This document shows positions 1-64,000 of a stretch of 64,000 bases of DNA, piece by piece. This DNA is from Fibrobacter sp. (lineage in GTDB: Bacteria > Fibrobacterota > Fibrobacteria > Fibrobacterales > Fibrobacteraceae). How positions within the stretch are numbered: position 1 is the stretch's first letter; the number at the start of each line of letters is the position of its first letter. The position numbers and the translations under genes are program-made. The notes under the pieces were generated by a model, which made no database searches, was not told where the DNA came from, and saw nothing but the letters and a program-made list of their open reading frames with translations. The stretch is from NCBI GenBank assembly GCA_024398845.1, contig JAKSIM010000007.1, positions 1 through 64,000 on the forward strand. The letters are read 5' to 3'.

Positions 1-133
1 TTTCGTTACTGGCGAGCTTGTCCACGTCTTTCGGGTCGAGGCCGAATTCACGGGCAGTATAGGCGATAGGTTTGCCAGTCACATAGACGGGCTGCTTCAA
101 AATGTGCTGTTGAGCAAGAGAATTAATATCCAT
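1..133 (-). CDS. hisC: Histidinol-phosphate aminotransferase, N-terminal part (truncated by window edge)
   Basis: Only the first 44 codons lie in the window; the gene runs off the left edge. The translation begins MDINSLAQQHILKQPVYV and contains GKPIAYTAREFGLDPKD followed by KLASNE, the pattern at the N-terminus of HisC-type class I/II PLP aminotransferases (xLxPYxPGKP...EixKLASNENP). HisC converts imidazole-acetol phosphate to histidinol phosphate in histidine biosynthesis. The PLP lysine and the rest of the fold are outside the window, so another aminotransferase of the same subfamily is possible. No clear Shine-Dalgarno is visible; a heptamer array starts five bases upstream of the start codon. 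Confidence 0.7.
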   Translation of the reverse strand, partial: MDINSLAQQHILKQPVYVTGKPIAYTAREFGLDPKDVDKLASNE

Positions 134-137
134 AATA

Positions 138-168
138 GTGTTTAGTGGTTGGTGGCTAGTGGTTAGTG
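138..168. repeat. Heptamer array, 4 units (GTGTTTA, GTGGTTG, GTGGCTA, GTGGTTA)
   Basis: Four consecutive 7-bp units in strict register, just upstream of the hisC start. It is one of 17 such arrays in this window, all at gene boundaries. The spacer up to the next array (169-296) contains the GC-rich short palindrome GGCGCTTCGCGC and otherwise nothing recognised. Confidence 0.85.
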
Positions 169-296
169 TGAAGTTAGGCGCTTCGCGCAGATTTGTAAAG
201 AGCTTTTGCTGCAATACTTCGTCCTGTTTATCGCCTACGGTCTACTGACCGCTTTGCCATGTGATTACATTTTTTGCTTTGCAAATTATAGAAAAA

Positions 297-337
297 GTGG
301 TTAGTGGTTTGTGGTTGGTGGTTTGGATTAGTGGCTA
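297..337. repeat. Heptamer array, about 6 units, overlapping the end of a gene
   Basis: Units GTGGTTA, GTGGTTT, GTGGTTG, GTGGTTT, a 6-base slip, then GTGGCTA. The array enters the 3' end of the minus-strand arginase-fold gene: its stop codon (328-330) and the last residues (NPSH) are written in repeat sequence. Confidence 0.85.
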
Positions 338-1242
338 GGATTTACTTCACTCTTTAAAAACTCCACCAGTTTCTGGTTCAGCTTGTTGTTGAGTTCGTCG
401 GCATCCTGGGCGGTTTGCGCACCGTTTTCGATGGGGTTGAATTCCTGGGCGCGTTCGCCACAGATGTCAATGCCGAGGATTTTGCGGTCGCGGGCGAGTT
501 CCGAAATTATCGCGGTCATTGTCTCGAAGGTGAGCGAACCCTGGTCCCAGTTGGTGGCGGCTTCGCTTGGGGCGAGGGCGTCCTTGTCGATGGAAAAGTA
601 AATATTAGACGAAAGATGAGAGGTGGTTCGCTCACTTTTTTGCCATTCGCGGATTTCGCTTTCGGGGATGAAGGTGACGCGGTCTTTGTACTTCGCGAAT
701 TCCGCGGTTTCGTCGGCTTGCAATTCTTCAATCAAATGGTCTGCAACGCCAATAATCACTACGTTTTGTACAAACTTGTTTTCTTCCAGGACTTTCTTGA
801 CCCACCCTCCGCAACTTAGAATGTCTCCGAAGCGGGGCGGCTGCATGTCGGGGTGGTGGTCGAAGACTACGAGGTCGAATGGCTCGGTGATTCGGTCTGT
901 CCAGATTTTACTCATGTAGTGGTAGTTGCCGTTATCGAAAAAGTGAATTCCCGCGGCGGTTTCGCAGCCCTCGTTCTCCGCGGCGGTTTCGCAGCCCTCG
1001 TTCTTTGCGGCAGTTTCGCGTTCTTCATTCCGCGTGGCAGTTTCGATTGAAATGCTGCTCGCAAAATTCGTGCCAAGGCTTTCGTCTATCAGCTTGTTGA
1101 TTTCTTTTACGGCTTCGTCGTCGCAATAGCAATCGGTGCCTGCGATTTGTGTGCAGTCTAGCCAACAAGCGGAATCTCGCAGCCCTTGCATAAAGGGCTG
1201 GCTGTCATAAACTCCTGTGAAATCCTGAATTGTGACCGGCAT
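328..1242 (-). CDS. Arginase/ureohydrolase-fold protein with an in-frame repeat insertion
   Basis: A 304-residue protein with the metal-site signature of the ureohydrolase fold: GNYHYMS near residue 104, VFDHHPDMQ about 20 residues later (compare DAHxD) and FSIDKDAL (compare SxDxDxxDP). These positions would hold the binuclear metal centre. The length suits the family, but it lacks the strict GGDHS motif of true arginases and agmatinases, so the substrate cannot be assigned; it resembles poorly characterised arginase-like proteins. Residues 67-98 are a 9-residue repeat (ETAAKNEGC-type) just before the first metal motif. The start lies upstream of a divergent GH8 gene; the stop is embedded in a heptamer array. 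The fold call is fairly secure, the function unknown. Confidence 0.65.
   Translation of the reverse strand: MPVTIQDFTGVYDSQPFMQGLRDSACWLDCTQIAGTDCYCDDEAVKEINKLIDESLGTNFASSISIETATRNEERETAAKNEGCETAAENEGCETAAGIHFFDNGNYHYMSKIWTDRITEPFDLVVFDHHPDMQPPRFGDILSCGGWVKKVLEENKFVQNVVIIGVADHLIEELQADETAEFAKYKDRVTFIPESEIREWQKSERTTSHLSSNIYFSIDKDALAPSEAATNWDQGSLTFETMTAIISELARDRKILGIDICGERAQEFNPIENGAQTAQDADELNNKLNQKLVEFLKSEVNPSH
949..1044 (-). repeat. 27-bp in-frame tandem repeat in the arginase-fold gene
   Basis: Two perfect 27-bp copies (951-977 and 978-1004) followed by a degenerate third and part of a fourth. They encode the units ETATRNEER, ETAAKNEGC, ETAAENEGC and ETAAG. The unit is a multiple of three, so copy number can change without a frameshift. 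Confidence 0.9.
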
Positions 1243-1410
1243 ATTGCCAATAATAGTTGATTTGTATGGAACGTTTGTTACAAAAATCTGTTTTTTCTTC
1301 GTTAGAGTTGATTTTTTTCACACTATTGGTGCCTCTTTTTTTGCTAATTCAAATAAAAATTTATTTTATGGTGGGATGGCCTTTTCTACTTAAATAAGTA
1401 AGGAGCTAGT

Positions 1411-2919
1411 ATGAAATGTTTGGCTAAAATTGGTCTTGCCGGTTTGTTCGCTTTTGGACTTTCGCAGGCTACAGTGAATTTCCCGTTTCCGCAGAATTCC
1501 GACTGCGATGGTAACGCCACGCTTTTGAGCGACAAGGCGAAGGCTGCGGAAGATTTAAAAAAGCAGTTCGCGTACTGGATGAAGGACATGTACAACGAGC
1601 AGGGCGATGTTGCCGGTGTCCGTTCCAATCCGGGTTCCAACGAGTATTTTTCGGAAGGTGTCGGCTATGGTATGCTTCTGATGGTGTACTTCAGTGACAA
1701 CACTACGAGTTACCAGAGTCAGTTCGATAAGATTTGGAATTTCTACAAGAAGATGGAGAACGAGCACGGCCTGATGGTCTGGAAAGTGACCGAACTTGCC
1801 AATAAGCAGGACAAGGGCGCCGCCTTGGATGGCGATATCGATGCTGCCGCGGCACTCGTGATGGCCTATTACCAGTTTGGCGATGAAAAGTATCTGACGG
1901 AAGCCAAGACCTTGATCCAAAGCATGAAAAAGTACGAGTTCGAGGAAAACGGCCTTCATCTTCCGGGCGACACTTGGGGCGATGCCGGTTACAACCGCAA
2001 GAATCCGGGTTACTTCGACCCGGCCTACATGCCTCTCTTTGCCGCTGTGGATAAGGACAACGCCGACTTCTGGAGCAGCAAGGCCTACGATGCCAACATG
2101 AAACTCTACGAAGCCAGTTCCAACGAAGTTTCTACGGGCCTCATCGACGACTGGACAAACAAGGACGGCAAGAGCGAAGACGACCAGTATAGTTACGACG
2201 CCTCCCGTGCTCCTTGGCGTAACGCGAAGGCCGTGTGCTGGCATGGCGACAAGCGCGCTCTTGCGATTGACCAGAAAATCGGCAAGTGGGTTTCTACGAA
2301 GTCCGCCAGTCAGATGAGCGGCCCGATTGGCCGCTCCGGTGGAAACTTGGGTAGCGACCATAACAGCACGTTCATCACGTCCGTCATGACCTCCCTCATT
2401 TCGGATCCTTCTTACCAGTCTAAACTGGATGAGTACTGGGCCGAGGCTGTTTCGCTGGGGGATGAAAATTATTTCAATCAGTCCCTTAAACTTTTGAACG
2501 GCCTCCTTGTTTCGGGCAACATGCCGAACCTCATGACGGCAGGGGACAAGCCCGCGTCTTCGAGTTCCGCGGAACAGCCTGCGAGCAGCGCCTCTGACCC
2601 GACCAGTAGTGCATTGAACCCCTTGCAGAGTAGTTCTAGTGTGTTTAATCCTGAATCGAGCGGAGCGCTGGTCATTGCGGATGGCAACGTTCAGACTTTG
2701 CCTACTTTGAAACTCAGCGGTCGTACTTTGGAAATGAATCTTTTTGGTGCCTCTCGCGTAGATTTGATTTCTGCGACGGGCTGTGTGGTGAAGACCCTTT
2801 GGAATGGTCATGCCGCAGGTTCCGTGAGTGTCTCTTTGCAGGGTATCCCGAGTGGCATTTATGTTGCCAAAGTGTCAACTGCGGGAGTGAATTTATTGCA
2901 AAAATTGAACATTCGTTAA
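1411..2919 (+). CDS. Secreted GH8 endoglucanase with C-terminal sorting-like domain
   Basis: A 502-residue protein with a signal peptide (residues 1-20), a GH8 catalytic domain (about 22-375), a Ser/Ala/Pro linker (about 380-415) and a C-terminal beta domain (about 430-502). GH8 enzymes hydrolyse beta-1,4-glucans by inversion. The expected residues are visible: the acid Glu82 in SEGVGYGM, the substrate-site Asp140/142 in LDGDIDAAAAL, and the base Asp263 in YDASRAPWR. AAGGAG lies five bases before the ATG. The C-terminus (RVDLISATGCVVKTLW ... IPSGIYVAKV) resembles type IX secretion sorting domains and recurs in other hydrolases here. A paralogue follows directly, so the pair is a tandem duplication. 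Endoglucanase is favoured over chitosanase or lichenase, but specificity is not provable from sequence. Confidence 0.9.
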   Translation: MKCLAKIGLAGLFAFGLSQATVNFPFPQNSDCDGNATLLSDKAKAAEDLKKQFAYWMKDMYNEQGDVAGVRSNPGSNEYFSEGVGYGMLLMVYFSDNTTSYQSQFDKIWNFYKKMENEHGLMVWKVTELANKQDKGAALDGDIDAAAALVMAYYQFGDEKYLTEAKTLIQSMKKYEFEENGLHLPGDTWGDAGYNRKNPGYFDPAYMPLFAAVDKDNADFWSSKAYDANMKLYEASSNEVSTGLIDDWTNKDGKSEDDQYSYDASRAPWRNAKAVCWHGDKRALAIDQKIGKWVSTKSASQMSGPIGRSGGNLGSDHNSTFITSVMTSLISDPSYQSKLDEYWAEAVSLGDENYFNQSLKLLNGLLVSGNMPNLMTAGDKPASSSSAEQPASSASDPTSSALNPLQSSSSVFNPESSGALVIADGNVQTLPTLKLSGRTLEMNLFGASRVDLISATGCVVKTLWNGHAAGSVSVSLQGIPSGIYVAKVSTAGVNLLQKLNIR

Positions 2920-2950
2920 AACATTTGGTTGTAGTCCCTTAATCATTATA

Positions 2951-2982
2951 AAGGTTCGGCCAAGCGACCGGGCTTTTTTTAT
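2951..2982 (+). terminator. Intrinsic terminator after the first GH8 gene
   Basis: A stem AAGGTTCGG / CCGGGCTTT, with several G-U pairs, is followed by a T run. It separates the two GH8 genes, so they are probably transcribed separately or with attenuation. Confidence 0.65.
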
Positions 2983-3028
2983 AATTGGATATGAAAATTC
3001 AAAATCTGCGACCATAGGAGTATGGAAA

Positions 3029-4576
3029 ATGCGTAGCCTATTGAAGTGTGCTCTACTTGCGCTGGCCATGTTTGGTTTATCTCAAGCGGATGTCAAATTT
3101 CCGTTTCCGCAGATTTCTGATTACGACGGACATGCTACGCTTTTGAGCAATAAAAAACAGGCCTCCGAAGATTTGAGGGCTGCCTTTGCTTATTGGTTAA
3201 AAGAAATGTATGCCGACTTGGATGGCGTCGCTGCAGTACGCTTTAATCCGGGGTCCGACACGTGCGTTTCCGAGGGCATTGGATACGGCATGTTGATGAT
3301 GGTGTACTTTAGTGATAATACGACGAGTTACCAGACTCAATTTGACAAATTGTGGGAATATTACAAGAAGTTCATGAATGGCAATGGCCTCATGAACTGG
3401 AAAACAAGAATCAGTACGCAGAAGGTAATGTCCGATGGTTCGGGCGCTGCATTGGACGGCGATATTGACGTTGCTGCTGCGCTTGTTATGGCGTATCACC
3501 AGTTTGGCGATGAAAAGTATTTGAAAGATGCCAAGACGCTTATTCAAAATATCAAAAAATACGAGTTCGAAGAGGAAGGCCTTCATTTGCCGGGTGATTC
3601 CTGGGGCGAAGGCGGATACAGCCGTAAAAATCCCGGTTATTTTGATCCTGCCTATATGCCGATTTTTGCCGCCGTGGATGTTGACCATGCTGAATTCTGG
3701 AGCACGAAGGCTTACGACGCCAATGTGAAACTGCTCGAGGCTGCAGCCAAGGAAGTTCCGACCGGGCTCATTGATGACTGGACTGATAGAAACGGCAAAG
3801 GCGAAGACGACCTTTGGAATTACGATGCTACGCGTATTCCATGGCGTAACGCCAAGGCCGTGTGCTGGTATGGCGATGAACGCGTTGCTGCGGTCATTGC
3901 CAATATGGCGGCCTTCGTTTCTAAAATCGAGGCGAAAAATTTGAGTGGCAAGTACACTCGTTCTACGGGCGAAACCACAGGGGATAGGCACAATAGCGCT
4001 TTCCTTTCTTCGCTGATGTCTTCGTTGGTCGTTAATCCGGCGTATCAGTCCAGACTTGATGAGTATTGGGTGGAAGCGGTTTCCCTAGGTGATGAAAACT
4101 ATTTTAATCAATCCCTCAAAATTTTAAATGGGCTTTTGGTTTCAGGAAATATGCCTGACCTTACGACGGCAACTCCGCGAGTGGAAGAGTCCAGCAGCTC
4201 TGAGCCGGAATCGTCGAGTTCTGCAGAGGAGCCTTTGTCAAGTTCCGCGGAGGAGCCGGAATCATCAAGTTCCGAACCGGTGGTGGAAAGCTCCGAAAGC
4301 ATTCCTGAGTCTTCTAGCGTTGCCGAGGATGCCGTTGCTGCTAAATCGATTCCTGCACCGATGTTCGAACTTGCTGGTAGAATGCTCCACATGGCGCTAT
4401 TCGGGAATGCTCGTGTGGATTTAATTTCTGCAACGGGTGTTGTTGTGAAATCTCTGTGGAATGGATATGCGGCGGGCTCGGTGAACGTGTCCTTGCAAGA
4501 TGTTCCCAGTGGTGTTTACCTTGTGAGAGTGTCCATTTTGGGCTCGAGTATCTTGCAAAAATTGAATGTTCGCTAA
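3029..4576 (+). CDS. Secreted GH8 endoglucanase, tandem paralogue
   Basis: A 515-residue paralogue of the preceding GH8 protein with the same order: signal peptide (1-20), GH8 domain, linker and C-terminal domain. The active-site motifs are retained: SEGIGYGM (acid Glu), LDGDIDVAAAL, and NYDATRIPWR (base Asp). The linker is richer, with repeated SSSSEPE/SSSAEEP units (about 390-440), typical of Fibrobacter secreted enzymes. The C-terminal domain ends LQKLNVR, close to LQKLNIR in the first copy. The SD is ATAGGAG; a 4-codon mini-ORF (MENA) begins at 3022, just ahead of the chosen start, and is probably fortuitous. The GC content looks slightly lower than in the first copy. Confidence 0.9.
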   Translation: MRSLLKCALLALAMFGLSQADVKFPFPQISDYDGHATLLSNKKQASEDLRAAFAYWLKEMYADLDGVAAVRFNPGSDTCVSEGIGYGMLMMVYFSDNTTSYQTQFDKLWEYYKKFMNGNGLMNWKTRISTQKVMSDGSGAALDGDIDVAAALVMAYHQFGDEKYLKDAKTLIQNIKKYEFEEEGLHLPGDSWGEGGYSRKNPGYFDPAYMPIFAAVDVDHAEFWSTKAYDANVKLLEAAAKEVPTGLIDDWTDRNGKGEDDLWNYDATRIPWRNAKAVCWYGDERVAAVIANMAAFVSKIEAKNLSGKYTRSTGETTGDRHNSAFLSSLMSSLVVNPAYQSRLDEYWVEAVSLGDENYFNQSLKILNGLLVSGNMPDLTTATPRVEESSSSEPESSSSAEEPLSSSAEEPESSSSEPVVESSESIPESSSVAEDAVAAKSIPAPMFELAGRMLHMALFGNARVDLISATGVVVKSLWNGYAAGSVNVSLQDVPSGVYLVRVSILGSSILQKLNVR

Positions 4577-4645
4577 ATTTTGGCTTTGCTGCTCTAGAAT
4601 ATTTGTATTTTTCGTTTGAACGAATAAAGAATTGAGGTTCGCCCC

Positions 4646-5881
4646 ATGAAGTTAACGAAAATTGCTTTGGTTTCTGCTTTTGCGCTTTTATCGGCTTCCG
4701 CAGTATTTGCGGAGCAGGGGGCCCCGACGGGTGCTGCCGTGGATCCGACTCCTGAAGAACAGAAGGCTTTGGACGCTTTGAAAGGGAAGGTGGAAGGTGT
4801 TATCGTTTGGGCGACCAGCCGTTCCAATTCGCACCACGACATTTGGATTATGAATGCCGATGGTACGAATGCTCGTGCGCTTACCAAGAGCAACAACGTG
4901 GACTGGTTCCCGCGCGTAGCTCCCGATGGGTCCAAGGTCCTGTTCAACCGCAGCAAGGCTGGCTGGGCTCCGGAAAACGATGCCAACTATCCGGAAAAGT
5001 GGGACTTGTGGACCGTGGATATCAACGGCGAAAATGAAACGAAAATCGTGGAGAATGCCACTTGGGGCACTTGGCGCCCGGATGGCAAGTCCATTGTGTT
5101 CAGCCGCGCAGGGAAGGTCTTTACGATGGACCTTGCGAGCAAGCAGGAATCGCTTGTGCTTGATGGCGAAAAGGCGTTCAACAAGTCGGGTGTAATTCTC
5201 CAGGAACCGAACATGAGCCCGGACGGAAAGCACCTCGCGATTACGCTCCGCGGGTCTATGCGCGAAACGGGCGTGTGGGACCTTACGAAGGGCGGCTGGA
5301 CCAAGTCCGGTGACGGCTGCCAGATTGACTGGAATTTTGACGGTAGTAAACTTTATCGCGTGAACCCCACGGGAAATGGCGGAACGGCGGCCCCGAGCGA
5401 AATCCTGTGGTTCTCCGCGAAAGATGGCAAGCAGATTGAAAAAGTCGGCTTCTTTGGAATCCCGAAGAACGTGAAGTTGATGGACTTGCCGGGACGTCGC
5501 AGTCATGAATACTTCCCGCGCCTTTCTCCTGATGGCAAGTGGCTCGTGTGGGGTGCGACCGACAAGGGCCACGACCACGATATGTTCGACTACGAACTTT
5601 ATATGTGGAAGATTGGTTCCCCTGTGGAAAGTGCCGCTCGTATTACATACCATACCGGTAACGACCGCTGGCCGGATATTTGGTTTGGCAAGGTCCCCGT
5701 GAAGGAGACTCCTGCTGCAGAAACTGCGAAGAAGGCTGAATCTGCTGTCGCGGGAGCCGCAGGCGCTGCTGCTGGCGCAAGCGATGCCAAGATGGATGAA
5801 CTCATCCAGGCCATCAAGGAATTGACCGAAGCAGTGAAGAACCTGGGCGAAAAGAACGGGACTGTTCCGCCGAATCCCTAA
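4646..5881 (+). CDS. Exported TolB/PD40-like beta-propeller protein
   Basis: A 411-residue protein with a signal peptide (1-22, cut after SAVFA). Several WD40-like PD40 repeats follow: DIWIMNADGTNARALT, FPRVAPDGSKVLFNRS, WRPDGKSIVFSR, EPNMSPDGKHLAITL and FPRLSPDGKWLVWGAT. These are the short DxWxMNxDG and SPDGkxLaf motifs seen in TolB propellers. The C-terminus (about 365-405) is Ala-rich and then forms a short predicted coiled coil (KMDELIQAIKELTEAVKNLG). The family usually mediates protein-protein or ligand contacts in the periplasm; this is not TolB itself, as the N-terminal TolB domain and the pal/tol neighbours are absent. Function unknown. Its stop codon is the first triplet of a heptamer array. 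Confidence 0.7.
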   Translation: MKLTKIALVSAFALLSASAVFAEQGAPTGAAVDPTPEEQKALDALKGKVEGVIVWATSRSNSHHDIWIMNADGTNARALTKSNNVDWFPRVAPDGSKVLFNRSKAGWAPENDANYPEKWDLWTVDINGENETKIVENATWGTWRPDGKSIVFSRAGKVFTMDLASKQESLVLDGEKAFNKSGVILQEPNMSPDGKHLAITLRGSMRETGVWDLTKGGWTKSGDGCQIDWNFDGSKLYRVNPTGNGGTAAPSEILWFSAKDGKQIEKVGFFGIPKNVKLMDLPGRRSHEYFPRLSPDGKWLVWGATDKGHDHDMFDYELYMWKIGSPVESAARITYHTGNDRWPDIWFGKVPVKETPAAETAKKAESAVAGAAGAAAGASDAKMDELIQAIKELTEAVKNLGEKNGTVPPNP

Positions 5882-5906
5882 CCACTAACCACCAACCACT
5901 AATTAA
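5879..5906. repeat. Heptamer array, 3 units (TAACCAC orientation)
   Basis: TAACCAC, TAACCAC and CAACCAC in register, then TAATTAA. The first TAA is the stop of the propeller gene and the array runs up to the first possible ATG of the methyltransferase gene. Confidence 0.85.
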
Positions 5907-6661
5907 TGTACACGGAACCAAAATTTTTAGCGATGAAAGAAACCTCCAAGTTCAAACGCTTGGCGGAACTTTTGCGTGTGATTATTTTGCAACTAGGCGA
6001 CGATGTGCCCCGTGCGAAGCGTGAGTTCGAAACGTATGCCGAATGGATGCGTTTGCCTGAGGCTGAACGCCTTGTTGGTAAGAACCAGGCGCAGATGATT
6101 GATTTGTACAAGACCTTCCGCACCCGCGCAGGCCTTGGCTTTGAACGTGACGTGTACTTGGAACAGGAGCCGGGCGACCGAGAAGTCGCAAACGAAAAAC
6201 CGGTCAAGTTCGCGGTTCTTGTGCATAATTTGCGGAGCGCCTTCAACGTGGGTTCCATCATTCGTAGCACAGATTGCTTCGGCCTGGAAGGCGTCCATCT
6301 TTCCGGTTATAGTTGCAGTCCCGACCACGTGACTGTGAAAAGTGCCGCCCGCGGTTGCCAGGAATGGATTCCTATCAAGCGCTGGGAAGATCCCTTTGAC
6401 TGCATCAACTGGCACAAGGAAAACGGCTACGAGATTATCGCCCTTGAAACCGGTGAAGACATTCCTGATATAAACAAAGTAACATGGCCGGAAAAGGGCC
6501 TGATTATCCTGGGTAACGAAGAACTGGGAATCGCTCCCGAAATCATGGCCGCCACCACCATGAAGGTGACCATTCCTATGGCGGGTCGCAAGGCCAGCAT
6601 GAACGTGGCAGGGGCATTCGCCATCATGGCGTTTAAGATCCGCTCGAGCTATTCTGCATAA
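5906..6661 (+). CDS. TrmH/SpoU-family RNA 2'-O-ribose methyltransferase
   Basis: A 251-residue protein with the three SPOUT/SpoU motifs in the C-terminal half: motif 1 HNLRSAFNVGSIIRSTDCFG, motif 2 GLIILGNEELGI, motif 3 IPMAGRKASMNVAGAFAIMAF. These form the trefoil knot that binds S-adenosylmethionine; the Arg in motif 1 and Asn in motif 3 are the usual catalytic positions. The N-terminal 85 residues are a helical extension. The target (rRNA or tRNA ribose) cannot be read from sequence. Two starts are possible, 5906 or the ATG at 5933 (MKETSKFKRL); neither has a strong SD. The last codons and the stop form the beginning of a 94-bp tandem repeat. Confidence 0.85.
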   Translation: MYTEPKFLAMKETSKFKRLAELLRVIILQLGDDVPRAKREFETYAEWMRLPEAERLVGKNQAQMIDLYKTFRTRAGLGFERDVYLEQEPGDREVANEKPVKFAVLVHNLRSAFNVGSIIRSTDCFGLEGVHLSGYSCSPDHVTVKSAARGCQEWIPIKRWEDPFDCINWHKENGYEIIALETGEDIPDINKVTWPEKGLIILGNEELGIAPEIMAATTMKVTIPMAGRKASMNVAGAFAIMAFKIRSSYSA

Positions 6662-6850
6662 TAAGAACCTGCGACGGCTCTCGCTCTCGCCGCCACGACT
6701 CACAAAGATGAGTCGCTTGCGGCTCACGAAGATCCGCTCGAGTTATTCTGCATAATAAGAACCTGCGACGGCTCTCGCTCTCGCCGCCACGACTCATAAA
6801 GATGAGTCGCTTGCGGCTCACGAAGATCCGCTCGGACAAATCTGCATAAA
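6635..6850. repeat. 94-bp tandem duplication, 2.3 copies, overlapping a gene end
   Basis: Units start at 6635, 6729 and 6823 (period exactly 94) with AAGATCCGCTCG. The first two copies differ at only a few bases; the third is partial. Each full unit contains the hairpin GACTCA(C/T)AAAGATGAGTC and a second imperfect palindrome TGAGTCGCTTGCGGCTCA. The first unit begins inside the methyltransferase coding sequence (KIRSSYSA-stop), so the gene's 3' end has been copied downstream. Confidence 0.95.
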
Positions 6851-6901
6851 AATAGAGGCTGTTCTCGAAGGGTACCTGAAATTTTTGCAAGGAAATGGAA
6901 A

Positions 6902-8005
6902 ATGAAAAAGAATTTCTTGACAAGTGTTGCTTTTGCGCTGGTTTTGGGCCTTGCGGCCTGTGGCGATGATGGAACCTCCAATTCGGTGACGAATGGGGAA
7001 AAGGGTGAGGTGATTACCCTAGCTGATGGCAGTGGCGAAACGGTTTGTGACGACAAGCTGGATGGCTGGGTGGCTGAGGCTGTCGGCAAGGATTTTCGCC
7101 GTTGTCAGAATGGCGAATGGACAAAGATAACTGCAAACGAAGCTTCTGCCGAAGACGAAATCATCGGCGGGGTGACTGTGTTGCAGAGTTCATCTTCTAG
7201 TGTCATCCCGAGCGAAGTCGAGGGATCAAGCAGCTCTATTGCTAGTAGTTCTTCTTCTTCATCCTCGAACCAGATCGAGAATCCTAGCAGCAGTTCAAAG
7301 GCGAACTGGGCCTACCTGAACCCGGACATTGACTACGGCGAGTTTACGGACTCTCGCGACGGCCAGGTGTACAAGACCGTCAAGATCTGCGACAAGGAGA
7401 ACAAGAACTGCCAGACTTGGATGGCAGAGAACCTGAACTATCGCTACGTAGGCGTGAAATACAATTACAACGGTTACACCTCAGACTCCACCAGTTGGTG
7501 CTACGACAATGACCCTAGCAAATGCGCAACCTACGGCCGCCTATATACCTGGGCTGCGGCCATGGACAGTGCCGGCATTGTAGACCCGAGTGGTGCCGGC
7601 AAGGGCTGCGGTTATAGCGTGTACTGCGATGCTGCAAGTTCTGCGACCAAGGTTCGTGGTGCTTGCCCCAGTGGCTGGCACTTGCCAAGAGACGCGGAAT
7701 GGAGCACTCTCTATACGAATGTTGGTGGGACCAGCACCGCTGGTCAGAAGCTGAAGGCAAATACCGGCCTGTGGAGCAGCAATACGGGTACGGACGAGTT
7801 CGGTATCTCGGTTCTCCCTGCCGGTGACCGCGGCGGCAACGGTGACTTCGTCAATAGGGGTAGCTACGCCTGCTTCTGGAGTTCTACTGAGGACGAGGAC
7901 ATCAGCTACGGCCCGTGGGGCCAGAGCTTCTACGTCAACGACTACGCGTACCAGTACTACTACTATAAGGATCTCGGGTTCTCTGTGCGTTGCCTAAAGG
8001 ACTAA
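6902..8005 (+). CDS. FISUMP-domain lipoprotein
   Basis: A 367-residue protein. A lipobox (LGLAAC, Cys20) predicts an outer-membrane or periplasmic lipoprotein. Residues 95-132 are a Ser-rich linker. From about residue 146 comes the 'Fibrobacter succinogenes major paralogous' domain: DSRDGQVYKTVKI, TWMAENLNY, SWCYDND..CATYGRLYTW, GACPSGWHLPRDAEWSTL, FWSSTE and FSVRCLKD. This domain is amplified in Fibrobacter and Bacteroidetes surface proteins; its function is not established, though adhesion or fibre contact is often suggested. The linker includes VIPSEVEGS, encoded by a 27-bp stretch (7201-7227) matching a repeat often seen between genes in bacteria. The SD is AAGGAAATGGA. Confidence 0.85.
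   Translation: MKKNFLTSVAFALVLGLAACGDDGTSNSVTNGEKGEVITLADGSGETVCDDKLDGWVAEAVGKDFRRCQNGEWTKITANEASAEDEIIGGVTVLQSSSSSVIPSEVEGSSSSIASSSSSSSSNQIENPSSSSKANWAYLNPDIDYGEFTDSRDGQVYKTVKICDKENKNCQTWMAENLNYRYVGVKYNYNGYTSDSTSWCYDNDPSKCATYGRLYTWAAAMDSAGIVDPSGAGKGCGYSVYCDAASSATKVRGACPSGWHLPRDAEWSTLYTNVGGTSTAGQKLKANTGLWSSNTGTDEFGISVLPAGDRGGNGDFVNRGSYACFWSSTEDEDISYGPWGQSFYVNDYAYQYYYYKDLGFSVRCLKD
7201..7227 (+). repeat. Dispersed-repeat-like 27-mer translated inside the linker
   Basis: The stretch starts TGTCATCCCGAGCGAAGTCG and ends AGGGATC. Near-identical sequences are common as intergenic repeats in many bacteria. Here it lies in frame between Ser-rich segments and encodes VIPSEVEGS. That it was acquired by insertion is an inference. 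Confidence 0.5.
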
Positions 8006-8152
8006 AGCGAAATCATAACCGAACCTGAGCGTAGGCGCTTCAGCGCCCTCTTAACCTGACGAGCGAAGCTCGACAGGCGGTTGGCTAATGTATGTGGTTT
8101 TTTTGCAAAACATGTACTTGGCTACCTTTTTTACAAAACTTATATTTAGGGC

Positions 8153-9292
8153 ATGATTAGGCGTCAAATCAAAGATTTCTTGGTAAAGTCTGCTTCGCAA
8201 TACCCGGTCGTTCTGGTTCATGGCCCCAGGCAATCCGGCAAAACCACTCTTTGTCGCGACACTTTCGCCGACAAACCCTACATATCTCTAGAAAATCCTG
8301 ACACCAGGGAAAGAGCTTTGCAGGATCCCCGGGGGTTCTTCAAAAGTATCCCGAACGGGGCCATTCTTGATGAAATTCAAAATGTTCCCCATTTGCTATC
8401 CTATATGCAGCAGATTGTGGATGAATCAAATCAAAAGGGTTTGTTCATCATCACGGGCAGTAATAATTTTGCATTACAGCAAGCTGTTACGCAGACTCTT
8501 GCCGGTCGTGTCGCCATGCTTAAACTACTGCCATTTTCCTTGGACGAAATCAAGGAACTGAACGCAAATGATTCCATTGACAGTCTAATTCTTTCGGGAG
8601 GGTACCCCCGCTATATAACGGAACGTCCAGACAGGTTCTTCTTTTACCAGAATTACATTTCAACCTATGTTGAGCGGGATGTTCGCCAGATTGTCAATAT
8701 AAAGGATGCGGCTCTTTTTCATAGATTCCTTGTTCTTTGCGCTGGGCGAATCGGCTCCATATTGGATTACACTTCTCTTTCTAACGATTGCGGAATCAAT
8801 GTTAGGACAGCGAAGGAATGGTTGTCGATTCTTGAGGCTTCGTTTATCGGCTTTACATTAAATCCGTGGTACATGAATAGGACTAAACGCTTGATAAAAT
8901 CGCCCAAGTTCTATTTCTACGATACTGGGCTTGCATGCGCCTTGCTAGGAATTACCGAAGAATCACAATTAAACCGCGATCCCTTGCGAGGCAATCTTTT
9001 TGAAAACCTTGTGATTCTTGAAAGAATGAAGCGTTCGTTTAATTGCGCGGAGCAGAAAAATTTCTGGTATTATAGAACCAGTGACGGCAAGGAAATTGAC
9101 CTTGTTGAAGAAACTGGAAGAATCCTGACTCCTTTTGAAATAAAGTCTTCGGAAACCTTCAATTCGGAATTCGTCAAAAATTTTGGTGTTTTTGAAAAGG
9201 AATATCCCGAAATGTGTGGCGAAAAAACTGTGGTTTATGCAGGCCACGAAAGTTTTGAATTCAAAGGCGTTCAAGTCAAAAATTTTAGATAA
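8153..9292 (+). CDS. AAA+ ATPase of the DUF4143 family
   Basis: A 379-residue protein. Residues 1-130 form a P-loop ATPase: Walker A GPRQSGKTT (about 24-32), Walker B-like AILDEIQN, and a sensor ITGSNNF. The C-terminal half (about 180-340) has the DUF4143 pattern with YVERDVRQI, a winged-helix-like part (SLSNDCGINVRTAKEWLSILE) and a nuclease-like core FENLVILE..YYRTSDGKEIDLV..FEIK. This large family is often found in accessory DNA; its role is uncertain. It is AT-richer than its neighbours and stands alone, consistent with horizontal gain. Upstream, 8006-8152 carries only two short GC palindromes (GGCGCTTCAGCGCC and GAGCGAAGCTC). Confidence 0.85.
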   Translation: MIRRQIKDFLVKSASQYPVVLVHGPRQSGKTTLCRDTFADKPYISLENPDTRERALQDPRGFFKSIPNGAILDEIQNVPHLLSYMQQIVDESNQKGLFIITGSNNFALQQAVTQTLAGRVAMLKLLPFSLDEIKELNANDSIDSLILSGGYPRYITERPDRFFFYQNYISTYVERDVRQIVNIKDAALFHRFLVLCAGRIGSILDYTSLSNDCGINVRTAKEWLSILEASFIGFTLNPWYMNRTKRLIKSPKFYFYDTGLACALLGITEESQLNRDPLRGNLFENLVILERMKRSFNCAEQKNFWYYRTSDGKEIDLVEETGRILTPFEIKSSETFNSEFVKNFGVFEKEYPEMCGEKTVVYAGHESFEFKGVQVKNFR

Positions 9293-9330
9293 AAGTTTGC
9301 GTTCTAGTTTTCCCAAAAAAATACCCCTAA

Positions 9331-9356
9331 AAACACCCCAAAAGGGGTGCTTTTTT
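9331..9356 (+). terminator. Intrinsic terminator after the ATPase gene
   Basis: Perfect stem CACCCC-AAAA-GGGGTG followed by C and six T. Confidence 0.8.
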
Positions 9357-9405
9357 GCCCTGTTTTTAAAGTTTAAGAACGGCTTTTTTCTATCTTTAAC
9401 AGAGC

Positions 9406-10380
9406 ATGCAAAATACCCGTAGAACACGTGTTCTCATCGTAAATGACGATGGCTTCAAGAGCGATAATCTGCGCGCTCTTGCCGCTGCCTTGTCCAAGGT
9501 GGCCGATGTGTTCGTTTTTGCCCCGGAAACGGAGCAGAGTGGGGTTTCCCAGGCCTTTACCGTGCGTAGTCCTTTGCGCGTTACAAGGGTGTCGGCTCCA
9601 GTTTCGCGTGAAGTCGCGAATCATGTTTCCGGCGATGCCTGTAACTCCGCCGAACCCGCTTACGAGGTCTATTCTGTGTTGGGGACGCCTGCCGATGCCG
9701 CAAAGTTCGCACTGGGCTATTTTGCGGGCACGGCTTTTGCGAACGGCGCGAACGGTGCCCGCTGTGCGGACGGCGAAAACGGCTCCAATGGCGAAAATTG
9801 CTCGAACGGCGCCGCCCTTGATATCCACGGTGGCCCGACGTTCGATGTGTGCTTCTCGGGCGTGAACGTGGGCGAGAATTCGGGTGTCTCGTCGCTTTAC
9901 TCGGGGACTGTTGCCGGTGCCCGCGAAGGAGCCTTGTGGGGAGTGCCTAGCATTGCGCTTTCGGTGAGCCTCGGGGGAGAATCCCTGATGCCCGAAGTAC
10001 TTGATTTTGCGAAGCGCATTGTCGCCGAGCGTTTGTTCGATTCCATCCCGAAGGGAACGTTCTGGAACGTGAATTTCCCGAAAGCCACTGGCGGTGCTTT
10101 TAAAGGCTACCGAGCGACGAAAATGGCTCTCGGAATGTTTACGGACCACTACGACTGCAAGGGCGCTGTGGCGCCGGTTGCTTCAAACGGCGAAGAATCC
10201 GTTTTGGACGGCTTGTGGCAGTTGGACGGCGAAAAACTCTGGGAAGAACAGCCCGCGGATTCCGACGATTACCTGCTTCATCAGGGGTATGCCGTAATCA
10301 CGCCGCACCGCATTGACCAGACGGATGTTGAAAGTTTAAAGAAGATAAATGAAATGCTAGCGGGAGGTCGCGAGGCTTAG
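9406..10380 (+). CDS. surE: 5'/3'-nucleotidase SurE with a low-complexity insertion
   Basis: A 324-residue protein, about 70 longer than usual. It starts RVLIVNDDGFKSDNLRALAAAL, holding the metal ligands of the SurE active site (NDDG), then FVFAPETEQSGVSQAFTV, LGTPADAAKFAL and FSGVNVGENSGVSSLYSGTVAGAREGAL, all diagnostic. SurE removes phosphate from nucleoside monophosphates and acts in stationary-phase survival. Residues 112-142 insert an Asn-Gly-rich stretch (ANGANGAR, DGENGSNGEN) between the LGTPADAAK and SGVN motifs. No strong SD is visible. It is followed after a heptamer array by gyrA on the same strand. Confidence 0.92.
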   Translation: MQNTRRTRVLIVNDDGFKSDNLRALAAALSKVADVFVFAPETEQSGVSQAFTVRSPLRVTRVSAPVSREVANHVSGDACNSAEPAYEVYSVLGTPADAAKFALGYFAGTAFANGANGARCADGENGSNGENCSNGAALDIHGGPTFDVCFSGVNVGENSGVSSLYSGTVAGAREGALWGVPSIALSVSLGGESLMPEVLDFAKRIVAERLFDSIPKGTFWNVNFPKATGGAFKGYRATKMALGMFTDHYDCKGAVAPVASNGEESVLDGLWQLDGEKLWEEQPADSDDYLLHQGYAVITPHRIDQTDVESLKKINEMLAGGREA

Positions 10381-10389
10381 GACGCAACC

Positions 10390-10424
10390 TAATCACCAGC
10401 CGCCAACCACTAACCACTAAGAGG
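10390..10424. repeat. Heptamer array, 5 units, merging into the gyrA SD
   Basis: TAATCAC, CAGCCGC, CAACCAC, TAACCAC, TAAGAGG in register. The last unit contains AGAGG, the likely ribosome binding site of gyrA (start 10430). Confidence 0.8.
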
Positions 10425-10429
10425 TTGAA

Positions 10430-13123
10430 ATGTCAGAAGAAATGGTACCAGGAACACAGTTCAAGAGCCTGATTGAACAGGACATGCAGGACTGTTACCT
10501 CCGTTACTCCATGAGCGTTATTGTGGCTCGTGCCTTGCCCGATGCTCGTGATGGCTTTAAGCCTGTGCATCGTCGTGTGATGTTCAGTATGCACAAGTTG
10601 GGCGTGGTCCCGAACAAGGGGACGGTGAAGTCTGCTCGTATTGTGGGTGACGTTATTGGTAAGTACCATCCGCATGGCGACTCCGCGGTTTACGAGACCT
10701 TGGCCCGTATGGCCCAGGACTTCTCCTTGCGCTACCCGCTGGTATTTGGCCAGGGTAACTTCGGTAGCATTGACGGCGATAGTCCCGCTGCTATGCGTTA
10801 CACGGAAGCGAAGATGAACCACATGGGTGCCCTGATGCTCGAAGATCTTGAAAAAGATACCGTCGACATGGGCCCGAACTACGATGAATCGTTGGAAGAA
10901 CCTCTGGTTTTGCCGTCTGCCCTCCCGAACATGCTTGTGAATGGTACGACCGGTATTGCTGTGGGTATGGCGACCTCTATGGCTCCGCACAACCTGCGTG
11001 AAATTAGCGCTGCTGTTCATGCGCTCGCCTTGAATCCGGAGATGGGCGGTGAAGAATTGATGGAACACGTGAAGGGCCCGGACTTCCCGACGGGGGCCAT
11101 TATTTGTGGCCGTGCGGGTATTCGCGATGCTTACCTCACAGGTCATGGTCGTGTGCGTGTGCGCGCCCGTACCGAAATTGAGACTGATGCTAAGGGCAAG
11201 CCGCGCATCATTGTAACGGAAATTCCGTACATGGTGAACAAGTCGGAACTCTGCAAAAAGATTGCGGACTTGGTTCGTGAAAAGCGCATTGACGGTATTA
11301 CCGATATTCGCGATGAATCTAGCCGCGATATTCGCATTGTGATTGAACTTCGCCGCGATGCCGTGGGTGAAGTTGTCTTGAATAATTTGTTCAAGTACAC
11401 TCAATTGCAGACAACGTTTAGCATTTACAACTTGGCTCTTGTCAATAATTTGCCAAAGCTCCTTACGCTTAAGGATTTGGTGCAAATTTATATTGACCAC
11501 CGCCTCGATGTGATTACACGAGCTACGCAGTTTGACTTGAAAAAGGCTGAAGCTCGCCTCCATATTATTGAAGGTTTGCGCATCGCTACGCAGAATATTG
11601 ACGAAGTGGTGCAAATCATCAAGGCTAGCAAGACTACGGATGACGCCAAGCTCACTTTGCAGAACCGCTTTAACCTCGACGAAATTCAGTCGCAGGCCAT
11701 TGTGGATATGCGCTTGGCTCAGCTCACCGGCCTTAACTTGGAAAAGTTGGAAGCCGAATACAACGAGCTGTTGGCGACTGTTGCCGATTTGAAGGACATT
11801 TTAGAAAAGCGTGAACGCCGCATTGCCATTATGCTCGAAAAGCTTGACGCTATTGTGGCGAAGTTTGGTGACGAACGCCGTACTACCATTGGCGACGCCA
11901 TTGACGATAGCGATGACGAAGACCTGATTGCCGAAGAAGAACAGGTGATTACGCTTAGCAAGGAAGGCTATATTCGTCGCTTGCCGATTGATACGTTCAA
12001 GGCCCAGAACCGCGGTGGCAAGGGTATCATTGGCGCGGGTCTCAAGGACGAGGATAACGTTGAACAAATCTTTACGGCTAGTACGCATAGTTACTTGCTC
12101 GTGTTCACCAACAAGGGCCGCGCTTACTGGACTAAGGTTTACCGCCTGCCCGAAGGCACCCGCAACGGCAAGGGCCGCCCAATTGTCAATTTTGTTGGAC
12201 TTACCGAAGGTGAAAAGGTTCAGGCCATTGTTCCTGTTCGCAAGTTCGGCGGTTATTTCTGCCTCGTATTTGCTACAAAGAAGGGCGTTATTAACAAGAT
12301 GGACCTCACGCTGTTTAGCCGTCCGCGCAAGGCAGGCGTGAACGCCATTAGCCTGGACGAAGACGACGAACTCGTGAAGGTGCAACTCGTTGGCATGAGC
12401 GCCGAGGAATTTGCCGCGAGCGAAGCCGCTGAAGGCGCCGAAGCCGATGATGCCGTCGAGGCTACGGAAACCCAGATTGCAGAGGAATCCGAAGAAGGCG
12501 ATGTGGACGATTTGGCTGCACAGCCTATTGCGAAGGATTTGTTGATGCTTGCGACCCGTAACGGCCAGGCTGTAACGTTCCCGATAAGTTGCTTCCGCTC
12601 CATGGGCCGTGGAACTCACGGCGTGAAGGGCATTACCCTTGCCGAAGGCGACGAGGTGATTTCCCTTCTCTGGCTCAAGGCCGGCAACAAGATTCTTACC
12701 ATTACCGAAAAGGGCTTTGGCAAGCGTTCTGAACCGGGCACTTACCGCGTAACCCGCCGTGGCAGCAAGGGCGTTCGCAACTTGAACGTGACGGACAAGA
12801 TCGGTTCCGCAGTATTTGTTGATAGCGTTGCCGATGACTATGATTTGATTATTACCAGTAAGGAAGGTCAGGTCATTCGCATCAAGGCTGCCGATATCCG
12901 CCTCACGGGCCGTAACGCTCAGGGCGTCAAGGCGATTACGCTTCGCGAGGGCGACTTGGTTCAGGATGCTACGGCTCTCCCGAGCGTGGAAGACATCGAA
13001 CAGGATAGCGCCGAGGCGAAGGAAACGTTCGACCACGTGGAAGGCGTCGAAGTGGATGACGATTCCGTTGTGAAAGATGATCCTGAAAAGGACGCTAAAA
13101 GCGCCGATGACGGTGATATTTAA
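10430..13123 (+). CDS. gyrA: DNA gyrase subunit A
   Basis: An 897-residue protein. The N-terminal breakage-reunion domain includes the quinolone region HPHGDSAVYETLARM and the catalytic Tyr in AAMRYTEAKM. The C-terminal DNA-wrapping pinwheel begins near residue 500 and carries a GyrA-box QNRGGKG (canonical QRRGGKG), which favours GyrA over ParC. The position equivalent to E. coli Ser83 is Ser; that equivalent to Asp87 is Glu. Residues about 657-703 are an acidic, Ala/Glu-rich insertion inside the pinwheel, and the extreme C-terminus is also acidic (DDDSVVKDDPEKD). The gene supercoils DNA together with GyrB, which is not in this window. Confidence 0.97.
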   Translation: MSEEMVPGTQFKSLIEQDMQDCYLRYSMSVIVARALPDARDGFKPVHRRVMFSMHKLGVVPNKGTVKSARIVGDVIGKYHPHGDSAVYETLARMAQDFSLRYPLVFGQGNFGSIDGDSPAAMRYTEAKMNHMGALMLEDLEKDTVDMGPNYDESLEEPLVLPSALPNMLVNGTTGIAVGMATSMAPHNLREISAAVHALALNPEMGGEELMEHVKGPDFPTGAIICGRAGIRDAYLTGHGRVRVRARTEIETDAKGKPRIIVTEIPYMVNKSELCKKIADLVREKRIDGITDIRDESSRDIRIVIELRRDAVGEVVLNNLFKYTQLQTTFSIYNLALVNNLPKLLTLKDLVQIYIDHRLDVITRATQFDLKKAEARLHIIEGLRIATQNIDEVVQIIKASKTTDDAKLTLQNRFNLDEIQSQAIVDMRLAQLTGLNLEKLEAEYNELLATVADLKDILEKRERRIAIMLEKLDAIVAKFGDERRTTIGDAIDDSDDEDLIAEEEQVITLSKEGYIRRLPIDTFKAQNRGGKGIIGAGLKDEDNVEQIFTASTHSYLLVFTNKGRAYWTKVYRLPEGTRNGKGRPIVNFVGLTEGEKVQAIVPVRKFGGYFCLVFATKKGVINKMDLTLFSRPRKAGVNAISLDEDDELVKVQLVGMSAEEFAASEAAEGAEADDAVEATETQIAEESEEGDVDDLAAQPIAKDLLMLATRNGQAVTFPISCFRSMGRGTHGVKGITLAEGDEVISLLWLKAGNKILTITEKGFGKRSEPGTYRVTRRGSKGVRNLNVTDKIGSAVFVDSVADDYDLIITSKEGQVIRIKAADIRLTGRNAQGVKAITLREGDLVQDATALPSVEDIEQDSAEAKETFDHVEGVEVDDDSVVKDDPEKDAKSADDGDI

Positions 13124-13149
13124 CGGTAAATTTTAAATTTACGAAATGA

Positions 13150-13186
13150 AAATCCCTTTCGAAAAAATACGGAAGGGATTTTTTGT
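13150..13186 (+). terminator. Intrinsic terminator after gyrA
   Basis: Stem AAATCCCTTTC / GGAAGGGATTT with a short AT-rich loop, followed by T residues. Confidence 0.8.
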
Positions 13187-13372
13187 ATTGTTGAAGGGGT
13201 AAACGGGATGTAAACTCCCGAAAAACACCCTTGTTTTGGATTTTTTTTCGTTTTTTTTACATCTAAATGTTGTTTTTCGTAACAACGCATTCTTGCTTGT
13301 TCGGGCTATGTTTGTGGTCTTTGAATTTAATTTATGGACTAGGGTGAGGTATGAACCCCATAGGAGTTAATT

Positions 13373-13468
13373 ATGGATAAAAAAAATAAAGAGCTTCGTC
13401 AAAAGCGCTATGTTTTTGAAAATGGGGTTTGCGGTTGCAAAAAGTTTACAACTGAATTGATTCAGTAG
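13373..13468 (+). CDS. Possible 31-residue peptide upstream of a xylanase gene
   Basis: The reading frame begins MDKKNKELRQKRYVF and ends FTTELIQ, with a C-G-C pair and many Lys/Arg residues. TAGGAG lies seven bases before its ATG, a convincing SD. A second, overlapping 9-codon frame (13351-13380, MNPIGVNYG) also has an SD-like GTGAGG. Both lie in the 412-bp gap between gyrA and the first GH11 gene. They could be a leader peptide or a small protein; no homologue is recognised and coding is unproven. The remainder of the gap is AT-rich and holds the gyrA terminator and an inverted repeat GTTGT..AACAAC near 13268-13285. Confidence 0.35.
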   Translation: MDKKNKELRQKRYVFENGVCGCKKFTTELIQ

Positions 13469-13535
13469 TGCTTAACAACTTGTGTAGAATAGTTAAATTA
13501 AAACAGAGTACAAATAACCCCCTGAGAGGAAAAGT

Positions 13536-15317
13536 ATGAGTATCAAAAAAATTTTAACAACAGCCTTTGCCGTGGCGGCAATTTCGTCATCCATTTCCTG
13601 GGGGCAAACCCTTACTTGCTCTGGTGGCAAAGAGCAGCAAATGGGTAGCACCGGTGGCTATGATTACGAACTCTGGAGCCAGCAAGGTGCCGGTTCCGCA
13701 ACTATGAAGCTTAACGTAAGCGCCGAAAATGGTGGTGCTTTCGAAGTTGAATGGCAGGGTACTATCAACATGTTGGCCCGTACCGGAAAGCGTTGGGGGT
13801 CTAATTCCAATGTTACCGTACAGAATGTGGGTAATATTACCTCTGAATTTGAAGTGGAATGGAGCTCCACCGACAACGTGAAGTATGTCAGTGTCTATGG
13901 CTGGGGCTATTACGACAGAGGGGACGAACCCAGTGGCTTCAGCAATGAAATTGAATACTACATTGTCCAGGATCGCGGAAGCTACAATCCTACCTCGGGC
14001 GGTAAAAAGTGGGGTTCTGCCGTTATCGATGGTATTAGCTACGATTTCTATACTACCGACCGTATTAATCAACCTTCTCTTTCGGGTACCAGCACCTTTA
14101 AGCAGTATTGGTCCATCCCGTCGAATACGAGCCAGCATCGTACCAAGGGTACCATTTCTATTTCCAAGCACTTCAGCGAATGGGCTAAAGCTGGTATGAA
14201 GATGGGTAAGCTGTATGAAGTTGCTTCCATGAAAATTGAATCCTACACTGGAAATACGGGTACTGCAAAGGGTTATGCTAAAGTTAAGAAGAACCTGCTG
14301 AAAATCGGTGGCAGTGCCGATGAACTTGCCCTCAATGTAACTGCATCTCCGGCTGCTGCAGGTACTGTGACAAAGAGCCCCAGCGCTAACTATTATGCTC
14401 CGAAAACAAATGTACAGCTCACCGCCAAAGCCAACGAAGGCTGGAAGTTTGTGGGTTGGGAAGGTGATGCTACCGGCTCTACCGAAACCATTTCTGTAAC
14501 CATGGACAAGGAAAAGTCTGTGGTCGCCAAGTTTGAATTGGTAGGCGAAACCACAGTGAACCTTTTTAAGGATGGTGATTTCCCCAGCGGCAGCGTGATT
14601 TCTACAAGCCAAGATGCATCTTGGTTCCTGGGTCAGGGTACAAACTGGGGTAACTCTGCTGCAAAGACTTCTGTTGCTGGTGGCACGGCTACGGTTGACG
14701 TAACCACTATTGGTTCTGAAACTTACCAGCCGCAGCTTGTTCAGTACAATATGGCTCTTGATAAGGGCATGAAGTACAAGTTGTCCTTTAAGGCTAGCGC
14801 TGATGCAGATCGCAAGATTGAAGCTTCTTTCCAGCAATCCGTAGACCCGTGGGGTGCATACGCCACTAAGGAATTTGACATCACCACTACGGAACAGGAA
14901 TACTCATTTATCTTTGCTATGGAAGAAGATTCTGATGATGCCGCTCAGTTTGCCTTCAATTTGGGACAAGCTACAGGTGCTGTTAAGATTAGTGACGTCA
15001 AGCTGGTCTTCACCACTGCTGAACCGGGTTCCGAAGGTGGCGAAAACCCGACTTCCAGCGCTTCTGTTGAACCGGGCTCCAGTGCCTCTGTTGAACCGGG
15101 TTCTAGCGCTTCTGATCCGGGTCAGTTCATTGCTGGTCAGTTCATGGTTCAGGGTGCCAAGACGTTCCAGGTGTTCGACATGCAGGGCAAGTTCCTCGGC
15201 AAGGTTGACGTGGCTGCTGGCTCCTCTATGAACGACGTCTTGATGGCAAAGTTCCATAAGTCTGGAATTTACATGATCAAGTGCGGTAGCTTCATGCAGC
15301 GTGTCGCTGTGAAGTAA
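13536..15317 (+). CDS. Secreted multidomain GH11 endo-1,4-beta-xylanase
   Basis: A 593-residue protein with a signal peptide (1-23), a GH11 domain (about 25-255), an InlB-type bacterial repeat (about 266-337: LNVTASPAAAGTVTKSP ... GWKFVGWEGDATG), a CBM4/9-like carbohydrate-binding domain (about 340-497), a PGSSAS-type linker (about 500-525) and a C-terminal sorting-like domain (about 528-593). The GH11 retaining pair is seen as Glu140 in NEIEYYIV (nucleophile) and Glu235 in KIESYTGNTGTA (acid/base), plus the thumb-like PTSGG and SIPSNTSQHRTKGTISISKHF. Such enzymes cut xylan backbones in hemicellulose. A GH11 paralogue follows. Confidence 0.92.
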   Translation: MSIKKILTTAFAVAAISSSISWGQTLTCSGGKEQQMGSTGGYDYELWSQQGAGSATMKLNVSAENGGAFEVEWQGTINMLARTGKRWGSNSNVTVQNVGNITSEFEVEWSSTDNVKYVSVYGWGYYDRGDEPSGFSNEIEYYIVQDRGSYNPTSGGKKWGSAVIDGISYDFYTTDRINQPSLSGTSTFKQYWSIPSNTSQHRTKGTISISKHFSEWAKAGMKMGKLYEVASMKIESYTGNTGTAKGYAKVKKNLLKIGGSADELALNVTASPAAAGTVTKSPSANYYAPKTNVQLTAKANEGWKFVGWEGDATGSTETISVTMDKEKSVVAKFELVGETTVNLFKDGDFPSGSVISTSQDASWFLGQGTNWGNSAAKTSVAGGTATVDVTTIGSETYQPQLVQYNMALDKGMKYKLSFKASADADRKIEASFQQSVDPWGAYATKEFDITTTEQEYSFIFAMEEDSDDAAQFAFNLGQATGAVKISDVKLVFTTAEPGSEGGENPTSSASVEPGSSASVEPGSSASDPGQFIAGQFMVQGAKTFQVFDMQGKFLGKVDVAAGSSMNDVLMAKFHKSGIYMIKCGSFMQRVAVK

Positions 15318-15349
15318 TCCGAACTTATTGGATTTCCTCCATACACTCC

Positions 15350-15384
15350 AAAAAACGTCTCCGCTACTGCGGAGGCGTTTTTAA
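15350..15384 (+). terminator. Intrinsic terminator after the first GH11 gene
   Basis: Stem AACGTCTCCGC-TACT-GCGGAGGCGTT (one G-U pair) followed by T5. Confidence 0.85.
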
Positions 15385-15779
15385 TATCGCTCGCGGTTCT
15401 GCGATGGTGTGTGTTCCGGATCTGCGTGTGTAAAACGCTCCGGTTCTGCTCGCTCATCTTTGCTCCGTGAGGTGTCTTTGCCGACCCCTGGTCAATACCA
15501 GGGGCCGTCTTTGCGTATAATCGCTCTTTATTGAATTACTTTGTTTGTGTTTTATTTTTTTTAGGGCTTTTTTATAAAGTGAGCACTTTTTACACGCTTT
15601 TTTAGAGAAAAAAATTTTACACGTTTGTTTGCGTGTGATATTTTGTATGTATCGCTGAAACCCTTTATTTTGCTCTTTTTAAACGAATTTTGGCGTTGTA
15701 ATGTTTGACAACGTATTACAACAAATCAAGGAAATTTTTATACACTAAGTGATTAATTTCACATTTGGGGGATAATCAG
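15385..15779. other. Non-coding spacer between the two xylanase genes
   Basis: About 395 bp without a credible gene. It holds a second perfect hairpin CCCCTGG-TCAATA-CCAGGGG (15485-15504), a very AT-rich stretch (15520-15690), and nested inverted repeats just upstream of the next gene: GTTGTAAT (15695-15702) with ATTACAAC (15715-15722), overlapping CGTTGT with ACAACG. The latter are operator-like. Confidence 0.6.
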
Positions 15780-17216
15780 ATGGGAGATAAAAAAAAGATG
15801 AATCATCAGTTACAAAGTGTCTTCAAAAGTGCATTGGTTTTGACAATGGGTTTCGCGGTTGCGGCTTCTGCTCAGTCGGAAAGCTTCTGCAGCGTAACAA
15901 CGCATTCGTCCTCGAATAAGGTGACGATTACCTCGAATAAGACCGGTAAAATAGGCAATATCGGTTACGAACTCTGGGATGAAAACGGCAATGGTGGCGG
16001 TAACGCTACCTTCTATGATGACGGTTCCATGGACTGTAACATCACCAATGCAAAGGACTACCTTTGCCGTGCGGGTCTTTCCCTCGGTAGTAGTCAAACT
16101 TACGACCAGCTTGGCGGAGATATGATTGCCGAGTTCAAACTTATAAAGACTCCCGGCAATAACGTACAATATTCTTATATCGGCGTCTATGGCTGGATGG
16201 AAAATGTTCCCGGTGCGCCTAACGGATTGGTGGAATACTACGTTATTGACAATACGCTTTCCCAATATATGCCGAGCGACTGGATTGGCGACACGAAATT
16301 GGGAGACATTACTGTAGATGGTGCTCAATATACTGTTTACCGTAATACCCGTAATGGTCCGGCTATCACGATTGGCAATGGCCAGTTCTATCAGTATTTC
16401 AGCGTCCGCAAGTCTATGCGCGACTGCGGTACCATCAATATTTCCGAGCACATGAGGCAGTGGGAAAAGAAAGGCCTCAAGATGGGCAAACTCTACGAAG
16501 CCAAGGTGCTGGGTGAAGCCGGTAATACCAGTGCCAGTGTGTCTGGCAGTCACATGGACTTCCCGTATGCTAAGGTTTACGTAAGTGGTTCTCAAGGCAA
16601 TAGCAGCGCTGGCTCCACGACGACTACTGGTGGTAACGACAACAATGCTTCGACTCCTGTTGGCGGCGGAGACGCTGGTCAGGGTGGCAACATGGACTGG
16701 GGTAACATGGACTTCGGTAACATGGATTGGGGCAACATGGGCGGTGGAGACGCTGGCCAGGGTGGCAACGGCGGCTTTGACTGGGGTAACATGGACTTCG
16801 GTAACATGGACTTCGGTAACATGGATTGGGGCAACATGGGCGGTGGAGACGCTGGCCAGGGTGGCAACGGCGGCTTTGACTGGGGCAACATGGACTGGGG
16901 TAACATGGACTGGGGCAACATGGGCGGTGGAGACGCAGGCCAGGGTGGTAACGGCGGCTTTGACTGGGGCAACATGGGTGGCGGCGATTTCAATATCGGC
17001 GGTAATGATATTGGCGGCCAGGCTATTGTTTCCAAGGTTCAAATGAACTCTGCCAAGACTCTCCGCGTGTTTAGTGTTAAGGGTCGCTTCCTGGGCAACG
17101 TGGAACTCCAGCCGGGAACTTCTCTCAAGGACGCTCTCTTTGCCAAGTTTGGCAAGACTGGTGTGTACATGGTCAAGGCCGGCTCCAGAACGATGCCTGT
17201 AAAGGTTTCTCACTAA
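15780..17216 (+). CDS. Secreted GH11 xylanase with a repetitive Gly/Asn/Asp/Met linker
   Basis: The ATG at 15780 is chosen because GGGGGAT lies about seven bases upstream; a TTG at 15765 would add five residues. The 478-residue product has a signal peptide ending near ASAQS, a GH11 domain (about 35-270) with nucleophile Glu152 in LVEYYVID and a likely acid/base Glu246 in VLGEAGNTSASVSGSH, and the conserved INISEHMRQWEKKGLKMGKLYEA. A long linker (about 285-400) made of NMDWG/NMDFG pentads and GGGDAGQGGNGGFDWG blocks follows, then a C-terminal sorting-like domain (TLRVFSVKGRFLGNVEL ... KTGVYMVKAG). Unlike the preceding xylanase it has no CBM or InlB-type repeat. Predicted xylan hydrolase on the cell surface or secreted. 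Confidence 0.9.
   Translation: MGDKKKMNHQLQSVFKSALVLTMGFAVAASAQSESFCSVTTHSSSNKVTITSNKTGKIGNIGYELWDENGNGGGNATFYDDGSMDCNITNAKDYLCRAGLSLGSSQTYDQLGGDMIAEFKLIKTPGNNVQYSYIGVYGWMENVPGAPNGLVEYYVIDNTLSQYMPSDWIGDTKLGDITVDGAQYTVYRNTRNGPAITIGNGQFYQYFSVRKSMRDCGTINISEHMRQWEKKGLKMGKLYEAKVLGEAGNTSASVSGSHMDFPYAKVYVSGSQGNSSAGSTTTTGGNDNNASTPVGGGDAGQGGNMDWGNMDFGNMDWGNMGGGDAGQGGNGGFDWGNMDFGNMDFGNMDWGNMGGGDAGQGGNGGFDWGNMDWGNMDWGNMGGGDAGQGGNGGFDWGNMGGGDFNIGGNDIGGQAIVSKVQMNSAKTLRVFSVKGRFLGNVELQPGTSLKDALFAKFGKTGVYMVKAGSRTMPVKVSH
16666..16990 (+). repeat. Coding minisatellite (pentapeptide and block repeats)
   Basis: 15-bp units encoding NMDWG or NMDFG are organised into longer blocks headed by GGGDAGQGG. Copies are nearly identical at DNA level, indicating recent expansion or homogenisation. 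Confidence 0.95.
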
Positions 17217-17244
17217 AATCTTCTAATAATTACTCCTATGTTAA

Positions 17245-17316
17245 GAAAGGTATTCCGGAATCGGAATACCTTTTTTGGTTTAAAAAAAAGTCCTTGGAAC
17301 GAACCAAGGGCTTTTT
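17245..17316. terminator. Two back-to-back terminators between convergent genes
   Basis: AAGGTATTCC-GGAATC-GGAATACCTT with T run (17247-17278) terminates the xylanase gene. AAAAGTCCTTGG-AACGAA-CCAAGGGCTTTTT (17287-17315) has A and T tracts on both sides and can serve either strand. Confidence 0.85.
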
Positions 17317-17337
17317 AAATGTGCATAAGGCTAAGGC

Positions 17338-18027
17338 TTACTTAGACTTTTTAGGCGGGTGAGCGGCGATCTTTTTGACGCTCTTATCCTTTGCGGCTGC
17401 GGCCTTGGCTGCGGCTTCCTCGGCCCTGTACATGGCTTCCATGTCGGCGAGGGCGCCGTTCGGGTCGCATTCGATGATGTCAGAGGCTTCGTCGACGAGT
17501 TCGGCGAATTTGTCGTACCAGTCGGCAAAGAGTTCCACTTCGAGGTGGTCGACTCCTGGCACCGTGAGGCGCACGCCGCAGGCTTCGCCAATGCGATCCT
17601 GGAACTTTGCAATTTCGGGCTTCAAGAGGGAAAGGTCCAAACCTTCGAGGTCTTCGGGTTCCAGCCAAACGCCGTCGGCTTCTTCTTCGACCTTGACGTT
17701 CTTCTTGGATTTCTTGTCGCTCTTGCCGCAAGTGCATTCACCGTTGCAGCAGCATTCGTTGCCGTAGGTGGCCATGTATTCTTCGTCGTCCATGCCACTA
17801 TCGTAGTAGAATTCGTCGTCTTCGAGGTAAAGGGTTTCAATGAAAATGCCCTTTGCGCCGAGCGTCTTTGCTGCGGCGAGAAATTCCTTGAGGTCACCGC
17901 CAAAATAGCGGGTGGCTTCGGCGTCTTCGTTCAGTGTCTGAACCGGAATGGGGAGAAGCTTTTGCTTCTTGATGTGTTCGCACACAATATCGGTAATGGA
18001 TTTTTGCGCTTTCTGGTTCTTTGCCAT
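17338..18027 (-). CDS. Unknown acidic protein with a cysteine cluster
   Basis: A 229-residue protein not assigned to any family. The N-terminal part (1-70) looks globular (SITDIVCEHIKKQKLLPIPVQ, FLAAAKTLGAKGIFIETLYLED). Residues about 90-103 hold NECCCNGECTCGK, five Cys in ten residues, which could bind a metal or form disulphides. A second folded part (about 120-190) contains DRIGEACGVRLTVPGVDHLEVELFADWYDKF. The C-terminus is Ala/Lys-rich. No signal peptide, so presumably cytoplasmic. A good SD (AAGGAGATTAACC before the ATG) supports the start. It stands between the xylanase genes (convergent) and dapA (same strand), separated from the latter by a repeat element. Confidence 0.75.
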   Translation of the reverse strand: MAKNQKAQKSITDIVCEHIKKQKLLPIPVQTLNEDAEATRYFGGDLKEFLAAAKTLGAKGIFIETLYLEDDEFYYDSGMDDEEYMATYGNECCCNGECTCGKSDKKSKKNVKVEEEADGVWLEPEDLEGLDLSLLKPEIAKFQDRIGEACGVRLTVPGVDHLEVELFADWYDKFAELVDEASDIIECDPNGALADMEAMYRAEEAAAKAAAAKDKSVKKIAAHPPKKSK

Positions 18028-18051
18028 GGTTAATCTCCTTGAGAGGTGTTT

Positions 18052-18171
18052 GTAAACAGTAAGCAGTAAACAGTAAGCAGTAGGCAGGATCTATAATGGC
18101 GGCGTTGCCGCACGATATGATGGCGCAAAGCGCCCCTAACCACTAACCACTAACTACTAGCCACTACCTAC
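18052..18171. repeat. Composite heptamer element (GTAAACA array, two mini-hairpins, TAACCAC array)
   Basis: Left array 18052-18086: GTAAACA, GTAAGCA, GTAAACA, GTAAGCA, GTAGGCA. Interior: palindrome GGCGGCGTTGCCGC, then GGCGCAAAGCGCC. Right array 18137-18171: TAACCAC twice, TAACTAC, TAGCCAC, TACCTAC. The stop codon of dapA lies inside the last unit. Confidence 0.9.
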
Positions 18172-19124
18172 ACGTGATACTTCTTTAAGCTTTGGGCCTT
18201 TTCGTCAATGAGCTTCATGATGCGGGCTACGGCTTCAGCGCCGTTTGCCGTATCCTTTACGCTTACGAGCGGCTGGAACAGTGGGCTGTTGAAGAGCGTG
18301 CCAAGAGGAATCGGGTTCTTGCGGCAGAACGTGATGTCCACGTAGTCGCGAACGGCCTTTTGCAGCTCGTGAGCCTTTTCCTTGTCGCCTGCCTGGAAGG
18401 ACTTGTAGAGGTCCACAAAAATCTTGCAGGCTTCCGGGATGTTGCCGGATGCGCTCACAATGCCTGTGCCGCCCATTTCAAGGAGGTCTGCGAAGAGTCC
18501 GTCTTCACCGCTCATGACGGCGAAGTCCTTGCCCTTGGTTTCCTTGATGACGCGCATGGTGTCTTCGTGGAACTTTTCACCGAAACCGAATTCCACGGCC
18601 TGCTTTAAGCCGATGATGTTCTTGTCTTCGGCGAGGGCGATGAGTGTGTCCGGATGCACGTAGCTGGAGGTGCGGCCCGGAACGTTGTATATAACGATCT
18701 TGGCGCCGGTTTCGCTACTGAGCGTCTGGAAGTGCTTGAGCAAGCCTTCTTGCGGCGGGTTGTTGTAATAGCCTGTAACGCAGAGGACTGCGACAGGGGC
18801 AATCTTCTGGACGTTTTCAATCATTTCAATGGATTCGCGGGTGCAGTTGCTGCCTGCGCCTGCAATCACGGGAACGCGGCCATCCACGTAGTCCAGGGTG
18901 AACTTAATAATATCAAGATGCTGCTGCGGCGAAACAGTTGCGCTCTGGCCTGTAGTCACGGCGGGGAGTACGCCACTTGCGCCGGCAGCAATGACGTCGT
19001 CGATCATCTGACCAAATTTCTTGTAGTCGATGGAATTGCGAAGGTTCTTGGGGTCGTCGTTCTTCAAAGGAGTGAACAACGCGGGGAATACACCAGTAAG
19101 TTGAGAAGCGTTTGTTATCTGCAT
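18168..19124 (-). CDS. dapA: 4-hydroxy-tetrahydrodipicolinate synthase
   Basis: A 318-residue TIM-barrel protein of the DapA/NAL family. The Schiff-base lysine is in NIIGLKQAV, the catalytic Tyr and carboxylate-binding Arg are in IYNVPGRTS, and the tandem Thr is in AVTTGQSAT. DapA condenses pyruvate with aspartate semialdehyde in lysine and diaminopimelate synthesis. The usual GTTGE is here VTTGQ, so the Glu is a Gln; other DapA features (YYNNPPQEGLLKHF) are intact. Another pyruvate-dependent aldolase of the family remains possible. No clear SD. Its 3' end merges with a heptamer array. Confidence 0.85.
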   Translation of the reverse strand: MQITNASQLTGVFPALFTPLKNDDPKNLRNSIDYKKFGQMIDDVIAAGASGVLPAVTTGQSATVSPQQHLDIIKFTLDYVDGRVPVIAGAGSNCTRESIEMIENVQKIAPVAVLCVTGYYNNPPQEGLLKHFQTLSSETGAKIVIYNVPGRTSSYVHPDTLIALAEDKNIIGLKQAVEFGFGEKFHEDTMRVIKETKGKDFAVMSGEDGLFADLLEMGGTGIVSASGNIPEACKIFVDLYKSFQAGDKEKAHELQKAVRDYVDITFCRKNPIPLGTLFNSPLFQPLVSVKDTANGAEAVARIMKLIDEKAQSLKKYHV

Positions 19125-19314
19125 AGTGCCTAAAATATATAAAAGTCAAGGGATTATAACAAAAAAATAGAGGAAAAGTTGAAAAGGTTTGTTGTCGGGA
19201 ATGAGTGTTTGTTGATTCGGGGAATGCCAAATATCCCTTTCTAGTTTGTGGAAGAGTCCACTTGGTAAAGTAATTTTTCTAAATTATCCGCGTTGAAACT
19301 AAAAAGGACCCCTT

Positions 19315-20928
19315 ATGGAAAACATTACTCAGATTTGGAAAAAGATTCAGGCTCCCGAATTTAACCCGGCTACCGATATGGGCTTGGTTGAACAAGTGAA
19401 GCAGGTTGCTCTTACCTCTCAGGAACCCGCCAAGGTTAGCTTTGGTACGTCTGGCTGGCGCGGCGAAATCGGCTCCGAATTCACTCTCCGCAACCTTCAG
19501 GTGGTGGGCGCTGCAATCGTTCGCCTTTATCGTGAAGCTACTCCGGAACTCTTTAAGGCCCTTGGCGTGAAGGACTTCGCCGAACTCCAGAAACGCGGTG
19601 TGGTCGTTGGTCACGACAACCGTTTGCTCGGTCACGAATTCTGCGAAGCAGTGGCTGACCAGTTTGCTAAGGCTGGCGTGAAGGTTTATTACGGTGGCGA
19701 AATGCCGACTCCGGAATTCTCCGCCTCTATTGAAATGCTTGGCGCTGCATGCTCCATCAACATGACTCCGAGCCACAACCCGAGCCACTACAACGGCATC
19801 AAGTTCAATCCGGCCGATGGCGGTCCTGCCGGTCCGGAAATCACGAACGTGATTACCAAGCTCTCTAACGAAATGATGGCTACCTGGAAGTTTGAACCGG
19901 TATCCAAGGTCGACTGGGAAATTATCGATTCCCTCAAGATTTACAAGGAATTCCTCGTGAAGCAGGGAACCATCAAGTTCGACCGCATCAAGGAATTTAT
20001 CAAGAAGGGACGCCTCACGCTTGTGTGCGACCACGTGCACGGGTCCACCCGTCGCCGTCCGGCTGCGCTTCTTGACAATCCGGAATGCCTTGTAACGATT
20101 CGCAACGAAGACGATAGCCTCTTTGGTGGTATCGCTCCGGAACCGTCCAGCAAGAACCTCGAAAAGGTCCGCAAGGTTTTGGACGAGAGCAAGTCCTGGT
20201 TCCGTCTGGGCTGCATCTTTGACCCGGATGGTGACCGTATTCGCTTCTACGATGGTTCTCGCGAAATCGACATGAACCAGTTTGGTGCTATCGCATTCCA
20301 TTACATGGCTACCTGGCGCAAGGAAAAGGGTGTCGTTGCAAAGTCTGTTGCGACTTCGAACTTTGTGAACATCATTGCCGAAAAACTCGGCGTGCCTGTT
20401 ATGGAAACTCCGGTCGGATTCAAGAACTTCCGCCCGTGGCTCAGCCGAAACGCAAAGGACAAGGCTCTCGTAGCTTTCGAAGAATCCGATGGTATTTCTG
20501 GTCTCAACAATACTCTCGAAAAGGATGCCCAGTTCGGCCTTCTCATGGCTCTCGAAATTCTTGCTACAACGGGCAAGAATCTCGGTGAATACCTTGACGC
20601 CCTTTACGAAGAATATGGCCGTTTCTACCCGACTCGTTCTGGTTTCGAAGTGGACAAGTCTCTCGTGGGAGCTCCCTTGAAGGCTAAGGTCGACGCTATT
20701 GCCACTATCGCAAAGCCGGGTGCAAAGGTCATGGTTGGAACAAACGAAAAGACCGTGAAACAGCTCCTTACGCTCGATGGCGTGAAGATTATCTTCGAGG
20801 ATGATTCCTGGATGCTCGTGCGTCCGTCTGGTACGGAACCCAAGGTTCGTATTTATACGGAATGCCGCAACCCGGATGAAAAGGACCCGATGTTCGAAGC
20901 TGCCAAGGCTTTGTTCTTTAAAAACTAA
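19315..20928 (+). CDS. Phosphoglucomutase/phosphomannomutase family enzyme
   Basis: A 537-residue alpha-D-phosphohexomutase with all four signature loops: phosphoserine loop NMTPSHNPSHYNG, Mg loop FDPDGDRIRF, sugar-binding loop FEESDGISG and phosphate-binding loop RPSGTEPKVR. The N-terminus has VSFGTSGWRGEIG. It interconverts hexose 1- and 6-phosphates (glucose or mannose), feeding glycogen and envelope sugars; the sugar is not decided by these motifs. An AAGGA lies before the ATG. Single-gene unit, divergent from dapA. Confidence 0.92.
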   Translation: MENITQIWKKIQAPEFNPATDMGLVEQVKQVALTSQEPAKVSFGTSGWRGEIGSEFTLRNLQVVGAAIVRLYREATPELFKALGVKDFAELQKRGVVVGHDNRLLGHEFCEAVADQFAKAGVKVYYGGEMPTPEFSASIEMLGAACSINMTPSHNPSHYNGIKFNPADGGPAGPEITNVITKLSNEMMATWKFEPVSKVDWEIIDSLKIYKEFLVKQGTIKFDRIKEFIKKGRLTLVCDHVHGSTRRRPAALLDNPECLVTIRNEDDSLFGGIAPEPSSKNLEKVRKVLDESKSWFRLGCIFDPDGDRIRFYDGSREIDMNQFGAIAFHYMATWRKEKGVVAKSVATSNFVNIIAEKLGVPVMETPVGFKNFRPWLSRNAKDKALVAFEESDGISGLNNTLEKDAQFGLLMALEILATTGKNLGEYLDALYEEYGRFYPTRSGFEVDKSLVGAPLKAKVDAIATIAKPGAKVMVGTNEKTVKQLLTLDGVKIIFEDDSWMLVRPSGTEPKVRIYTECRNPDEKDPMFEAAKALFFKN

Positions 20929-20959
20929 ATCGGTGTTTGTTGTTTAAGGGAATGAAAAA

Positions 20960-21727
20960 ATGAAAAAGATTCTTATGATGCTCGTCCTTGCGCTGGCCAT
21001 GGTTGGCTATGCGCAAGAGGGCAATCTTAAGCCTAAGTTTCAAGCCTTTGCCGGAGGCCTTCTTAAGTTGAAGCCCGCCGAAAAAGGTTTTCACAAATTC
21101 TCCCTGAAGGTGGAGGCTGCACCGTGGGCGTTCCAGGCCATTGGTGAAGTTCGTGCTCCTAACGGGGATTCCGAATTGTTGATTAACGGGCTCTTTGATG
21201 GCGACGTTTACGCAGTGCTCGCCTACATTGATCAACCCGCGACGGGAACGGATGGCAAGGAGTATAACGTAGGTCTCTTTGAAATCATGCTTTACTTTGA
21301 AGATGAAGCGACGTCTGTCCGTAACTTGAAGTTCAAACTTTTGCCTCCGGCGAATGACGATTGGGCTCAGGGAATCTTGAGTGACGCGTTGTCTTCTAGA
21401 TCTTTGCTCGGAAACGTTTGGGGCGGCAAGTTCGATAGTGATATCACTAGAGCTTCGGCAAACCCGATTGACAAGCAAAAACTCAAGTCTTTGAAGCAGA
21501 ACTCCGCTGAAGAAGCTATGTCGGGTAGGGACGATCGCCGCGAACGTATGAAGGCTAAGGCTTCCGATGAAGGCTCCGTCAAAAAGAAAAAGAAGAAAAA
21601 GTCTTTTGACGAAGAAGAGGAAATGCCAAAGAAAAAGAAGAAGAAAAAAAAAGTAGAGCAGGATGAATGCGATGATCCAAGCCTGAGCGTCAAGGAAAAG
21701 AAACGTTGCAGGATGAGGAATAAGTAA
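20960..21727 (+). CDS. Exported protein of unknown function with poly-lysine tail
   Basis: A 255-residue protein with a signal peptide (1-19, cut near GYAQ). The middle (20-165) looks like a beta-rich globular domain (FSLKVEAAPWAFQAIGEV, ELLINGLFDGDVYAVLAYID) without a recognised family. From about residue 180 the sequence turns highly charged, with runs of seven and eight Lys separated by FDEEEEMP. The DNA there is almost pure purine, mixing AAA and AAG. An AAGGGA precedes the start. It lies 31 bp after the phosphohexomutase gene and may be co-transcribed. The tail could bind nucleic acid or anionic polymer; that is a guess. Confidence 0.75.
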   Translation: MKKILMMLVLALAMVGYAQEGNLKPKFQAFAGGLLKLKPAEKGFHKFSLKVEAAPWAFQAIGEVRAPNGDSELLINGLFDGDVYAVLAYIDQPATGTDGKEYNVGLFEIMLYFEDEATSVRNLKFKLLPPANDDWAQGILSDALSSRSLLGNVWGGKFDSDITRASANPIDKQKLKSLKQNSAEEAMSGRDDRRERMKAKASDEGSVKKKKKKKSFDEEEEMPKKKKKKKKVEQDECDDPSLSVKEKKRCRMRNK

Positions 21728-21795
21728 TTCTTTCTTTAAACAGAACCAAAATTTTATTAAATTTTATCAAAACGTTGTAACTTATAGAGGTACAT

Positions 21796-22539
21796 ATGTC
21801 CGGTCACTCCAAATGGGCCACCACCAAACGCAAGAAAGCCAAAACCGACGTTGCTCGTGCCAAGGCTTGGAACAAGCTGATTAAGGAAATCTCCATCGCC
21901 GCTAAGCTCGGCGGTGGCAACCCTGATGCAAACCCGCGTCTCCGTGCTGCTATCCTTAAGTCCAAGAGCCAGAGCCTTCCGACTAAGAATATTGAAAGTG
22001 CAATTGCTAAAGGCACCGGTGCCAACTCCGGTACCGAAATGACGGAGCCGTTGTATGAAGGACGCGGCCCGGGTGGCATTGCCATTATGGTGCAGTGCCT
22101 CACTGACAACAAGGTTCGTACGGTTGCCGAAATCCGCAACATCTTCAACAAGAACAATGGTTCCATGGGTGAATCCGGTTCCGTGTCCTGGGCCTTCACG
22201 TACAAGGGCGTTATCATCGTTGATGCCGAAAAGTACCCGGAAGACCAGGTGATGGACCTCGTTCTCGAAGCTGGTGCCGATGACATGAGCACGGAAGACG
22301 GCGTTCATGAAATTTCCACCTCTCCGGAAGCTTTTGACGCTGTGTCCAAGGCTCTCGAAGGTGCGAACATCGAAATGATGAGCGCTGAACTCAGCTACGT
22401 TGCTAACGATCCGGTCAAGCTTGAACACGACGATGCCGTGAAGCTCCTCAAGCTCATTGACAAGTTCGAAGATCACGACGATGTTCAGGACGTTTACCAC
22501 AACGCCGAAATCGCCGAAGAAGACATGGACGCTGAGTAG
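21796..22539 (+). CDS. yebC: YebC/PmpR (TACO1-like) family protein
   Basis: A 247-residue protein starting MSGHSKWATTKRKKAKTD, the diagnostic YebC N-terminus, with GGGNPDANPRLRAAI, GRGPGGIAIMVQCLTDNKVRT, GSMGESGSVSWAF and a C-terminal SAELSYVANDPVKLEHDDAVKLLKLIDKFEDHDDVQDVYHN. Family members act in translation (relief of ribosome stalling, mitochondrial TACO1) and have also been described as transcription regulators. The TAG stop shares its last G with the first unit of a heptamer array. Confidence 0.95.
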   Translation: MSGHSKWATTKRKKAKTDVARAKAWNKLIKEISIAAKLGGGNPDANPRLRAAILKSKSQSLPTKNIESAIAKGTGANSGTEMTEPLYEGRGPGGIAIMVQCLTDNKVRTVAEIRNIFNKNNGSMGESGSVSWAFTYKGVIIVDAEKYPEDQVMDLVLEAGADDMSTEDGVHEISTSPEAFDAVSKALEGANIEMMSAELSYVANDPVKLEHDDAVKLLKLIDKFEDHDDVQDVYHNAEIAEEDMDAE

Positions 22540-22568
22540 TGGTTAGTGGTTGGTGATTAGTAAACAGG
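22539..22568. repeat. Heptamer array, 4 units
   Basis: GTGGTTA, GTGGTTG, GTGATTA, GTAAACA in strict register, starting at the last base of the yebC stop codon. GTGGTTA- and GTAAACA-type units occur in one phase here. Confidence 0.9.
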
Positions 22569-22604
22569 ATTGCTGACCAAGAACTGCACGAACATTGCAA
22601 ATTG

Positions 22605-22636
22605 AAGGAACCACCTTTCGGGGTGGTTCTTTTTTC
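22605..22636. terminator. Bidirectional terminator between yebC and the amidase gene
   Basis: Stem AAGGAACCACC / GGTGGTTCTT followed by T residues; the stop codon of the minus-strand amidase abuts it. Confidence 0.8.
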
Positions 22637-23792
22637 ATCTTCCGAGTGTTTCGCGGTAGTTGTGGACTGCTTCCTTATAGCTTGCGACGGCCTTGGAAAT
22701 GCGTTCGGCCAGGTCCTTTTGGCCTTTGTCCGTCATCATGTAGGCTTCGTCGTCGAGGTTGCTGATGAACCCGAGCTCAATGAGCACGGCGGGCATCATC
22801 GCGCCGACGAGCACCATGAATCCGGCGCCGCCAACGCCGTTCGCTTGTTTGCGAATCTTGCCGCCGTTAAAACTCTTCAAGAGTTCTTCGGTGTACATGT
22901 AGCTGTTTTGCTTGTATTTTTCGAGGCGAGCTTCAAGTTTGAACCATTCGAGCGGGGAGAGTTCTTCCTTGGCGTTTTTTTCGCCATAGAGCGTGGCCAC
23001 CTTGTTTTCTCGACGGGCTATGGCCTTGTCTTCTTCGCTTTCGGGGGCACGCAGCACGTAGAAGTGATAACCCTGGATCTGCTTTTTGCGCTCGGGGGTT
23101 GCGTCAATGGCGTTGCAGTGGATGCTCATAAAGAGGTCTCCGTCCCACTTGTTCGCGAGGTTGGCGCGCTCGCCGAGTTCAATGAACACGTCCTTGTCGC
23201 GCGTGAGCTTCACGTTGAAGCCCTCCTTTTCGAGTTCCTTTTTCAGGAGCTTGGAAACGGCGAGTACAATATCTTTTTCTAGAGCCTTTTTGCCAATGGC
23301 GCCTGTGTCCTTGCCGCCGTGGCCCGGGTCAATCACGATGGTCTTGACTTCTCGGGTGCCGGCGGTTTCTTTTTTGGGAGCAGATACCGCGACTGCGCTC
23401 GATGAGGTTGCCCTTGAGCTGGAAGAAACCGTCTTGGAACTGCTGGAAAATGCAATGGCGCTAGAAACCGCAGTACCGGAGGCTTGACTTGTTTTTTTGT
23501 TCTCTGGCTTTGTTGCAAAAATCTTGTTGGCGTCGTCTTCGGCAATCCAGAGGTGGCCGTCTTCAAGAGCGGGGCTTGCAAGCAAATCCATGGATTTGCC
23601 GTTCACTGCAGCGTAGGGAATACCCACTGCGAATTTAGCGGTATCCTTTTGCGTGACGAGGATAAAGGATTTTTGTACGGGAAACCAGTGAAAGGCGGCG
23701 CCGACCTTTTTGGCGAAGGCTTCGGCGTCCACGGCGTTGACGTCGGCAAAACTGAGGGCCCAGCCGACAATCAAAATCAGGGCGATAATCAA
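22635..23792 (-). CDS. N-acetylmuramoyl-L-alanine amidase (Amidase_3)
   Basis: The start is taken as the TTG at 23790-23792, which overlaps the smpB stop (TTGA) and gives a clean signal peptide (LIIALILIVGWALSFA); a longer frame to 23882 would place an Arg-rich stretch before it. The 385-residue product has a Ser-rich linker (about 100-140) and a C-terminal zinc amidase: IVIDPGHGGKDTGA, the Glu of LEKDIVL, MSIHCNA and AVLIELGFISN supply the zinc ligands and catalytic Glu. It cleaves the lactyl-peptide bond of peptidoglycan in the periplasm, in cell separation or remodelling. Last gene of a probable obg-HU-smpB-amidase operon with translational coupling. Confidence 0.9.
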   Translation of the reverse strand: MIIALILIVGWALSFADVNAVDAEAFAKKVGAAFHWFPVQKSFILVTQKDTAKFAVGIPYAAVNGKSMDLLASPALEDGHLWIAEDDANKIFATKPENKKTSQASGTAVSSAIAFSSSSKTVSSSSRATSSSAVAVSAPKKETAGTREVKTIVIDPGHGGKDTGAIGKKALEKDIVLAVSKLLKKELEKEGFNVKLTRDKDVFIELGERANLANKWDGDLFMSIHCNAIDATPERKKQIQGYHFYVLRAPESEEDKAIARRENKVATLYGEKNAKEELSPLEWFKLEARLEKYKQNSYMYTEELLKSFNGGKIRKQANGVGGAGFMVLVGAMMPAVLIELGFISNLDDEAYMMTDKGQKDLAERISKAVASYKEAVHNYRETLGR

Positions 23793-24259
23793 CGATTGGC
23801 TTTGGCGATGCGTGCAATTTCGAGCTTCGCTTCGCGGTTGATTATATCCTGGCGTTTGTCTTTTTGATCCTTGCCTCGGCATATTCCAATTTCGAGTTTA
23901 GCGTAACGGTTCTTAAAGTAAAGTTTGAGCGGAACGATGGTGCAACCTTTGAGTTCCTTGGCCTTGCGCATTTTTTGAATCTCGTGCGTGTGGGCGAGGA
24001 GCTTGCGCCTGCGGGCGGGAAAGTGGTTGAATCGGTTCGCAAAAAGGTATTCGTCAATGTGTGCGCCCACGAGCCAAAGTTCATCCTTGTTTTCGTCGAT
24101 GTCGACCCAGGCTTCTCCCAGGGTGCACTTGCCATCGCGGATAGACTTGACTTCGCTGCCAATAAGCATAACGCCTACTTCGAACGTTTCATCAACGAAG
24201 TAGAGGTGGTTTGCCTTGCGGTTTTGAATGACGGGAGTGTTCTGTTCTTTTTTAGGCAT
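23789..24259 (-). CDS. smpB: SsrA-binding protein SmpB
   Basis: The start at 24259 (MPKKEQNTPVIQNRKANH) gives 156 residues, the usual size; the ATG overlaps the end of the HU gene by eight bases. Motifs: NRKANHLYFVDETFEVGVMLIGSEVKSIR, GEAWVDI, KLLAHTHEI and the basic tail GKDQKDKRQDIINREAKLEIAR. SmpB binds tmRNA and brings it to stalled ribosomes. tmRNA (ssrA) itself was not seen in this window. Confidence 0.95.
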   Translation of the reverse strand: MPKKEQNTPVIQNRKANHLYFVDETFEVGVMLIGSEVKSIRDGKCTLGEAWVDIDENKDELWLVGAHIDEYLFANRFNHFPARRRKLLAHTHEIQKMRKAKELKGCTIVPLKLYFKNRYAKLEIGICRGKDQKDKRQDIINREAKLEIARIAKANR

Positions 24260-24593
24260 CGCTCTTGACCGGTGCAGAAGCCTCTTCGGCGGCAATGAGC
24301 ACATCGTTTAATGACTTGATGAGGTCTTTGCTCGGCTCAAAAACGGGTTTTGTGCCAGCCTCAATCAAAACTGTTTCTCCGGTGCGCGGGTTTCTTGCAA
24401 CGCGTTTCTTGCGTTCCTTTAACTTGAAACGACCGAATCCACGGATTTCTATATTACTGCCTTCCAAAAGACTGGTGGCAAGGGAATTCAAAAAAGTTTC
24501 GACAATAGTTTTAACCTGCACCTGGGTTTGCCCGGTGCGCTCGGAGATTTCTTCGACGAGATCCTTTTTTGTAATGTTGCCCTTATCAGCCAT
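24252..24593 (-). CDS. HU/IHF-family DNA-binding protein
   Basis: The start at 24593 (MADKGNITKKDLVEEI) is preferred over upstream codons that would add a non-family stretch. 113 residues, slightly longer than the usual 90. The beta-arm sequence IEIRGFGRFKLKERKKRVARNPRTGETVLI is the HU/IHF signature, with the intercalating Pro in RNPRTGE. It has an Ala/Glu-rich C-terminal extension (VLIAAEEASAPVKSDA). Nucleoid architecture protein; whether HU- or IHF-like is not resolved. Confidence 0.92.
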   Translation of the reverse strand: MADKGNITKKDLVEEISERTGQTQVQVKTIVETFLNSLATSLLEGSNIEIRGFGRFKLKERKKRVARNPRTGETVLIEAGTKPVFEPSKDLIKSLNDVLIAAEEASAPVKSDA

Positions 24594-24627
24594 ACTTTTT
24601 AAAACTATAAAAAATTTTGCAAGGGGG

Positions 24628-25629
24628 TTAGCCCTTCTTACCCCATCCAGTGCTCTTTTTTTGCACATGGGGCACCATTTCGTCAAGTTTTTGCTGTAAT
24701 TCAAGGCATCCTTCGCCGGTCATCGCCGAAGTGATGATGACTTTTTGACGATGCTTCTTGAATTCCTTGATGGCGTTTTCGATACCAAGGTCGTTCTTGT
24801 TGAGGGCGACGACGAACGGTTTTTCGGCGAGTTTCGGGTGGAACGCCTTGAGTTCGTCCTTTAGAATCTTGAACTGTTCGTAGGCGTTTTCGGCAAAACC
24901 GTCAATGACGAACAAGAGAGTGTTTGTGCGTTCGATGTGCTTGAGGAACTGGTGGCCAAGGCCCTTGCCTTCGCTTGCTCCTTCCAAAAGCCCCGGAATA
25001 TCGGCGACCACAAAGCTGTGGCCGTTGGTTTGCACAATGCCGAGTACGGGTTCGAGAGTCGTGAACGGGTAGTCACCGACCTTGGGACGACCGCTAGAAA
25101 TCTTGTTGACTAGGCTCGACTTGCCTGCGTTCGGGAAACCGACGAGGCCTACGTCTGCCATGAGTTTGAGCTCGAGGAAAAGTTCTCGGGTTTCCCCTTT
25201 TTCGCCAGGCGTGCACTTGCGCGGGGCCTGAATTTTTGGGGTGGCAAAGTGCTGGTTTCCCATGCCGCCTTTACCGCCACGAGCGGCAATCCACTTTTGA
25301 CCGATTTCCGTGAGGTCGGCGAGAATTCTGCCATCGCGGTCCTTTACGATTGTACCGCGAGGAACGCCTACAATAAGGTCGTCGGCGGAGGCACCGGAAC
25401 AGCGCTTTGCGCCGCCGGGCTGACCGTTCTCAGCCTTGTACACGCGGGCGTTGCCCATGTCGAGGAGGGTGGAATATTGCTCGTTCACCTGTAAAATGAC
25501 GTGGCCACCGCGACCGCCGTCGCCACCATCGGGTCCACCGAGGGGGACGAACTTTTCACGGTGAAAGCTGCAGATGCCGTCACCGCCCTTGCCGGAGCGC
25601 ACTTCAATGGATTTTTCGTCTAGGAACAT
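24628..25629 (-). CDS. obg: Obg/CgtA ribosome-assembly GTPase
   Basis: A 333-residue protein with a glycine-rich Obg fold (residues 1-155; GGDGGRGGHVILQV, GVPRGTIVKDRDG, GKGGMGNQHFATP) and a G domain with G1 GFPNAGKSS, switch II DIPGLLEGAS and G4 NKND. It lacks the extra C-terminal OCT domain of Bacillus Obg. Essential GTPase in 50S subunit assembly and stress signalling. First gene of the minus-strand cluster; directly upstream of its ATG lies a 10-unit heptamer array in place of an obvious SD. Confidence 0.95.
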   Translation of the reverse strand: MFLDEKSIEVRSGKGGDGICSFHREKFVPLGGPDGGDGGRGGHVILQVNEQYSTLLDMGNARVYKAENGQPGGAKRCSGASADDLIVGVPRGTIVKDRDGRILADLTEIGQKWIAARGGKGGMGNQHFATPKIQAPRKCTPGEKGETRELFLELKLMADVGLVGFPNAGKSSLVNKISSGRPKVGDYPFTTLEPVLGIVQTNGHSFVVADIPGLLEGASEGKGLGHQFLKHIERTNTLLFVIDGFAENAYEQFKILKDELKAFHPKLAEKPFVVALNKNDLGIENAIKEFKKHRQKVIITSAMTGEGCLELQQKLDEMVPHVQKKSTGWGKKG

Positions 25630-25633
25630 ATTA

Positions 25634-25805
25634 GTGGTTGGTGGTTGGTGGTTAGTGGTTAGTGGTTAGTGGTTAGTGGTTAGTGGTTAGTGGTTGGTGG
25701 TTAGGGACTAGCGGAATGTTTGGCGGTTACGCTACGTTATAAGATGCGCCTTCGGCGCCATTATAAATCCTGTTTACCAACCACTTCTTACTAACCACTT
25801 CTTAC
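25634..25805. repeat. Composite heptamer element, longest array in the window
   Basis: Left array 25634-25703: ten perfect units, seven GTGGTTA and three GTGGTTG. Interior: GGCGGTTACGCTACG, then the hairpin GCGCCTTCGGCGCC. Right array 25771-25805: TGTTTAC, CAACCAC, TTCTTAC, TAACCAC, TTCTTAC. The stop codon of argC (25802-25804) is inside the last unit and the obg start lies four bases left of the first. Confidence 0.95.
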
Positions 25806-26764
25806 AGGCTTATCCCTTCGTCGAGGCCGAGGGCGATGTTCATGTTCTGGACAGCGGCACCGCTTGCGCCCTTGCCGAGGTTGTCGATGATGGTCGTCAC
25901 CTGCATGATGTTCTCGTTTCCGAAAACCTGGATGCGGGCGTTGTTCGTGTCGTTGCAGACTGTTGCGTCAAGGCGGCCGTTGAAGAGCGTCGGGGCGGCT
26001 TCGTAGGGCATAACCTTCACAAAGCGGGAACCTTCGTAGTGCTTCGTGAGGATTTCGGTGAGGTCTTCGGGAGTGACCTTCTTCGTGAGCATGCTCGGGA
26101 AGATGGCGACGGTCACGGCCATGCCCTTGTAGTAGGGGCCGAGCACCGGGTTGAAGAACGGCGTGTTCTCGAGGCCGCAAATCTTCTTCATTTCGGGAAG
26201 GTGCTTGTGGGCGAGGGCGAGGGCGTACGGGGCCGGTGCCATGATGGCCTTGGATTCGCCTGCGGCGTGAGCCATGTTGGCGGCTTCTTCGTATTCGGCG
26301 ATGAGCTTCTTGCCGCCGCCGCTGTAACCCGTGATGCTGTAGGCGGCGAGGTTCGCCGTGCGCGGAAGGATGCCGCTTTCGACGAGCGGGTACACACCGA
26401 GTATGAAGCCCGAGGCGTGGCAGCCCGGGTTCGCGATGCGCTTTGCCTTGCTGATGGCTTCGCGCTGCGCCTTGGAAAGTTCCGGCATGCCGTAGGTCCA
26501 GGCGGGGTTCGTGCGGTGGGCCGTGGAGGCGTCGATCACGCAGGTGTTCGGATTCGTGCAGAGGGCGGCGCTTTCGACGGCGGCTGCATCCGGGAGGCAA
26601 AGGAAGGTCACGTCGGAGGCGTTGATGAGCCTCTGGCGTTCGTTCACGTCTTTGCGGAGTTCCGGGTCAATCTTTAAAATTTCGAGATCGTTACGCTTTT
26701 CAAGGCGCTCACGAATCTGGAGACCCGTCGTACCTGCTTCACCATCTACAAAAATCTTGAACAT
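25802..26764 (-). CDS. argC: N-acetyl-gamma-glutamyl-phosphate reductase, short type
   Basis: A 320-residue protein with an N-terminal NAD(P) fold (KIFVDGEAGTTGLQIRERL), FLCLPDAAAVESAA, DASTAHRT and the catalytic Cys in ANPGCHASGF, followed by YSITGYSGGGKKLIAEYE. The short length and GEAGTTG pattern match the type-2 ArgC group. It reduces N-acetylglutamyl phosphate in arginine biosynthesis. AAGGAA precedes the ATG. No other arg genes are adjacent. Confidence 0.93.
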   Translation of the reverse strand: MFKIFVDGEAGTTGLQIRERLEKRNDLEILKIDPELRKDVNERQRLINASDVTFLCLPDAAAVESAALCTNPNTCVIDASTAHRTNPAWTYGMPELSKAQREAISKAKRIANPGCHASGFILGVYPLVESGILPRTANLAAYSITGYSGGGKKLIAEYEEAANMAHAAGESKAIMAPAPYALALAHKHLPEMKKICGLENTPFFNPVLGPYYKGMAVTVAIFPSMLTKKVTPEDLTEILTKHYEGSRFVKVMPYEAAPTLFNGRLDATVCNDTNNARIQVFGNENIMQVTTIIDNLGKGASGAAVQNMNIALGLDEGISL

Positions 26765-26787
26765 ATGTTTTTCCTTCGGAAAAAATA

Positions 26788-26890
26788 GTGCTTAGTGGTT
26801 AGTAAACAGTGGTTAGTTTCAAAATAATCGCGGCTTTGCCGCCAAATTAAAACGCCTTCGGCGCCCTAATCACTAATCACTAGCCACTAA
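26788..26890. repeat. Composite heptamer element between argC and ychJ
   Basis: Left array 26788-26815: GTGCTTA, GTGGTTA, GTAAACA, GTGGTTA. Interior: CGCGGCTTTGCCGCC, then CGCCTTCGGCGCC. Right array 26867-26887: TAATCAC, TAATCAC, TAGCCAC. Confidence 0.92.
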
Positions 26891-26892
26891 TA

Positions 26893-27390
26893 TTACTTAT
26901 TTGCGCCGCAGCACTTCTTGTACTTCTTGCCGCTTCCGCATGGGCACGGGTCGTTACGGCCGACAACCGGACCTTCGTTACGGACTGTTTCCTGCTTCAC
27001 GGCACGGCCATCGTAGAAGAACCAAGCACCACCGACCTTGTGGAATTCGCCAAGTTCGTGGTGGTTCCTTGTGATATTGCCTTGCTTGAAGCGGGCGTTG
27101 AATTCAACCCAACCGATGTTCTTTTCTTCTTCGGTCTTGGTCTGCTTGATTTCGATGCCGAGCCATTCGGATTCGCGGCTCCATGCGTCAACGCTCGGTT
27201 CGTCGAAGTCGTCGCGCTGGGTAGCTTCGAGGGAATCCTTGAGCCACTTGATTTCGTGCTTCGCGTAGGCGGTATAGCGGGAACGCATCAAAGCTTCCGG
27301 AGAAGCAGCGAGGGCCGTACCCTTGATGATCGGTTCGCAGCATTCGCAGTATTCTTTACCGCTTCCGCAGGGACATAAATCTTTTGCCAT
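26893..27390 (-). CDS. ychJ: YchJ-family protein with two SEC-C zinc motifs
   Basis: A 165-residue protein with SEC-C motifs at both ends ([14 protein letters not shown] at 5-18 and [16 protein letters not shown] near the C-terminus) flanking a YchJ/NTF2-like domain with [21 protein letters not shown] and [15 protein letters not shown] motifs coordinate zinc and often contact SecB or ribosomes. The family's role is poorly defined. AAGGAT lies ahead of the ATG. Confidence 0.88.
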
Positions 27391-27409
27391 GGTAAAATCC
27401 TTTTAGTTG

Positions 27410-27472
27410 TGAGGTCGCACACGTTGTGTGCTTTGGGGTATGAGGTCGTTCGCGTTGCTCGCTCTGAGGTGA
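27410..27472. repeat. Short repeat cluster: TGAGGTCG three times around two palindromes
   Basis: TGAGGTCG at 27410 and 27441, TGAGGTGA at 27465. Between them are the perfect palindrome GCACAC-GTT-GTGTGC (27417-27431) and GTTCGCGTTGCTCGC. It lies upstream of ychJ; function unknown. Confidence 0.7.
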
Positions 27473-27537
27473 AATTTTTGGTTTAACCTCTTTTTAACTT
27501 CTATACCTTCCTCGTTGTTTTTTTAAAGTAGTAATTG

Positions 27538-28158
27538 TTACACGACCTTCTTCATGAGCCAGAATTCTTCCTTGCCTTCGCGGCCAGGAATGCTGGTGGC
27601 TGGCTTGATGCGCTCGACGATGTCGAAGACGCCGTCCAGGCGAGCCATGAGTTCGCCTTCGCTCGTGCAGTGCGGAGGACCTTGCAAGGTCTTGCCGTTC
27701 ATGAGCGGGTACATAAGGCAAACGAAAATACCGTCGTCCTTGAGCATCTTGTAGCAGACTTCGAAGAACTCGTCGCGGCGACCCGGATGGATGGCCGAGA
27801 ACGTGCCGTAGTCGTAAATGATGTCGAACAGCTGACCGCCGCGCTTTGCATCCTTCGGGGAAAGTGTGAACAGGTCGAGGTCAAGTGAACGCAGGTTCTT
27901 GTGCTTGCGGCTAAGGTGGTCAAGTTCGTCCACGGCGGTCGGGGCAAAATCGACTGCGAGTACATCGTGTCCGCGCATGGCCCACGCTTCGGCATCGTAT
28001 CCAAAGCCGGCGCCTGGAATCAATACGGAGCCGGTCGCAGGGCACGAGGGGTGCTTGAAAAACTCAAGCAGGGCAGGTGTCGCCTTCTTGAAATTCCAGT
28101 AATCCTTGCCGTCGGCATAGAGGTTATCCCAGAATTCCGGGAGGTTTTGCGTTAACAT
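27538..28158 (-). CDS. TPMT-like SAM-dependent methyltransferase
   Basis: A 206-residue protein with a class I methyltransferase fold: motif I VLIPGAGFGYDAEAWAMRGHDV, then VDFAPTAVDEL, and DIIYDYGTFSAIHPGRRDEFF in the TPMT/TehB style. The N-terminal FWDNLYADGKDYWNF is typical of thiopurine methyltransferase relatives, which methylate thiols, halides, selenium or tellurium compounds. Substrate unknown. Its ATG overlaps the rlmN stop by seven bases, so the two are co-translated. Confidence 0.8.
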   Translation of the reverse strand: MLTQNLPEFWDNLYADGKDYWNFKKATPALLEFFKHPSCPATGSVLIPGAGFGYDAEAWAMRGHDVLAVDFAPTAVDELDHLSRKHKNLRSLDLDLFTLSPKDAKRGGQLFDIIYDYGTFSAIHPGRRDEFFEVCYKMLKDDGIFVCLMYPLMNGKTLQGPPHCTSEGELMARLDGVFDIVERIKPATSIPGREGKEEFWLMKKVV

Positions 28159-29225
28159 GTTTTACCTTCCTTTTTGTACGCAAGTTGTCCACAAGCGGCG
28201 AGGATGTCCCTGCCGCGGGGATTGCGGATCGTTATTTGAATTTCGGCAGCTCGTACGGCGGCGAGGAAATCTTCCACTTCTTCGGGCGTCGGGGCGTGGA
28301 GCGTCGGATCGTCACCGTCGTTCAAGACGATGGCGTTCACCTTGACACGGCGCGGGGCGCAAATGCGAATCAGCTCCTTGGCTGCTTTGGGCGTGCAGGT
28401 GATATCCTGAATCAGTACAAATTCGAATGTGACGTAGTTGTCGGTGCGGCGGATGTATTCATCGACCGCTTCCAAAAGTTTTTCGATGGGCCAGACCCTG
28501 TTCACGGGCATCACGGACGAACGGTACTCGTTGTTCGTGCTGTTGAGGCTCACGGCGAGGCAGCACGGCGTATTGCGGTCCACCAGTTCCTTGATTTTCG
28601 GGACAACGCCCGAAGTGCTCACCGTCATGCGCTTTGCGCCCATGTTGAAGAGCTTCTGGTTGTGGAGCGTGCAGCATACGCGGTGAACCTGCTCCAGGTT
28701 GTTGAGCGGTTCGCCCATTCCCATGAAGATGATGTTCGTGACCTGTGCAATTTTTCCTTCTTCGTCGAGGAGGCCGTTATCCTTCAGGTACCAGTTCACG
28801 GAAAGAATTTCTTCAAGGATTTCGCCCGCTTCGAGGTTCCTGGTGAAGCCCATCTTGGCGGTACGGCAAAAAGCGCAGTTCTGGGCGCAGCCAATCTGCG
28901 TCGAGACGCACACGGAATAGCGACCGTTCGCCGGAATCATCACCGTCTCGATATGGTGCCCGTCGTGCGTCTCGAAAAGCCACTTGATGGTGCCATCGAC
29001 GGAAACCAGGTGCTGGTCTTCCTTGAGTGCGCAAAGGCTGAACTGCTGGGCGAGTTTTTCGCGGAGTGCGGGCGGTACGTTAACCATTTCGTCCCAGGTG
29101 CGCACCTGCTGGCAAAAGAGCCACTTCTGGATTTGGTCCGCGCGGTACTGTTTTTCGTTCACGTCGCGAAGCCAAGCCTTGAGCTCGTCTGTCGTTAAAG
29201 TTTTTATGTTGCGCGGCCATTCCAT
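28152..29225 (-). CDS. rlmN: Dual-specificity RNA methyltransferase RlmN
   Basis: A 357-residue radical SAM enzyme with the cluster motif CAQNCAFC near residue 113 and the methyl-carrying Cys in RDILAACGQL near the C-terminus. Also IIFMGMGEPLNN, RMTVSTSGVVPKI and RNPRGRDI, all RlmN-specific. It methylates C2 of A2503 in 23S rRNA and A37 in some tRNAs. Followed in the same transcript by the TPMT-like gene. Confidence 0.96.
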   Translation of the reverse strand: MEWPRNIKTLTTDELKAWLRDVNEKQYRADQIQKWLFCQQVRTWDEMVNVPPALREKLAQQFSLCALKEDQHLVSVDGTIKWLFETHDGHHIETVMIPANGRYSVCVSTQIGCAQNCAFCRTAKMGFTRNLEAGEILEEILSVNWYLKDNGLLDEEGKIAQVTNIIFMGMGEPLNNLEQVHRVCCTLHNQKLFNMGAKRMTVSTSGVVPKIKELVDRNTPCCLAVSLNSTNNEYRSSVMPVNRVWPIEKLLEAVDEYIRRTDNYVTFEFVLIQDITCTPKAAKELIRICAPRRVKVNAIVLNDGDDPTLHAPTPEEVEDFLAAVRAAEIQITIRNPRGRDILAACGQLAYKKEGKTC

Positions 29226-29302
29226 AGTGGTGCAAAGATAGCAAAAAAATATGTTTTTGTTAAGGGCTCAAAAGTGAGCCAACCCTTTATAATTCAAGGG
29301 TT

Positions 29303-31609
29303 TTAGAACATTTTTCTTGTTTTCTTAGGACCGCTAGAGGCGCTTCCAGAGTTTTTACTTTCGCTGGCGCCCTTGTTGCTAAACAGGGTGGCGTCGTCAA
29401 CGGATTTTGTCTTCACTTCGAAGTGGTTTCCATCGCAAGTCTCTTCGGGTGCGTAACCTGCCGTATAAAGACAGTAGGTTTTTTCGTTACAGAATTCGCC
29501 TGCGATTTTGCCGGTGTGGTTGCAAACGCCTCGGCTTACAACACCGCCCGGAACAGGGAACGGCTTGCGCGGAAGATTCTTGTGAAGTTCCTTCATCACA
29601 GCCATCCAAACGGGGAGAGCGTCTTCGGTGCCGGTATGGCCTGCGCCCAAAGTACCCGGGCTGTCGGAACCGACCCAAACGCCCATGGTGTACTGCTTGG
29701 TAAAGCCAATGTACCAGCAGTCGGTGTAATCGTTGGTCGTTCCCGTTTTACCACCGCTCGGGTGCGTAAATCCGCTTGCCCAAACGCGAGCTGCCGTACC
29801 GCGAATGTTCACGTCCTTGAGCATGTCGACCATGATGTAGGCCGAAGCCGGGCGGAGCACTTCGTGTTCTACCTTTGAATTCCTTTCGATGACCTCTCCG
29901 TTTCTATCGACAATGGATTCGATCATGTATGGTTCAATGCGGTTGCCGCCGTTCGGGAATACTGTGTAGGCGGAGGTCATTTCCATGAGGGTTGCGCCGA
30001 CAGAACCTAGAGCGAGGCTCGGTACCGGAAGGAGCGGTGCCCTTTGGATGCCGAACTTACGAGCGTAGTTGACAACGTTGTTTAAACCATACTTCATGCC
30101 CGTCAAAATGGCGGGGAGGTTCTTGGAACGGTAGAGGGCGCGACGTAGCGTCATCATGCCTTCAAAGTCGTGTTCAAAGTTACCCGGTCTCCAGACCTTG
30201 TTTGGGTTCTTGTCGTCTGGGTCTGGGATGGTTACCGGTTGATCGTTCACGGAGTCGCAGGGGCTTGCGCCGTTATCCATGGCCGTTGCGTAAACGATTG
30301 GTTTAAAACTGGACCCAGGCTGGCGGAGCGATTGTACTGCGCGGTTCCAACGGGACTTGTTAAAGTCGCTTCCTCCCACCATGGCGCGAATGGCGCCAGT
30401 CTCGTTTTCAATGATGATGGCGGCCACTTCGGGGTGATGGTATTGAATACTGTCGGGGAATCTGCGCTTGGTCAAATCAGGATTTGTATCCTTGGCCAGG
30501 TAGTTCTTTTTAAAATCAGCGTAGATGCTGTCAAAGTGGGCGACGACGCTGTCTTCGGGCATACCATACTTTTTGGTAAGAAGCAGTCTGCGTGTGGCGC
30601 GGTACTTGACGCGGCGACGAACTTTTTCGACCTGCACGCGGGCGACGCTATCGGCAAATGCCTGGATTTCTGGATCGATGGTCGAGTTGATGGAAACACC
30701 ATCGGCGTAGAGAGAATTTTCGCCGTACTTCTTCTCCATGTACTTGCGGATTTCTTCGTAAAAATATAGACCAGCGCCCTTATCTTCTTCTTTTTCGGCA
30801 AGCTTGATTGGCGTATTTACATATTCGTGGTACTGTTCCTTGGTGATGTATCCAGCATCGTACATGGCGTAAAGTACTGTATTGCGACGTTCGAGGCTGG
30901 CCTCGGGGTGGCGGTCCGGACGGTAAGCCTCGGGGCGTTGCAACATGCCGGCAAGTACAGCGTATTCCGGAATAGAAAGACTGTCGAGTGCGTGACCAAA
31001 GTAGAACTTGCCTGCGGCCTGGAAACCGTAATTGCCGCCGGACAGGTACACCTCGTTCATGTAGAATTCAAGAATTTCTTGCTTGGTGTAGGTCTGTTCA
31101 ATGCGGATAGCCGTCATGGCTTCCTTGATTTTACGCGAAATGGAGCGTTCTGGCGTAAGGAACAAAAGCTTGGTCAACTGCTGGGTGAGGGTGGATGCGC
31201 CGCGGAGCTTTTTCCCGCTGGAGATGCTCTCCATGATGGCACTCGGAATCGCCCAGACGTTCATGCCCCAGTGGTCAAAGAATGCTCGGTCTTCGGTCGC
31301 CATAACGGCGTGGATTGCGTTAATCGGAATGGAATCGTACGGAGTCCATTCGCGACGTTCCACGAAGTACTCGTGGGCAATCTTCCCGTTCATGTCGTAG
31401 ATGTTCGTCACGAGCTTCGGGTTGATTTGCTCCAACTGAGAAAGGGATGGGAGCTCCGGCGAGAAGTGTATATAGGTGGCTACAACTGCGACTATTCCTG
31501 CGACAACGGGAATAGCAAAAATGATGAGCCACTTGATGACTTTCTTGTCGGTAAAAACGCCTTTGAGGGCGTCGAGGCAAATAAATAGGTAATTTTTGAA
31601 CTTGTCCAT
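29303..31609 (-). CDS. Class A penicillin-binding protein (PBP1A type)
   Basis: The start at 31609 (MDKFKNYLFICL) is preferred; the longer frame begins with a TTG. 768 residues: a membrane anchor (about 25-45), a GT51 transglycosylase (MATEDRAFFDHWG, RGASTLTQQLTKLL), then a transpeptidase with SxxK in QPGSSFKP, SxN in RSKNLP and KTG in GGKTGTTNDYTDCW. It polymerises and cross-links peptidoglycan. The C-terminus has a Cys-containing tail (GVCNHTGKIAGEFCNEKTYC) and ends basic. A small hairpin GGCTCA-AAAG-TGAGCC (29265-29280) follows on the downstream side. Confidence 0.95.
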   Translation of the reverse strand: MDKFKNYLFICLDALKGVFTDKKVIKWLIIFAIPVVAGIVAVVATYIHFSPELPSLSQLEQINPKLVTNIYDMNGKIAHEYFVERREWTPYDSIPINAIHAVMATEDRAFFDHWGMNVWAIPSAIMESISSGKKLRGASTLTQQLTKLLFLTPERSISRKIKEAMTAIRIEQTYTKQEILEFYMNEVYLSGGNYGFQAAGKFYFGHALDSLSIPEYAVLAGMLQRPEAYRPDRHPEASLERRNTVLYAMYDAGYITKEQYHEYVNTPIKLAEKEEDKGAGLYFYEEIRKYMEKKYGENSLYADGVSINSTIDPEIQAFADSVARVQVEKVRRRVKYRATRRLLLTKKYGMPEDSVVAHFDSIYADFKKNYLAKDTNPDLTKRRFPDSIQYHHPEVAAIIIENETGAIRAMVGGSDFNKSRWNRAVQSLRQPGSSFKPIVYATAMDNGASPCDSVNDQPVTIPDPDDKNPNKVWRPGNFEHDFEGMMTLRRALYRSKNLPAILTGMKYGLNNVVNYARKFGIQRAPLLPVPSLALGSVGATLMEMTSAYTVFPNGGNRIEPYMIESIVDRNGEVIERNSKVEHEVLRPASAYIMVDMLKDVNIRGTAARVWASGFTHPSGGKTGTTNDYTDCWYIGFTKQYTMGVWVGSDSPGTLGAGHTGTEDALPVWMAVMKELHKNLPRKPFPVPGGVVSRGVCNHTGKIAGEFCNEKTYCLYTAGYAPEETCDGNHFEVKTKSVDDATLFSNKGASESKNSGSASSGPKKTRKMF

Positions 31610-31784
31610 CTTATTTAAATAGGGGATAAACAACAATGATGCAAATTTAGAAAAAGGCGAGAATCGCGACAGCCGTCAAGTTCAACTTTGACCGCCTTCA
31701 TCGCAAAATGACCTGGCCGAACCGTTTTGAATGCGTTTGGAAAAGCCTGTTCAGAGAATAAATAATTTTTTTTTAGATTTCCCC

Positions 31785-31812
31785 TTGACATAGGCTCTGC
31801 AAATGCTATATT
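31785..31812 (+). promoter_or_regulatory. Sigma-70-type promoter of the tRNA-Arg gene
   Basis: TTGACA (31785-31790), 16-bp spacer, TATATT (31807-31812), 12 bases before the tRNA 5' end. The most canonical promoter seen in the window. Confidence 0.8.
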
Positions 31813-31824
31813 TGGGGTCACTTC

Positions 31825-31898
<74 letters not shown>

Positions 31899-31904
31899 GA
31901 AAAA

Positions 31905-31936
31905 AAACTCGGTTCTTTTGAACCGGGCTTTTTTTG
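31905..31936 (+). terminator. Intrinsic terminator of the tRNA gene
   Basis: CTCGGTTC-TTTT-GAACCGGG (one G-U pair) followed by C and seven T. Confidence 0.88.
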
Positions 31937-31964
31937 TTTTGCAAGAGGACTGATGGCGGAAATA

Positions 31965-32191
31965 GGGTATAAAAAGAGGCGTAATCGCGCCCTTATACCC
32001 ACCATTATTAATTTGTTTGTACTAAAGTGGGCGCAGTTTGGTATGACTTGCTGCCTGTTTGGGTATAAACCAAAGTACTTTCTTGTGTTTATACCCATTC
32101 GTACTTTTTGAGAAGCGAAAGTGTTCTTTTGAAATGCAGTTGTGATGAATGATGTGGGTATAAGAGTCTCTTATGATGTTGATTTATACCC
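31965..32191. repeat. Three 36-bp inverted-repeat elements GGGTATAA-N20-TTATACCC
   Basis: Elements at 31965-32000, 32061-32096 and 32156-32191. Each has the same perfect 8-bp arms and exactly 20 bases between them; element starts are 96 and 95 bp apart. The 20-base interiors and the 60- and 59-base intervals between elements are not conserved. They lie in about 600 bp of AT-rich sequence between a tRNA and an XRE regulator gene, without a credible reading frame. No known element is recognised. Confidence 0.95.
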
Positions 32192-32276
32192 AGATTTGAA
32201 AAAAATGCAGATTTATATGGTGAACTTGCTGACAAAAATCTTGACAAACCCGAATGTTGATAAAATTTTTCAAAAA

Positions 32277-32419
32277 TTGTCTTGTTTTTGGGCACTGTAC
32301 GAATTTGTTTGTAGTGTGTAATTCTTTTGTTTGTGATTATGGAAAATTAGGCGAAAAAACATGTGATTTGACCATAAGTATTTTTTGATTAGTTTGTCTT
32401 GTTTACGGGCGTGTACGAA
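32277..32419. repeat. Pair of 26-27 bp direct repeats upstream of the XRE gene
   Basis: TTGTCTTGTTTTTGGGCACT..GTACGAA (32277-32303) and TTGTCTTGTTTACGGGCG..TGTACGAA (32394-32419) share TTGTCTTGTTT, GGGC and TGTACGAA, 117 bp apart. They are operator- or promoter-like, of unknown function. Confidence 0.75.
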
Positions 32420-32503
32420 GCTTTACAAAATATTACGATAATTCCTTTGCTATGCAAACATCTGGTGGCGTTGTCATACATTTGCATTTACTAAAATTGA
32501 AAT

Positions 32504-32845
32504 ATGTGGTATGGATACGATGTTTTTTCTAGGGTGGGTCGGAGTATGCTGCTTCAATTTAGGCGGGAGTACTCGATCTCACAAAAACAGTTGGCGGCTC
32601 TTTTGGGGGTATCTCGCCAATTCATTTCTCTTGTAGAATCGGGGCGACGAAGTATTTCCTTTGAACTTCTTTGTCGATTGGCTGATTTAAAAAATTGGTC
32701 AATGGAAGAATTTCTTCGAAGGTACGCAGCCGTGTGGAAATCGGAATGCCGGGCGGAGAAATGCGGCTCTTCGCAATTGCCCTTAGACGAAGGTACTGTG
32801 CGGCTGATTGCTGCGGATTTTCACGAAGCAAAAAGGTTCGATTAA
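32504..32845 (+). CDS. XRE-family HTH transcriptional regulator
   Basis: 113 residues from the ATG at 32504; an internal ATG at 32546 (MLLQFRREYSIS) would give a 99-residue form starting right at the HTH. The helix-turn-helix is LLQFRREYSISQKQLAALLGVSRQFISLVESGRRSISFELLCRLADL, close to the Cro/CI-type HTH_3 domain. The C-terminal 50 residues (EKCGSSQLPLDEGTVRLIAADF) are unassigned. It lies between two sets of palindromic or repeated sites and directly upstream of groESL, so it may control itself or the chaperonins; that is inference. Confidence 0.8.
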   Translation: MWYGYDVFSRVGRSMLLQFRREYSISQKQLAALLGVSRQFISLVESGRRSISFELLCRLADLKNWSMEEFLRRYAAVWKSECRAEKCGSSQLPLDEGTVRLIAADFHEAKRFD

Positions 32846-32909
32846 AAAAAGAAAGCGATTTTTTGCGGTGCGGCCGTCTTCGTCGAGGGCGGTGCTTTTT
32901 CTTGATTAC

Positions 32910-32956
32910 GTTTCATTTTGAAACAAAAAAAACGTTGTTATGTTTCGTTTTGAAAC
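32910..32956. promoter_or_regulatory. Twin palindromes GTTTC(A/G)TTTTGAAAC, candidate operators
   Basis: Sites at 32910-32924 and 32942-32956, 32 bp apart (three helical turns), in the 327-bp gap between the XRE gene and groES. The spacing suits cooperative binding of a dimeric regulator on one DNA face. Confidence 0.6.
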
Positions 32957-33076
32957 GTAAACTCGTCTGCTTAAGGAAACGCGAATTCGTCTGTTTATAT
33001 TGATTCACCTTTTTTTAGGGTGTTTTGTCTGTTCCTTTGCAAAAAGCTTGCCAATTGTCCACTTTGGCACGGCTTT

Positions 33077-33115
33077 TGCTATTTTTGCTGCGAAAACAAT
33101 ATAGTCCAATTTGGA
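33077..33115 (+). promoter_or_regulatory. Possible groES promoter with overlapping palindrome
   Basis: TTGCTA (33077-33082) and TATAGT (33101-33106) with 18-bp spacing, followed by the perfect palindrome GTCCAA-T-TTGGAC (33104-33116). A related GTCCACTTTGGC lies at about 33057. No CIRCE element (TTAGCACTC-N9-GAGTGCTAA) is present. Confidence 0.4.
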
Positions 33116-33172
33116 CCAAGGTTTAAACAATGGGCCCGGCACTCCGGAGCCCGCAAAAATGAGGAAAATAAG

Positions 33173-33454
33173 ATGATCAAGCCTTTAGCAGATCGAATCG
33201 TTGTCAAGCCGGCCGAAGCCGAACAGAAGACTTCTTCTGGTCTCTTCATTCCGGATAACGCCAAGGAAAAGCCCATGCAGGGTAAGGTCGTGGCCGTTGG
33301 CCCGGGTCGCCGTAACGACAAGGGTGAACTCGTTGCCATGGAAGTCAAGGTGGGCGACGTGGTTCTGTACGGCAAGTACAGCGGCACCGAAGTGACCGTC
33401 GATGGCGAATCCTACCTCATCGTGAAGGAATCCGACATCTTCGCAACTCTTTAG
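33173..33454 (+). CDS. groES: Co-chaperonin GroES
   Basis: The ATG at 33173 has GAGG nine bases upstream. 93 residues: [20 protein letters not shown], the mobile loop [25 protein letters not shown], and [14 protein letters not shown]. It forms the heptameric lid of GroEL. The stop is followed directly by a heptamer array, which separates it by 188 bp from groEL, an unusually wide gap for this pair. Confidence 0.97.
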
Positions 33455-33456
33455 TA

Positions 33457-33617
33457 GTGGTTAGTAAACAGTGGTTGGTAAACAGGACTGCAAAAGAAAA
33501 ATCGCACGTTATCAACCACAAAAAATTCAACCACTCTCAAAAAGTGATTTGTGATTGGGAAAAGGATCAACACTTTGTAAAAAAAATCCTAACCACCAAC
33601 CACTAACCACTAACCAC
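33457..33617. repeat. Composite heptamer element between groES and groEL
   Basis: Left array 33457-33484: GTGGTTA, GTAAACA, GTGGTTG, GTAAACA, two unit types alternating in one register. Right array 33590-33617: TAACCAC, CAACCAC, TAACCAC, TAACCAC. The interior lacks the two GC mini-hairpins of the other elements but has AAAGTGATTT and related short inverted stretches. Confidence 0.92.
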
Positions 33618-33624
33618 TTTTTAA

Positions 33625-35277
<1,653 letters not shown>

Positions 35278-35303
35278 TCCTGAAGAGTAATTCTATACTC
35301 CAC

Positions 35304-35343
35304 AAAAAATCCACGGACCTTCGCTGGGCCGTGGATTTTTGCA
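35304..35343 (+). terminator. Intrinsic terminator after groEL
   Basis: Stem AAAAATCCACGG / CCGTGGATTTTT, perfect over 12 bp. Confidence 0.88.
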
Positions 35344-35379
35344 TTTGCATTTTTTATTTGAATAAATTATTTTTTCCCC

Positions 35380-36057
35380 ATGATGCGATATCTTGTTCTC
35401 TTATCCTTACTTTTTCTTGCAGCCTGCGTCAACACGAAGCAAATCGATTTAGACGCAATTCAAACCAAAAGTGATTTTGAAGCGGCGAAACACGATGCCT
35501 TTGCAAAATTTCATAAGAATATCCATTTAGATGCACCTTGGGCGAAAGACCAGGTAGATTGCGTATCTGAACTTGCACAAGATTTGAAAAAACTTAAGGA
35601 CAAACTCGAGGCGACCGTCCCCAATACAACTCTCATCAATCTCGAAGAAACAGACCTGTTGTCCTTGTTCACCGCGACATTTTTAGGCGAAGAAGACGCA
35701 TATGCGTTCTTCCTTTACTCGATTCAAAAGCACGATTCGCTTGAAACTGAAATGAAGAAATTTGACGAAATAGCTCCCAACGTCAATTATGAGGAAAAGG
35801 TCCTTGCGCAGGCTACCAGCTACGATCGGGCTATCGCCTTTATTTCGCAATTGAACACAAGCCGCGAAAACAAGGAGATGATGATCCTTTATTCTAAATA
35901 CCTATTGATCAAGTACGGCTTCAACCACCAAAGCGCCGAGCTTGCCCAAATACAGTACAGAAATAAAAAAGAATGGTTGGCCGAAGAAACGGATTTGTTC
36001 CTGACGAAGTATCCGGATACCCAATATCAAACATTCATCAAGCAATGGACGATATGA
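35380..36057 (+). CDS. Lipoprotein of unknown function
   Basis: 225 residues with a lipobox (LLFLAAC, Cys16). The mature part is acidic and mainly helical (SDFEAAKHDAFAKFHKNIHLDAPWAKDQVDCVSELAQDLKK...). No family is recognised. The ATA-TGA end overlaps the start of the next lipoprotein gene, so the two are translationally coupled and probably act together. AT-richer than groEL. Confidence 0.75.
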   Translation: MMRYLVLLSLLFLAACVNTKQIDLDAIQTKSDFEAAKHDAFAKFHKNIHLDAPWAKDQVDCVSELAQDLKKLKDKLEATVPNTTLINLEETDLLSLFTATFLGEEDAYAFFLYSIQKHDSLETEMKKFDEIAPNVNYEEKVLAQATSYDRAIAFISQLNTSRENKEMMILYSKYLLIKYGFNHQSAELAQIQYRNKKEWLAEETDLFLTKYPDTQYQTFIKQWTI

Positions 36058-36677
36058 AAAATTTTAACGTACTGATTTTAACGTTGGTACTGCTTCTTTT
36101 AGCGTCGTGCTCCCGCGCTCCAAGAACTTTGGTCAATCCGGAATGGACCTCTAAGGCCTCAAGCTACACCGTTGTTTACACTGAACCCTATATTGTGAAC
36201 CAAAGCGATTTTGATGATGACTTTTTCGATGACAAGGAAGGTTTCGCGCAATGGTTTGCTAGGGAGCTTTCTACCAATTTGACAAAGCTCTCAGGCATAC
36301 AGCCGCAAATGCAAATCATCGCAGAAGATTCGCTTGCAACGGTTGCCATGGAGTACTATTCAAACGAGACTATCAATGTCCCGTTCCCCAGATTTGCAGA
36401 AAATTTCCAAGGCATTGTCTTCTACATACACCCAATACGTACAAACCGTTACATGGACGCTTGCTACAGGTCGCGATGCAATAGTCTTCCGAATAATGCA
36501 TTTATTATGAGCGGTCAATTTACCGTTTTAGACATTTCGACCAAAAAGATTCTCGCCTATGGAGACATTTCCAGCGCGCAAACTTTTCATTTCGCACTGA
36601 CAAAGAGCGATTGGGAAAACGCCGTAAAGGAGATGGCTAAAAATATGCTAGAAAATACGCCGCTTCTTATTGAATAA
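36054..36677 (+). CDS. Second lipoprotein, coupled to the first
   Basis: The start is the ATG at 36054, overlapping the upstream stop as ATGA. 207 residues with lipobox LLLLASC (Cys about 18). The mature domain (TLVNPEWTSKASSYTVVYTEPYIVNQSDFDDDFF ... FTVLDISTKKILAYGDISSAQTF) looks alpha/beta and somewhat like periplasmic lipoproteins that bind outer-membrane partners. Function unknown. Confidence 0.72.
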   Translation: MKNFNVLILTLVLLLLASCSRAPRTLVNPEWTSKASSYTVVYTEPYIVNQSDFDDDFFDDKEGFAQWFARELSTNLTKLSGIQPQMQIIAEDSLATVAMEYYSNETINVPFPRFAENFQGIVFYIHPIRTNRYMDACYRSRCNSLPNNAFIMSGQFTVLDISTKKILAYGDISSAQTFHFALTKSDWENAVKEMAKNMLENTPLLIE

Positions 36678-36689
36678 ATCCTAAATCAA

Positions 36690-36719
36690 ATACCTCGCTT
36701 TTTAGCGGGGTGTTTTTTT
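36690..36719 (+). terminator. Intrinsic terminator after the lipoprotein pair
   Basis: ACCTCGC-TTTTTA-GCGGGGT followed by G and a T run. Confidence 0.75.
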
Positions 36720-36761
36720 GGAACGCCCAAATTTTAATTTTGTTTTTTCTACATTTAAAGT

Positions 36762-38129
36762 ATGAATATTCGGATTTCTGCGATTGCTTTAGCTTGTCTC
36801 ATTGGATTTTCAAATTCCGTGGCTTCGGACCCGCGTATTGAGCAGGGGGCCCGTTTTGAGGCCAAAGGCGAATTCGACAAAGCTCTAGGGGAGTATCGTT
36901 CTGTTTTGGCGGAAGACCCTAGGAATTCTGAAGCGTATTTTGCGGCTGCCGAAGTTCGCATGAAAATGAAGGACTACAGTGGCGCCTTGGCAAACTACCG
37001 CTTGGCTTACAAGTTCGAACCGACCATGAGCGTCGCCTACGAAGGAGCTGCGAAGGTTTACGAGGCTTTGGGCCAAAAGGCGAAGGCCGATGCCGAACGC
37101 ATGAAGGACCCGAAGAACAGACCTGCCGAAGAAGTTGCCGATTCTGCTGTCGAAACTCCGGCTGCTGAAACTGCACCTGCGGTTTCGGCTGAAGCGCCTG
37201 CTGCCGAAGTTTCTGCTGCCGCCCCTGTCAAGGAAGTTGCCAAGACCCAGGAACCTGCTGCAGAGCCTGCTGTGCCAACAAGAAAGATTGCGGAAGCGCC
37301 GAAGGCAGAGCCCGTCAAGGAAGAAAAGGCGGTTGATGCTCCTGCTGCTGAAGATCCGTTTGAAAAGGGCAAGGCCTTGCTTGCCGAGGGTAAGTATAAG
37401 GAAGCCGCTCCGATGTGGCGCGAAGTCCTTGCCAAAAAGCCTGGTGATGCCGGTGCGTATTTTTATGCCGGTGTGACTCGCTATGAAATGGGTGAGTTCG
37501 ACAAGGCTGAGTTTAATTTGAAGAAAGGACTTTCGTACGCCGGAAAGGGTAATGAAGCCAATTACTATTTGGCTTTGATTTATCAGAAGACAAATCGCCC
37601 GGAACTAGAAAAGAAGTCCTTGGCTGCATTCTTGAAGAAGGCTGCTCCGGATGCAAACTTCCGCAAGGCGGCGGAAGACCGCATGGCCGAGATTAACGCC
37701 CCCGCAGCAAAGGAAACGGTTGCCGAAGAAGCTCCGGTAGAAACTCCAGAAGTAAAGACTGCTCCGGCCGAAACTGCGGCTGCTGTCGCTGCACCAAAAA
37801 AGGCGGCGAAGGTTCCTGAGACTGAGGTCGAAGGAAATTCCATTACCAAGGCGAATACGCTCTTTAAGGTGGGCGATTTCGAAACTGCCTTGCAAATGTA
37901 CAAGGCTTTGCTGGAAACGGAAATTACTCCGGACGAGCGCTATTTTGCCATGCTCCAGATGGGCAACATTTATCGCGAAATGCGCGACTTCCACAGCGCC
38001 GTGACACGCTACCGCGAGGTGGTGCAGCAGTTCCCGGACTCCGACTGGGCGACTGAGGCAGAGCGTGCGTTGGAAGATGCCGTGTGGCTCGAAAAGCACA
38101 GCAAGGATTTGCCGGCTCGCAAACGCTAA
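36762..38129 (+). CDS. Exported TPR-repeat protein with Ala/Pro/Glu linkers
   Basis: 455 residues with a signal peptide (1-22). TPR units occur at about 23-105 (GARFEAKGEFDKALGEYRSVLAEDPRNSEAYFAAAEV...), 200-290 (GKALLAEGKYKEAAPMWREVLAKKPGDAGAYFYAGV) and 365-440 (ANTLFKVGDFETALQMYKALLE ... HSAVTRYREVVQQFPDSDWATEAERALED). They are separated by low-complexity Ala/Glu/Pro/Val linkers (about 120-195, 310-355). The last block resembles YbgF/CpoB-like TPRs. Probably a periplasmic scaffold; the partner is unknown. Confidence 0.75.
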   Translation: MNIRISAIALACLIGFSNSVASDPRIEQGARFEAKGEFDKALGEYRSVLAEDPRNSEAYFAAAEVRMKMKDYSGALANYRLAYKFEPTMSVAYEGAAKVYEALGQKAKADAERMKDPKNRPAEEVADSAVETPAAETAPAVSAEAPAAEVSAAAPVKEVAKTQEPAAEPAVPTRKIAEAPKAEPVKEEKAVDAPAAEDPFEKGKALLAEGKYKEAAPMWREVLAKKPGDAGAYFYAGVTRYEMGEFDKAEFNLKKGLSYAGKGNEANYYLALIYQKTNRPELEKKSLAAFLKKAAPDANFRKAAEDRMAEINAPAAKETVAEEAPVETPEVKTAPAETAAAVAAPKKAAKVPETEVEGNSITKANTLFKVGDFETALQMYKALLETEITPDERYFAMLQMGNIYREMRDFHSAVTRYREVVQQFPDSDWATEAERALEDAVWLEKHSKDLPARKR

Positions 38130-38155
38130 AAACGACTCGTTTGCTGGCTTTCATT

Positions 38156-38299
38156 AAATGCCGTGCCTGTTGACGTTCGCCAAATGCCGTGCCTGTTGAC
38201 GTTCGCCAAATGCCGTGCCTGTTGACGTTCGCCAAATGCCGCGCCTGTTGACGTTCGCCAAATGCCGCGCCTGTTGACGCTCGCCAAATGCCGTGAATA
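38156..38299. repeat. 26-bp tandem repeat, five full copies
   Basis: Units start AAATGCCG and end TTCGCC, at 38156, 38182, 38208, 38234 and 38260, plus a partial sixth at 38286. Copies differ only by GTG/GCG and TTC/CTC changes. Non-coding, downstream of the TPR gene; 26 is not a multiple of three. Confidence 0.95.
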
Positions 38300-38336
38300 T
38301 TGCGAATCCTCGTTTTAGGGTCTGTTTTTGTGAAAA

Positions 38337-38460
38337 TGATGGACCAAATTGCGTTTTTTGTGCGTTTGGTCCATCAATTTTGCCGAATTCCCTTTGACTG
38401 ATTACGAATAAAGTAATATTTGATGGACTAAATTGAAAAATTTAAGTGTTTGGTCCATCA
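38337..38460. repeat. Two 40-bp inverted-repeat elements TGATGGACCAAA-N16-TTTGGTCCATCA
   Basis: Element A 38337-38376 has perfect 12-bp arms. Element B 38421-38460 has one change (GGACTAAA) and can be extended by two matching bases outwards. Both have a 16-base interior, not conserved except for TTG at the left and G at the right. They start 84 bp apart, upstream of the GH16 gene and after the 26-bp array. The rest of the 455-bp gap shows nothing else. Confidence 0.95.
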
Positions 38461-38584
38461 AAATCCCCAAAATGCCGTTATTGCCCTTTGCCGGATTTTG
38501 AATTTGTGTGTTTTGAGTATATATTTAGAGTGCCCAAGTTGAGTTACGCACATTGCACTGGCTTGGACGAGGAATGGTTTTGGT

Positions 38585-40162
38585 ATGATTTTTTCGCGTA
38601 GTGTGGCAATGTCGGCTGCGGTCGGCTTAATTGGCTTAGTGGGTTCTTCTTTTGCGGATCCGCCTTCAAATTTCAGTGGTTGGGAAAAGGTTTTCGAGGA
38701 CAACTTCGACGGAACCTCCCTTGACAAGAGCAAGTGGAACCCAACGTACAATTGGGGCCACACGCATAACCATCGTGCCTATTGCGTCGAGGAAAACGTC
38801 ATTGTCTCGGACGGCACGCTCAAGCTCAAGGGTGAAAAGAAGAAGAACCCGAACGCTCCCGCGACGGCGGAATTCAGCGGCAAAAAAGTTCCTGTGGATT
38901 ACACTTCGGCGGCCATTGACACCAAGGGCCATTTTGAAGTGAAGTACGGCTACATTGAAGGTCGATTCAAGGCTCCGTGGCAAAAGGGAACGTGGCCTGC
39001 GTTCTGGACCTTGCAAGACGGTTGGCCTCCGGAAATTGACATCCTCGAGATTCCCGCTTCTCGCAAGCAGCACCACTATTACATGCATTACACGGATCCG
39101 AGCTGGTATAACAGTCATGGCTCGGCGTGGGATCACGAGGCTTCGTTCGGCGGTCACAAGGACGACAATACGGACCGTTCGGCGGGTTTCCACAATTACG
39201 GTGTGGAGTGGGATGAAAGTACGATGTCGTTCTACTTTGACGACAAGAAGTTTGCGAGCTTCAACCGTCCGACGGAACTTAAGCAGTTGAGCGCCCAGTA
39301 CATTATCATCAATCTCGCCATTGGCGGCTGGGCTGGAGACGATATTGAGATTACGGCGGATAAGCCTGCATATTTTGAAAGTGATTGGGTGCGCGTGTGG
39401 CAGGCAAAGCCGGCGAAGCCCGATACGGTGCGTATTTACTCCATGGCATTTGGAACTTGCATGCAGCCGAATGCCGATAAGCAATTGGCACTTGGCGATT
39501 GCGAAAACGATGCCGCCGTCGCAATTGTCCAGCCTCTTAGCGGGTCGACTTATCGCATCAACTTTGGCGACGTGGTTGTCGAAATCCCGAACGAGAAGAC
39601 GGATGCTGGCTTGACTGCCGGTGTATATGAGTGGAACGGAAAGGCGCACCAGAAGGTTCTCATGGAAAAGCAGTCCGGCTATGACGGAACCGTGGTGCGC
39701 ATGAAGATGTCGCATAGCGATATGTACCTGCGTGCGACTACCGATGGCGAGCGCGTTGTGCAGAGTTGGGCCGATGATTGGGAATGGAACCAGAAGTGGC
39801 GACTCTTTGGGGCGAACGAAAAAATTCCGGTCAAGGATACGACTGCGAAAGATACGACGGGTGCTACGAAGGACACTTCTGTTACAGACACCTCAAAAAC
39901 TTATGTGAAACGTGGTGTGGGTAGCGAAACGACTGGCTGGATAAGCGATGTGCGCTATCGAAATAATAGTTTGTATGTTGTTCCGGCAAGTTTGCTTGGT
40001 GATAATGCCTTAGTGAGAATCTTCAATGTACATGGCAAAGAACTGATGCGTCAAAGGGTGCACCAATACGCTATTATGGATGTGACAAACTTACCTGCCG
40101 GTATTTATCAGGTGCTGATGGGCGAGGGCAAGAACATCGAAATGCTCCGCTTTAAAAAGTAA
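38585..40162 (+). CDS. Secreted GH16 beta-glucanase with ricin-like and sorting domains
   Basis: 525 residues: signal peptide (1-24), GH16 domain (about 30-275) with the catalytic EIDILE motif (Glu150, Asp152, Glu155), a ricin-type/CBM13-like domain (about 285-412: SMAFGTCMQPNADKQLALGDC ... QKWRLFGAN), a Thr/Asp-rich linker (KDTTAKDTTGATKDTS) and a C-terminal sorting-like domain (about 450-525: LVRIFNVHGKELMRQ ... LPAGIYQVLM). GH16 enzymes of this type cut beta-1,3 or mixed beta-1,3-1,4-glucans. A laminarinase or lichenase role is likely. Confidence 0.9.
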   Translation: MIFSRSVAMSAAVGLIGLVGSSFADPPSNFSGWEKVFEDNFDGTSLDKSKWNPTYNWGHTHNHRAYCVEENVIVSDGTLKLKGEKKKNPNAPATAEFSGKKVPVDYTSAAIDTKGHFEVKYGYIEGRFKAPWQKGTWPAFWTLQDGWPPEIDILEIPASRKQHHYYMHYTDPSWYNSHGSAWDHEASFGGHKDDNTDRSAGFHNYGVEWDESTMSFYFDDKKFASFNRPTELKQLSAQYIIINLAIGGWAGDDIEITADKPAYFESDWVRVWQAKPAKPDTVRIYSMAFGTCMQPNADKQLALGDCENDAAVAIVQPLSGSTYRINFGDVVVEIPNEKTDAGLTAGVYEWNGKAHQKVLMEKQSGYDGTVVRMKMSHSDMYLRATTDGERVVQSWADDWEWNQKWRLFGANEKIPVKDTTAKDTTGATKDTSVTDTSKTYVKRGVGSETTGWISDVRYRNNSLYVVPASLLGDNALVRIFNVHGKELMRQRVHQYAIMDVTNLPAGIYQVLMGEGKNIEMLRFKK

Positions 40163-40226
40163 AGATTATATACTTATAACTTAAGTGCTCCTCTAATAAT
40201 TGCTTTATGCAAAATTAGAGGGGGCC

Positions 40227-41429
40227 TTAAATCACTTGCAACAGAAGTCCCTTGAGGTACTGGCCCTCGGGGAAGGCTGTATTCACGGGGTGGTCGGCGG
40301 GTTGGCCGAAGCGTTCAATGATTTGAACGCGCCGTTTCGCATCGGCGGCGGCATCCGCGATAATCTTTTGGAACAAGTCCATTTCCATGAGGCCTGAACA
40401 GCTGAACGTGGCGAGCATGCCGCCTTCGGCCAATAGCTTCATGGCAAGCAGGTTGATGTCCTTGTAGCCGCGGCAGCCCTTTTGCAGGTTGTCCTTGCTT
40501 TCTACAAATTTAGGCGGGTCGAGGACGATGAAGTCGAATGTTTCCGCCTTGTCGCGGCACTTGCGCAGGTACTGGAAAACGTCCGCTTCTACGTGCGTCG
40601 CCTTTGCCGTAGCGAGCTTGTTACGCATGATGCCTTCTTTTGCAAGTTTCAGTGCATCCTTGGAAACGTCCACTTGATAAACGTGGTCGCAACCGCCACG
40701 GAGTGCGTAAAGTCCGAAACCGCCTGTATAGCAGAAGCAGTTGAGCATCTTTTTGCCTGCGGCGAGTTCACCGATGCGGCGGCGAGCGTCGCGCTGGTCT
40801 AGGTAGTAGCCCGTCTTGTGGCCGTTCTTCACGTCGATGGGGAAGAGGATCCCGTTTTCGTTGATGATGACGGGTTCGTCTGGGACTTCGCCGAATACGG
40901 TTCCTGTGCGGAGCGGGAGGCCTTCCTTTTGGCGTACGTCGGAATCGCAGCGTTCGTAGATGCCGCGGCAGCCCGTTTTTTCGGCGAGCAGTTCGTAAAT
41001 CACTTGGCGGTTCACTTCGGCGCCCGCGGCAAGGATTTCCACCGAGTAGATGTCGGCGTACTTGTCGATGATGCAGCCCGGAATGCCGTCGTTTTCGGCG
41101 TTGATCAAGCGGAATGCAATTTCTTTGTTCGCAATGTCAAAGCCGCGGCTCTTGCGGGCGGCGATGGCGCGGTCCAGAATGTCGCTGAAAAATTCGCGGT
41201 CAATCTGCGTGTTCTTTCCTTCGCTCCCGAAGGTCCAGAAACGCCCGCGGATCTGGGACTTGGGCGAGTACGCCGCAAGACCTAGAAAATCGCTGTGGTA
41301 GCTGTAAACTTCTACGACGTCCCCTAGCTTGGGGTCGCCAACAACTTCGTCGATGGCTCCGCTGAAAATCCACGGATGGTAGCGGAGAGCGGACTTCTCG
41401 CGTCCGGCTTTGAGGGTAATCGCTTTCAT
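40227..41429 (-). CDS. rlmI: RlmI-like 23S rRNA m5C methyltransferase
   Basis: 400 residues: an N-terminal PUA domain (KAGREKSALRYHPWIFSGAI), a middle domain, and a Rossmann methyltransferase (KMLNCFCYTGGFGLYALRGG, VYQVDVSKDALKLAKEG) with FIVLDPPKFVESK and the catalytic-type Cys in FSCSGLM. The GYYLDQRDAR segment is typical of the RlmI/RlmK group. Predicted to methylate C1962 of 23S rRNA. Confidence 0.88.
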   Translation of the reverse strand: MKAITLKAGREKSALRYHPWIFSGAIDEVVGDPKLGDVVEVYSYHSDFLGLAAYSPKSQIRGRFWTFGSEGKNTQIDREFFSDILDRAIAARKSRGFDIANKEIAFRLINAENDGIPGCIIDKYADIYSVEILAAGAEVNRQVIYELLAEKTGCRGIYERCDSDVRQKEGLPLRTGTVFGEVPDEPVIINENGILFPIDVKNGHKTGYYLDQRDARRRIGELAAGKKMLNCFCYTGGFGLYALRGGCDHVYQVDVSKDALKLAKEGIMRNKLATAKATHVEADVFQYLRKCRDKAETFDFIVLDPPKFVESKDNLQKGCRGYKDINLLAMKLLAEGGMLATFSCSGLMEMDLFQKIIADAAADAKRRVQIIERFGQPADHPVNTAFPEGQYLKGLLLQVI

Positions 41430-41448
41430 GCAGGGAAATATAGAAATA

Positions 41449-41680
41449 GTGGTTGGTGGTTAGTGGTTAGTGGTTAGTGGTTGGTGGTTAGGTTTTAGGG
41501 GCTAGAGGCTAGGGAAAAGTGTGGCGGCTACGCCGCATAACTATAAAACCCAACCACTGTTTACCAAGCACTGCATACTAATCACTTTTTACTATCTTTC
41601 TGCGTGCTTTTGCTACACCTCATAAAACCGCGCGAAGCGCCAAACTTCATCCTGCTTACCAACCACTGCTTACTAATCAT
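41449..41680. repeat. Composite heptamer element with three arrays
   Basis: Left array 41449-41511: nine units, GTGGTTG/GTGGTTA then GGTTTTA, GGGGCTA, GAGGCTA. Hairpin GGCGGCTACGCCGC (41523-41536). Middle array 41551-41592: CAACCAC, TGTTTAC, CAAGCAC, TGCATAC, TAATCAC, TTTTTAC. Then GCGCGAAGCGCC (about 41632-41643), then a right array 41653-41680: TGCTTAC, CAACCAC, TGCTTAC, TAATCAT. The last AT is the first two bases of the VanZ-like gene start codon. Confidence 0.93.
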
Positions 41681-42107
41681 GCTCGAATCCCTCTTTAACA
41701 AGTATCCGTTCTTCCGTGCCGTTCCAGCGATTCTTTGCATGGCCGTCATTTTCAAGCTTTCTTCCATGACGGGCGATGACCTGAAGGATTTTCCGCATGT
41801 GTGGGATAAACTTGCGCATACGTGCGAATATGCAACGCTTTGCGGATGCTTTGCCATGTGGTGGACCCGCAACGAATGGTCTAAGCGCCAGTGGCTGCGC
41901 GTACTCGTCGTGGTGGGGCTGACACTTGCTTACGGCTGCACCGACGAATATCACCAGCGTTTTGTGGAAGGCCGCAGTTGCGACGCCATGGACCTTGTGG
42001 CCGATACTCTCGGCGGCCTTATCGGCGGAACCGTCTATGCGCTTATCTGCAAACTTTTGAACAAGTATGACCCGATGCCACCTGATGCACCTAAAGAAGA
42101 AAATTAG
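41679..42107 (+). CDS. VanZ-like small membrane protein
   Basis: The start at 41679 (MLESLFNKYPFFRAVPAILC) is chosen because the longer frame translates repeat sequence. 142 residues with four likely membrane segments and the VanZ pattern WDKLAHTCEYATLCGCF and TDEYHQRFVEGRSCDAMDLVADTLGGLIGG. VanZ relatives have been linked to glycopeptide resistance, but most have no known job. No SD is visible; the heptamer array abuts the start. It overlaps the stop of convergent murB by three bases. Confidence 0.75.
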   Translation: MLESLFNKYPFFRAVPAILCMAVIFKLSSMTGDDLKDFPHVWDKLAHTCEYATLCGCFAMWWTRNEWSKRQWLRVLVVVGLTLAYGCTDEYHQRFVEGRSCDAMDLVADTLGGLIGGTVYALICKLLNKYDPMPPDAPKEEN

Positions 42108-43090
42108 AATTTACCAAGCAGTATAATTTCGCGTTGCAGCTTTATGCCGAATTTCTCGAAAACGGCGTTTTGTACAAATTCACTTAAGGTCTTGATGTCG
42201 CTTGCGGTGGCGTTGCCTGCATTCACGATGAAGTTCGCGTGGACTTGGCTCACTTCGGCGCCGCCGATGCGGTAGCCTTTGAGGCCCGCTTGCTCGATGT
42301 AATAGCCCGGGGCGATTTGCGTGGGCGTGTCGGCGGCTCCTGCGGCGAGGCGTTTGAAGGTGGAGCCTGCGTTTGGCATGCTGAGCGGTTGCGACTTGCG
42401 GCGTTTTTCCATGCATTCCTGCATTTCGCGTTCGAGGTCGGCGGCGGTTCTTGGGACGGCTTGTGCGGTGGTTTTGCCGAGGCTTGCTGCGGGCATTAAC
42501 TGGAACGTAGCGGAAAGAACGACTTCGGCATGATTTTTGCAGGAACCCGCGCATTTTTCTGCGACACTCGGTGGCATCGCGTTCAATTCCTGAAATAAAC
42601 TATGGCGATAACTGAACTTGCATTCGGCGGCGGTTCTTGTGTGCAAAGCGCCAGCGGAGTCTGCAGAAACGACTTCTACGCAGGTGTTGCCAATTTCCTG
42701 GCCGTAAGCGCCTGCATTCATATAGATGGCGCCGCCGAGGCTTCCGGGAATTCCTGCGAGTTTGTGCATGCCCTCCAAGCCTTGTGTAATGCTTGTGCGG
42801 GCGAGGCGGGCGAGCGGTGTTGCGGCCCCTGCGCGGATTTTGCCGCCTTCCAAAATCTCGATTTCCGAAAACGATTTGCCGAGTTGGATGATGTAGCCGT
42901 CGAACCCTTTGTCGCTTACGAGCAGGTTCGTTCCCTTGCCGAGCAAAAAGCTGGGGAGGCCCGATTCTTGCGCTTTGCGGTACACTTCAACAAGTTCGCT
43001 TGTATTTTCCACTTTCGCAAAAAATTTGGCTGGACCTCCAACCTTGAAGGATGTGTGCCTGCTCATCGGTTCGTTTTCAAGAATTTCCAT
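42104..43090 (-). CDS. murB: UDP-N-acetylenolpyruvoylglucosamine reductase
   Basis: The start at 43090 (MEILENEPMSRHTSFKVGG) fits the family. 328 residues: FAD domain (FLLGKGTNLLVSDKGFDGYII), LAGIPGSLGGAIYMNAGAYGQEI, and the catalytic Ser in MPNAGSTFKRL. Second step of UDP-MurNAc synthesis. It carries an extra Cys/Ala-rich loop (PSVAEKCAGSCKNHAEVV). Divergent from the primase gene with only 31 bp between starts. Confidence 0.95.
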   Translation of the reverse strand: MEILENEPMSRHTSFKVGGPAKFFAKVENTSELVEVYRKAQESGLPSFLLGKGTNLLVSDKGFDGYIIQLGKSFSEIEILEGGKIRAGAATPLARLARTSITQGLEGMHKLAGIPGSLGGAIYMNAGAYGQEIGNTCVEVVSADSAGALHTRTAAECKFSYRHSLFQELNAMPPSVAEKCAGSCKNHAEVVLSATFQLMPAASLGKTTAQAVPRTAADLEREMQECMEKRRKSQPLSMPNAGSTFKRLAAGAADTPTQIAPGYYIEQAGLKGYRIGGAEVSQVHANFIVNAGNATASDIKTLSEFVQNAVFEKFGIKLQREIILLGKF

Positions 43091-43121
43091 AGCCAAAATA
43101 TAATTATATATTGTTTCAAGA

Positions 43122-44201
43122 ATGACAAACGACGAACTGAAACAATTCAAGGCATCGCTTTCTATTACCACGGTCGCCCAGGCCCTGGGGATTGATGTGG
43201 TGCGCGGACGATGCCGCTGCTTTTACCCGCAGCGCCATGTTCATGGCGATCGCACGCCCTCGGTTTCGATTTCCGAGGAACGCGGGAGTTTTCGTTGTTG
43301 GGTCTGTGACGATGTGCGCGGCGATGTGATTTCGCTTGTGCAAATCGTAAAGAATTGCAATTTTGTAGAGGCGCTTAACTGGCTTGCGGAGACGTTTCCT
43401 TTTTTGGTGCAAAATGGCCGCCGCGAAACGTTTGCAGGGCGTTTGGCTCCGAACTCTTTTCCGCAGGAACGTCCTTCGGAGGATTCCGAAAAAGACAAGC
43501 TGGTTTCGGATGACGAAAAGAAAAAAATCATTTTGTCGTTCTTGAAAATGCTCTCGCCAGTCGATAATACTCCGGCGGGGGCTTGGCTTGCACGTCGCCG
43601 CATATACAAACCCGTATGGGACAAAATGCTTTTGCGGACCATCGTGAATTATCAGGAATTGAACCAACGCTTGAGAGATACGTACGATGTGGAAATCCTA
43701 AAATACGTGGGGTTGTTTAACGATAAAGGAAACCTCAAGTATTACAAGCATCCGCTGATTTTCCCGTATCTGGATTCCGGTCGACGCGCGTTTTATTTTC
43801 AGGCGCGCTCTCTCGATAAGACCGTGGTGCCCAAGGAACTGAACCTCAAGGGGACTGTCCCGTACCCATATAATGTTTCTGCCCTGGATCAAAAGGCTGG
43901 TTGGATTTATCTTTGCGAGGGCGCGGTGGATACGCTTACGCTTTTGAATCAAAAATTCGATGCGGTGGGCATTCCTGGAGTTCGCAATTTTAAGGTGGAG
44001 TGGCTCCCGCTCTTTAAAAACAAGAATGTGGTGCTTTGCCTCGATAAGGACGACGCTGGTCGAAGCGGGATGGATTACCTACAGGGCGTTTTTGCCCAGG
44101 CGGGAATTCGCACCATTATCCTCGGGGAAGGCCTTGATAATATCAAGGGCGTTATTTCTGAGGGGCAAGATATTAATGAATGGTTCGGCGGAAAGAAGTA
44201 G
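43122..44201 (+). CDS. Short CHC2/TOPRIM primase-like protein
   Basis: 359 residues. The N-terminus has a primase-type zinc ribbon (CRCFYPQRHVHGDRTPSVSI ... SFRCWVCDDVRGDVISLV); the C-terminal half has a TOPRIM fold with the Glu motif YLCEGAVDTLTLLNQ and the DxD motif LCLDKDDAGRSGMDYL. It is about 250 residues shorter than DnaG and lacks the C-terminal helicase-binding region, so it looks like a phage- or plasmid-type primase. It could make primers in repair, or be a domesticated mobile-element gene. Its 3' end overlaps the convergent sigma-factor gene by 29 bp. Confidence 0.8.
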   Translation: MTNDELKQFKASLSITTVAQALGIDVVRGRCRCFYPQRHVHGDRTPSVSISEERGSFRCWVCDDVRGDVISLVQIVKNCNFVEALNWLAETFPFLVQNGRRETFAGRLAPNSFPQERPSEDSEKDKLVSDDEKKKIILSFLKMLSPVDNTPAGAWLARRRIYKPVWDKMLLRTIVNYQELNQRLRDTYDVEILKYVGLFNDKGNLKYYKHPLIFPYLDSGRRAFYFQARSLDKTVVPKELNLKGTVPYPYNVSALDQKAGWIYLCEGAVDTLTLLNQKFDAVGIPGVRNFKVEWLPLFKNKNVVLCLDKDDAGRSGMDYLQGVFAQAGIRTIILGEGLDNIKGVISEGQDINEWFGGKK

Positions 44202-44907
44202 CCTTGCTGTAATAGAGCTTTTTCTTTATGTCTTGCAAAGCGCTTTTTTCGAGCAGGCGCGTTTGTTCCCTAGAAATTCCATACTCCTGGGCGACCTCTT
44301 CCAGTGGAATTAGTTTATTTGTAAAATATCGCTTGAGTAGAATCTTGCGACGTGTGTTGTCTAAATTGTCAATGCAACACGTTAAAAAGCGCTTGGTCTC
44401 GCGACAAATGTGCAGTTCCTCGGCATTAGGTTCGTCAATTATATACGTGTCTTCGTAAGGCTCAAAGGAACATCCGTGGACCGGTGCGTTTGCTTTGCGG
44501 TTTGCTCGGACAACGCTATCTGGAATGCGGACCGGCCCTGTTTGAGTTTCCACCATTTGGCTAAGGCTCTTGCGAATCCAAATGTAGGCGTAGGCTTCAA
44601 AGGGTACGCCGAACGTGGGGTCGTAGGTGTCTATGGACTTGAGCAGAGCTTGGTAGCCTTCTTGGAATAAGTCCTGCTTTTCAAGCCTTTCGTTATGGTA
44701 TTTAGACACGATTCGCTTCAAAAAATCCGTTTCAAGTTCGGCAATCTGGTTGCGAATCTTGTCGGCCTCTTTTTGGAGGGTGTTGATGGCTCTGCTAAGG
44801 CTGGTTCTGGCAGGTGAATTTTTGGGAAGGGCCCCGATGTAGGTTTCCAGGTCCTGAATTTGTATTTTAGTTCTCGAATACTTATCAAAGTACGGAGTCG
44901 TAGTCAT
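44173..44907 (-). CDS. Alternative sigma-70-family RNA polymerase sigma factor
   Basis: 244 residues. Region 2: DLFQEGYQALLKSIDTYDPTFGVPFEAYAYIWIRKSLSQMVE; region 3-like: GPVRIPDSVVRANRKANA; region 4 HTH: LEEVAQEYGISREQTRLLEKSALQDIKKKL. The N-terminal 60 residues are coiled-coil-like, without sigma region 1.1. It resembles group 3 factors in size. No anti-sigma gene is adjacent, but the window holds an orphan partner-switching module (59.7-62.4 kb). Target promoters unknown. Confidence 0.85.
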   Translation of the reverse strand: MTTTPYFDKYSRTKIQIQDLETYIGALPKNSPARTSLSRAINTLQKEADKIRNQIAELETDFLKRIVSKYHNERLEKQDLFQEGYQALLKSIDTYDPTFGVPFEAYAYIWIRKSLSQMVETQTGPVRIPDSVVRANRKANAPVHGCSFEPYEDTYIIDEPNAEELHICRETKRFLTCCIDNLDNTRRKILLKRYFTNKLIPLEEVAQEYGISREQTRLLEKSALQDIKKKLYYSKATSFRRTIH

Positions 44908-44998
44908 GCCTATAATATTGATTTTTTTAGCGTAAAATGGTAAGGGTTAATTTGTAAAAAAATTGGAAACGGAAAAATTTTATCTATCTTATTTGTCG

Positions 44999-45946
44999 AT
45001 GAGTTGGTTGAAAGTAAAAAACTTTTGGAATGCCTTTCGAAGTAATATAATCGTAAGGATTATCGGCTGGATTTACAGCTTTATAAATTTTTGGTTGAGA
45101 ATCGCTGTTCTCGCTTTAATCCTTTATTCGGCGGCGTTTACCATTGTGGCGTCCATTGTCTTGTACAAGGGCTTTGTTTACGTGTACGATCTTTACGATA
45201 GCGTCGAAGTCCTTAAGGATAGTCAGCCCGAAATGAGCAAGTACATGGAAGCTCTCGTGGATTCCAACCCAAGTGTCGAAATCAAGCATACGTTTGTGCC
45301 GCTCGATTCCATTAGCCCGAATTTGCAAAAGGCCGTGATTGCAAGCGAAGACGCCGGTTTTTACTTCCACCCGGGTTTTGACGTTTACGCCATTGCCGAA
45401 GCTCTAAATGCAAACCGCATTTCGGGTAAGACCAAGTTTGGAGGCTCTACCATTACGCAGCAGCTTGCCAAGAATCTCTTTTTGAGTGGGGAGCGTAGCT
45501 GGGAGCGCAAGTTCAAGGAGCTCGCCTACGCCCTTTTGATGGAACACGAACTCGGCAAGGATCGTATTCTAGAACTTTATTTGAACTACGCTCAATGGGG
45601 CAAGGATATTTTTGGATGCCAGGAAGCTTGCCTCACTTATTATAAAAAGAGTTGCAGTAAGGTGAGTTTGGACCAGGCCATTAATTTGGCCGCCATGCTC
45701 GCAAGTCCAGGGAAACATCACCCGAACATGAGGGAAAGCCGGTTTATGCAGCAGCGCCGCGCTGTTATTTACCAGAATATGTTCCCTAAAAAAGATAGCG
45801 TGCTCGTGGATTCCTTGCGCCAGCTGATGGCTCCGCCCGATAGTGCCCAAAAGGCTGCGGATAGTCTCAAAAGGCTCGAAAAGAAACTTGAACGTGCTAA
45901 GAAGCACGCTGAAAGTGGCAAGAAGGCCGCAACGGCAAAACACTAG
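44999..45946 (+). CDS. mtgA: Monofunctional peptidoglycan transglycosylase
   Basis: The ATG at 44999 (MSWLKVKNFW) is preferred to an upstream TTG. 315 residues: membrane anchor (about 35-60), then a GT51 domain with VIASEDAGFYFHPGFD and FGGSTITQQLAKNLFLSGERSWERKFKEL. No transpeptidase domain. A basic, Ala/Lys-rich C-terminal tail (SLKRLEKKLERAKKHAESGKK) is unusual for MtgA. Polymerises lipid II in the periplasm. The stop overlaps the convergent GspE-type gene within CTAG. Confidence 0.9.
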   Translation: MSWLKVKNFWNAFRSNIIVRIIGWIYSFINFWLRIAVLALILYSAAFTIVASIVLYKGFVYVYDLYDSVEVLKDSQPEMSKYMEALVDSNPSVEIKHTFVPLDSISPNLQKAVIASEDAGFYFHPGFDVYAIAEALNANRISGKTKFGGSTITQQLAKNLFLSGERSWERKFKELAYALLMEHELGKDRILELYLNYAQWGKDIFGCQEACLTYYKKSCSKVSLDQAINLAAMLASPGKHHPNMRESRFMQQRRAVIYQNMFPKKDSVLVDSLRQLMAPPDSAQKAADSLKRLEKKLERAKKHAESGKKAATAKH

Positions 45947-47184
45947 CCGAGCGCTCTCCTTATTTCGTTTTCATCGGTAATGTGCGCTTGGACAAGACGC
46001 TTGGCGTTTTGTCGTAAGTCGCCATCAACGTATGTTCCGTCGGGCTTTAGGAACTCGATAACGGCGGTTCGCCCTTTGTACCCGCCGTGTGTATCGCTTT
46101 TGCGTACAAGACGTTGTGCCACCACTCCGAGCAGAGAATCCTTTAACAGTATGCGCGAAATGCCTAAATCGGCGAGTCGCGTTTCGGCGGCTTTCGCACT
46201 GTTTGTATGGAGTGTCGCTAGGACCAAATGCCCTGTTTGCGCTGCGCGTATGGCGATTTGCGCGGTTTCAGTGTCGCGAATTTCTCCCACGAGAATCACG
46301 TCGGGGTCTTGACGCAAAATGGACCGGAGAGCCTCACCGAAGGTGAAACCGCACTTTTCGTTGACCTGAACTTGATTTGCGCCTTGGAGCATGTATTCTA
46401 CGGGGTCCTCTATGGTGGTGACGTTTATTTTGCGCGAGAGTATTTCGCGTAGGCCGGCATAAAGTGTGGTAGTCTTGCCGCTTCCGGTTGGTCCCGTAAT
46501 GAGGAACAGACCTTGTGGGGATTCAAAGATGTGGCGCAGTTCCTTGAGAATGGTCTCGCTAAAATGAAGGCTTTCGAGAGTCTCGCCCTCGTCTTGTGCA
46601 GGGAGTAGTCGCAAAACGCATTTTTCAAGGGAGGTTTCGCCAATTTGAACGGGAATGGTACTCAGGCGAATGTTTGCTTTTCCGTAGGTGCCCTCAAATG
46701 CAAAAGAACCGTCGTGGGGGAGCCTTCGTTCGATGATATCTACGTTCGCGAGTAGCTTGAGACGAATCGATACGGGCTCTGTAATCCAGCCGGGGAGCAT
46801 CCGGTAGTTTTGCAAAAGTCCATCTTTGCGGAACCGTATTTGTAAGGCGTTGCCGTTCGGTTCCAAATGAATGTCGGTGACTTGCTCTTTCAGGGCTGTA
46901 TCAATCAGGGAATCGACGAGGTTTATTATGGGTTCGGACTCCCACGTGTTTGTGCGCCCAGTGTCGTTTGTTGCTTGCAGGGATTCCAGAATCTCGTCGG
47001 AATTGCGCGTAGCGTGATTTCGAATCATCTGCCTGATTTCTGCTTCTGAGTGTTCTACGGGTTCTAGGCGAAGCCCCGTTTCGACCCGAAGGCGTTCTAA
47101 GGCGAGTTCATCGTAAATGTTTGGGACGGCGACACGTAGCGCATCGAGACCGAGCGCCTCTCCCCAATAAATAAAGTTTTTCAT
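45943..47184 (-). CDS. GspE/PilB-type secretion or pilus ATPase
   Basis: The start at 47184 (MKNFIYWGEAL) is preferred. 413 residues with a shortened N1 domain, then N2 and a RecA-like core: Walker A GPTGSGKTTT, Asp box TTIEDPVEYML, Walker B ILVGEIRDTETA and His box GHLVLATLHTN. The tetracysteine zinc motif of GspE/PilB is absent. Such ATPases drive type II secretion or type IV pilus assembly. No other pilus or secretion genes flank it, so the machine it serves must be encoded elsewhere. Confidence 0.88.
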   Translation of the reverse strand: MKNFIYWGEALGLDALRVAVPNIYDELALERLRVETGLRLEPVEHSEAEIRQMIRNHATRNSDEILESLQATNDTGRTNTWESEPIINLVDSLIDTALKEQVTDIHLEPNGNALQIRFRKDGLLQNYRMLPGWITEPVSIRLKLLANVDIIERRLPHDGSFAFEGTYGKANIRLSTIPVQIGETSLEKCVLRLLPAQDEGETLESLHFSETILKELRHIFESPQGLFLITGPTGSGKTTTLYAGLREILSRKINVTTIEDPVEYMLQGANQVQVNEKCGFTFGEALRSILRQDPDVILVGEIRDTETAQIAIRAAQTGHLVLATLHTNSAKAAETRLADLGISRILLKDSLLGVVAQRLVRKSDTHGGYKGRTAVIEFLKPDGTYVDGDLRQNAKRLVQAHITDENEIRRALG

Positions 47185-47248
47185 AAAATGAAATTTATAA
47201 ACGAAAGGGAATTCTGCGGTCAACTTTTAGTTTGCAAAATTTGTAAAA

Positions 47249-47287
47249 AACAAAAAATCCTCGCCAGCTTGTGGCGGGGACTTTTCT
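47249..47287 (-). terminator. Terminator-like hairpin downstream of the RND operon
   Basis: TCCTCGCC-AGCTTGT-GGCGGGGA on the plus strand; read from the minus strand it has one mismatch and is followed by a T run. Confidence 0.55.
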
Positions 47288-47329
47288 TTTATAAGACTGA
47301 GTAAGGAACTCTTTCAGCCTTATTGTAGT

Positions 47330-50300
47330 TTAGGTTCTTGCGGCTCTCTTGGCCTTAACCTTTTGTACACCTTTCTTGGCCTTGCTGAATATGGCGTTCG
47401 GGAGCCAGAAGAATGTTGGAATAAGGTACATGGTAAGGATTGCGGAAATGGCGAGACCACCCACAGAGGCGATACCCATCGGCTGCGTCATGGCTGCCAC
47501 GTCACCACCGATACCAAAGGCGAGCGGGAGCTGGGCCACAATGGATGCGAAGGTGGCAAGTGCGATAGCCTGGAACTTGGTCTTGCCCGCGGTCATCACC
47601 GCAGAACGTCGTCCCATGCTTCCGCTTCGGAACAGTCTGTTTGCTTCGTCAAGCAATAGAATAGCGTTGTTCACCACCACACCGATAAGCATCACGATGG
47701 CCATGAAGGCAATCATGGAAAGTGCCTTGCCGGTAACCACGAGGGAGAGGATCACACCGATGGCACCCATCGGGATGGTCGACATAATAATGAACGGCTG
47801 GGCGAAACTTTCGAGGAGGGCAACGAGCAAAATGTAGGTGAGGAGGATTGCCATGATGATTGCGGCGATGAATTCCTTGATCATGTCATTTTGCATGTCG
47901 GCGTTACCACCGAAGCCCGTTGTGACGCCTTCGGGAAGTTCGCCGCTCTTTTGCAATTCTGCAGAGAGGGCGCCGAGCTTGCCCATGATTTCACCAGTGG
48001 TGTGACCCGGGAGCAAGTTCATGGAAACGTCCACGCGAGTCTGCTTGCGCTTACGGTTAATCTTTGTAGGACCGGCGCCATCTTCCACATAGAAGAGCGT
48101 GCTTGCCGAGACGTATCCCTTGGGCGTGAGCATCGGGAGGTCTTCGATGTCGGCGTGGCTCTGACGGTCCTTTTCTTGCATGCGCACGTAAACGTCGTAT
48201 TCTTCGCCGTCTTCGGTAAACGTACCGGCTTCATAGCCACTTACGGCGATGTAGTTCACCGTGGCGAGGCTCTGGAGGGTTGCACCGTAATCGGCAATTG
48301 CCTGGCGGTTCGGAATGAGCTTGATTTCGGGTTTACCGGCTTCATAGCTTGTTTTCACATCAACAACGCCCGGAATGTCGCGGGCCTTGTCCAAGAGAAT
48401 TTGGGAGGCCTTGATGGCGGAATCCGGTTTGAGGCTGTACACTTCAAGCACCACGTCACCAGCGCTGTTGTTGCTCATTTCAGAAGCGGAGGTGCTCTTG
48501 ACGGCGATGTAGGCGTCTGGAATATTGGCGAGGTACGGACGGATGGAGTCCACAATCTGGTCGGTACTGCGCATACGGCCTTGTTCGCGTTTGATCATCT
48601 TCACGCGGAGTGTTGCCTGGTTCACGCCGGTAAAGCCGTTTTCGCCACCGACGGTCACGCTGTAACGTTCGATTTCTGGAATGTTCTTGATGCGGGACTC
48701 GATAATCTTCGCAACGCTATCGGTCGTTTCAATGTTTGTACCCACGGGCATTTCCAAAGTAATGCTCATCATACCTTGGTCTTGCTTAGGCATGAGTTCC
48801 ACAGTGAGGAAGTTCGTTGCCATAATGTAAACGCCGTAAATCATGGCGACCAGAGCGCCCACCTGGAAAATAACTCCCGGAATAGAAAGGCAGAAACTGA
48901 GAGTCTTCAGGTAAACCCAGCGAATGCCGTTCAAGCACTTGGGGAAGAAACTAGTGATGCGTTCAATAATACCAGGCTTCTCTTCGATGATATTGCCATT
49001 CTCATCTTTCTTTTTGCCCTTGAACAGGTAGGCGGCCATGAGCGGCGTGAGCGTGAAGGTCACGAGGAGTGACACGAACGTTGCGAACACCATGGTCATA
49101 CCGTAAGTACGGAAGAAAATACCCACGATGGATTTCATGAAGGCAATTGGCACGAACACGCAAACGTTTGTCAAGGTAGAAGCCATAATGGCCACCATGA
49201 TTTCGCTTGTACCCTTGAGGGCGGCTTCCTTAGGATCGAGGCCGTCCAGCAACTTGGTGTTGATGTTTTCGAGCACCACGATGGAGTTCGTCACCAAGAG
49301 ACCCACGGCAGAAGAAAGTGCCATCAACGACATCATGTTGATGCCGAAACCGGCGAAGTACATGAACGTGAAAGCACCAATCACGGAAATCGGCATGGTG
49401 AGAGCCGCGATAAGCATCGTGGAGAGCTTGCCGAGGAACAGGAGCAACAAAATGGAAGTGAGGATAATGGCGATAATAATGTTCGAAATCACGTTCTCGA
49501 TGGATTCTTCCACAGCGTCAGACTTGTCGTACACCAGGTGGAGTTCATAACCTTCGGGGAGCGTCTTGTTGATTTCTTCGGCGCGTTTTAAAGCGGCGTT
49601 GGCCACTTCCACCACGTTAGCGTCAGAACGTTTTTTGATATCCAACGAAACGGAGTTGATGCCGTTATAGCGAGAAGCGGAGGTCACCGTTGCGACAGTA
49701 TCTTTGACGAGGGCGAGTTCGCCGAGCTTGACAACTGCTCCAGAGGAGGTCGGAATGTCAAGGTCTCGAATCTGGTCTAGCGTTTCGAACTTACCGCTGG
49801 TACGAATACTGGTGTTCTTGTGCTTGCCAATGACTTCACCAACCGGGTAGTTGAGGTTCGAAGCTTGGAAAACGCCCATCATGGTCGTCATGTCTACGCC
49901 ACGGGACTTGAGCATTTCCTTGTCGAGTTCAATGGAAATCTGGCGGGTCGTACCACCAAAGATGTCGACGCTAGCCACGCCGGAAACTGAGGTGAGCAGC
50001 GGTTCGATTTCGTCTTCTGCCTTTTGGCGGAGTTCCGTCGGGCCCACCGGACCCGTGAAGGAGAAACTCATAATAGCGGAGGCGTTAATATCGACCTTCG
50101 AAATAATCGGGGCTTCCACGGCATCCGGGAAGTCGGCTGCCACCTGTTCGATTTTTGCACGAACGTCGTTTGCTGCCACGTCCACGTTGACACCCATGTT
50201 GAACATGGCGACAACAATGCCGTAGTTTTCCATACAAATGGACTGCACGTAGTCGATACCGTCCACCAATTCCACCTGTTCTTCAACAGGCTTGATGATG

Positions 50301-50479
50301 GTTGTTTCGATTTCTTCCGGGTTAGCACCGGCGTAAACGATAGTACCCGTCACCACAGGCACGTCGAATTTCGGCATCAAGTCCACCACCATCATGGTGT
50401 AGGTGTAGATACCGAATACCACCACGGTCAAAATGACCATGAGCATGGTAATTGGTTTGTAAATACTGGCTTTAATCAT
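47330..50479 (-). CDS. RND-family efflux permease lacking canonical proton-relay residues
   Basis: 1049 residues with the AcrB-type layout of 12 membrane helices and two large periplasmic loops (start IKASIYKPITMLMVILTVVVFGIYTYTMMVVDLMPKFDVPVV). The TM4 motif, normally GxxxDD (E. coli Asp407/Asp408), reads GLLVTNSIVVLENIN, so both Asp are replaced (Thr, Asn). The TM10 Lys (940 in AcrB) is Asn in GVVVNNAILLLDEA. The rest of the fold is intact and the gene sits in a complete TolC-adaptor-permease operon, so it is probably functional with altered energetics or as a conduit. Substrate unknown. GGAG precedes the ATG. Confidence 0.92.
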   Translation of the reverse strand: MIKASIYKPITMLMVILTVVVFGIYTYTMMVVDLMPKFDVPVVTGTIVYAGANPEEIETTIIKPVEEQVELVDGIDYVQSICMENYGIVVAMFNMGVNVDVAANDVRAKIEQVAADFPDAVEAPIISKVDINASAIMSFSFTGPVGPTELRQKAEDEIEPLLTSVSGVASVDIFGGTTRQISIELDKEMLKSRGVDMTTMMGVFQASNLNYPVGEVIGKHKNTSIRTSGKFETLDQIRDLDIPTSSGAVVKLGELALVKDTVATVTSASRYNGINSVSLDIKKRSDANVVEVANAALKRAEEINKTLPEGYELHLVYDKSDAVEESIENVISNIIIAIILTSILLLLFLGKLSTMLIAALTMPISVIGAFTFMYFAGFGINMMSLMALSSAVGLLVTNSIVVLENINTKLLDGLDPKEAALKGTSEIMVAIMASTLTNVCVFVPIAFMKSIVGIFFRTYGMTMVFATFVSLLVTFTLTPLMAAYLFKGKKKDENGNIIEEKPGIIERITSFFPKCLNGIRWVYLKTLSFCLSIPGVIFQVGALVAMIYGVYIMATNFLTVELMPKQDQGMMSITLEMPVGTNIETTDSVAKIIESRIKNIPEIERYSVTVGGENGFTGVNQATLRVKMIKREQGRMRSTDQIVDSIRPYLANIPDAYIAVKSTSASEMSNNSAGDVVLEVYSLKPDSAIKASQILLDKARDIPGVVDVKTSYEAGKPEIKLIPNRQAIADYGATLQSLATVNYIAVSGYEAGTFTEDGEEYDVYVRMQEKDRQSHADIEDLPMLTPKGYVSASTLFYVEDGAGPTKINRKRKQTRVDVSMNLLPGHTTGEIMGKLGALSAELQKSGELPEGVTTGFGGNADMQNDMIKEFIAAIIMAILLTYILLVALLESFAQPFIIMSTIPMGAIGVILSLVVTGKALSMIAFMAIVMLIGVVVNNAILLLDEANRLFRSGSMGRRSAVMTAGKTKFQAIALATFASIVAQLPLAFGIGGDVAAMTQPMGIASVGGLAISAILTMYLIPTFFWLPNAIFSKAKKGVQKVKAKRAART

Positions 50480-50501
50480 TCACTAAAATCTCCAGCTTAC
50501 T

Positions 50502-51554
50502 TTATTCCACAATGAGGACCTTGTCGCCGTCATTCATGCGGGACATGCCTTCTACCATGACTGTTTCGCCTTCTTCAATGCCATCCAGAATTTGAACATC
50601 GTTCTTCGTCATGACGCCGGTCTTTACGACCTTGCGTTTGGCGGTGCCGTCTTCTTTGACAACCCAAACGATGTTCACGCCGTTGCGGTAAACGACGGCC
50701 TCGCTCGGGAGAACAACACCTTCGACCTGACGGGTGTCAAGTTCGGCGGTAACAAACATGCCCGGGAGGAGCTTTTTGCCTTTGTTGTTGAACGTGACTT
50801 CGACCGGGAAGAAACGCGTGGTCGGGTTTGCGGCGAGCGGGATGAGGCTTACCTTGCCCTTGAGCACTTCACCGTTCAAGGTGACCTTTGCTTCGGCACC
50901 CTTCTTAAAGAAACCAACTTCCTGGCTCGTGACGTTGAGTTTCAAGATAACCTGGTCAAGCTTGGCGATGGTGCAGAACACGTTGTTGGCTCCTGGAACC
51001 TGGCCCACCTTGTAGTTGAGTTCGGTCACCACACCGGAAGCGGGGGCGAGAATCTTGGTTGCGCGGCGGGCGGTTTCCAGGTTCATCTTGGCAATTCTCA
51101 ATTGCATTTCCTGGGTGTCCATTTCTTGCTGGGAAAGTCCGCCTTTTTCCTTGACTTCGCGCATACGCTGGGTCGCGGCTTCCAAAAGCTTGACTTGTTC
51201 CTCGGACTGCTGGTAGCTGGTGTTGTCGCCCGTAAAGAGGAATTCGGCGAGAACCTGGTCCTTTTGTACGGAACTTCCGATTTGAACGTTAATCTTGGCG
51301 AGCGGATCGCCCAACTTGGCGATGGCGCTGGTCTGCTGCATACCTTCGACCGTGCCGGTGAATTTGCGGACATCGCTAAGCTTTGCCTTGCCGGCCTTCA
51401 CGACGCGAGCGGGCTTGCCTTTTTCGGCCTGGATTTGCTCAATGGTCGTAGCCTTGGTGCTTGTGTTAGCATCTTTTTTGTCTTTGCTTTCGCAGCCAAC
51501 TAGGAGAAGCGAAATAGCAGAAATGGTGAGGATTGTTTTTGCGATCTTGTTCAT
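50502..51554 (-). CDS. RND periplasmic adaptor (membrane fusion) lipoprotein
   Basis: The start at 51554 (MNKIAKTILTISAISLLLVGC) gives a lipobox (LLLVGC). 350 residues with the HlyD/AcrA order: barrel-sandwich half-motif (GDPLAKINVQIGSSVQKDQVLAEF), a helical hairpin (QSEEQVKLLEAATQRMREVKEKGGLSQQEMD), the second lipoyl half (ILAPASGVVTELNYKVGQVPG), beta-barrel and membrane-proximal domain (DGIEEGETVMVEGMSRMNDGDKV). It joins the permease to the outer-membrane channel. Middle gene of the operon. Confidence 0.93.
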   Translation of the reverse strand: MNKIAKTILTISAISLLLVGCESKDKKDANTSTKATTIEQIQAEKGKPARVVKAGKAKLSDVRKFTGTVEGMQQTSAIAKLGDPLAKINVQIGSSVQKDQVLAEFLFTGDNTSYQQSEEQVKLLEAATQRMREVKEKGGLSQQEMDTQEMQLRIAKMNLETARRATKILAPASGVVTELNYKVGQVPGANNVFCTIAKLDQVILKLNVTSQEVGFFKKGAEAKVTLNGEVLKGKVSLIPLAANPTTRFFPVEVTFNNKGKKLLPGMFVTAELDTRQVEGVVLPSEAVVYRNGVNIVWVVKEDGTAKRKVVKTGVMTKNDVQILDGIEEGETVMVEGMSRMNDGDKVLIVE

Positions 51555-51567
51555 GTTCTTCTTCCTA

Positions 51568-52989
51568 TTAATATTCTCCGGTTGCCTGCAATAGGGCGTT
51601 GTAAGCACTGTTCCAGTTGAGTACTGCCTGCATGTAGTTGAGCTTTGCCTGGCGCAGGCTCATGGTGGCGTCCAAATAGTTAAGCTGGGTTTCGCGTCCG
51701 ACTTTGTAGGCGGCTTCTGTTAAATCCAAATTCTTTTGGGCGAGTTCCACGGAACGCTTTTTGAGGGTAAGCTGGGATTCTGCGTCGCTGAGAGTATTTG
51801 CGCAGGATTCAATTTGCAGACGGAAGCCGCGTTCGGCCGTTTCCTTTTGAATTTGCGTTGTGCGGAGGTCGGATTTTGCCTGGGTAACGCTTTCGCGGGT
51901 CTTCATGCCGTTAAAGAGGTTCATGCTGAAGCTCAGGAATATGGCTTTGTTGATGTTCTTGTCCCAATCCGGAGCGTCCCACTTGTAAAACTCGTTCTGC
52001 TTGTTGGCATATTCGAGCATGCCCCCGATTGCGATGGTCGGCTTGTAGCCGGCAGAAGAAATATCGATCTTCTTTTCCATCATGGTTTCGGTTTCATTGA
52101 GAATAGCCAGTTCCTTACGGCGCTTTTTGACGTTGGCCATGGAGGTGTCGGGGTAGGCAACTCCGTTGTCGGGGTTGCGCAAATCGCCCTGGAACTGGAC
52201 TTCGGCGTCATATTCCATGCCCATGGTGTTCAAAAGTGCGTTGCGGGCGAGAATCTGGCTCTTTTTCATGTTTTCAAGTCCAGATTGAAGCTCGTCAAGC
52301 TGGAGCTGTGCTCGAATCATGTCAAGTTCGCCAACGAGACCGCTTTCAAAGGCCTGTTTTACGTAATTGATATGATCTTGGGTCTGTGCGATGCTTGCTT
52401 CGTAAATTGCGACCGCAGAATCCAGGTAAATGAGCTGGTCAAAAGAATTGTCAACTGCATAACGGACCGTGGATTTCGTATTTTCGAGGCTGACTTCGGA
52501 CAAGCGCTTGTAAGCTTTAGCGATGTCAATGCCCGTGCCTACCTGGCCGGCCGCGTAAAGAATTTGGGTCACGGTCAGGTCTACGGTGGATTGCCAACGG
52601 TAGCCTTGCTTTGCCATGTTGTTCATGAGGCCGTCAAGAGCTGGGCCAATGACATCGGTGTCATAGGCGTTGGCGCTTGGATGCCCGTTTTTATCGTCGA
52701 CGAGCGACATGGTAGAGGCTGCGTCACTGAAAACGGATGAACTCTTGACGTCATCCAAACCGAAAATGCGCGTAATTTTGGCGCTTAAGTCTACGGACGG
52801 GTAAGCGTTTCCGTAACCACCATCAACTTGAGAGTTGGCGCTTACGACCGCTTCTTCGGCAGTCTTGACGTCCGGAGAGTTTTCTAGAGCTATTTTTACA
52901 GCCTCGTCGCGGGTATAGGTCTTGCCTGCCCATGTGGGTAGGGTAAGACTCAAGGCGAGAACTGAAAGAATTGCGAAGTGTCTTGACAT
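51568..52989 (-). CDS. TolC-family outer-membrane channel
   Basis: 473 residues with a signal peptide (about 1-22) and the duplicated helical-barrel pattern of outer-membrane efflux proteins: YTRDEAVKIALENSPDVKTAEEAVVSANSQVD at the start and AQKNLDLTEAAYKVGRETQLNYLDATMSLRQAKLNYMQAVLNWNSAYNALLQATG at the end. First gene of the operon (AGGAG SD), followed after 13 bp by the adaptor. Confidence 0.92.
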   Translation of the reverse strand: MSRHFAILSVLALSLTLPTWAGKTYTRDEAVKIALENSPDVKTAEEAVVSANSQVDGGYGNAYPSVDLSAKITRIFGLDDVKSSSVFSDAASTMSLVDDKNGHPSANAYDTDVIGPALDGLMNNMAKQGYRWQSTVDLTVTQILYAAGQVGTGIDIAKAYKRLSEVSLENTKSTVRYAVDNSFDQLIYLDSAVAIYEASIAQTQDHINYVKQAFESGLVGELDMIRAQLQLDELQSGLENMKKSQILARNALLNTMGMEYDAEVQFQGDLRNPDNGVAYPDTSMANVKKRRKELAILNETETMMEKKIDISSAGYKPTIAIGGMLEYANKQNEFYKWDAPDWDKNINKAIFLSFSMNLFNGMKTRESVTQAKSDLRTTQIQKETAERGFRLQIESCANTLSDAESQLTLKKRSVELAQKNLDLTEAAYKVGRETQLNYLDATMSLRQAKLNYMQAVLNWNSAYNALLQATGEY

Positions 52990-53046
52990 TCGTTCTCCTA
53001 TATAGTTGGACAGGCCAAATGTAAAAAAATATGACCATATAAATAA

Positions 53047-53078
53047 GGGCTTTTTGCCATTTTTAAGACAAAAAGCCC
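53047..53078 (-). terminator. Hairpin between ybaB and the efflux operon
   Basis: GGGCTTTTTG / CAAAAAGCCC, a perfect 10-bp stem with a 12-base loop, positioned to end the dnaX-ybaB transcript. Confidence 0.65.
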
Positions 53079-53137
53079 AAATAGGGGGATGAATGGAAAG
53101 CTCGTTGATGAACGAACTTTACAAAGTGTGATGGAGA

Positions 53138-53446
53138 TTACATCAAGCCGGGAATTTTCATGCCGCCGGTGATGTCGTTCAAACTAGATTGAGCGGCGTC
53201 ATCCTTCTTTTTCACGGCGGAATTGACGGCGGCCATCACGAGGTCTTCGAGGGCTTCCACGTCATCTTTATCAACGGCATCCGGGTTGATTTTAATCATG
53301 GTGAGCACCCCATGACCGTTCATGGCAACCTTGACCATACCACCACCGGCTTCGGCTTCGAAACTTTGGGTTTTGAGGTCATTTTGGGCCTTCATCATTT
53401 TGCTTTGCATTTTTTGAAGGTCCTTAAGCATTTTACTCATGTCCAT
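53138..53446 (-). CDS. ybaB: YbaB/EbfC nucleoid-associated protein
   Basis: 102 residues: KMLKDLQKMQSKMMKAQNDLKTQSFEAEAGGGMVKVAMNGHGVLTMIKINPDAVDKDDVEALEDLVMAAVNSAVKK is the full YbaB pattern. Binds DNA as a tweezer-like dimer. It lies 14 bp after dnaX, a widely conserved pairing. AAGGAATATCC precedes the ATG. Confidence 0.95.
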   Translation of the reverse strand: MDMSKMLKDLQKMQSKMMKAQNDLKTQSFEAEAGGGMVKVAMNGHGVLTMIKINPDAVDKDDVEALEDLVMAAVNSAVKKKDDAAQSSLNDITGGMKIPGLM

Positions 53447-53460
53447 AGTGGATATTCCTT

Positions 53461-55218
53461 TTAGTTGTCGTTTTCTTCATTTTCGTCAGCTGCAGAGGTC
53501 ACTGTAGCCTTTTTTAACGGCACAGAATATACCAATTCTGCAGCGAAAATTTCTTGGAGTTTTGCGAATCCGGGCTCTTTTTGCATGTCTAGTTCGTATG
53601 GGCTCATTTTCGCGGTTTCGCGAATGTGGCGTTCCTCTTCGGTGTAGGCGCGCGTTTTAATGGATAGCTCGATTTTGGTCTGGAGTTTGTCTTCAAGGAT
53701 GGTTTGGAGGCGTGTGACGAACTCCGGGTGTTCCTTGATGCTCTGGTAGTTCCAGGAATCGTTATTCTCTGTTTCGCCAACGTAGGTGAGGGCGACCGGG
53801 AATGGATTTGCCTTTACATCGCCTGTTTCGAGGACGGTTCCTGCCATGGCTGCCGAGAACATGAGGTCTCCGTCATCGGCGAAATTAGCGCAGATAGTGG
53901 GCCATGCGGCTGCGAGTTCATAGCGAGAGTACGTTCCGGCGGAACTGTCGGAATAGCCGGCGAAGGGGTCGCTATAAGGAATGTCGGTGACCGATTCGCC
54001 GGAATCGACTGTTGGCGGGAAACTTTCGTTAAGTGCCGCGGCGACTTCAGTTACTTTTTTTTTTAACGCCTCGTCGGAGGCGCCATTGAGCTTGTTGACG
54101 TTGTTTAAAACTTTTCGGAGCTCAACCAGTCGGTCTAGCCAGGCCATTCGGGCAAAAGTTGTCTCGACCAGCAGGCGTGGATTGGTGCTGTAACGGAGCT
54201 GTCCTTGCAGGTCTGTGAGCATTTTTGAAATGCGGAGCAGGTCTCCATTGCTTAAATTGAGCCCGGTGTTTTTGAATTTTGAGTAAAGTTCGTCTGTAAT
54301 GCTCAGGTCGTCGGCCGTAAAGGCGTCTATGCGGGTATAGAGCAAATTGCGCAAAAACTTGCCAAAACCGTCCAAAAGCGGGGTAAATTCAATGCCGCGA
54401 GTGCATGCGTCGTCGACCATCTTGAAAACGCCCTTGAGTTCGTGGCCTTCGATGGCGTTAATGAGGCTAAAGAACAGCTCTACCGGCGGGATTCCGAGGA
54501 TGCTGCGGACGGCGTCGGCCGTCATTTCGCTTCCGGTAAAGGCGTAGGCCTGGTCAAAGTAGGTAAGGCCGTCGCGCATGGAACCATCGGCTTTTTCGGC
54601 AAAAATGTCGAGGGCTTCGTCGGTCGCATTGATGCCCTCTTGTTCGCAAATATAACGCAAACGGCCGCGAATCTGGTCCATGGTGAGGCGCTTAAAGTCA
54701 AAACGCTGCACACGGCTGAGAATAGTCTGCGGGACCTTGTTCACTTCGGTCGTCGCAAAAATGAAAATCACGTGTTCGGGCGGTTCCTCGAGCGTTTTGA
54801 GGAGCGCGTTGAATGCGCCCGTCGAGAGCATGTGGACTTCGTCGATGATGAACACCTTGTACTTGCCAATAACGGGCGGGTACTGGACGCGGTCAATCAC
54901 GTCACGGATGTTATCGACACCGGTATTGGAGGCGGCGTCTATTTCGAGGACGTCCATCGGGTTTCCGCCGTCAATATCCTTGCAGCTATCGCATTCTCCA
55001 CAGGGGTGCAGCGGGTCGCCGCCCTTGCAGTTGAGGGTTCTTGCCAAAATACGGGCGCTGGTGGTTTTACCTACGCCTCGAGTGCCGGTAAACAAGAATG
55101 CACGATGAAGACGATCCCCTTCAATAGCGTTTTGAAGGGTTTTTGCAATATGTTCCTGACCGACCATGTCGGAAAAAGACTTTGGGCGCCATTTACGCGC
55201 CATTGCTACGTATGCCAT
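53461..55218 (-). CDS. dnaX: DNA polymerase III subunit tau (gamma by slippage)
   Basis: 585 residues. Clamp-loader AAA+ core: Walker A GTRGVGKTTSARIL, zinc module CKGGDPLHPCGECDSC, Walker B VFIIDEVHML, sensor 1 FIFATTEVNKVPQTILSRVQRFDFKRL, and SRC. Domain III ends near residue 375; the tau-specific part follows. At codons 385-388 (LKKK) the gene has a run of ten A; shifting either way meets a stop almost at once, giving a gamma-like form of about 388-390 residues. The start is the first of two in-frame ATGs (alternative 55203). Directly upstream of ybaB. Confidence 0.96.
   Translation of the reverse strand: MAYVAMARKWRPKSFSDMVGQEHIAKTLQNAIEGDRLHRAFLFTGTRGVGKTTSARILARTLNCKGGDPLHPCGECDSCKDIDGGNPMDVLEIDAASNTGVDNIRDVIDRVQYPPVIGKYKVFIIDEVHMLSTGAFNALLKTLEEPPEHVIFIFATTEVNKVPQTILSRVQRFDFKRLTMDQIRGRLRYICEQEGINATDEALDIFAEKADGSMRDGLTYFDQAYAFTGSEMTADAVRSILGIPPVELFFSLINAIEGHELKGVFKMVDDACTRGIEFTPLLDGFGKFLRNLLYTRIDAFTADDLSITDELYSKFKNTGLNLSNGDLLRISKMLTDLQGQLRYSTNPRLLVETTFARMAWLDRLVELRKVLNNVNKLNGASDEALKKKVTEVAAALNESFPPTVDSGESVTDIPYSDPFAGYSDSSAGTYSRYELAAAWPTICANFADDGDLMFSAAMAGTVLETGDVKANPFPVALTYVGETENNDSWNYQSIKEHPEFVTRLQTILEDKLQTKIELSIKTRAYTEEERHIRETAKMSPYELDMQKEPGFAKLQEIFAAELVYSVPLKKATVTSAADENEENDN
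54055..54064 (-). promoter_or_regulatory. A10 slippery run in dnaX, candidate programmed frameshift site
   Basis: The minus strand reads GCG TTA AAA AAA AAA GTA ACT GAA. With one extra A (or a -1 ribosomal shift) the reading becomes K S N stop (TGA); with one A fewer (or +1) it becomes TAA immediately. The position matches the gamma/tau junction after domain III. Confidence 0.7.
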
Positions 55219-55305
55219 GTGCTGAATATAGTAAAAATCGGCAGATTGCGATTGGAGACCGGTGGAAGTTTTGTATTATATTTGTGCATGGATTTAGAGG
55301 CCCCT

Positions 55306-56007
55306 ATGGATGATTCTGTAAAAGTTCAGTTCAATCGTGTGGCGCGTGAATACGACGAAAACAGGCGCAAGTTTATTTCGTGTTTTGACGACTACTATAT
55401 AGGGACGACGGATTTTATTGCGAAAAGCGTGTTTGGAACGGCGAACGGTGGTGCCGGACCATGCCTGATTTACGACCTGGGTTCTGGAACGGGGCTTTTG
55501 GCGGGCTTCTGGTATGAGCATTTCCCGAAGGCGAATTACGTACTTGTGGATGTTGCAGAAGAAATGCTTGCTGTCGCCAAAAAGCGTTTTGATGGACTTT
55601 CGAACGTGGAATATCGTACTTGCGATTATTCGGAGGCCTTGCCGGAAGGGGTGCCTGACGTGGTGATGTCTGCGCTTTCGATACACCATCTGGAACATGA
55701 ACAGAAGAAAAGTTTGTTCAAAAAAATCTATGCGGTGCTCCCGAGTGGTGGGTTGTTCGTAAATTATGACCAGTTCTGCCTGGATGACGCTACCTTGGAT
55801 TCGGCCGTCAACGACTATTGGCTCAAGGAAATCCTTGCGAGCGGGCTTTCGGACTTGGAGCTCAACCGCTGGCAGGAACGCAAGAAACTGGACCGCGAAT
55901 GTTCCATTGCGGCTGAAACCGCCTGGCTGAAAGGGGCCGGTTTTGAATCCGTGGAGTGTGTGTACGCCAAAGGAAAATTTGGCGTCATTTGCGCTAAAAA
56001 AGGGTGA
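55306..56007 (+). CDS. Class I SAM-dependent methyltransferase
   Basis: The ATG at 55306 (MDDSVKVQFNRVAREYDENRR) is chosen because AGAGG lies five bases upstream; an ATG at 55288 adds six residues. 233 residues: motif I LIYDLGSGTGLLAGFW, VLVDVAEEMLAVAKKRF, SALSIHHLEHEQKKSLFKKIYAVLPSGGLFVNYD, the last like CmoA/UbiE relatives. Substrate unknown. Divergent from dnaX with about 87 bp between starts. Confidence 0.85.
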   Translation: MDDSVKVQFNRVAREYDENRRKFISCFDDYYIGTTDFIAKSVFGTANGGAGPCLIYDLGSGTGLLAGFWYEHFPKANYVLVDVAEEMLAVAKKRFDGLSNVEYRTCDYSEALPEGVPDVVMSALSIHHLEHEQKKSLFKKIYAVLPSGGLFVNYDQFCLDDATLDSAVNDYWLKEILASGLSDLELNRWQERKKLDRECSIAAETAWLKGAGFESVECVYAKGKFGVICAKKG

Positions 56008-56097
56008 ACTCCTGATTCAACTGGTTGTTTTGCCTTATAAAAAAGTATATTGTGTATATTGCGGTTTAATCGCGCGAAATTTTAAGACGAGGTTTTT

Positions 56098-56481
56098 ATG
56101 AAATCGAATATGGCTCTCCTGGTTCTCTCTTGGCAGACTGCTTGCTTGTACCACGAAAAGGAAGTTGAAAAACTTCTGCCGGGTGCAACTTCTGCAACGC
56201 AGGCGGAAAGCGATGAACTTGATAAGATCCATGACGAAGTGACCCCGGAAGTGGACTGGGATGATTTCAACGATATCTATGGCGGTTTCAACAGTGCAAA
56301 GGCCCGTACCGACGCTTGCGTCGAAGTGGTGAATCAAGAGTCCCGTGAATTTAAGCAGAAGGTTTTGGACTGCATGACGCGAATCGCCGCTGCAAGCCGC
56401 GAAGAAGACAACTTGGATAACGTATCTCCGGACGAACGCCGCTATATCGAAGAAGTCCGCGCCGCACTTGGACTGAGGTGA
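56098..56481 (+). CDS. Small protein of unknown function
   Basis: 127 residues, GAGG SD before the ATG. The N-terminus (MKSNMALLVLSWQTACLYHEKEVEKLL) may be a poor signal or a lipobox-like segment with Cys16. The rest is acidic and helical (TPEVDWDDFNDIYGGFNSAKARTDACVEVVNQESREFKQKVLDCMTRI). No family recognised. Confidence 0.65.
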   Translation: MKSNMALLVLSWQTACLYHEKEVEKLLPGATSATQAESDELDKIHDEVTPEVDWDDFNDIYGGFNSAKARTDACVEVVNQESREFKQKVLDCMTRIAAASREEDNLDNVSPDERRYIEEVRAALGLR

Positions 56482-56486
56482 TATTA

Positions 56487-56521
56487 GTAGACAGTAGACA
56501 GTAGGAAGTAGACTGTAGGAA
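56487..56521. repeat. Heptamer array, GTAGACA type, 5 units
   Basis: GTAGACA, GTAGACA, GTAGGAA, GTAGACT, GTAGGAA in strict 7-bp register, in the gap between two small genes. A third sequence class of the same heptamer family. Confidence 0.85.
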
Positions 56522-56536
56522 GTGTTGGAGGTTCTT

Positions 56537-56911
56537 ATGAATGTAAAGATTGCTGTGCTCTTTTTTGTGGCTAGTGCGTGTTTGTGTAGCGCGCAGATGA
56601 TGCCTTCTGCGGCAAAGGCTAACAAAGCCGAAGCGGTTCCTGCGATTGATAAGAACGTTCTTGTTTATCACCCTACGCGGAACAATGCGGAGCTAGCGGA
56701 ACTTGATGAACAAAAGCCGCAAGCGAAGGCTGACCAATCGCTTGATGCTCAGATTCCGTCCGATTTGAAACCGGCATCTCGAAATGAGGATGTCGCGGAA
56801 AAAGTTGAGAATGGGGGCTGCGCTGTAGGAACGGCTGCTCAACTGATGGATGTTTTTGCTTCGGGTGGAATTCCGATTTTTCTAGGCAAGCCTACGTGCT
56901 GGCAGAATTAA
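56537..56911 (+). CDS. Small exported protein of unknown function
   Basis: The ATG at 56537 has GGAGG about six bases upstream. 124 residues with a signal peptide (MNVKIAVLFFVASACLCSAQ). The mature part is Ala/Glu/Lys-rich and ends VENGGCAVGTAAQLMDVFASGGIPIFLGKPTCWQN with two Cys. No family recognised. Confidence 0.65.
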   Translation: MNVKIAVLFFVASACLCSAQMMPSAAKANKAEAVPAIDKNVLVYHPTRNNAELAELDEQKPQAKADQSLDAQIPSDLKPASRNEDVAEKVENGGCAVGTAAQLMDVFASGGIPIFLGKPTCWQN

Positions 56912-56932
56912 AAACTCAAAAGGAAATTAATG

Positions 56933-56961
56933 AAAAAATCCCCGCATCGGCGGGGATTTTT
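56933..56961 (+). terminator. Intrinsic terminator between convergent genes
   Basis: ATCCCCGC-ATCG-GCGGGGAT flanked by A6 and T5, usable in both directions. Confidence 0.88.
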
Positions 56962-57061
56962 CGTATTTAATGGTTTGCCTTTATTTTGACGCGGAGTCGC
57001 TCTGTGCTGACTTTGGGCCGCGTGGCACTTATTTTGCACTAGCGCAACACGATGTCGCCCA

Positions 57062-59497
57062 TTAGCGGAGCGTTATATCTCCATTAGCGACGAGCTTGTC
57101 GCGGAGCTTGTTGTGAGCCTTGTTGACTTCGTCGTCGGTGAGGGTGCGGTCCATGGCCTGGTAGGTGAGGCTGTAGACCATGTTCTTCTTGCCGGCTTCA
57201 ATCTTGTCGCCTTCGTAGATGCTCTTGAGGGTAATCTTCGCGAGGTTCTTCGGGTTCATACCCTTGATGCGGCCGAGGATTTCTTCGTGGGTCATGCCCT
57301 TCGCGACTTCGATGGAGATGTCGCGGCTCGACGGCACTTGGCGGCTGAAGGCTTGGAACACAATCTTCTTGTGGCTTTCCTTTTCCATCTTGTCCATGTC
57401 TGCTTCCATCACGAAGGTGTCGTACGTGATGTCGAATGCCTTGAGAACGTTCGGGTGGAGGTCGCCCATTGTGCCGAGGACAGTTCCGTTGCAGACGATT
57501 TCTGCCTGCTTACCCGGATGGAGGAAAAGTTCTGCCTTTGCCGGTGCGCGGAATTCAACCACAAGGCCAAGGCGCTTGAAGAAACTTTGTACAAAGCCCT
57601 TGAAGGCGGCAAAGTCAATGCGCTTTGGCTTGTCGGCGAGCGGATCCACGTCAAAATTGCCGGCGATAGTGAGGGCGACGAGGTTCGATTCATCGAATCC
57701 CGGGTCGCGCACATCTTTTCTATCGCGCTTGAACTGGCCCTTGGCGACTTCGAACAAGCGAATGCTTCCTGGACGGTTCTTTTCGTTTTCGGCAACACTC
57801 TTGAGAAGGTTCGGAAGGAGAGACGTCGGCACGACGCCGAGTTCGTCGGAAAGTGGGTTTAGGAGGGCTGCAGGCTTGCTTCTGCGGTCGTCGCTTTCGG
57901 CGCCGAAGATGGCTTCTGTGCGTGCCTTGCTCGTAAAGCGGAGGGAAAGGCATTCGTGGAGGCCCATGGCCGAGAGAGTCTTGCGAATCTTGCGGTTCAA
58001 AACTTCAATTGGCGGGAGCTCGTTCGGCTGCATCTTGAAGCTCGGGAGCGTGTACGGAATGTTGTCGAAACCGATGAGGCGGGCGACTTCTTCGATAAGG
58101 TCCACTTCGCGTTCGAGGTCGGGGCGGAAGCTCGGAATCTTGAACGTGATGGCGTCTGCCGTCTTGGAAACGACTTCGAGGGCGATTCCTGTGAGGAACT
58201 TTTCAATCTGTTCGGCGGAAACTTCCATGCCGATGACCTTTACGGCGCGAGCGACGCGGAGCGTTACCTGGTTGCATTCCTTCTTGTGGTCTTCGCCGGT
58301 GTATTCGACGCTGCCTTTGAGAATGCGGCCGCCGGCCACTTCCTTGATGAGGGCGCAGGCGTACTTGCTGTATTCGTCCTGTGTGCGGAAATCGATTTCG
58401 CGTTCGAAGCGGTAGCTGGAGTCCGTGGAGATGCAGAGGCGCTTGGCCTGCTTGCGCACGACGGTCGGGTTGAACCAGGCGCTTTCGAGGAATACGTTCT
58501 TGGTGGCATCGACGATTTCGGATTCGACACCGCCCATCACGCCGGCAACGCATGCCGGACGGTCGCCGTCGCAAATGACGAGATCGTTTTCGGTGAGTTC
58601 GTGTGCGGTGTGGTCGATGGTTTCAATCTTTTCGCCCTTGGCGGCCTTGCGGACCTTGATGGTATTGCCCTTGAGCTGGTCCATGTCGAAGCTGTGGAGC
58701 GGCTGGCCCACGTCCATCAGAATAAAGTTCGTGACATCGACGACGTTGTTGATGCTGTTCATGCCAACGGCGTGCAAAAGCTTGGCGAGCCAGGACGGGG
58801 ACTTTTCGACCTTCACGCCTTTGATGACGCGGCCCACGTAGCGGGAGCAACCGCAACCCGGAACGACTTCGAGGCTTGCAGCCTTGCTGCATTCTTCAGC
58901 GTCTTCTTCGTAGTTGTAGGCGAGGGGCTTCAGGGGGCGGTTGAACTTGGCGGCGAGTTCGCGAGCGACACCGCGGTGGCTTAAAGCATCCGGGCGGTTC
59001 GGAGTCACGTTCAGTTCGAAGCAAACGTCGTACAAGCCGAGGCTTACGAACGGGGTGCCTGCCGGAATGGAATCGTCCAAAACCATGATTCCGCCGTGGT
59101 CGTCACTGAGGCCGATTTCGTCTTCGGCGCAAATCATGCCGAAGCTTTCGACGCCGCGAATTTTCGACTTCTTCATCTTGAGCATCGTGCCGTCGGGGAG
59201 CGGAAGTTCGGCACCGATCGGGGCCAAAACCACGGTCTGGCCTGCGGCCACGTTCGGGGCGCCGCAAACGACCTGGATGGTTTCCTTGCCGTTATTGACG
59301 GTCGTGATGTGCAGGTGGTCGCTGTCCGGGTGGGCTTCGCAGGTCAAAACCTTTGCCACAATCAGCTTGTCATAGACTTTGCCCGGTTCTTCCATGCCTT
59401 CGACTTCGAGGCCTATGGAGGTGAGAGCCTTTGCAACATCTTCCGCAGATTCCGGAAGGTCAACGTGACGTCTGAGCCAATTCAAAGAAACTTTCAT
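57062..59497 (-). CDS. pheT: Phenylalanyl-tRNA synthetase beta subunit
   Basis: 811 residues, full length: N-terminal tRNA-binding (EMAP-like) domain (VAKVLTCEAHPDSDHLHITTVNNG), B3/B4 editing region (ELNVTPNRPDALSHRGVARELAA), B5 domain (LIGFDNIPYTLP) and C-terminal ferredoxin-like anticodon-binding domain (FSRQVPSSRDISIEVAKGMTHEEIL). Pairs with PheS, which is not adjacent. AGGA precedes the ATG; no T-box-like leader was found. Confidence 0.97.
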   Translation of the reverse strand: MKVSLNWLRRHVDLPESAEDVAKALTSIGLEVEGMEEPGKVYDKLIVAKVLTCEAHPDSDHLHITTVNNGKETIQVVCGAPNVAAGQTVVLAPIGAELPLPDGTMLKMKKSKIRGVESFGMICAEDEIGLSDDHGGIMVLDDSIPAGTPFVSLGLYDVCFELNVTPNRPDALSHRGVARELAAKFNRPLKPLAYNYEEDAEECSKAASLEVVPGCGCSRYVGRVIKGVKVEKSPSWLAKLLHAVGMNSINNVVDVTNFILMDVGQPLHSFDMDQLKGNTIKVRKAAKGEKIETIDHTAHELTENDLVICDGDRPACVAGVMGGVESEIVDATKNVFLESAWFNPTVVRKQAKRLCISTDSSYRFEREIDFRTQDEYSKYACALIKEVAGGRILKGSVEYTGEDHKKECNQVTLRVARAVKVIGMEVSAEQIEKFLTGIALEVVSKTADAITFKIPSFRPDLEREVDLIEEVARLIGFDNIPYTLPSFKMQPNELPPIEVLNRKIRKTLSAMGLHECLSLRFTSKARTEAIFGAESDDRRSKPAALLNPLSDELGVVPTSLLPNLLKSVAENEKNRPGSIRLFEVAKGQFKRDRKDVRDPGFDESNLVALTIAGNFDVDPLADKPKRIDFAAFKGFVQSFFKRLGLVVEFRAPAKAELFLHPGKQAEIVCNGTVLGTMGDLHPNVLKAFDITYDTFVMEADMDKMEKESHKKIVFQAFSRQVPSSRDISIEVAKGMTHEEILGRIKGMNPKNLAKITLKSIYEGDKIEAGKKNMVYSLTYQAMDRTLTDDEVNKAHNKLRDKLVANGDITLR

Positions 59498-59720
59498 TTT
59501 TAATCCTTTTTGGATATTAATTTTCGCGCGTAAATATAGAAACTTAGGTGCTTTTGCTTGATTTGTTTAACGAAAATGACTGTACTTAGGGGTAAAAAAT
59601 GAGCTTGAAATGACTATCTAGGCAATTTTAATTTGTTCTAAATCATTCCAAATGGGAATATTTTTGCTTGAATGGTGAAATCGTCTTATCGATGAACGTA
59701 AAAAAAAGTATAATTATGGC

Positions 59721-61652
59721 ATGAAGTATGGTATACATAGTTTGGTGTTTAAGCAATGCGTCGTGGTCCTGTTGGGGTTCACGATAGTTTTTGCTTTTTT
59801 ATTTGGTCTTCTTCGCCATCAGCTTAATAACCGGTTCTCTGAGATTTTGATGGAACGTGGTGCTGAGATAAGTGAGAAGAACGTTAACCTCATTAACCGC
59901 ATATTCTCGGATGCTGAGCTGATAGGGCAGAATGTTCGAGCCCAATTGGGAAAGGAACGACCTGATGCAAAAAATTTTCCTGAGATTATGAAACGCTTGT
60001 TGATGAATGCTCGCGAAAAGGTTCCCGAAACGGTGGCTTTAGCGCTTGCAACGGATACTTCGTCTTATCCGGAATACATGCGCTTGGTGCACGTGGAGGG
60101 CGATAGTGTCGCCATTCTTGAAGGTAAAGGCTACATGAACAAGGCGTGGTATCAAAATGCTAAAAAGGCGGGGAAGCCTATGTGGCAGGAACCGTTTATA
60201 GGGGATTTTGTAAAGGAGCCGATTGCCGTTTATACCATTCCTTTATTTATTCCTAAAAAGGATGGAAGCGAACAATTCCTTGGCGTTATTTGTGTGGATA
60301 TTTCCATTGCGTTCTTGCAGGAAACGGTATCGAATATTCGTGTGGAGAATAAGGGCTATGCGTTTGTGCTTTCGCCCAAAAAGAATTTTGTGGCGCACCC
60401 AAATAAATCGTTGATGAATACGTTGTACTTTGAAAAACTCAAGGCGGAAAATTCCAATATTAAAGCTATAAACGAAGCCATTGACAAAAAAAGTAGTGGC
60501 GTTTTTGTGGGTGTTACTATGCGCGGTGAAACGGCTTGCATATATTACACGCCCATGATTATGGAAGGTTGGACATTTGGAATTGTTTGGCCGGCGGACA
60601 GCTTCTTTGAACGCCAACGTACCATGGTTCGCTATTTTGGTATTTCTCTGGTGGTGGGGTATTTGTTCTTGCTCATCTTGGTCTTGCTGGTGTCATTCCG
60701 CGTGGCGCGCCCGCTTAACAAGATGTCTCGCATAGCGCACGATTTGGGTAAGGGTGATTTCAATGTGAAAATCCCAAGGATTCCCGGTAAGGACGAGGTG
60801 GCTCAGTTCGCCCAGGCTTTTAACAAGATGCGCGAATCCTTGGTGGAATATATTGACAACTTAAAGAATGTCACGAACCAGAAACTTCGCATGGAAGGTG
60901 AACTCAAGGTGGCTCGCGACATTCAGCTTGGTGTGCTTCCGAAGGATGAGGATGAAGAACGCATGCGCGATGAACGCCATGAATTGACGGCGTTCCTTCA
61001 ACCGGCTAGAGGCGTTGGCGGCGACTTCTATGACTTTTACCCGCTGGACAAAAACCGCATTGTAGTGGCCATTGCCGATGTTTCGGGTAAGGGAATTCCC
61101 GCAGCGCTCTTTATGATGTCCGTTCGTACGCAGCTCAAGAGCCTTGCTTTGGCGGGGCATCAGGTGGCCCAGGTCCTGGATGAGACAAATGAACGCCTTT
61201 GTCATAAAAATGAATCCAATATGTTTGTAACGGTGTGGATGGGCGTTCTGGATTTGAATACGGGACATATGGATTTTTGCAGTGCCGGTCATAATCCTCC
61301 GGTCTTGTGCCATACCGATGGAACCGTGGAATTTTTAAAGATTAAACCGGGCCTGGTGCTGGCTGGTATGCCTGATATGCATTATCAAGTTCATTCTGTA
61401 GATTTGAAGCCCGGAGAAAGGTTGTTCCTGTATACAGATGGTGTTACGGAAGCTTCGAATGAAGAAAACCTGTTCTTTGGCGATAATCGTTTGCTTATGA
61501 CCATAGAAGAGGCTAAGAATACGTTGACAAACGATCTTTGTCGCTTAGTAAAGGCTAAATTGGATGAGTTTGTTGGCAATGCACCGCAATTTGACGATAT
61601 TACGATGCTTGCGGTAAAATATAATGGAGTTGAAAAGAAGGGGGATGCGTAA
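59721..61652 (+). CDS. Membrane PP2C (RsbU/SpoIIE-type) phosphatase with Cache sensor and HAMP
   Basis: 643 residues: TM1 (about 10-30), an extracytoplasmic double-Cache-like sensor (about 40-300; MNKAWYQNAKKAGKPMWQEPFIG, FLGVICVDISIAFLQE), TM2 (about 305-330), HAMP (about 330-385), and a PP2C-type phosphatase (about 415-635) with RGVGGDFYDFY, IADVSGKGIPAALFM, SAGHNPP, LYTDGVTEASNE and DDITMLAVKY. It would dephosphorylate the STAS protein two genes downstream, turning an external small-molecule signal into partner switching. First gene of a three-gene operon. Confidence 0.92.
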   Translation: MKYGIHSLVFKQCVVVLLGFTIVFAFLFGLLRHQLNNRFSEILMERGAEISEKNVNLINRIFSDAELIGQNVRAQLGKERPDAKNFPEIMKRLLMNAREKVPETVALALATDTSSYPEYMRLVHVEGDSVAILEGKGYMNKAWYQNAKKAGKPMWQEPFIGDFVKEPIAVYTIPLFIPKKDGSEQFLGVICVDISIAFLQETVSNIRVENKGYAFVLSPKKNFVAHPNKSLMNTLYFEKLKAENSNIKAINEAIDKKSSGVFVGVTMRGETACIYYTPMIMEGWTFGIVWPADSFFERQRTMVRYFGISLVVGYLFLLILVLLVSFRVARPLNKMSRIAHDLGKGDFNVKIPRIPGKDEVAQFAQAFNKMRESLVEYIDNLKNVTNQKLRMEGELKVARDIQLGVLPKDEDEERMRDERHELTAFLQPARGVGGDFYDFYPLDKNRIVVAIADVSGKGIPAALFMMSVRTQLKSLALAGHQVAQVLDETNERLCHKNESNMFVTVWMGVLDLNTGHMDFCSAGHNPPVLCHTDGTVEFLKIKPGLVLAGMPDMHYQVHSVDLKPGERLFLYTDGVTEASNEENLFFGDNRLLMTIEEAKNTLTNDLCRLVKAKLDEFVGNAPQFDDITMLAVKYNGVEKKGDA

Positions 61653-61655
61653 CAA

Positions 61656-62069
61656 ATGCAAGACCTGAGAAAGACAATTACAGTTGATTCCAAGATAGAG
61701 CAGGTGGAAAAACTGACTGCTTTTGTGGAAAAGGCTATTGAACCTTATGGTCCGACGGCAAAGGCACAAATGCAGATAAATGTGGCTGTAGACGAACTGT
61801 TCAGCAATGTTGTGCATTATTCAGGGTCTGATACCATGACTCTTATTTTGGAGGTAAATCAGGATATTTTAACGGCTACGCTTACTTTTATTGATGAGGG
61901 CGTGGCTTATGACCCTCTGGGAAAAATGGATCCGGACGTTTCTTTGCCGGCCGATGAACGTGAAATTGGAGGATTGGGCATCTTTTTGGTGAAAAAAACG
62001 ATGGACAACCTGGAATATAAGCGTGAAGGTAACAGAAACATCCTTAAAGTCATAAAGAAATTAAGTTAA
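61656..62069 (+). CDS. Anti-sigma-type serine kinase (RsbW/SpoIIAB-like)
   Basis: 137 residues with a GHKL ATPase fold: N box INVAVDELFSNVVHYSG, G1 DEGVAYDP and G2 GGLGIFLVKKTMD. Three bases after the phosphatase stop. It should phosphorylate the STAS antagonist and bind a sigma factor or another target. Confidence 0.9.
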   Translation: MQDLRKTITVDSKIEQVEKLTAFVEKAIEPYGPTAKAQMQINVAVDELFSNVVHYSGSDTMTLILEVNQDILTATLTFIDEGVAYDPLGKMDPDVSLPADEREIGGLGIFLVKKTMDNLEYKREGNRNILKVIKKLS

Positions 62070-62095
62070 TTTTCTAAATTTGCACCGAGGTTTTT

Positions 62096-62392
62096 ATGCT
62101 AATCGAAAAGAAAGTTGAAAATGCCGTTATGGAAATTGCATTGGACGGAAGGCTGGATACGATGACGGCTCCTCAGCTTGAAACAGAAATTATGGGGAAA
62201 TTGGATGGTATTACAGATTTGCGCTTTGACTTTGTGAAGCTGACATATATATCGTCTGCTGGTCTCCGCGTATTGTTGACGGCGCAAAAGATTATGAACA
62301 AGCAGGGTCGGATGATTGTCCAAAACGTTTGTCCTGAAATCAAGGACATTCTGGAAGTGACTGGCTTCTCGGATATTCTTACTATTGTTTAA
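62096..62392 (+). CDS. STAS-domain anti-sigma factor antagonist (RsbV/SpoIIAA-like)
   Basis: 98 residues with the STAS pattern ALDGRLDTMTAPQLE and the phosphorylation loop YISSAGLRVLLTAQKIM; Ser54 is the likely phosphosite (D-S-x-G in RsbV is here S-S-A-G). GAGG SD. Third gene of the partner-switching operon. Confidence 0.92.
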   Translation: MLIEKKVENAVMEIALDGRLDTMTAPQLETEIMGKLDGITDLRFDFVKLTYISSAGLRVLLTAQKIMNKQGRMIVQNVCPEIKDILEVTGFSDILTIV

Positions 62393-62426
62393 TCTTATTT
62401 GATTGTTTTAACAGATTAAATTTTTG

Positions 62427-62464
62427 AAAAAAAACGACGGATTTTAAATCCGTCGTTTTTTTTA
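62427..62464. terminator. Strong bidirectional terminator
   Basis: AACGACGGATTT-AAATCCGTCGTT with A8 on one side and T9 on the other, between the STAS gene and convergent ilvD. Confidence 0.92.
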
Positions 62465-62481
62465 TGGGTAAAGAAGGTTGA

Positions 62482-64000
62482 TTACTTCACGCCGATGAGG
62501 CTCAAGTCGCGAACGGCGCCTTTATCTGCAGATGTTGCCATGGCGGCGTAGGCCTGGAGGGCCTTGCTTACCACGCGGTCGCGGTTAACTGGCTGCCATG
62601 CTTTTTCACCACGGGCTTCCATGGCCTTGCGGCGTGCGGCGAGTTCGTCGTCGGTGAGCTGCACGTTGATGGTGCGGTTCGGAATGTCGATTTCAATAAC
62701 GTCGCCCGTTTCCACGAGGCCGATGTTACCCTTGTTGGCTGCTTCCGGAGAAGCGTGACCGATGGAAAGACCGCTCGTACCGCCGGAGAAACGACCGTCG
62801 GTGAGGAGTGCGCAACTCTTACCGAGGTGACGGCTCTTGAGGTAGCTGGTCGGGTAGAGCATTTCCTGCATGCCCGGGCCGCCCTTCGGGCCTTCGTAGC
62901 GGATGACGACAACGTCGCCGGCCTTCACCTTGTTGCCGAGAATGCCGTTCACGGCGTCTTCCTGAGATTCAAACACGATGGCTGGGCCTGTGAACTTCCA
63001 GATGGATTCGTCGACGCCAGCGGTCTTCACGATGCAGCCGTCCTGAGCCAAGTTACCGTAAAGAACAGCGAGACCGCCGTCCTTGGTGTAGGCGTGTGCG
63101 CCGTCGCGGATGGCGCCAGTAGCGCGGTTGGTGTCCAGGGAATCGTAGTAGGTGCTCTGGCTGAAGGCTACGATATTGTACTTGCGGCCGGGGCCTGCGA
63201 GGTAGCGCTTCTTCACTTCTTCGGTGGCGTGTCCGCGCATGATGTCGTTTGCTTCGAGGGCTTCGCCCATGGTGTTGGCGTGAACAGTCTTCACATCCTT
63301 GTGGATGAGGCCCATGCGGTCGAGTTCACCGAGAATGCCCATGATGCCACCGGCGCGGTTCACGTTTTCCACATGGATGTTGTGGACGGTCGGGGCCACC
63401 TTGCAGATGCAGGGCGTGTTGAGGGAAAGACGGTTGATGTCCTTCATGGTGAAGTTGACGCCGGCTTCCTGGGCGACGGCGAGCAAGTGGAGCACCGTGT
63501 TGGAGGAACCGCCCATGGCGATGTCAAGGCGCATGGCGTTTTCGAAGGCGTCCATGGTAGCGATGCTACGCGGGAGGATGCTTTCATCGCCTTCGTCGTA
63601 ATACTTGTGGCAAAGTTCCACGATGCGCTTGCCGGCGGCTTCGAACAGTTTTTTGCGTTCGGAGTGGGTGGCGACGATGGAGCCGTTGCCCGGGAGAGAA
63701 AGGCCGAGGGCTTCCGTGAGGGAGTTCATGGAGTTTGCTGTGAACATGCCGGAGCAGGAACCGCAAGTGGGGCAGGAGTTCGCTTCGATAGCGGCAACTT
63801 CTTCGTCACTGACGGAGTTGTCGGCAGAATCAATCATGGCGTCAATCAGGTCGAGGGCGCGGTCCTTGCCGTCCTTTGTGGTGACGTGGCCTGCTTCCAT
63901 GGGGCCACCGGAAACGAAGATGGCGGGGATGTTGAGGCGCATGGCGGCCATGAGCATACCCGGGGTCACCTTGTCGCAGTTACTGATGCAAACGAGGGCG
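62482..64000 (-). CDS. ilvD: Dihydroxy-acid dehydratase, C-terminal part (5' end beyond window)
   Basis: The frame is open to the right edge. Visible motifs: [11 protein letters not shown] (Fe-S cysteine) at the edge, [18 protein letters not shown] (second Fe-S cysteines), [37 protein letters not shown] and [23 protein letters not shown]. About 506 codons are present; 100 or so are missing. It dehydrates dihydroxy acids in branched-chain amino acid synthesis. Confidence 0.95.

Follow-up and report, generated by a model that had tools for sequence, protein, structure and literature searches.

An intergenic array of three elements with identical arms

What might three evenly spaced inverted repeats with identical arms in the DNA between a tRNA gene and a regulator gene be for, and which protein do they serve? 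We addressed this question in a 64,000-nucleotide stretch of a Fibrobacter sp. genome (GCA_024398845.1, contig JAKSIM010000007.1, positions 1 to 64,000), which we will henceforth refer to in its entirety as the window. A preliminary description of this DNA had reported three elements with identical 8-bp arms and had read them as paired half-sites for protein binding or recombination. The array was found exactly as reported, i.e., three 36-bp elements with perfect 8-bp arms, a 20-bp gap and centre-to-centre spacings of 96 and 95 bp:

31825-31898, + strand: tRNA-Arg(ACG), followed by a terminator (context only, outside the array system)
31965-32000, unstranded: element 1, GGGTATAA-N20-TTATACCC, half-sites 31965-31972 and 31993-32000 (sequence match)
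32008-32025, unstranded: constant motif TTAATTTGTTTGTACTAA, in the first interval of the array (sequence; enrichment of its core)
32061-32096, unstranded: element 2, GGGTATAA-N20-TTATACCC, half-sites 32061-32068 and 32089-32096 (sequence match)
32156-32191, unstranded: element 3, GGGTATAA-N20-TTATACCC, half-sites 32156-32163 and 32184-32191 (sequence match)
32504-32845, + strand: XRE-family regulator gene (context only; kept at the same place in relatives that lack the array)

Shuffled windows, with three mismatches allowed, gave a mean of 0.10 matches and never three; the three-element observation is confirmed as exact and lies far above chance. An Rfam search of the window returned the tRNA as its sole match.

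Seven arrays follow the turns of the DNA helix

A genome-wide search for the pattern and its spacing, as the preliminary description had recommended, was carried out in the assembly from which the window comes (2.77 Mb, 83% complete; a gap of 10-35 permitted). It returned 19 perfect GGGTATAA/TTATACCC elements, every one with a gap of 20 or 21 bp, and a reversed control pattern returned none. Together with two one-mismatch copies added by eye (on contigs C25 and C44, with left arms GGGGATAA and GGGTATAG), these elements form seven arrays, each of exactly three elements. The genome thus holds at least seven scattered copies, of which the window array is one, and its half-sites occur in pairs rather than isolated and at random spacing, the pattern that had been named as speaking against the paired-site proposal.

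The distances between element centres within the seven arrays, 74-96 bp, follow multiples of 10.53 bp (R 0.945, a value reached in 0 of 20,000 simulations). The half-site logo reads T-GGGTATAA-R, flanked on the outside by A-rich and T-rich DNA. By manual tally none of the seven arrays lies within a gene: five are placed between tandem genes and two between convergent ones. Five have one gene or more downstream, in some cases with the gene start within 32-82 bp. A tRNA precedes only two of the seven, the other five having no adjoining tRNA.

Two other explanations for such repeats were considered and rejected. A CRISPR array does not agree with the constancy of only the short half-sites or with spacings that vary in helical steps. 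A centromere- or origin-linked role was made unlikely because, in a near-complete relative, the genes that adjoin the arrays lie at scattered positions.

Relatives keep the geometry and change the letters

Among 168 genomes of the phylum, this one was the only one in which GGGTATAA elements with the same geometry were found. In the relative G084, the place orthologous to the hsp20-side array holds three CACCCACTAA-N18-TTAGTGGGTG elements (spacings 53 and 95 bp), and genome-wide we found 22 perfect elements at twelve places, all with a gap of 18, including ten clear three-element arrays. Loss of the pairing in close relatives had likewise been named as evidence against paired sites; in G084, the nearest informative case, the geometry is kept and it is the half-site sequence that has changed.

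A motif in one interval is common to the arrays of both genomes. Its core (ACAAANTAA / TTANTTTGT) recurs in the arrays of other species whatever their half-site, and ACAAACTA occurs in 10 of the 27 half-site groups, against an expectation of 0.15. The window array carries this core within TTAATTTGTTTGTACTAA, and the intervals are therefore not wholly unrelated, as the preliminary description had held of interiors and intervals alike.

A gene family with arrays of its own

One of the seven arrays lies directly upstream of a candidate partner gene:

G000:C26:26773-27606 (contig C26 of the same assembly): gene for a 278-aa protein, with an array copy 82 bp upstream

G084 has a homologue on its contig C6 (273 aa, array 60 bp upstream). 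The two proteins are 39% identical; neither matches a Pfam family, and the C26 protein has no NCBIfam match either. Using a profile built from both, we detected the family in 51 of 111 Fibrobacter-family genomes, with five members in the genome under study. We inspected 68 homologue genes, and 62 have two or more gapped inverted repeats of the same kind in the 800 bp upstream, 46 of these cases being strong and several being weak two-element ones; the detector found no upstream array in the remaining six, one of which has just 195 bp of upstream DNA. Shuffled upstream DNA gave arrays in 0 of 68 cases. A simpler, exact detector had no match in 180 kb of control loci taken from relatives and just one, a hipB ladder, in 797 kb of other genomes.

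The half-sites differ among homologue groups (GGGTATAA, CACCCACTAA, GGGGCATATAA, GGGGCGTATAA, TTACATACTA, GTACCTATAA, TACGTACT, TGCTACTAAA and others), and their inner side ends in (T)AAA in most groups. Across 120 spacings in 48 distinct arrays, the best period is 10.47 bp (R 0.88 vs. a simulated maximum of 0.33). Judged by sequence, the array-linked proteins appear to constitute an undescribed family with its own cognate arrays.

The four further members in the genome under study (contigs C50, C7, C35 and C12; L311-L314) each have their own half-site. Arrays flank the gene on both sides on C12 and C7, and the array lies mainly downstream on C50. Outside the phylum, three Lachnospiraceae genomes encode full-length homologues with upstream arrays that are longer and more tandem-like; in rumen Lachnospiraceae (L360-L362) the long tandem arrays have periods of 74, 54/108 and 73 bp and in L360 occupy both sides of the gene. 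No clear array accompanies the divergent homologues of one Bacillota genome (G174) or a human-gut contig that matches the C26 protein over 78% of its length.

The window itself contains a second array with a different half-site, TGATGGACYAAA:

38337-38376, unstranded: element 1, TGATGGACCAAA-N16-TTTGGTCCATCA
38402-38416, unstranded: motif TTACGAATAAAGTAA between the elements, resembling the constant motif of the first array (by eye)
38421-38460, unstranded: element 2, TGATGGACTAAA-N16-TTTGGTCCATCA

The two elements are 84 bp, i.e., 8 turns, apart. This half-site was found beside none of the five paralogues in the genome, which leaves the second array with no cognate gene among them; the nearest half-site is that of a G084 homologue, GGACCAAA. 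The second array is flanked by a TPR-protein gene, which ends at 38129, and by one at 38585 that, judged by eye, may encode a glycoside hydrolase.

The neighbouring XRE regulator and hipB operators

The preliminary description had suggested the XRE protein (32504-32845) as the one to assay for binding. Binding at paired half-sites is itself strongly supported by the helical phasing, by conserved half-sites with free interiors and by a protein that co-varies with them (see below), but the XRE protein is not supported as the binder, on grounds of synteny. Specifically, eight relatives keep the order tRNA-Arg - XRE - groES (XRE proteins 31-38% identical) with no array between tRNA-Arg and XRE, so the XRE gene is not a likely partner, and it is another gene family that is physically linked to the arrays.

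The arrays could still be read as the operator of this XRE regulator or of a HipB/Y4mF antitoxin, and at first this seemed decisive. The window XRE protein weakly matches TIGR03070 (42.5 bits), and in a two-element pattern scan of 84,980 species nearly all loci, among the matches listed, were operator ladders adjoining hipB-like (Y4mF, TIGR03070) genes; among the same matches, GGGTATAA-N19-22-TTATACCC-N-GGGTATAA adjoins such genes in more than 100 genomes. These ladders share the half-site word and a distance of 20-22 bp between facing half-sites with the arrays studied here, and like the arrays of the family they hold a position upstream of the gene that would suit autoregulation. Their geometry, however, is different: the half-sites face each other across 4 bp (TTATACCC-N4-GGGTATAA) in units repeated every ~41 bp, and the outer half-sites are absent from the window. 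The HipB/Y4mF protein, moreover, is an XRE antitoxin unrelated to the C26 protein, and the genome, at 83% completeness, has no Y4mF member above the cut-off (best matches 47.5 and 43.5 bits vs. 71.65). The XRE orthologues adjoin no array, and other species of the same array system have half-sites unrelated to GGGTATAA. Given the geometry, the missing gene and the unrelated half-sites of relatives, we rejected this explanation, which we find scarcely credible, and regard the common half-site word as a coincidence.

The same scan revealed that, among the matches listed, the hipB/Y4mF toxin-antitoxin operator is strikingly conserved across phyla, with TTATACCC-N4-GGGTATAA ladders of ~41-bp period (L022-L132) in Bacteroidota, Bacillota, Omnitrophota, Elusimicrobiota and others. 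The hipB genes of Fibrobacter relatives carry two copies of another operator, about ATTCCCGTTCGGGAAT, ~60 bp apart (L135, L138, L140, L142, L143, L144 and L147, upstream of position 1501).

Protein residues that track the half-site

At one recurrent place, beside purA, homologues differ in the half-site they carry, and a tree from which residues 44-72 were excluded shows eight changes of half-site group, the minimum being four. We found that three residues, 54, 56 and 57, accompany the half-site: D.CR occurs with CCTATAA, [IV].NH with CATACTA, Q.HK with GCGTATAA, and V.CH or V.SH with TACGTACT; L or Q at residue 54 occurs with GCATATAA. Of 217 columns, these three rank highest as half-site predictors once tree distance is corrected for, with partial correlations of 0.80, 0.73 and 0.70 for 54, 56 and 57 (column mean 0.03) across a set of homologues that are partly non-independent. 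The segment of the C26 protein to which these residues belong, GHLRVKTRGNTFHYY, may form a beta-strand reading head.

The C-terminal half of the family contains the invariant motifs SKSE, PDF and WEHxG and looks like a PD-(D/E)XK nuclease domain, with cleavage as a putative activity. Its predicted resemblance to Bax1 nuclease, DrdV, XisH and TnsA is weak (best Foldseek E 1e-3), the fold having been predicted for a homologue of the domain on a viral contig that stood in for the C26 protein. Searches of solved structures by sequence and of PHROGs gave nothing meaningful. A phage or plasmid origin of the protein was considered and not retained; the searches gave mainly the C-terminal domain in helicase-like proteins, alongside the human-gut contig mentioned above.

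In all 22 of the members tested, this domain matches the end of the PADLOC defence candidate PDC-S68 (best E 3e-28), which raises the question of whether the arrays mark self, i.e., whether they check or position a nuclease that attacks DNA on a trigger such as phage infection. The presence of several paralogues per genome, with fast-changing specificity, would be in keeping with such a role. The match, however, is confined to the nuclease-like domain: the PDC-S68 models span ~1200 positions, and relatives on viral contigs (L351-L359) are helicase-like proteins of ~1200-1300 aa with the same C-terminal domain, whereas family members have ~275 aa and another N-terminal part. The genes also adjoin housekeeping genes (purA, gatA, miaB) and not visible defence islands. 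We consider a defence role unlikely.

A nuclease-like gene preceded by three to six inverted repeats that differ between homologues would also suit an array that acts as RNA, with transcribed hairpins that bind the protein or are cut by it in the manner of type III toxin-antitoxin systems. PD-(D/E)XK domains act mostly on DNA, however, and the spacings vary yet stay on multiples of the DNA helix, a phasing that RNA hairpins would not need. Furthermore, the arm letters are fixed within a genome beyond mere complementarity, and the stand-alone arrays lie in varied orientations; we judge an RNA-level role to be quite improbable.

Stand-alone arrays keep their half-sites and may have spread

Arrays are also found away from the genes of the family. 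Among 80 genomes of the genus, 16 carry the GGGCRTATAA half-site group in dispersed form, with up to 25 elements, and in some genomes arrays are present and no matching gene was found. In orthologous array pairs, which are partly non-independent, differences affect 18 of 1152 fixed half-site positions (1.6%), and the corresponding figures are 24% for the tolerated R position, 23% for interiors and 15.5% for flanks. This sequence comparison supports the maintenance of stand-alone arrays, with half-sites conserved and interiors drifting. Arrays gain and lose elements through duplication and deletion, and their place and copy number vary between species; no clean empty site, insertion boundary or target duplication was found at them.

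Such conservation is also what one would expect of a purely regulatory network, in which the protein is a transcription factor with a non-cutting nuclease domain and all arrays are operators, the stand-alone ones regulating their neighbours without being mobile. The position of arrays at the promoter of their cognate gene fits this reading, as do the five of seven arrays upstream of genes. Some arrays, however, lie between convergent genes (two in the genome under study and at least one in G084), which weakens a promoter-only role for the stand-alone copies; in addition, the genes next to arrays have no evident common function, and the motifs of the nuclease-like domain are invariant. Pure regulation is conceivable, though we lean against it.

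A proposed explanation

We propose, with a probability of roughly 0.7, that the feature in the window is a stand-alone site array for the sequence-specific DNA-binding protein encoded on contig C26. The computation supports a cognate pairing of family and array, helical phasing, co-variation at three residues and conservation of half-sites. As for the mechanism, residues 54, 56 and 57 would read the letters of the half-site, and a dimer would span the two inverted half-sites of one element. Elements are phased by whole helical turns, and bound complexes would therefore share one face of the DNA, where at least three dimer complexes could assemble cooperatively into one nucleoprotein structure. 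The array upstream of the C26 gene would control that gene, and the stand-alone arrays may have spread, and may be kept up, with the help of the protein, by analogy with REPINs and RAYT. Binding, cleavage and spread of the arrays are what we infer from these patterns. The most likely arrangement pairs a DNA-binding protein of nuclease fold with cognate arrays, some autoregulatory and some dispersed; its logic resembles that of REPIN-RAYT, to which it is unrelated.

These results tie a chromosomal repeat without explanation to an uncharacterised, Pfam-less family of Fibrobacter-family genomes and some Lachnospiraceae. They also provide a natural series of protein/target-site pairs whose specificity appears to depend on three residues, and the recognition code is therefore directly testable. 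Family members usually have their own matching array, so the joint change of protein and target can be watched across species, raising the question of how dozens of half-sites per genome change together with one protein.

Relation to known systems

We found no description of such a protein/array pairing in the open-access literature. We would give even odds to the broader view that this is an undescribed class in two phyla, in which a protein of nuclease fold, equipped with a short segment that reads DNA, and its own helically phased arrays would repeatedly switch specificity together, the dispersed arrays being kept as semi-mobile intergenic elements.

Other known systems resemble parts of this arrangement. 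In type III toxin-antitoxin systems a nuclease-like gene is closely preceded by a repeat array of matching specificity, as in the present family; those repeats, however, are contiguous and act as RNA, whereas the arrays are non-contiguous, follow the helix in their spacing and also stand alone. In stoperators, the site sequence changes with the repressor group. The stoperators of cluster A mycobacteriophages are many genome-wide sites of one DNA-binding protein (PMC9283540; also PMC6550527). They share this distribution of sites with the arrays, but they are single asymmetric sites of a phage repressor, whereas the arrays are phased inverted pairs linked to a bacterial nuclease-fold protein.

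Closest in logic is the REPIN-RAYT system, in which dispersed REP doublets have a linked Y1 transposase and enzyme and repeat co-evolve (PMC3116915). The present system has copy numbers of ~20 as against hundreds for REPIN-RAYT; its half-sites are short motifs of double-stranded DNA, the interiors between them are free, and its arrays have about three elements with helical phasing. The enzyme, too, is of another kind: no Y1 transposase family was among the matches of the 22 members, the C26 protein has no Pfam or NCBIfam family, and the PD-(D/E)XK-like proteins have no detected relation to Y1 transposases. Like REPINs, however, the arrays consist of inverted pairs scattered through intergenic DNA; a genome holds several distinct families of them, and the cluster of each family adjoins its own single-copy enzyme gene, with which the repeat co-evolves.
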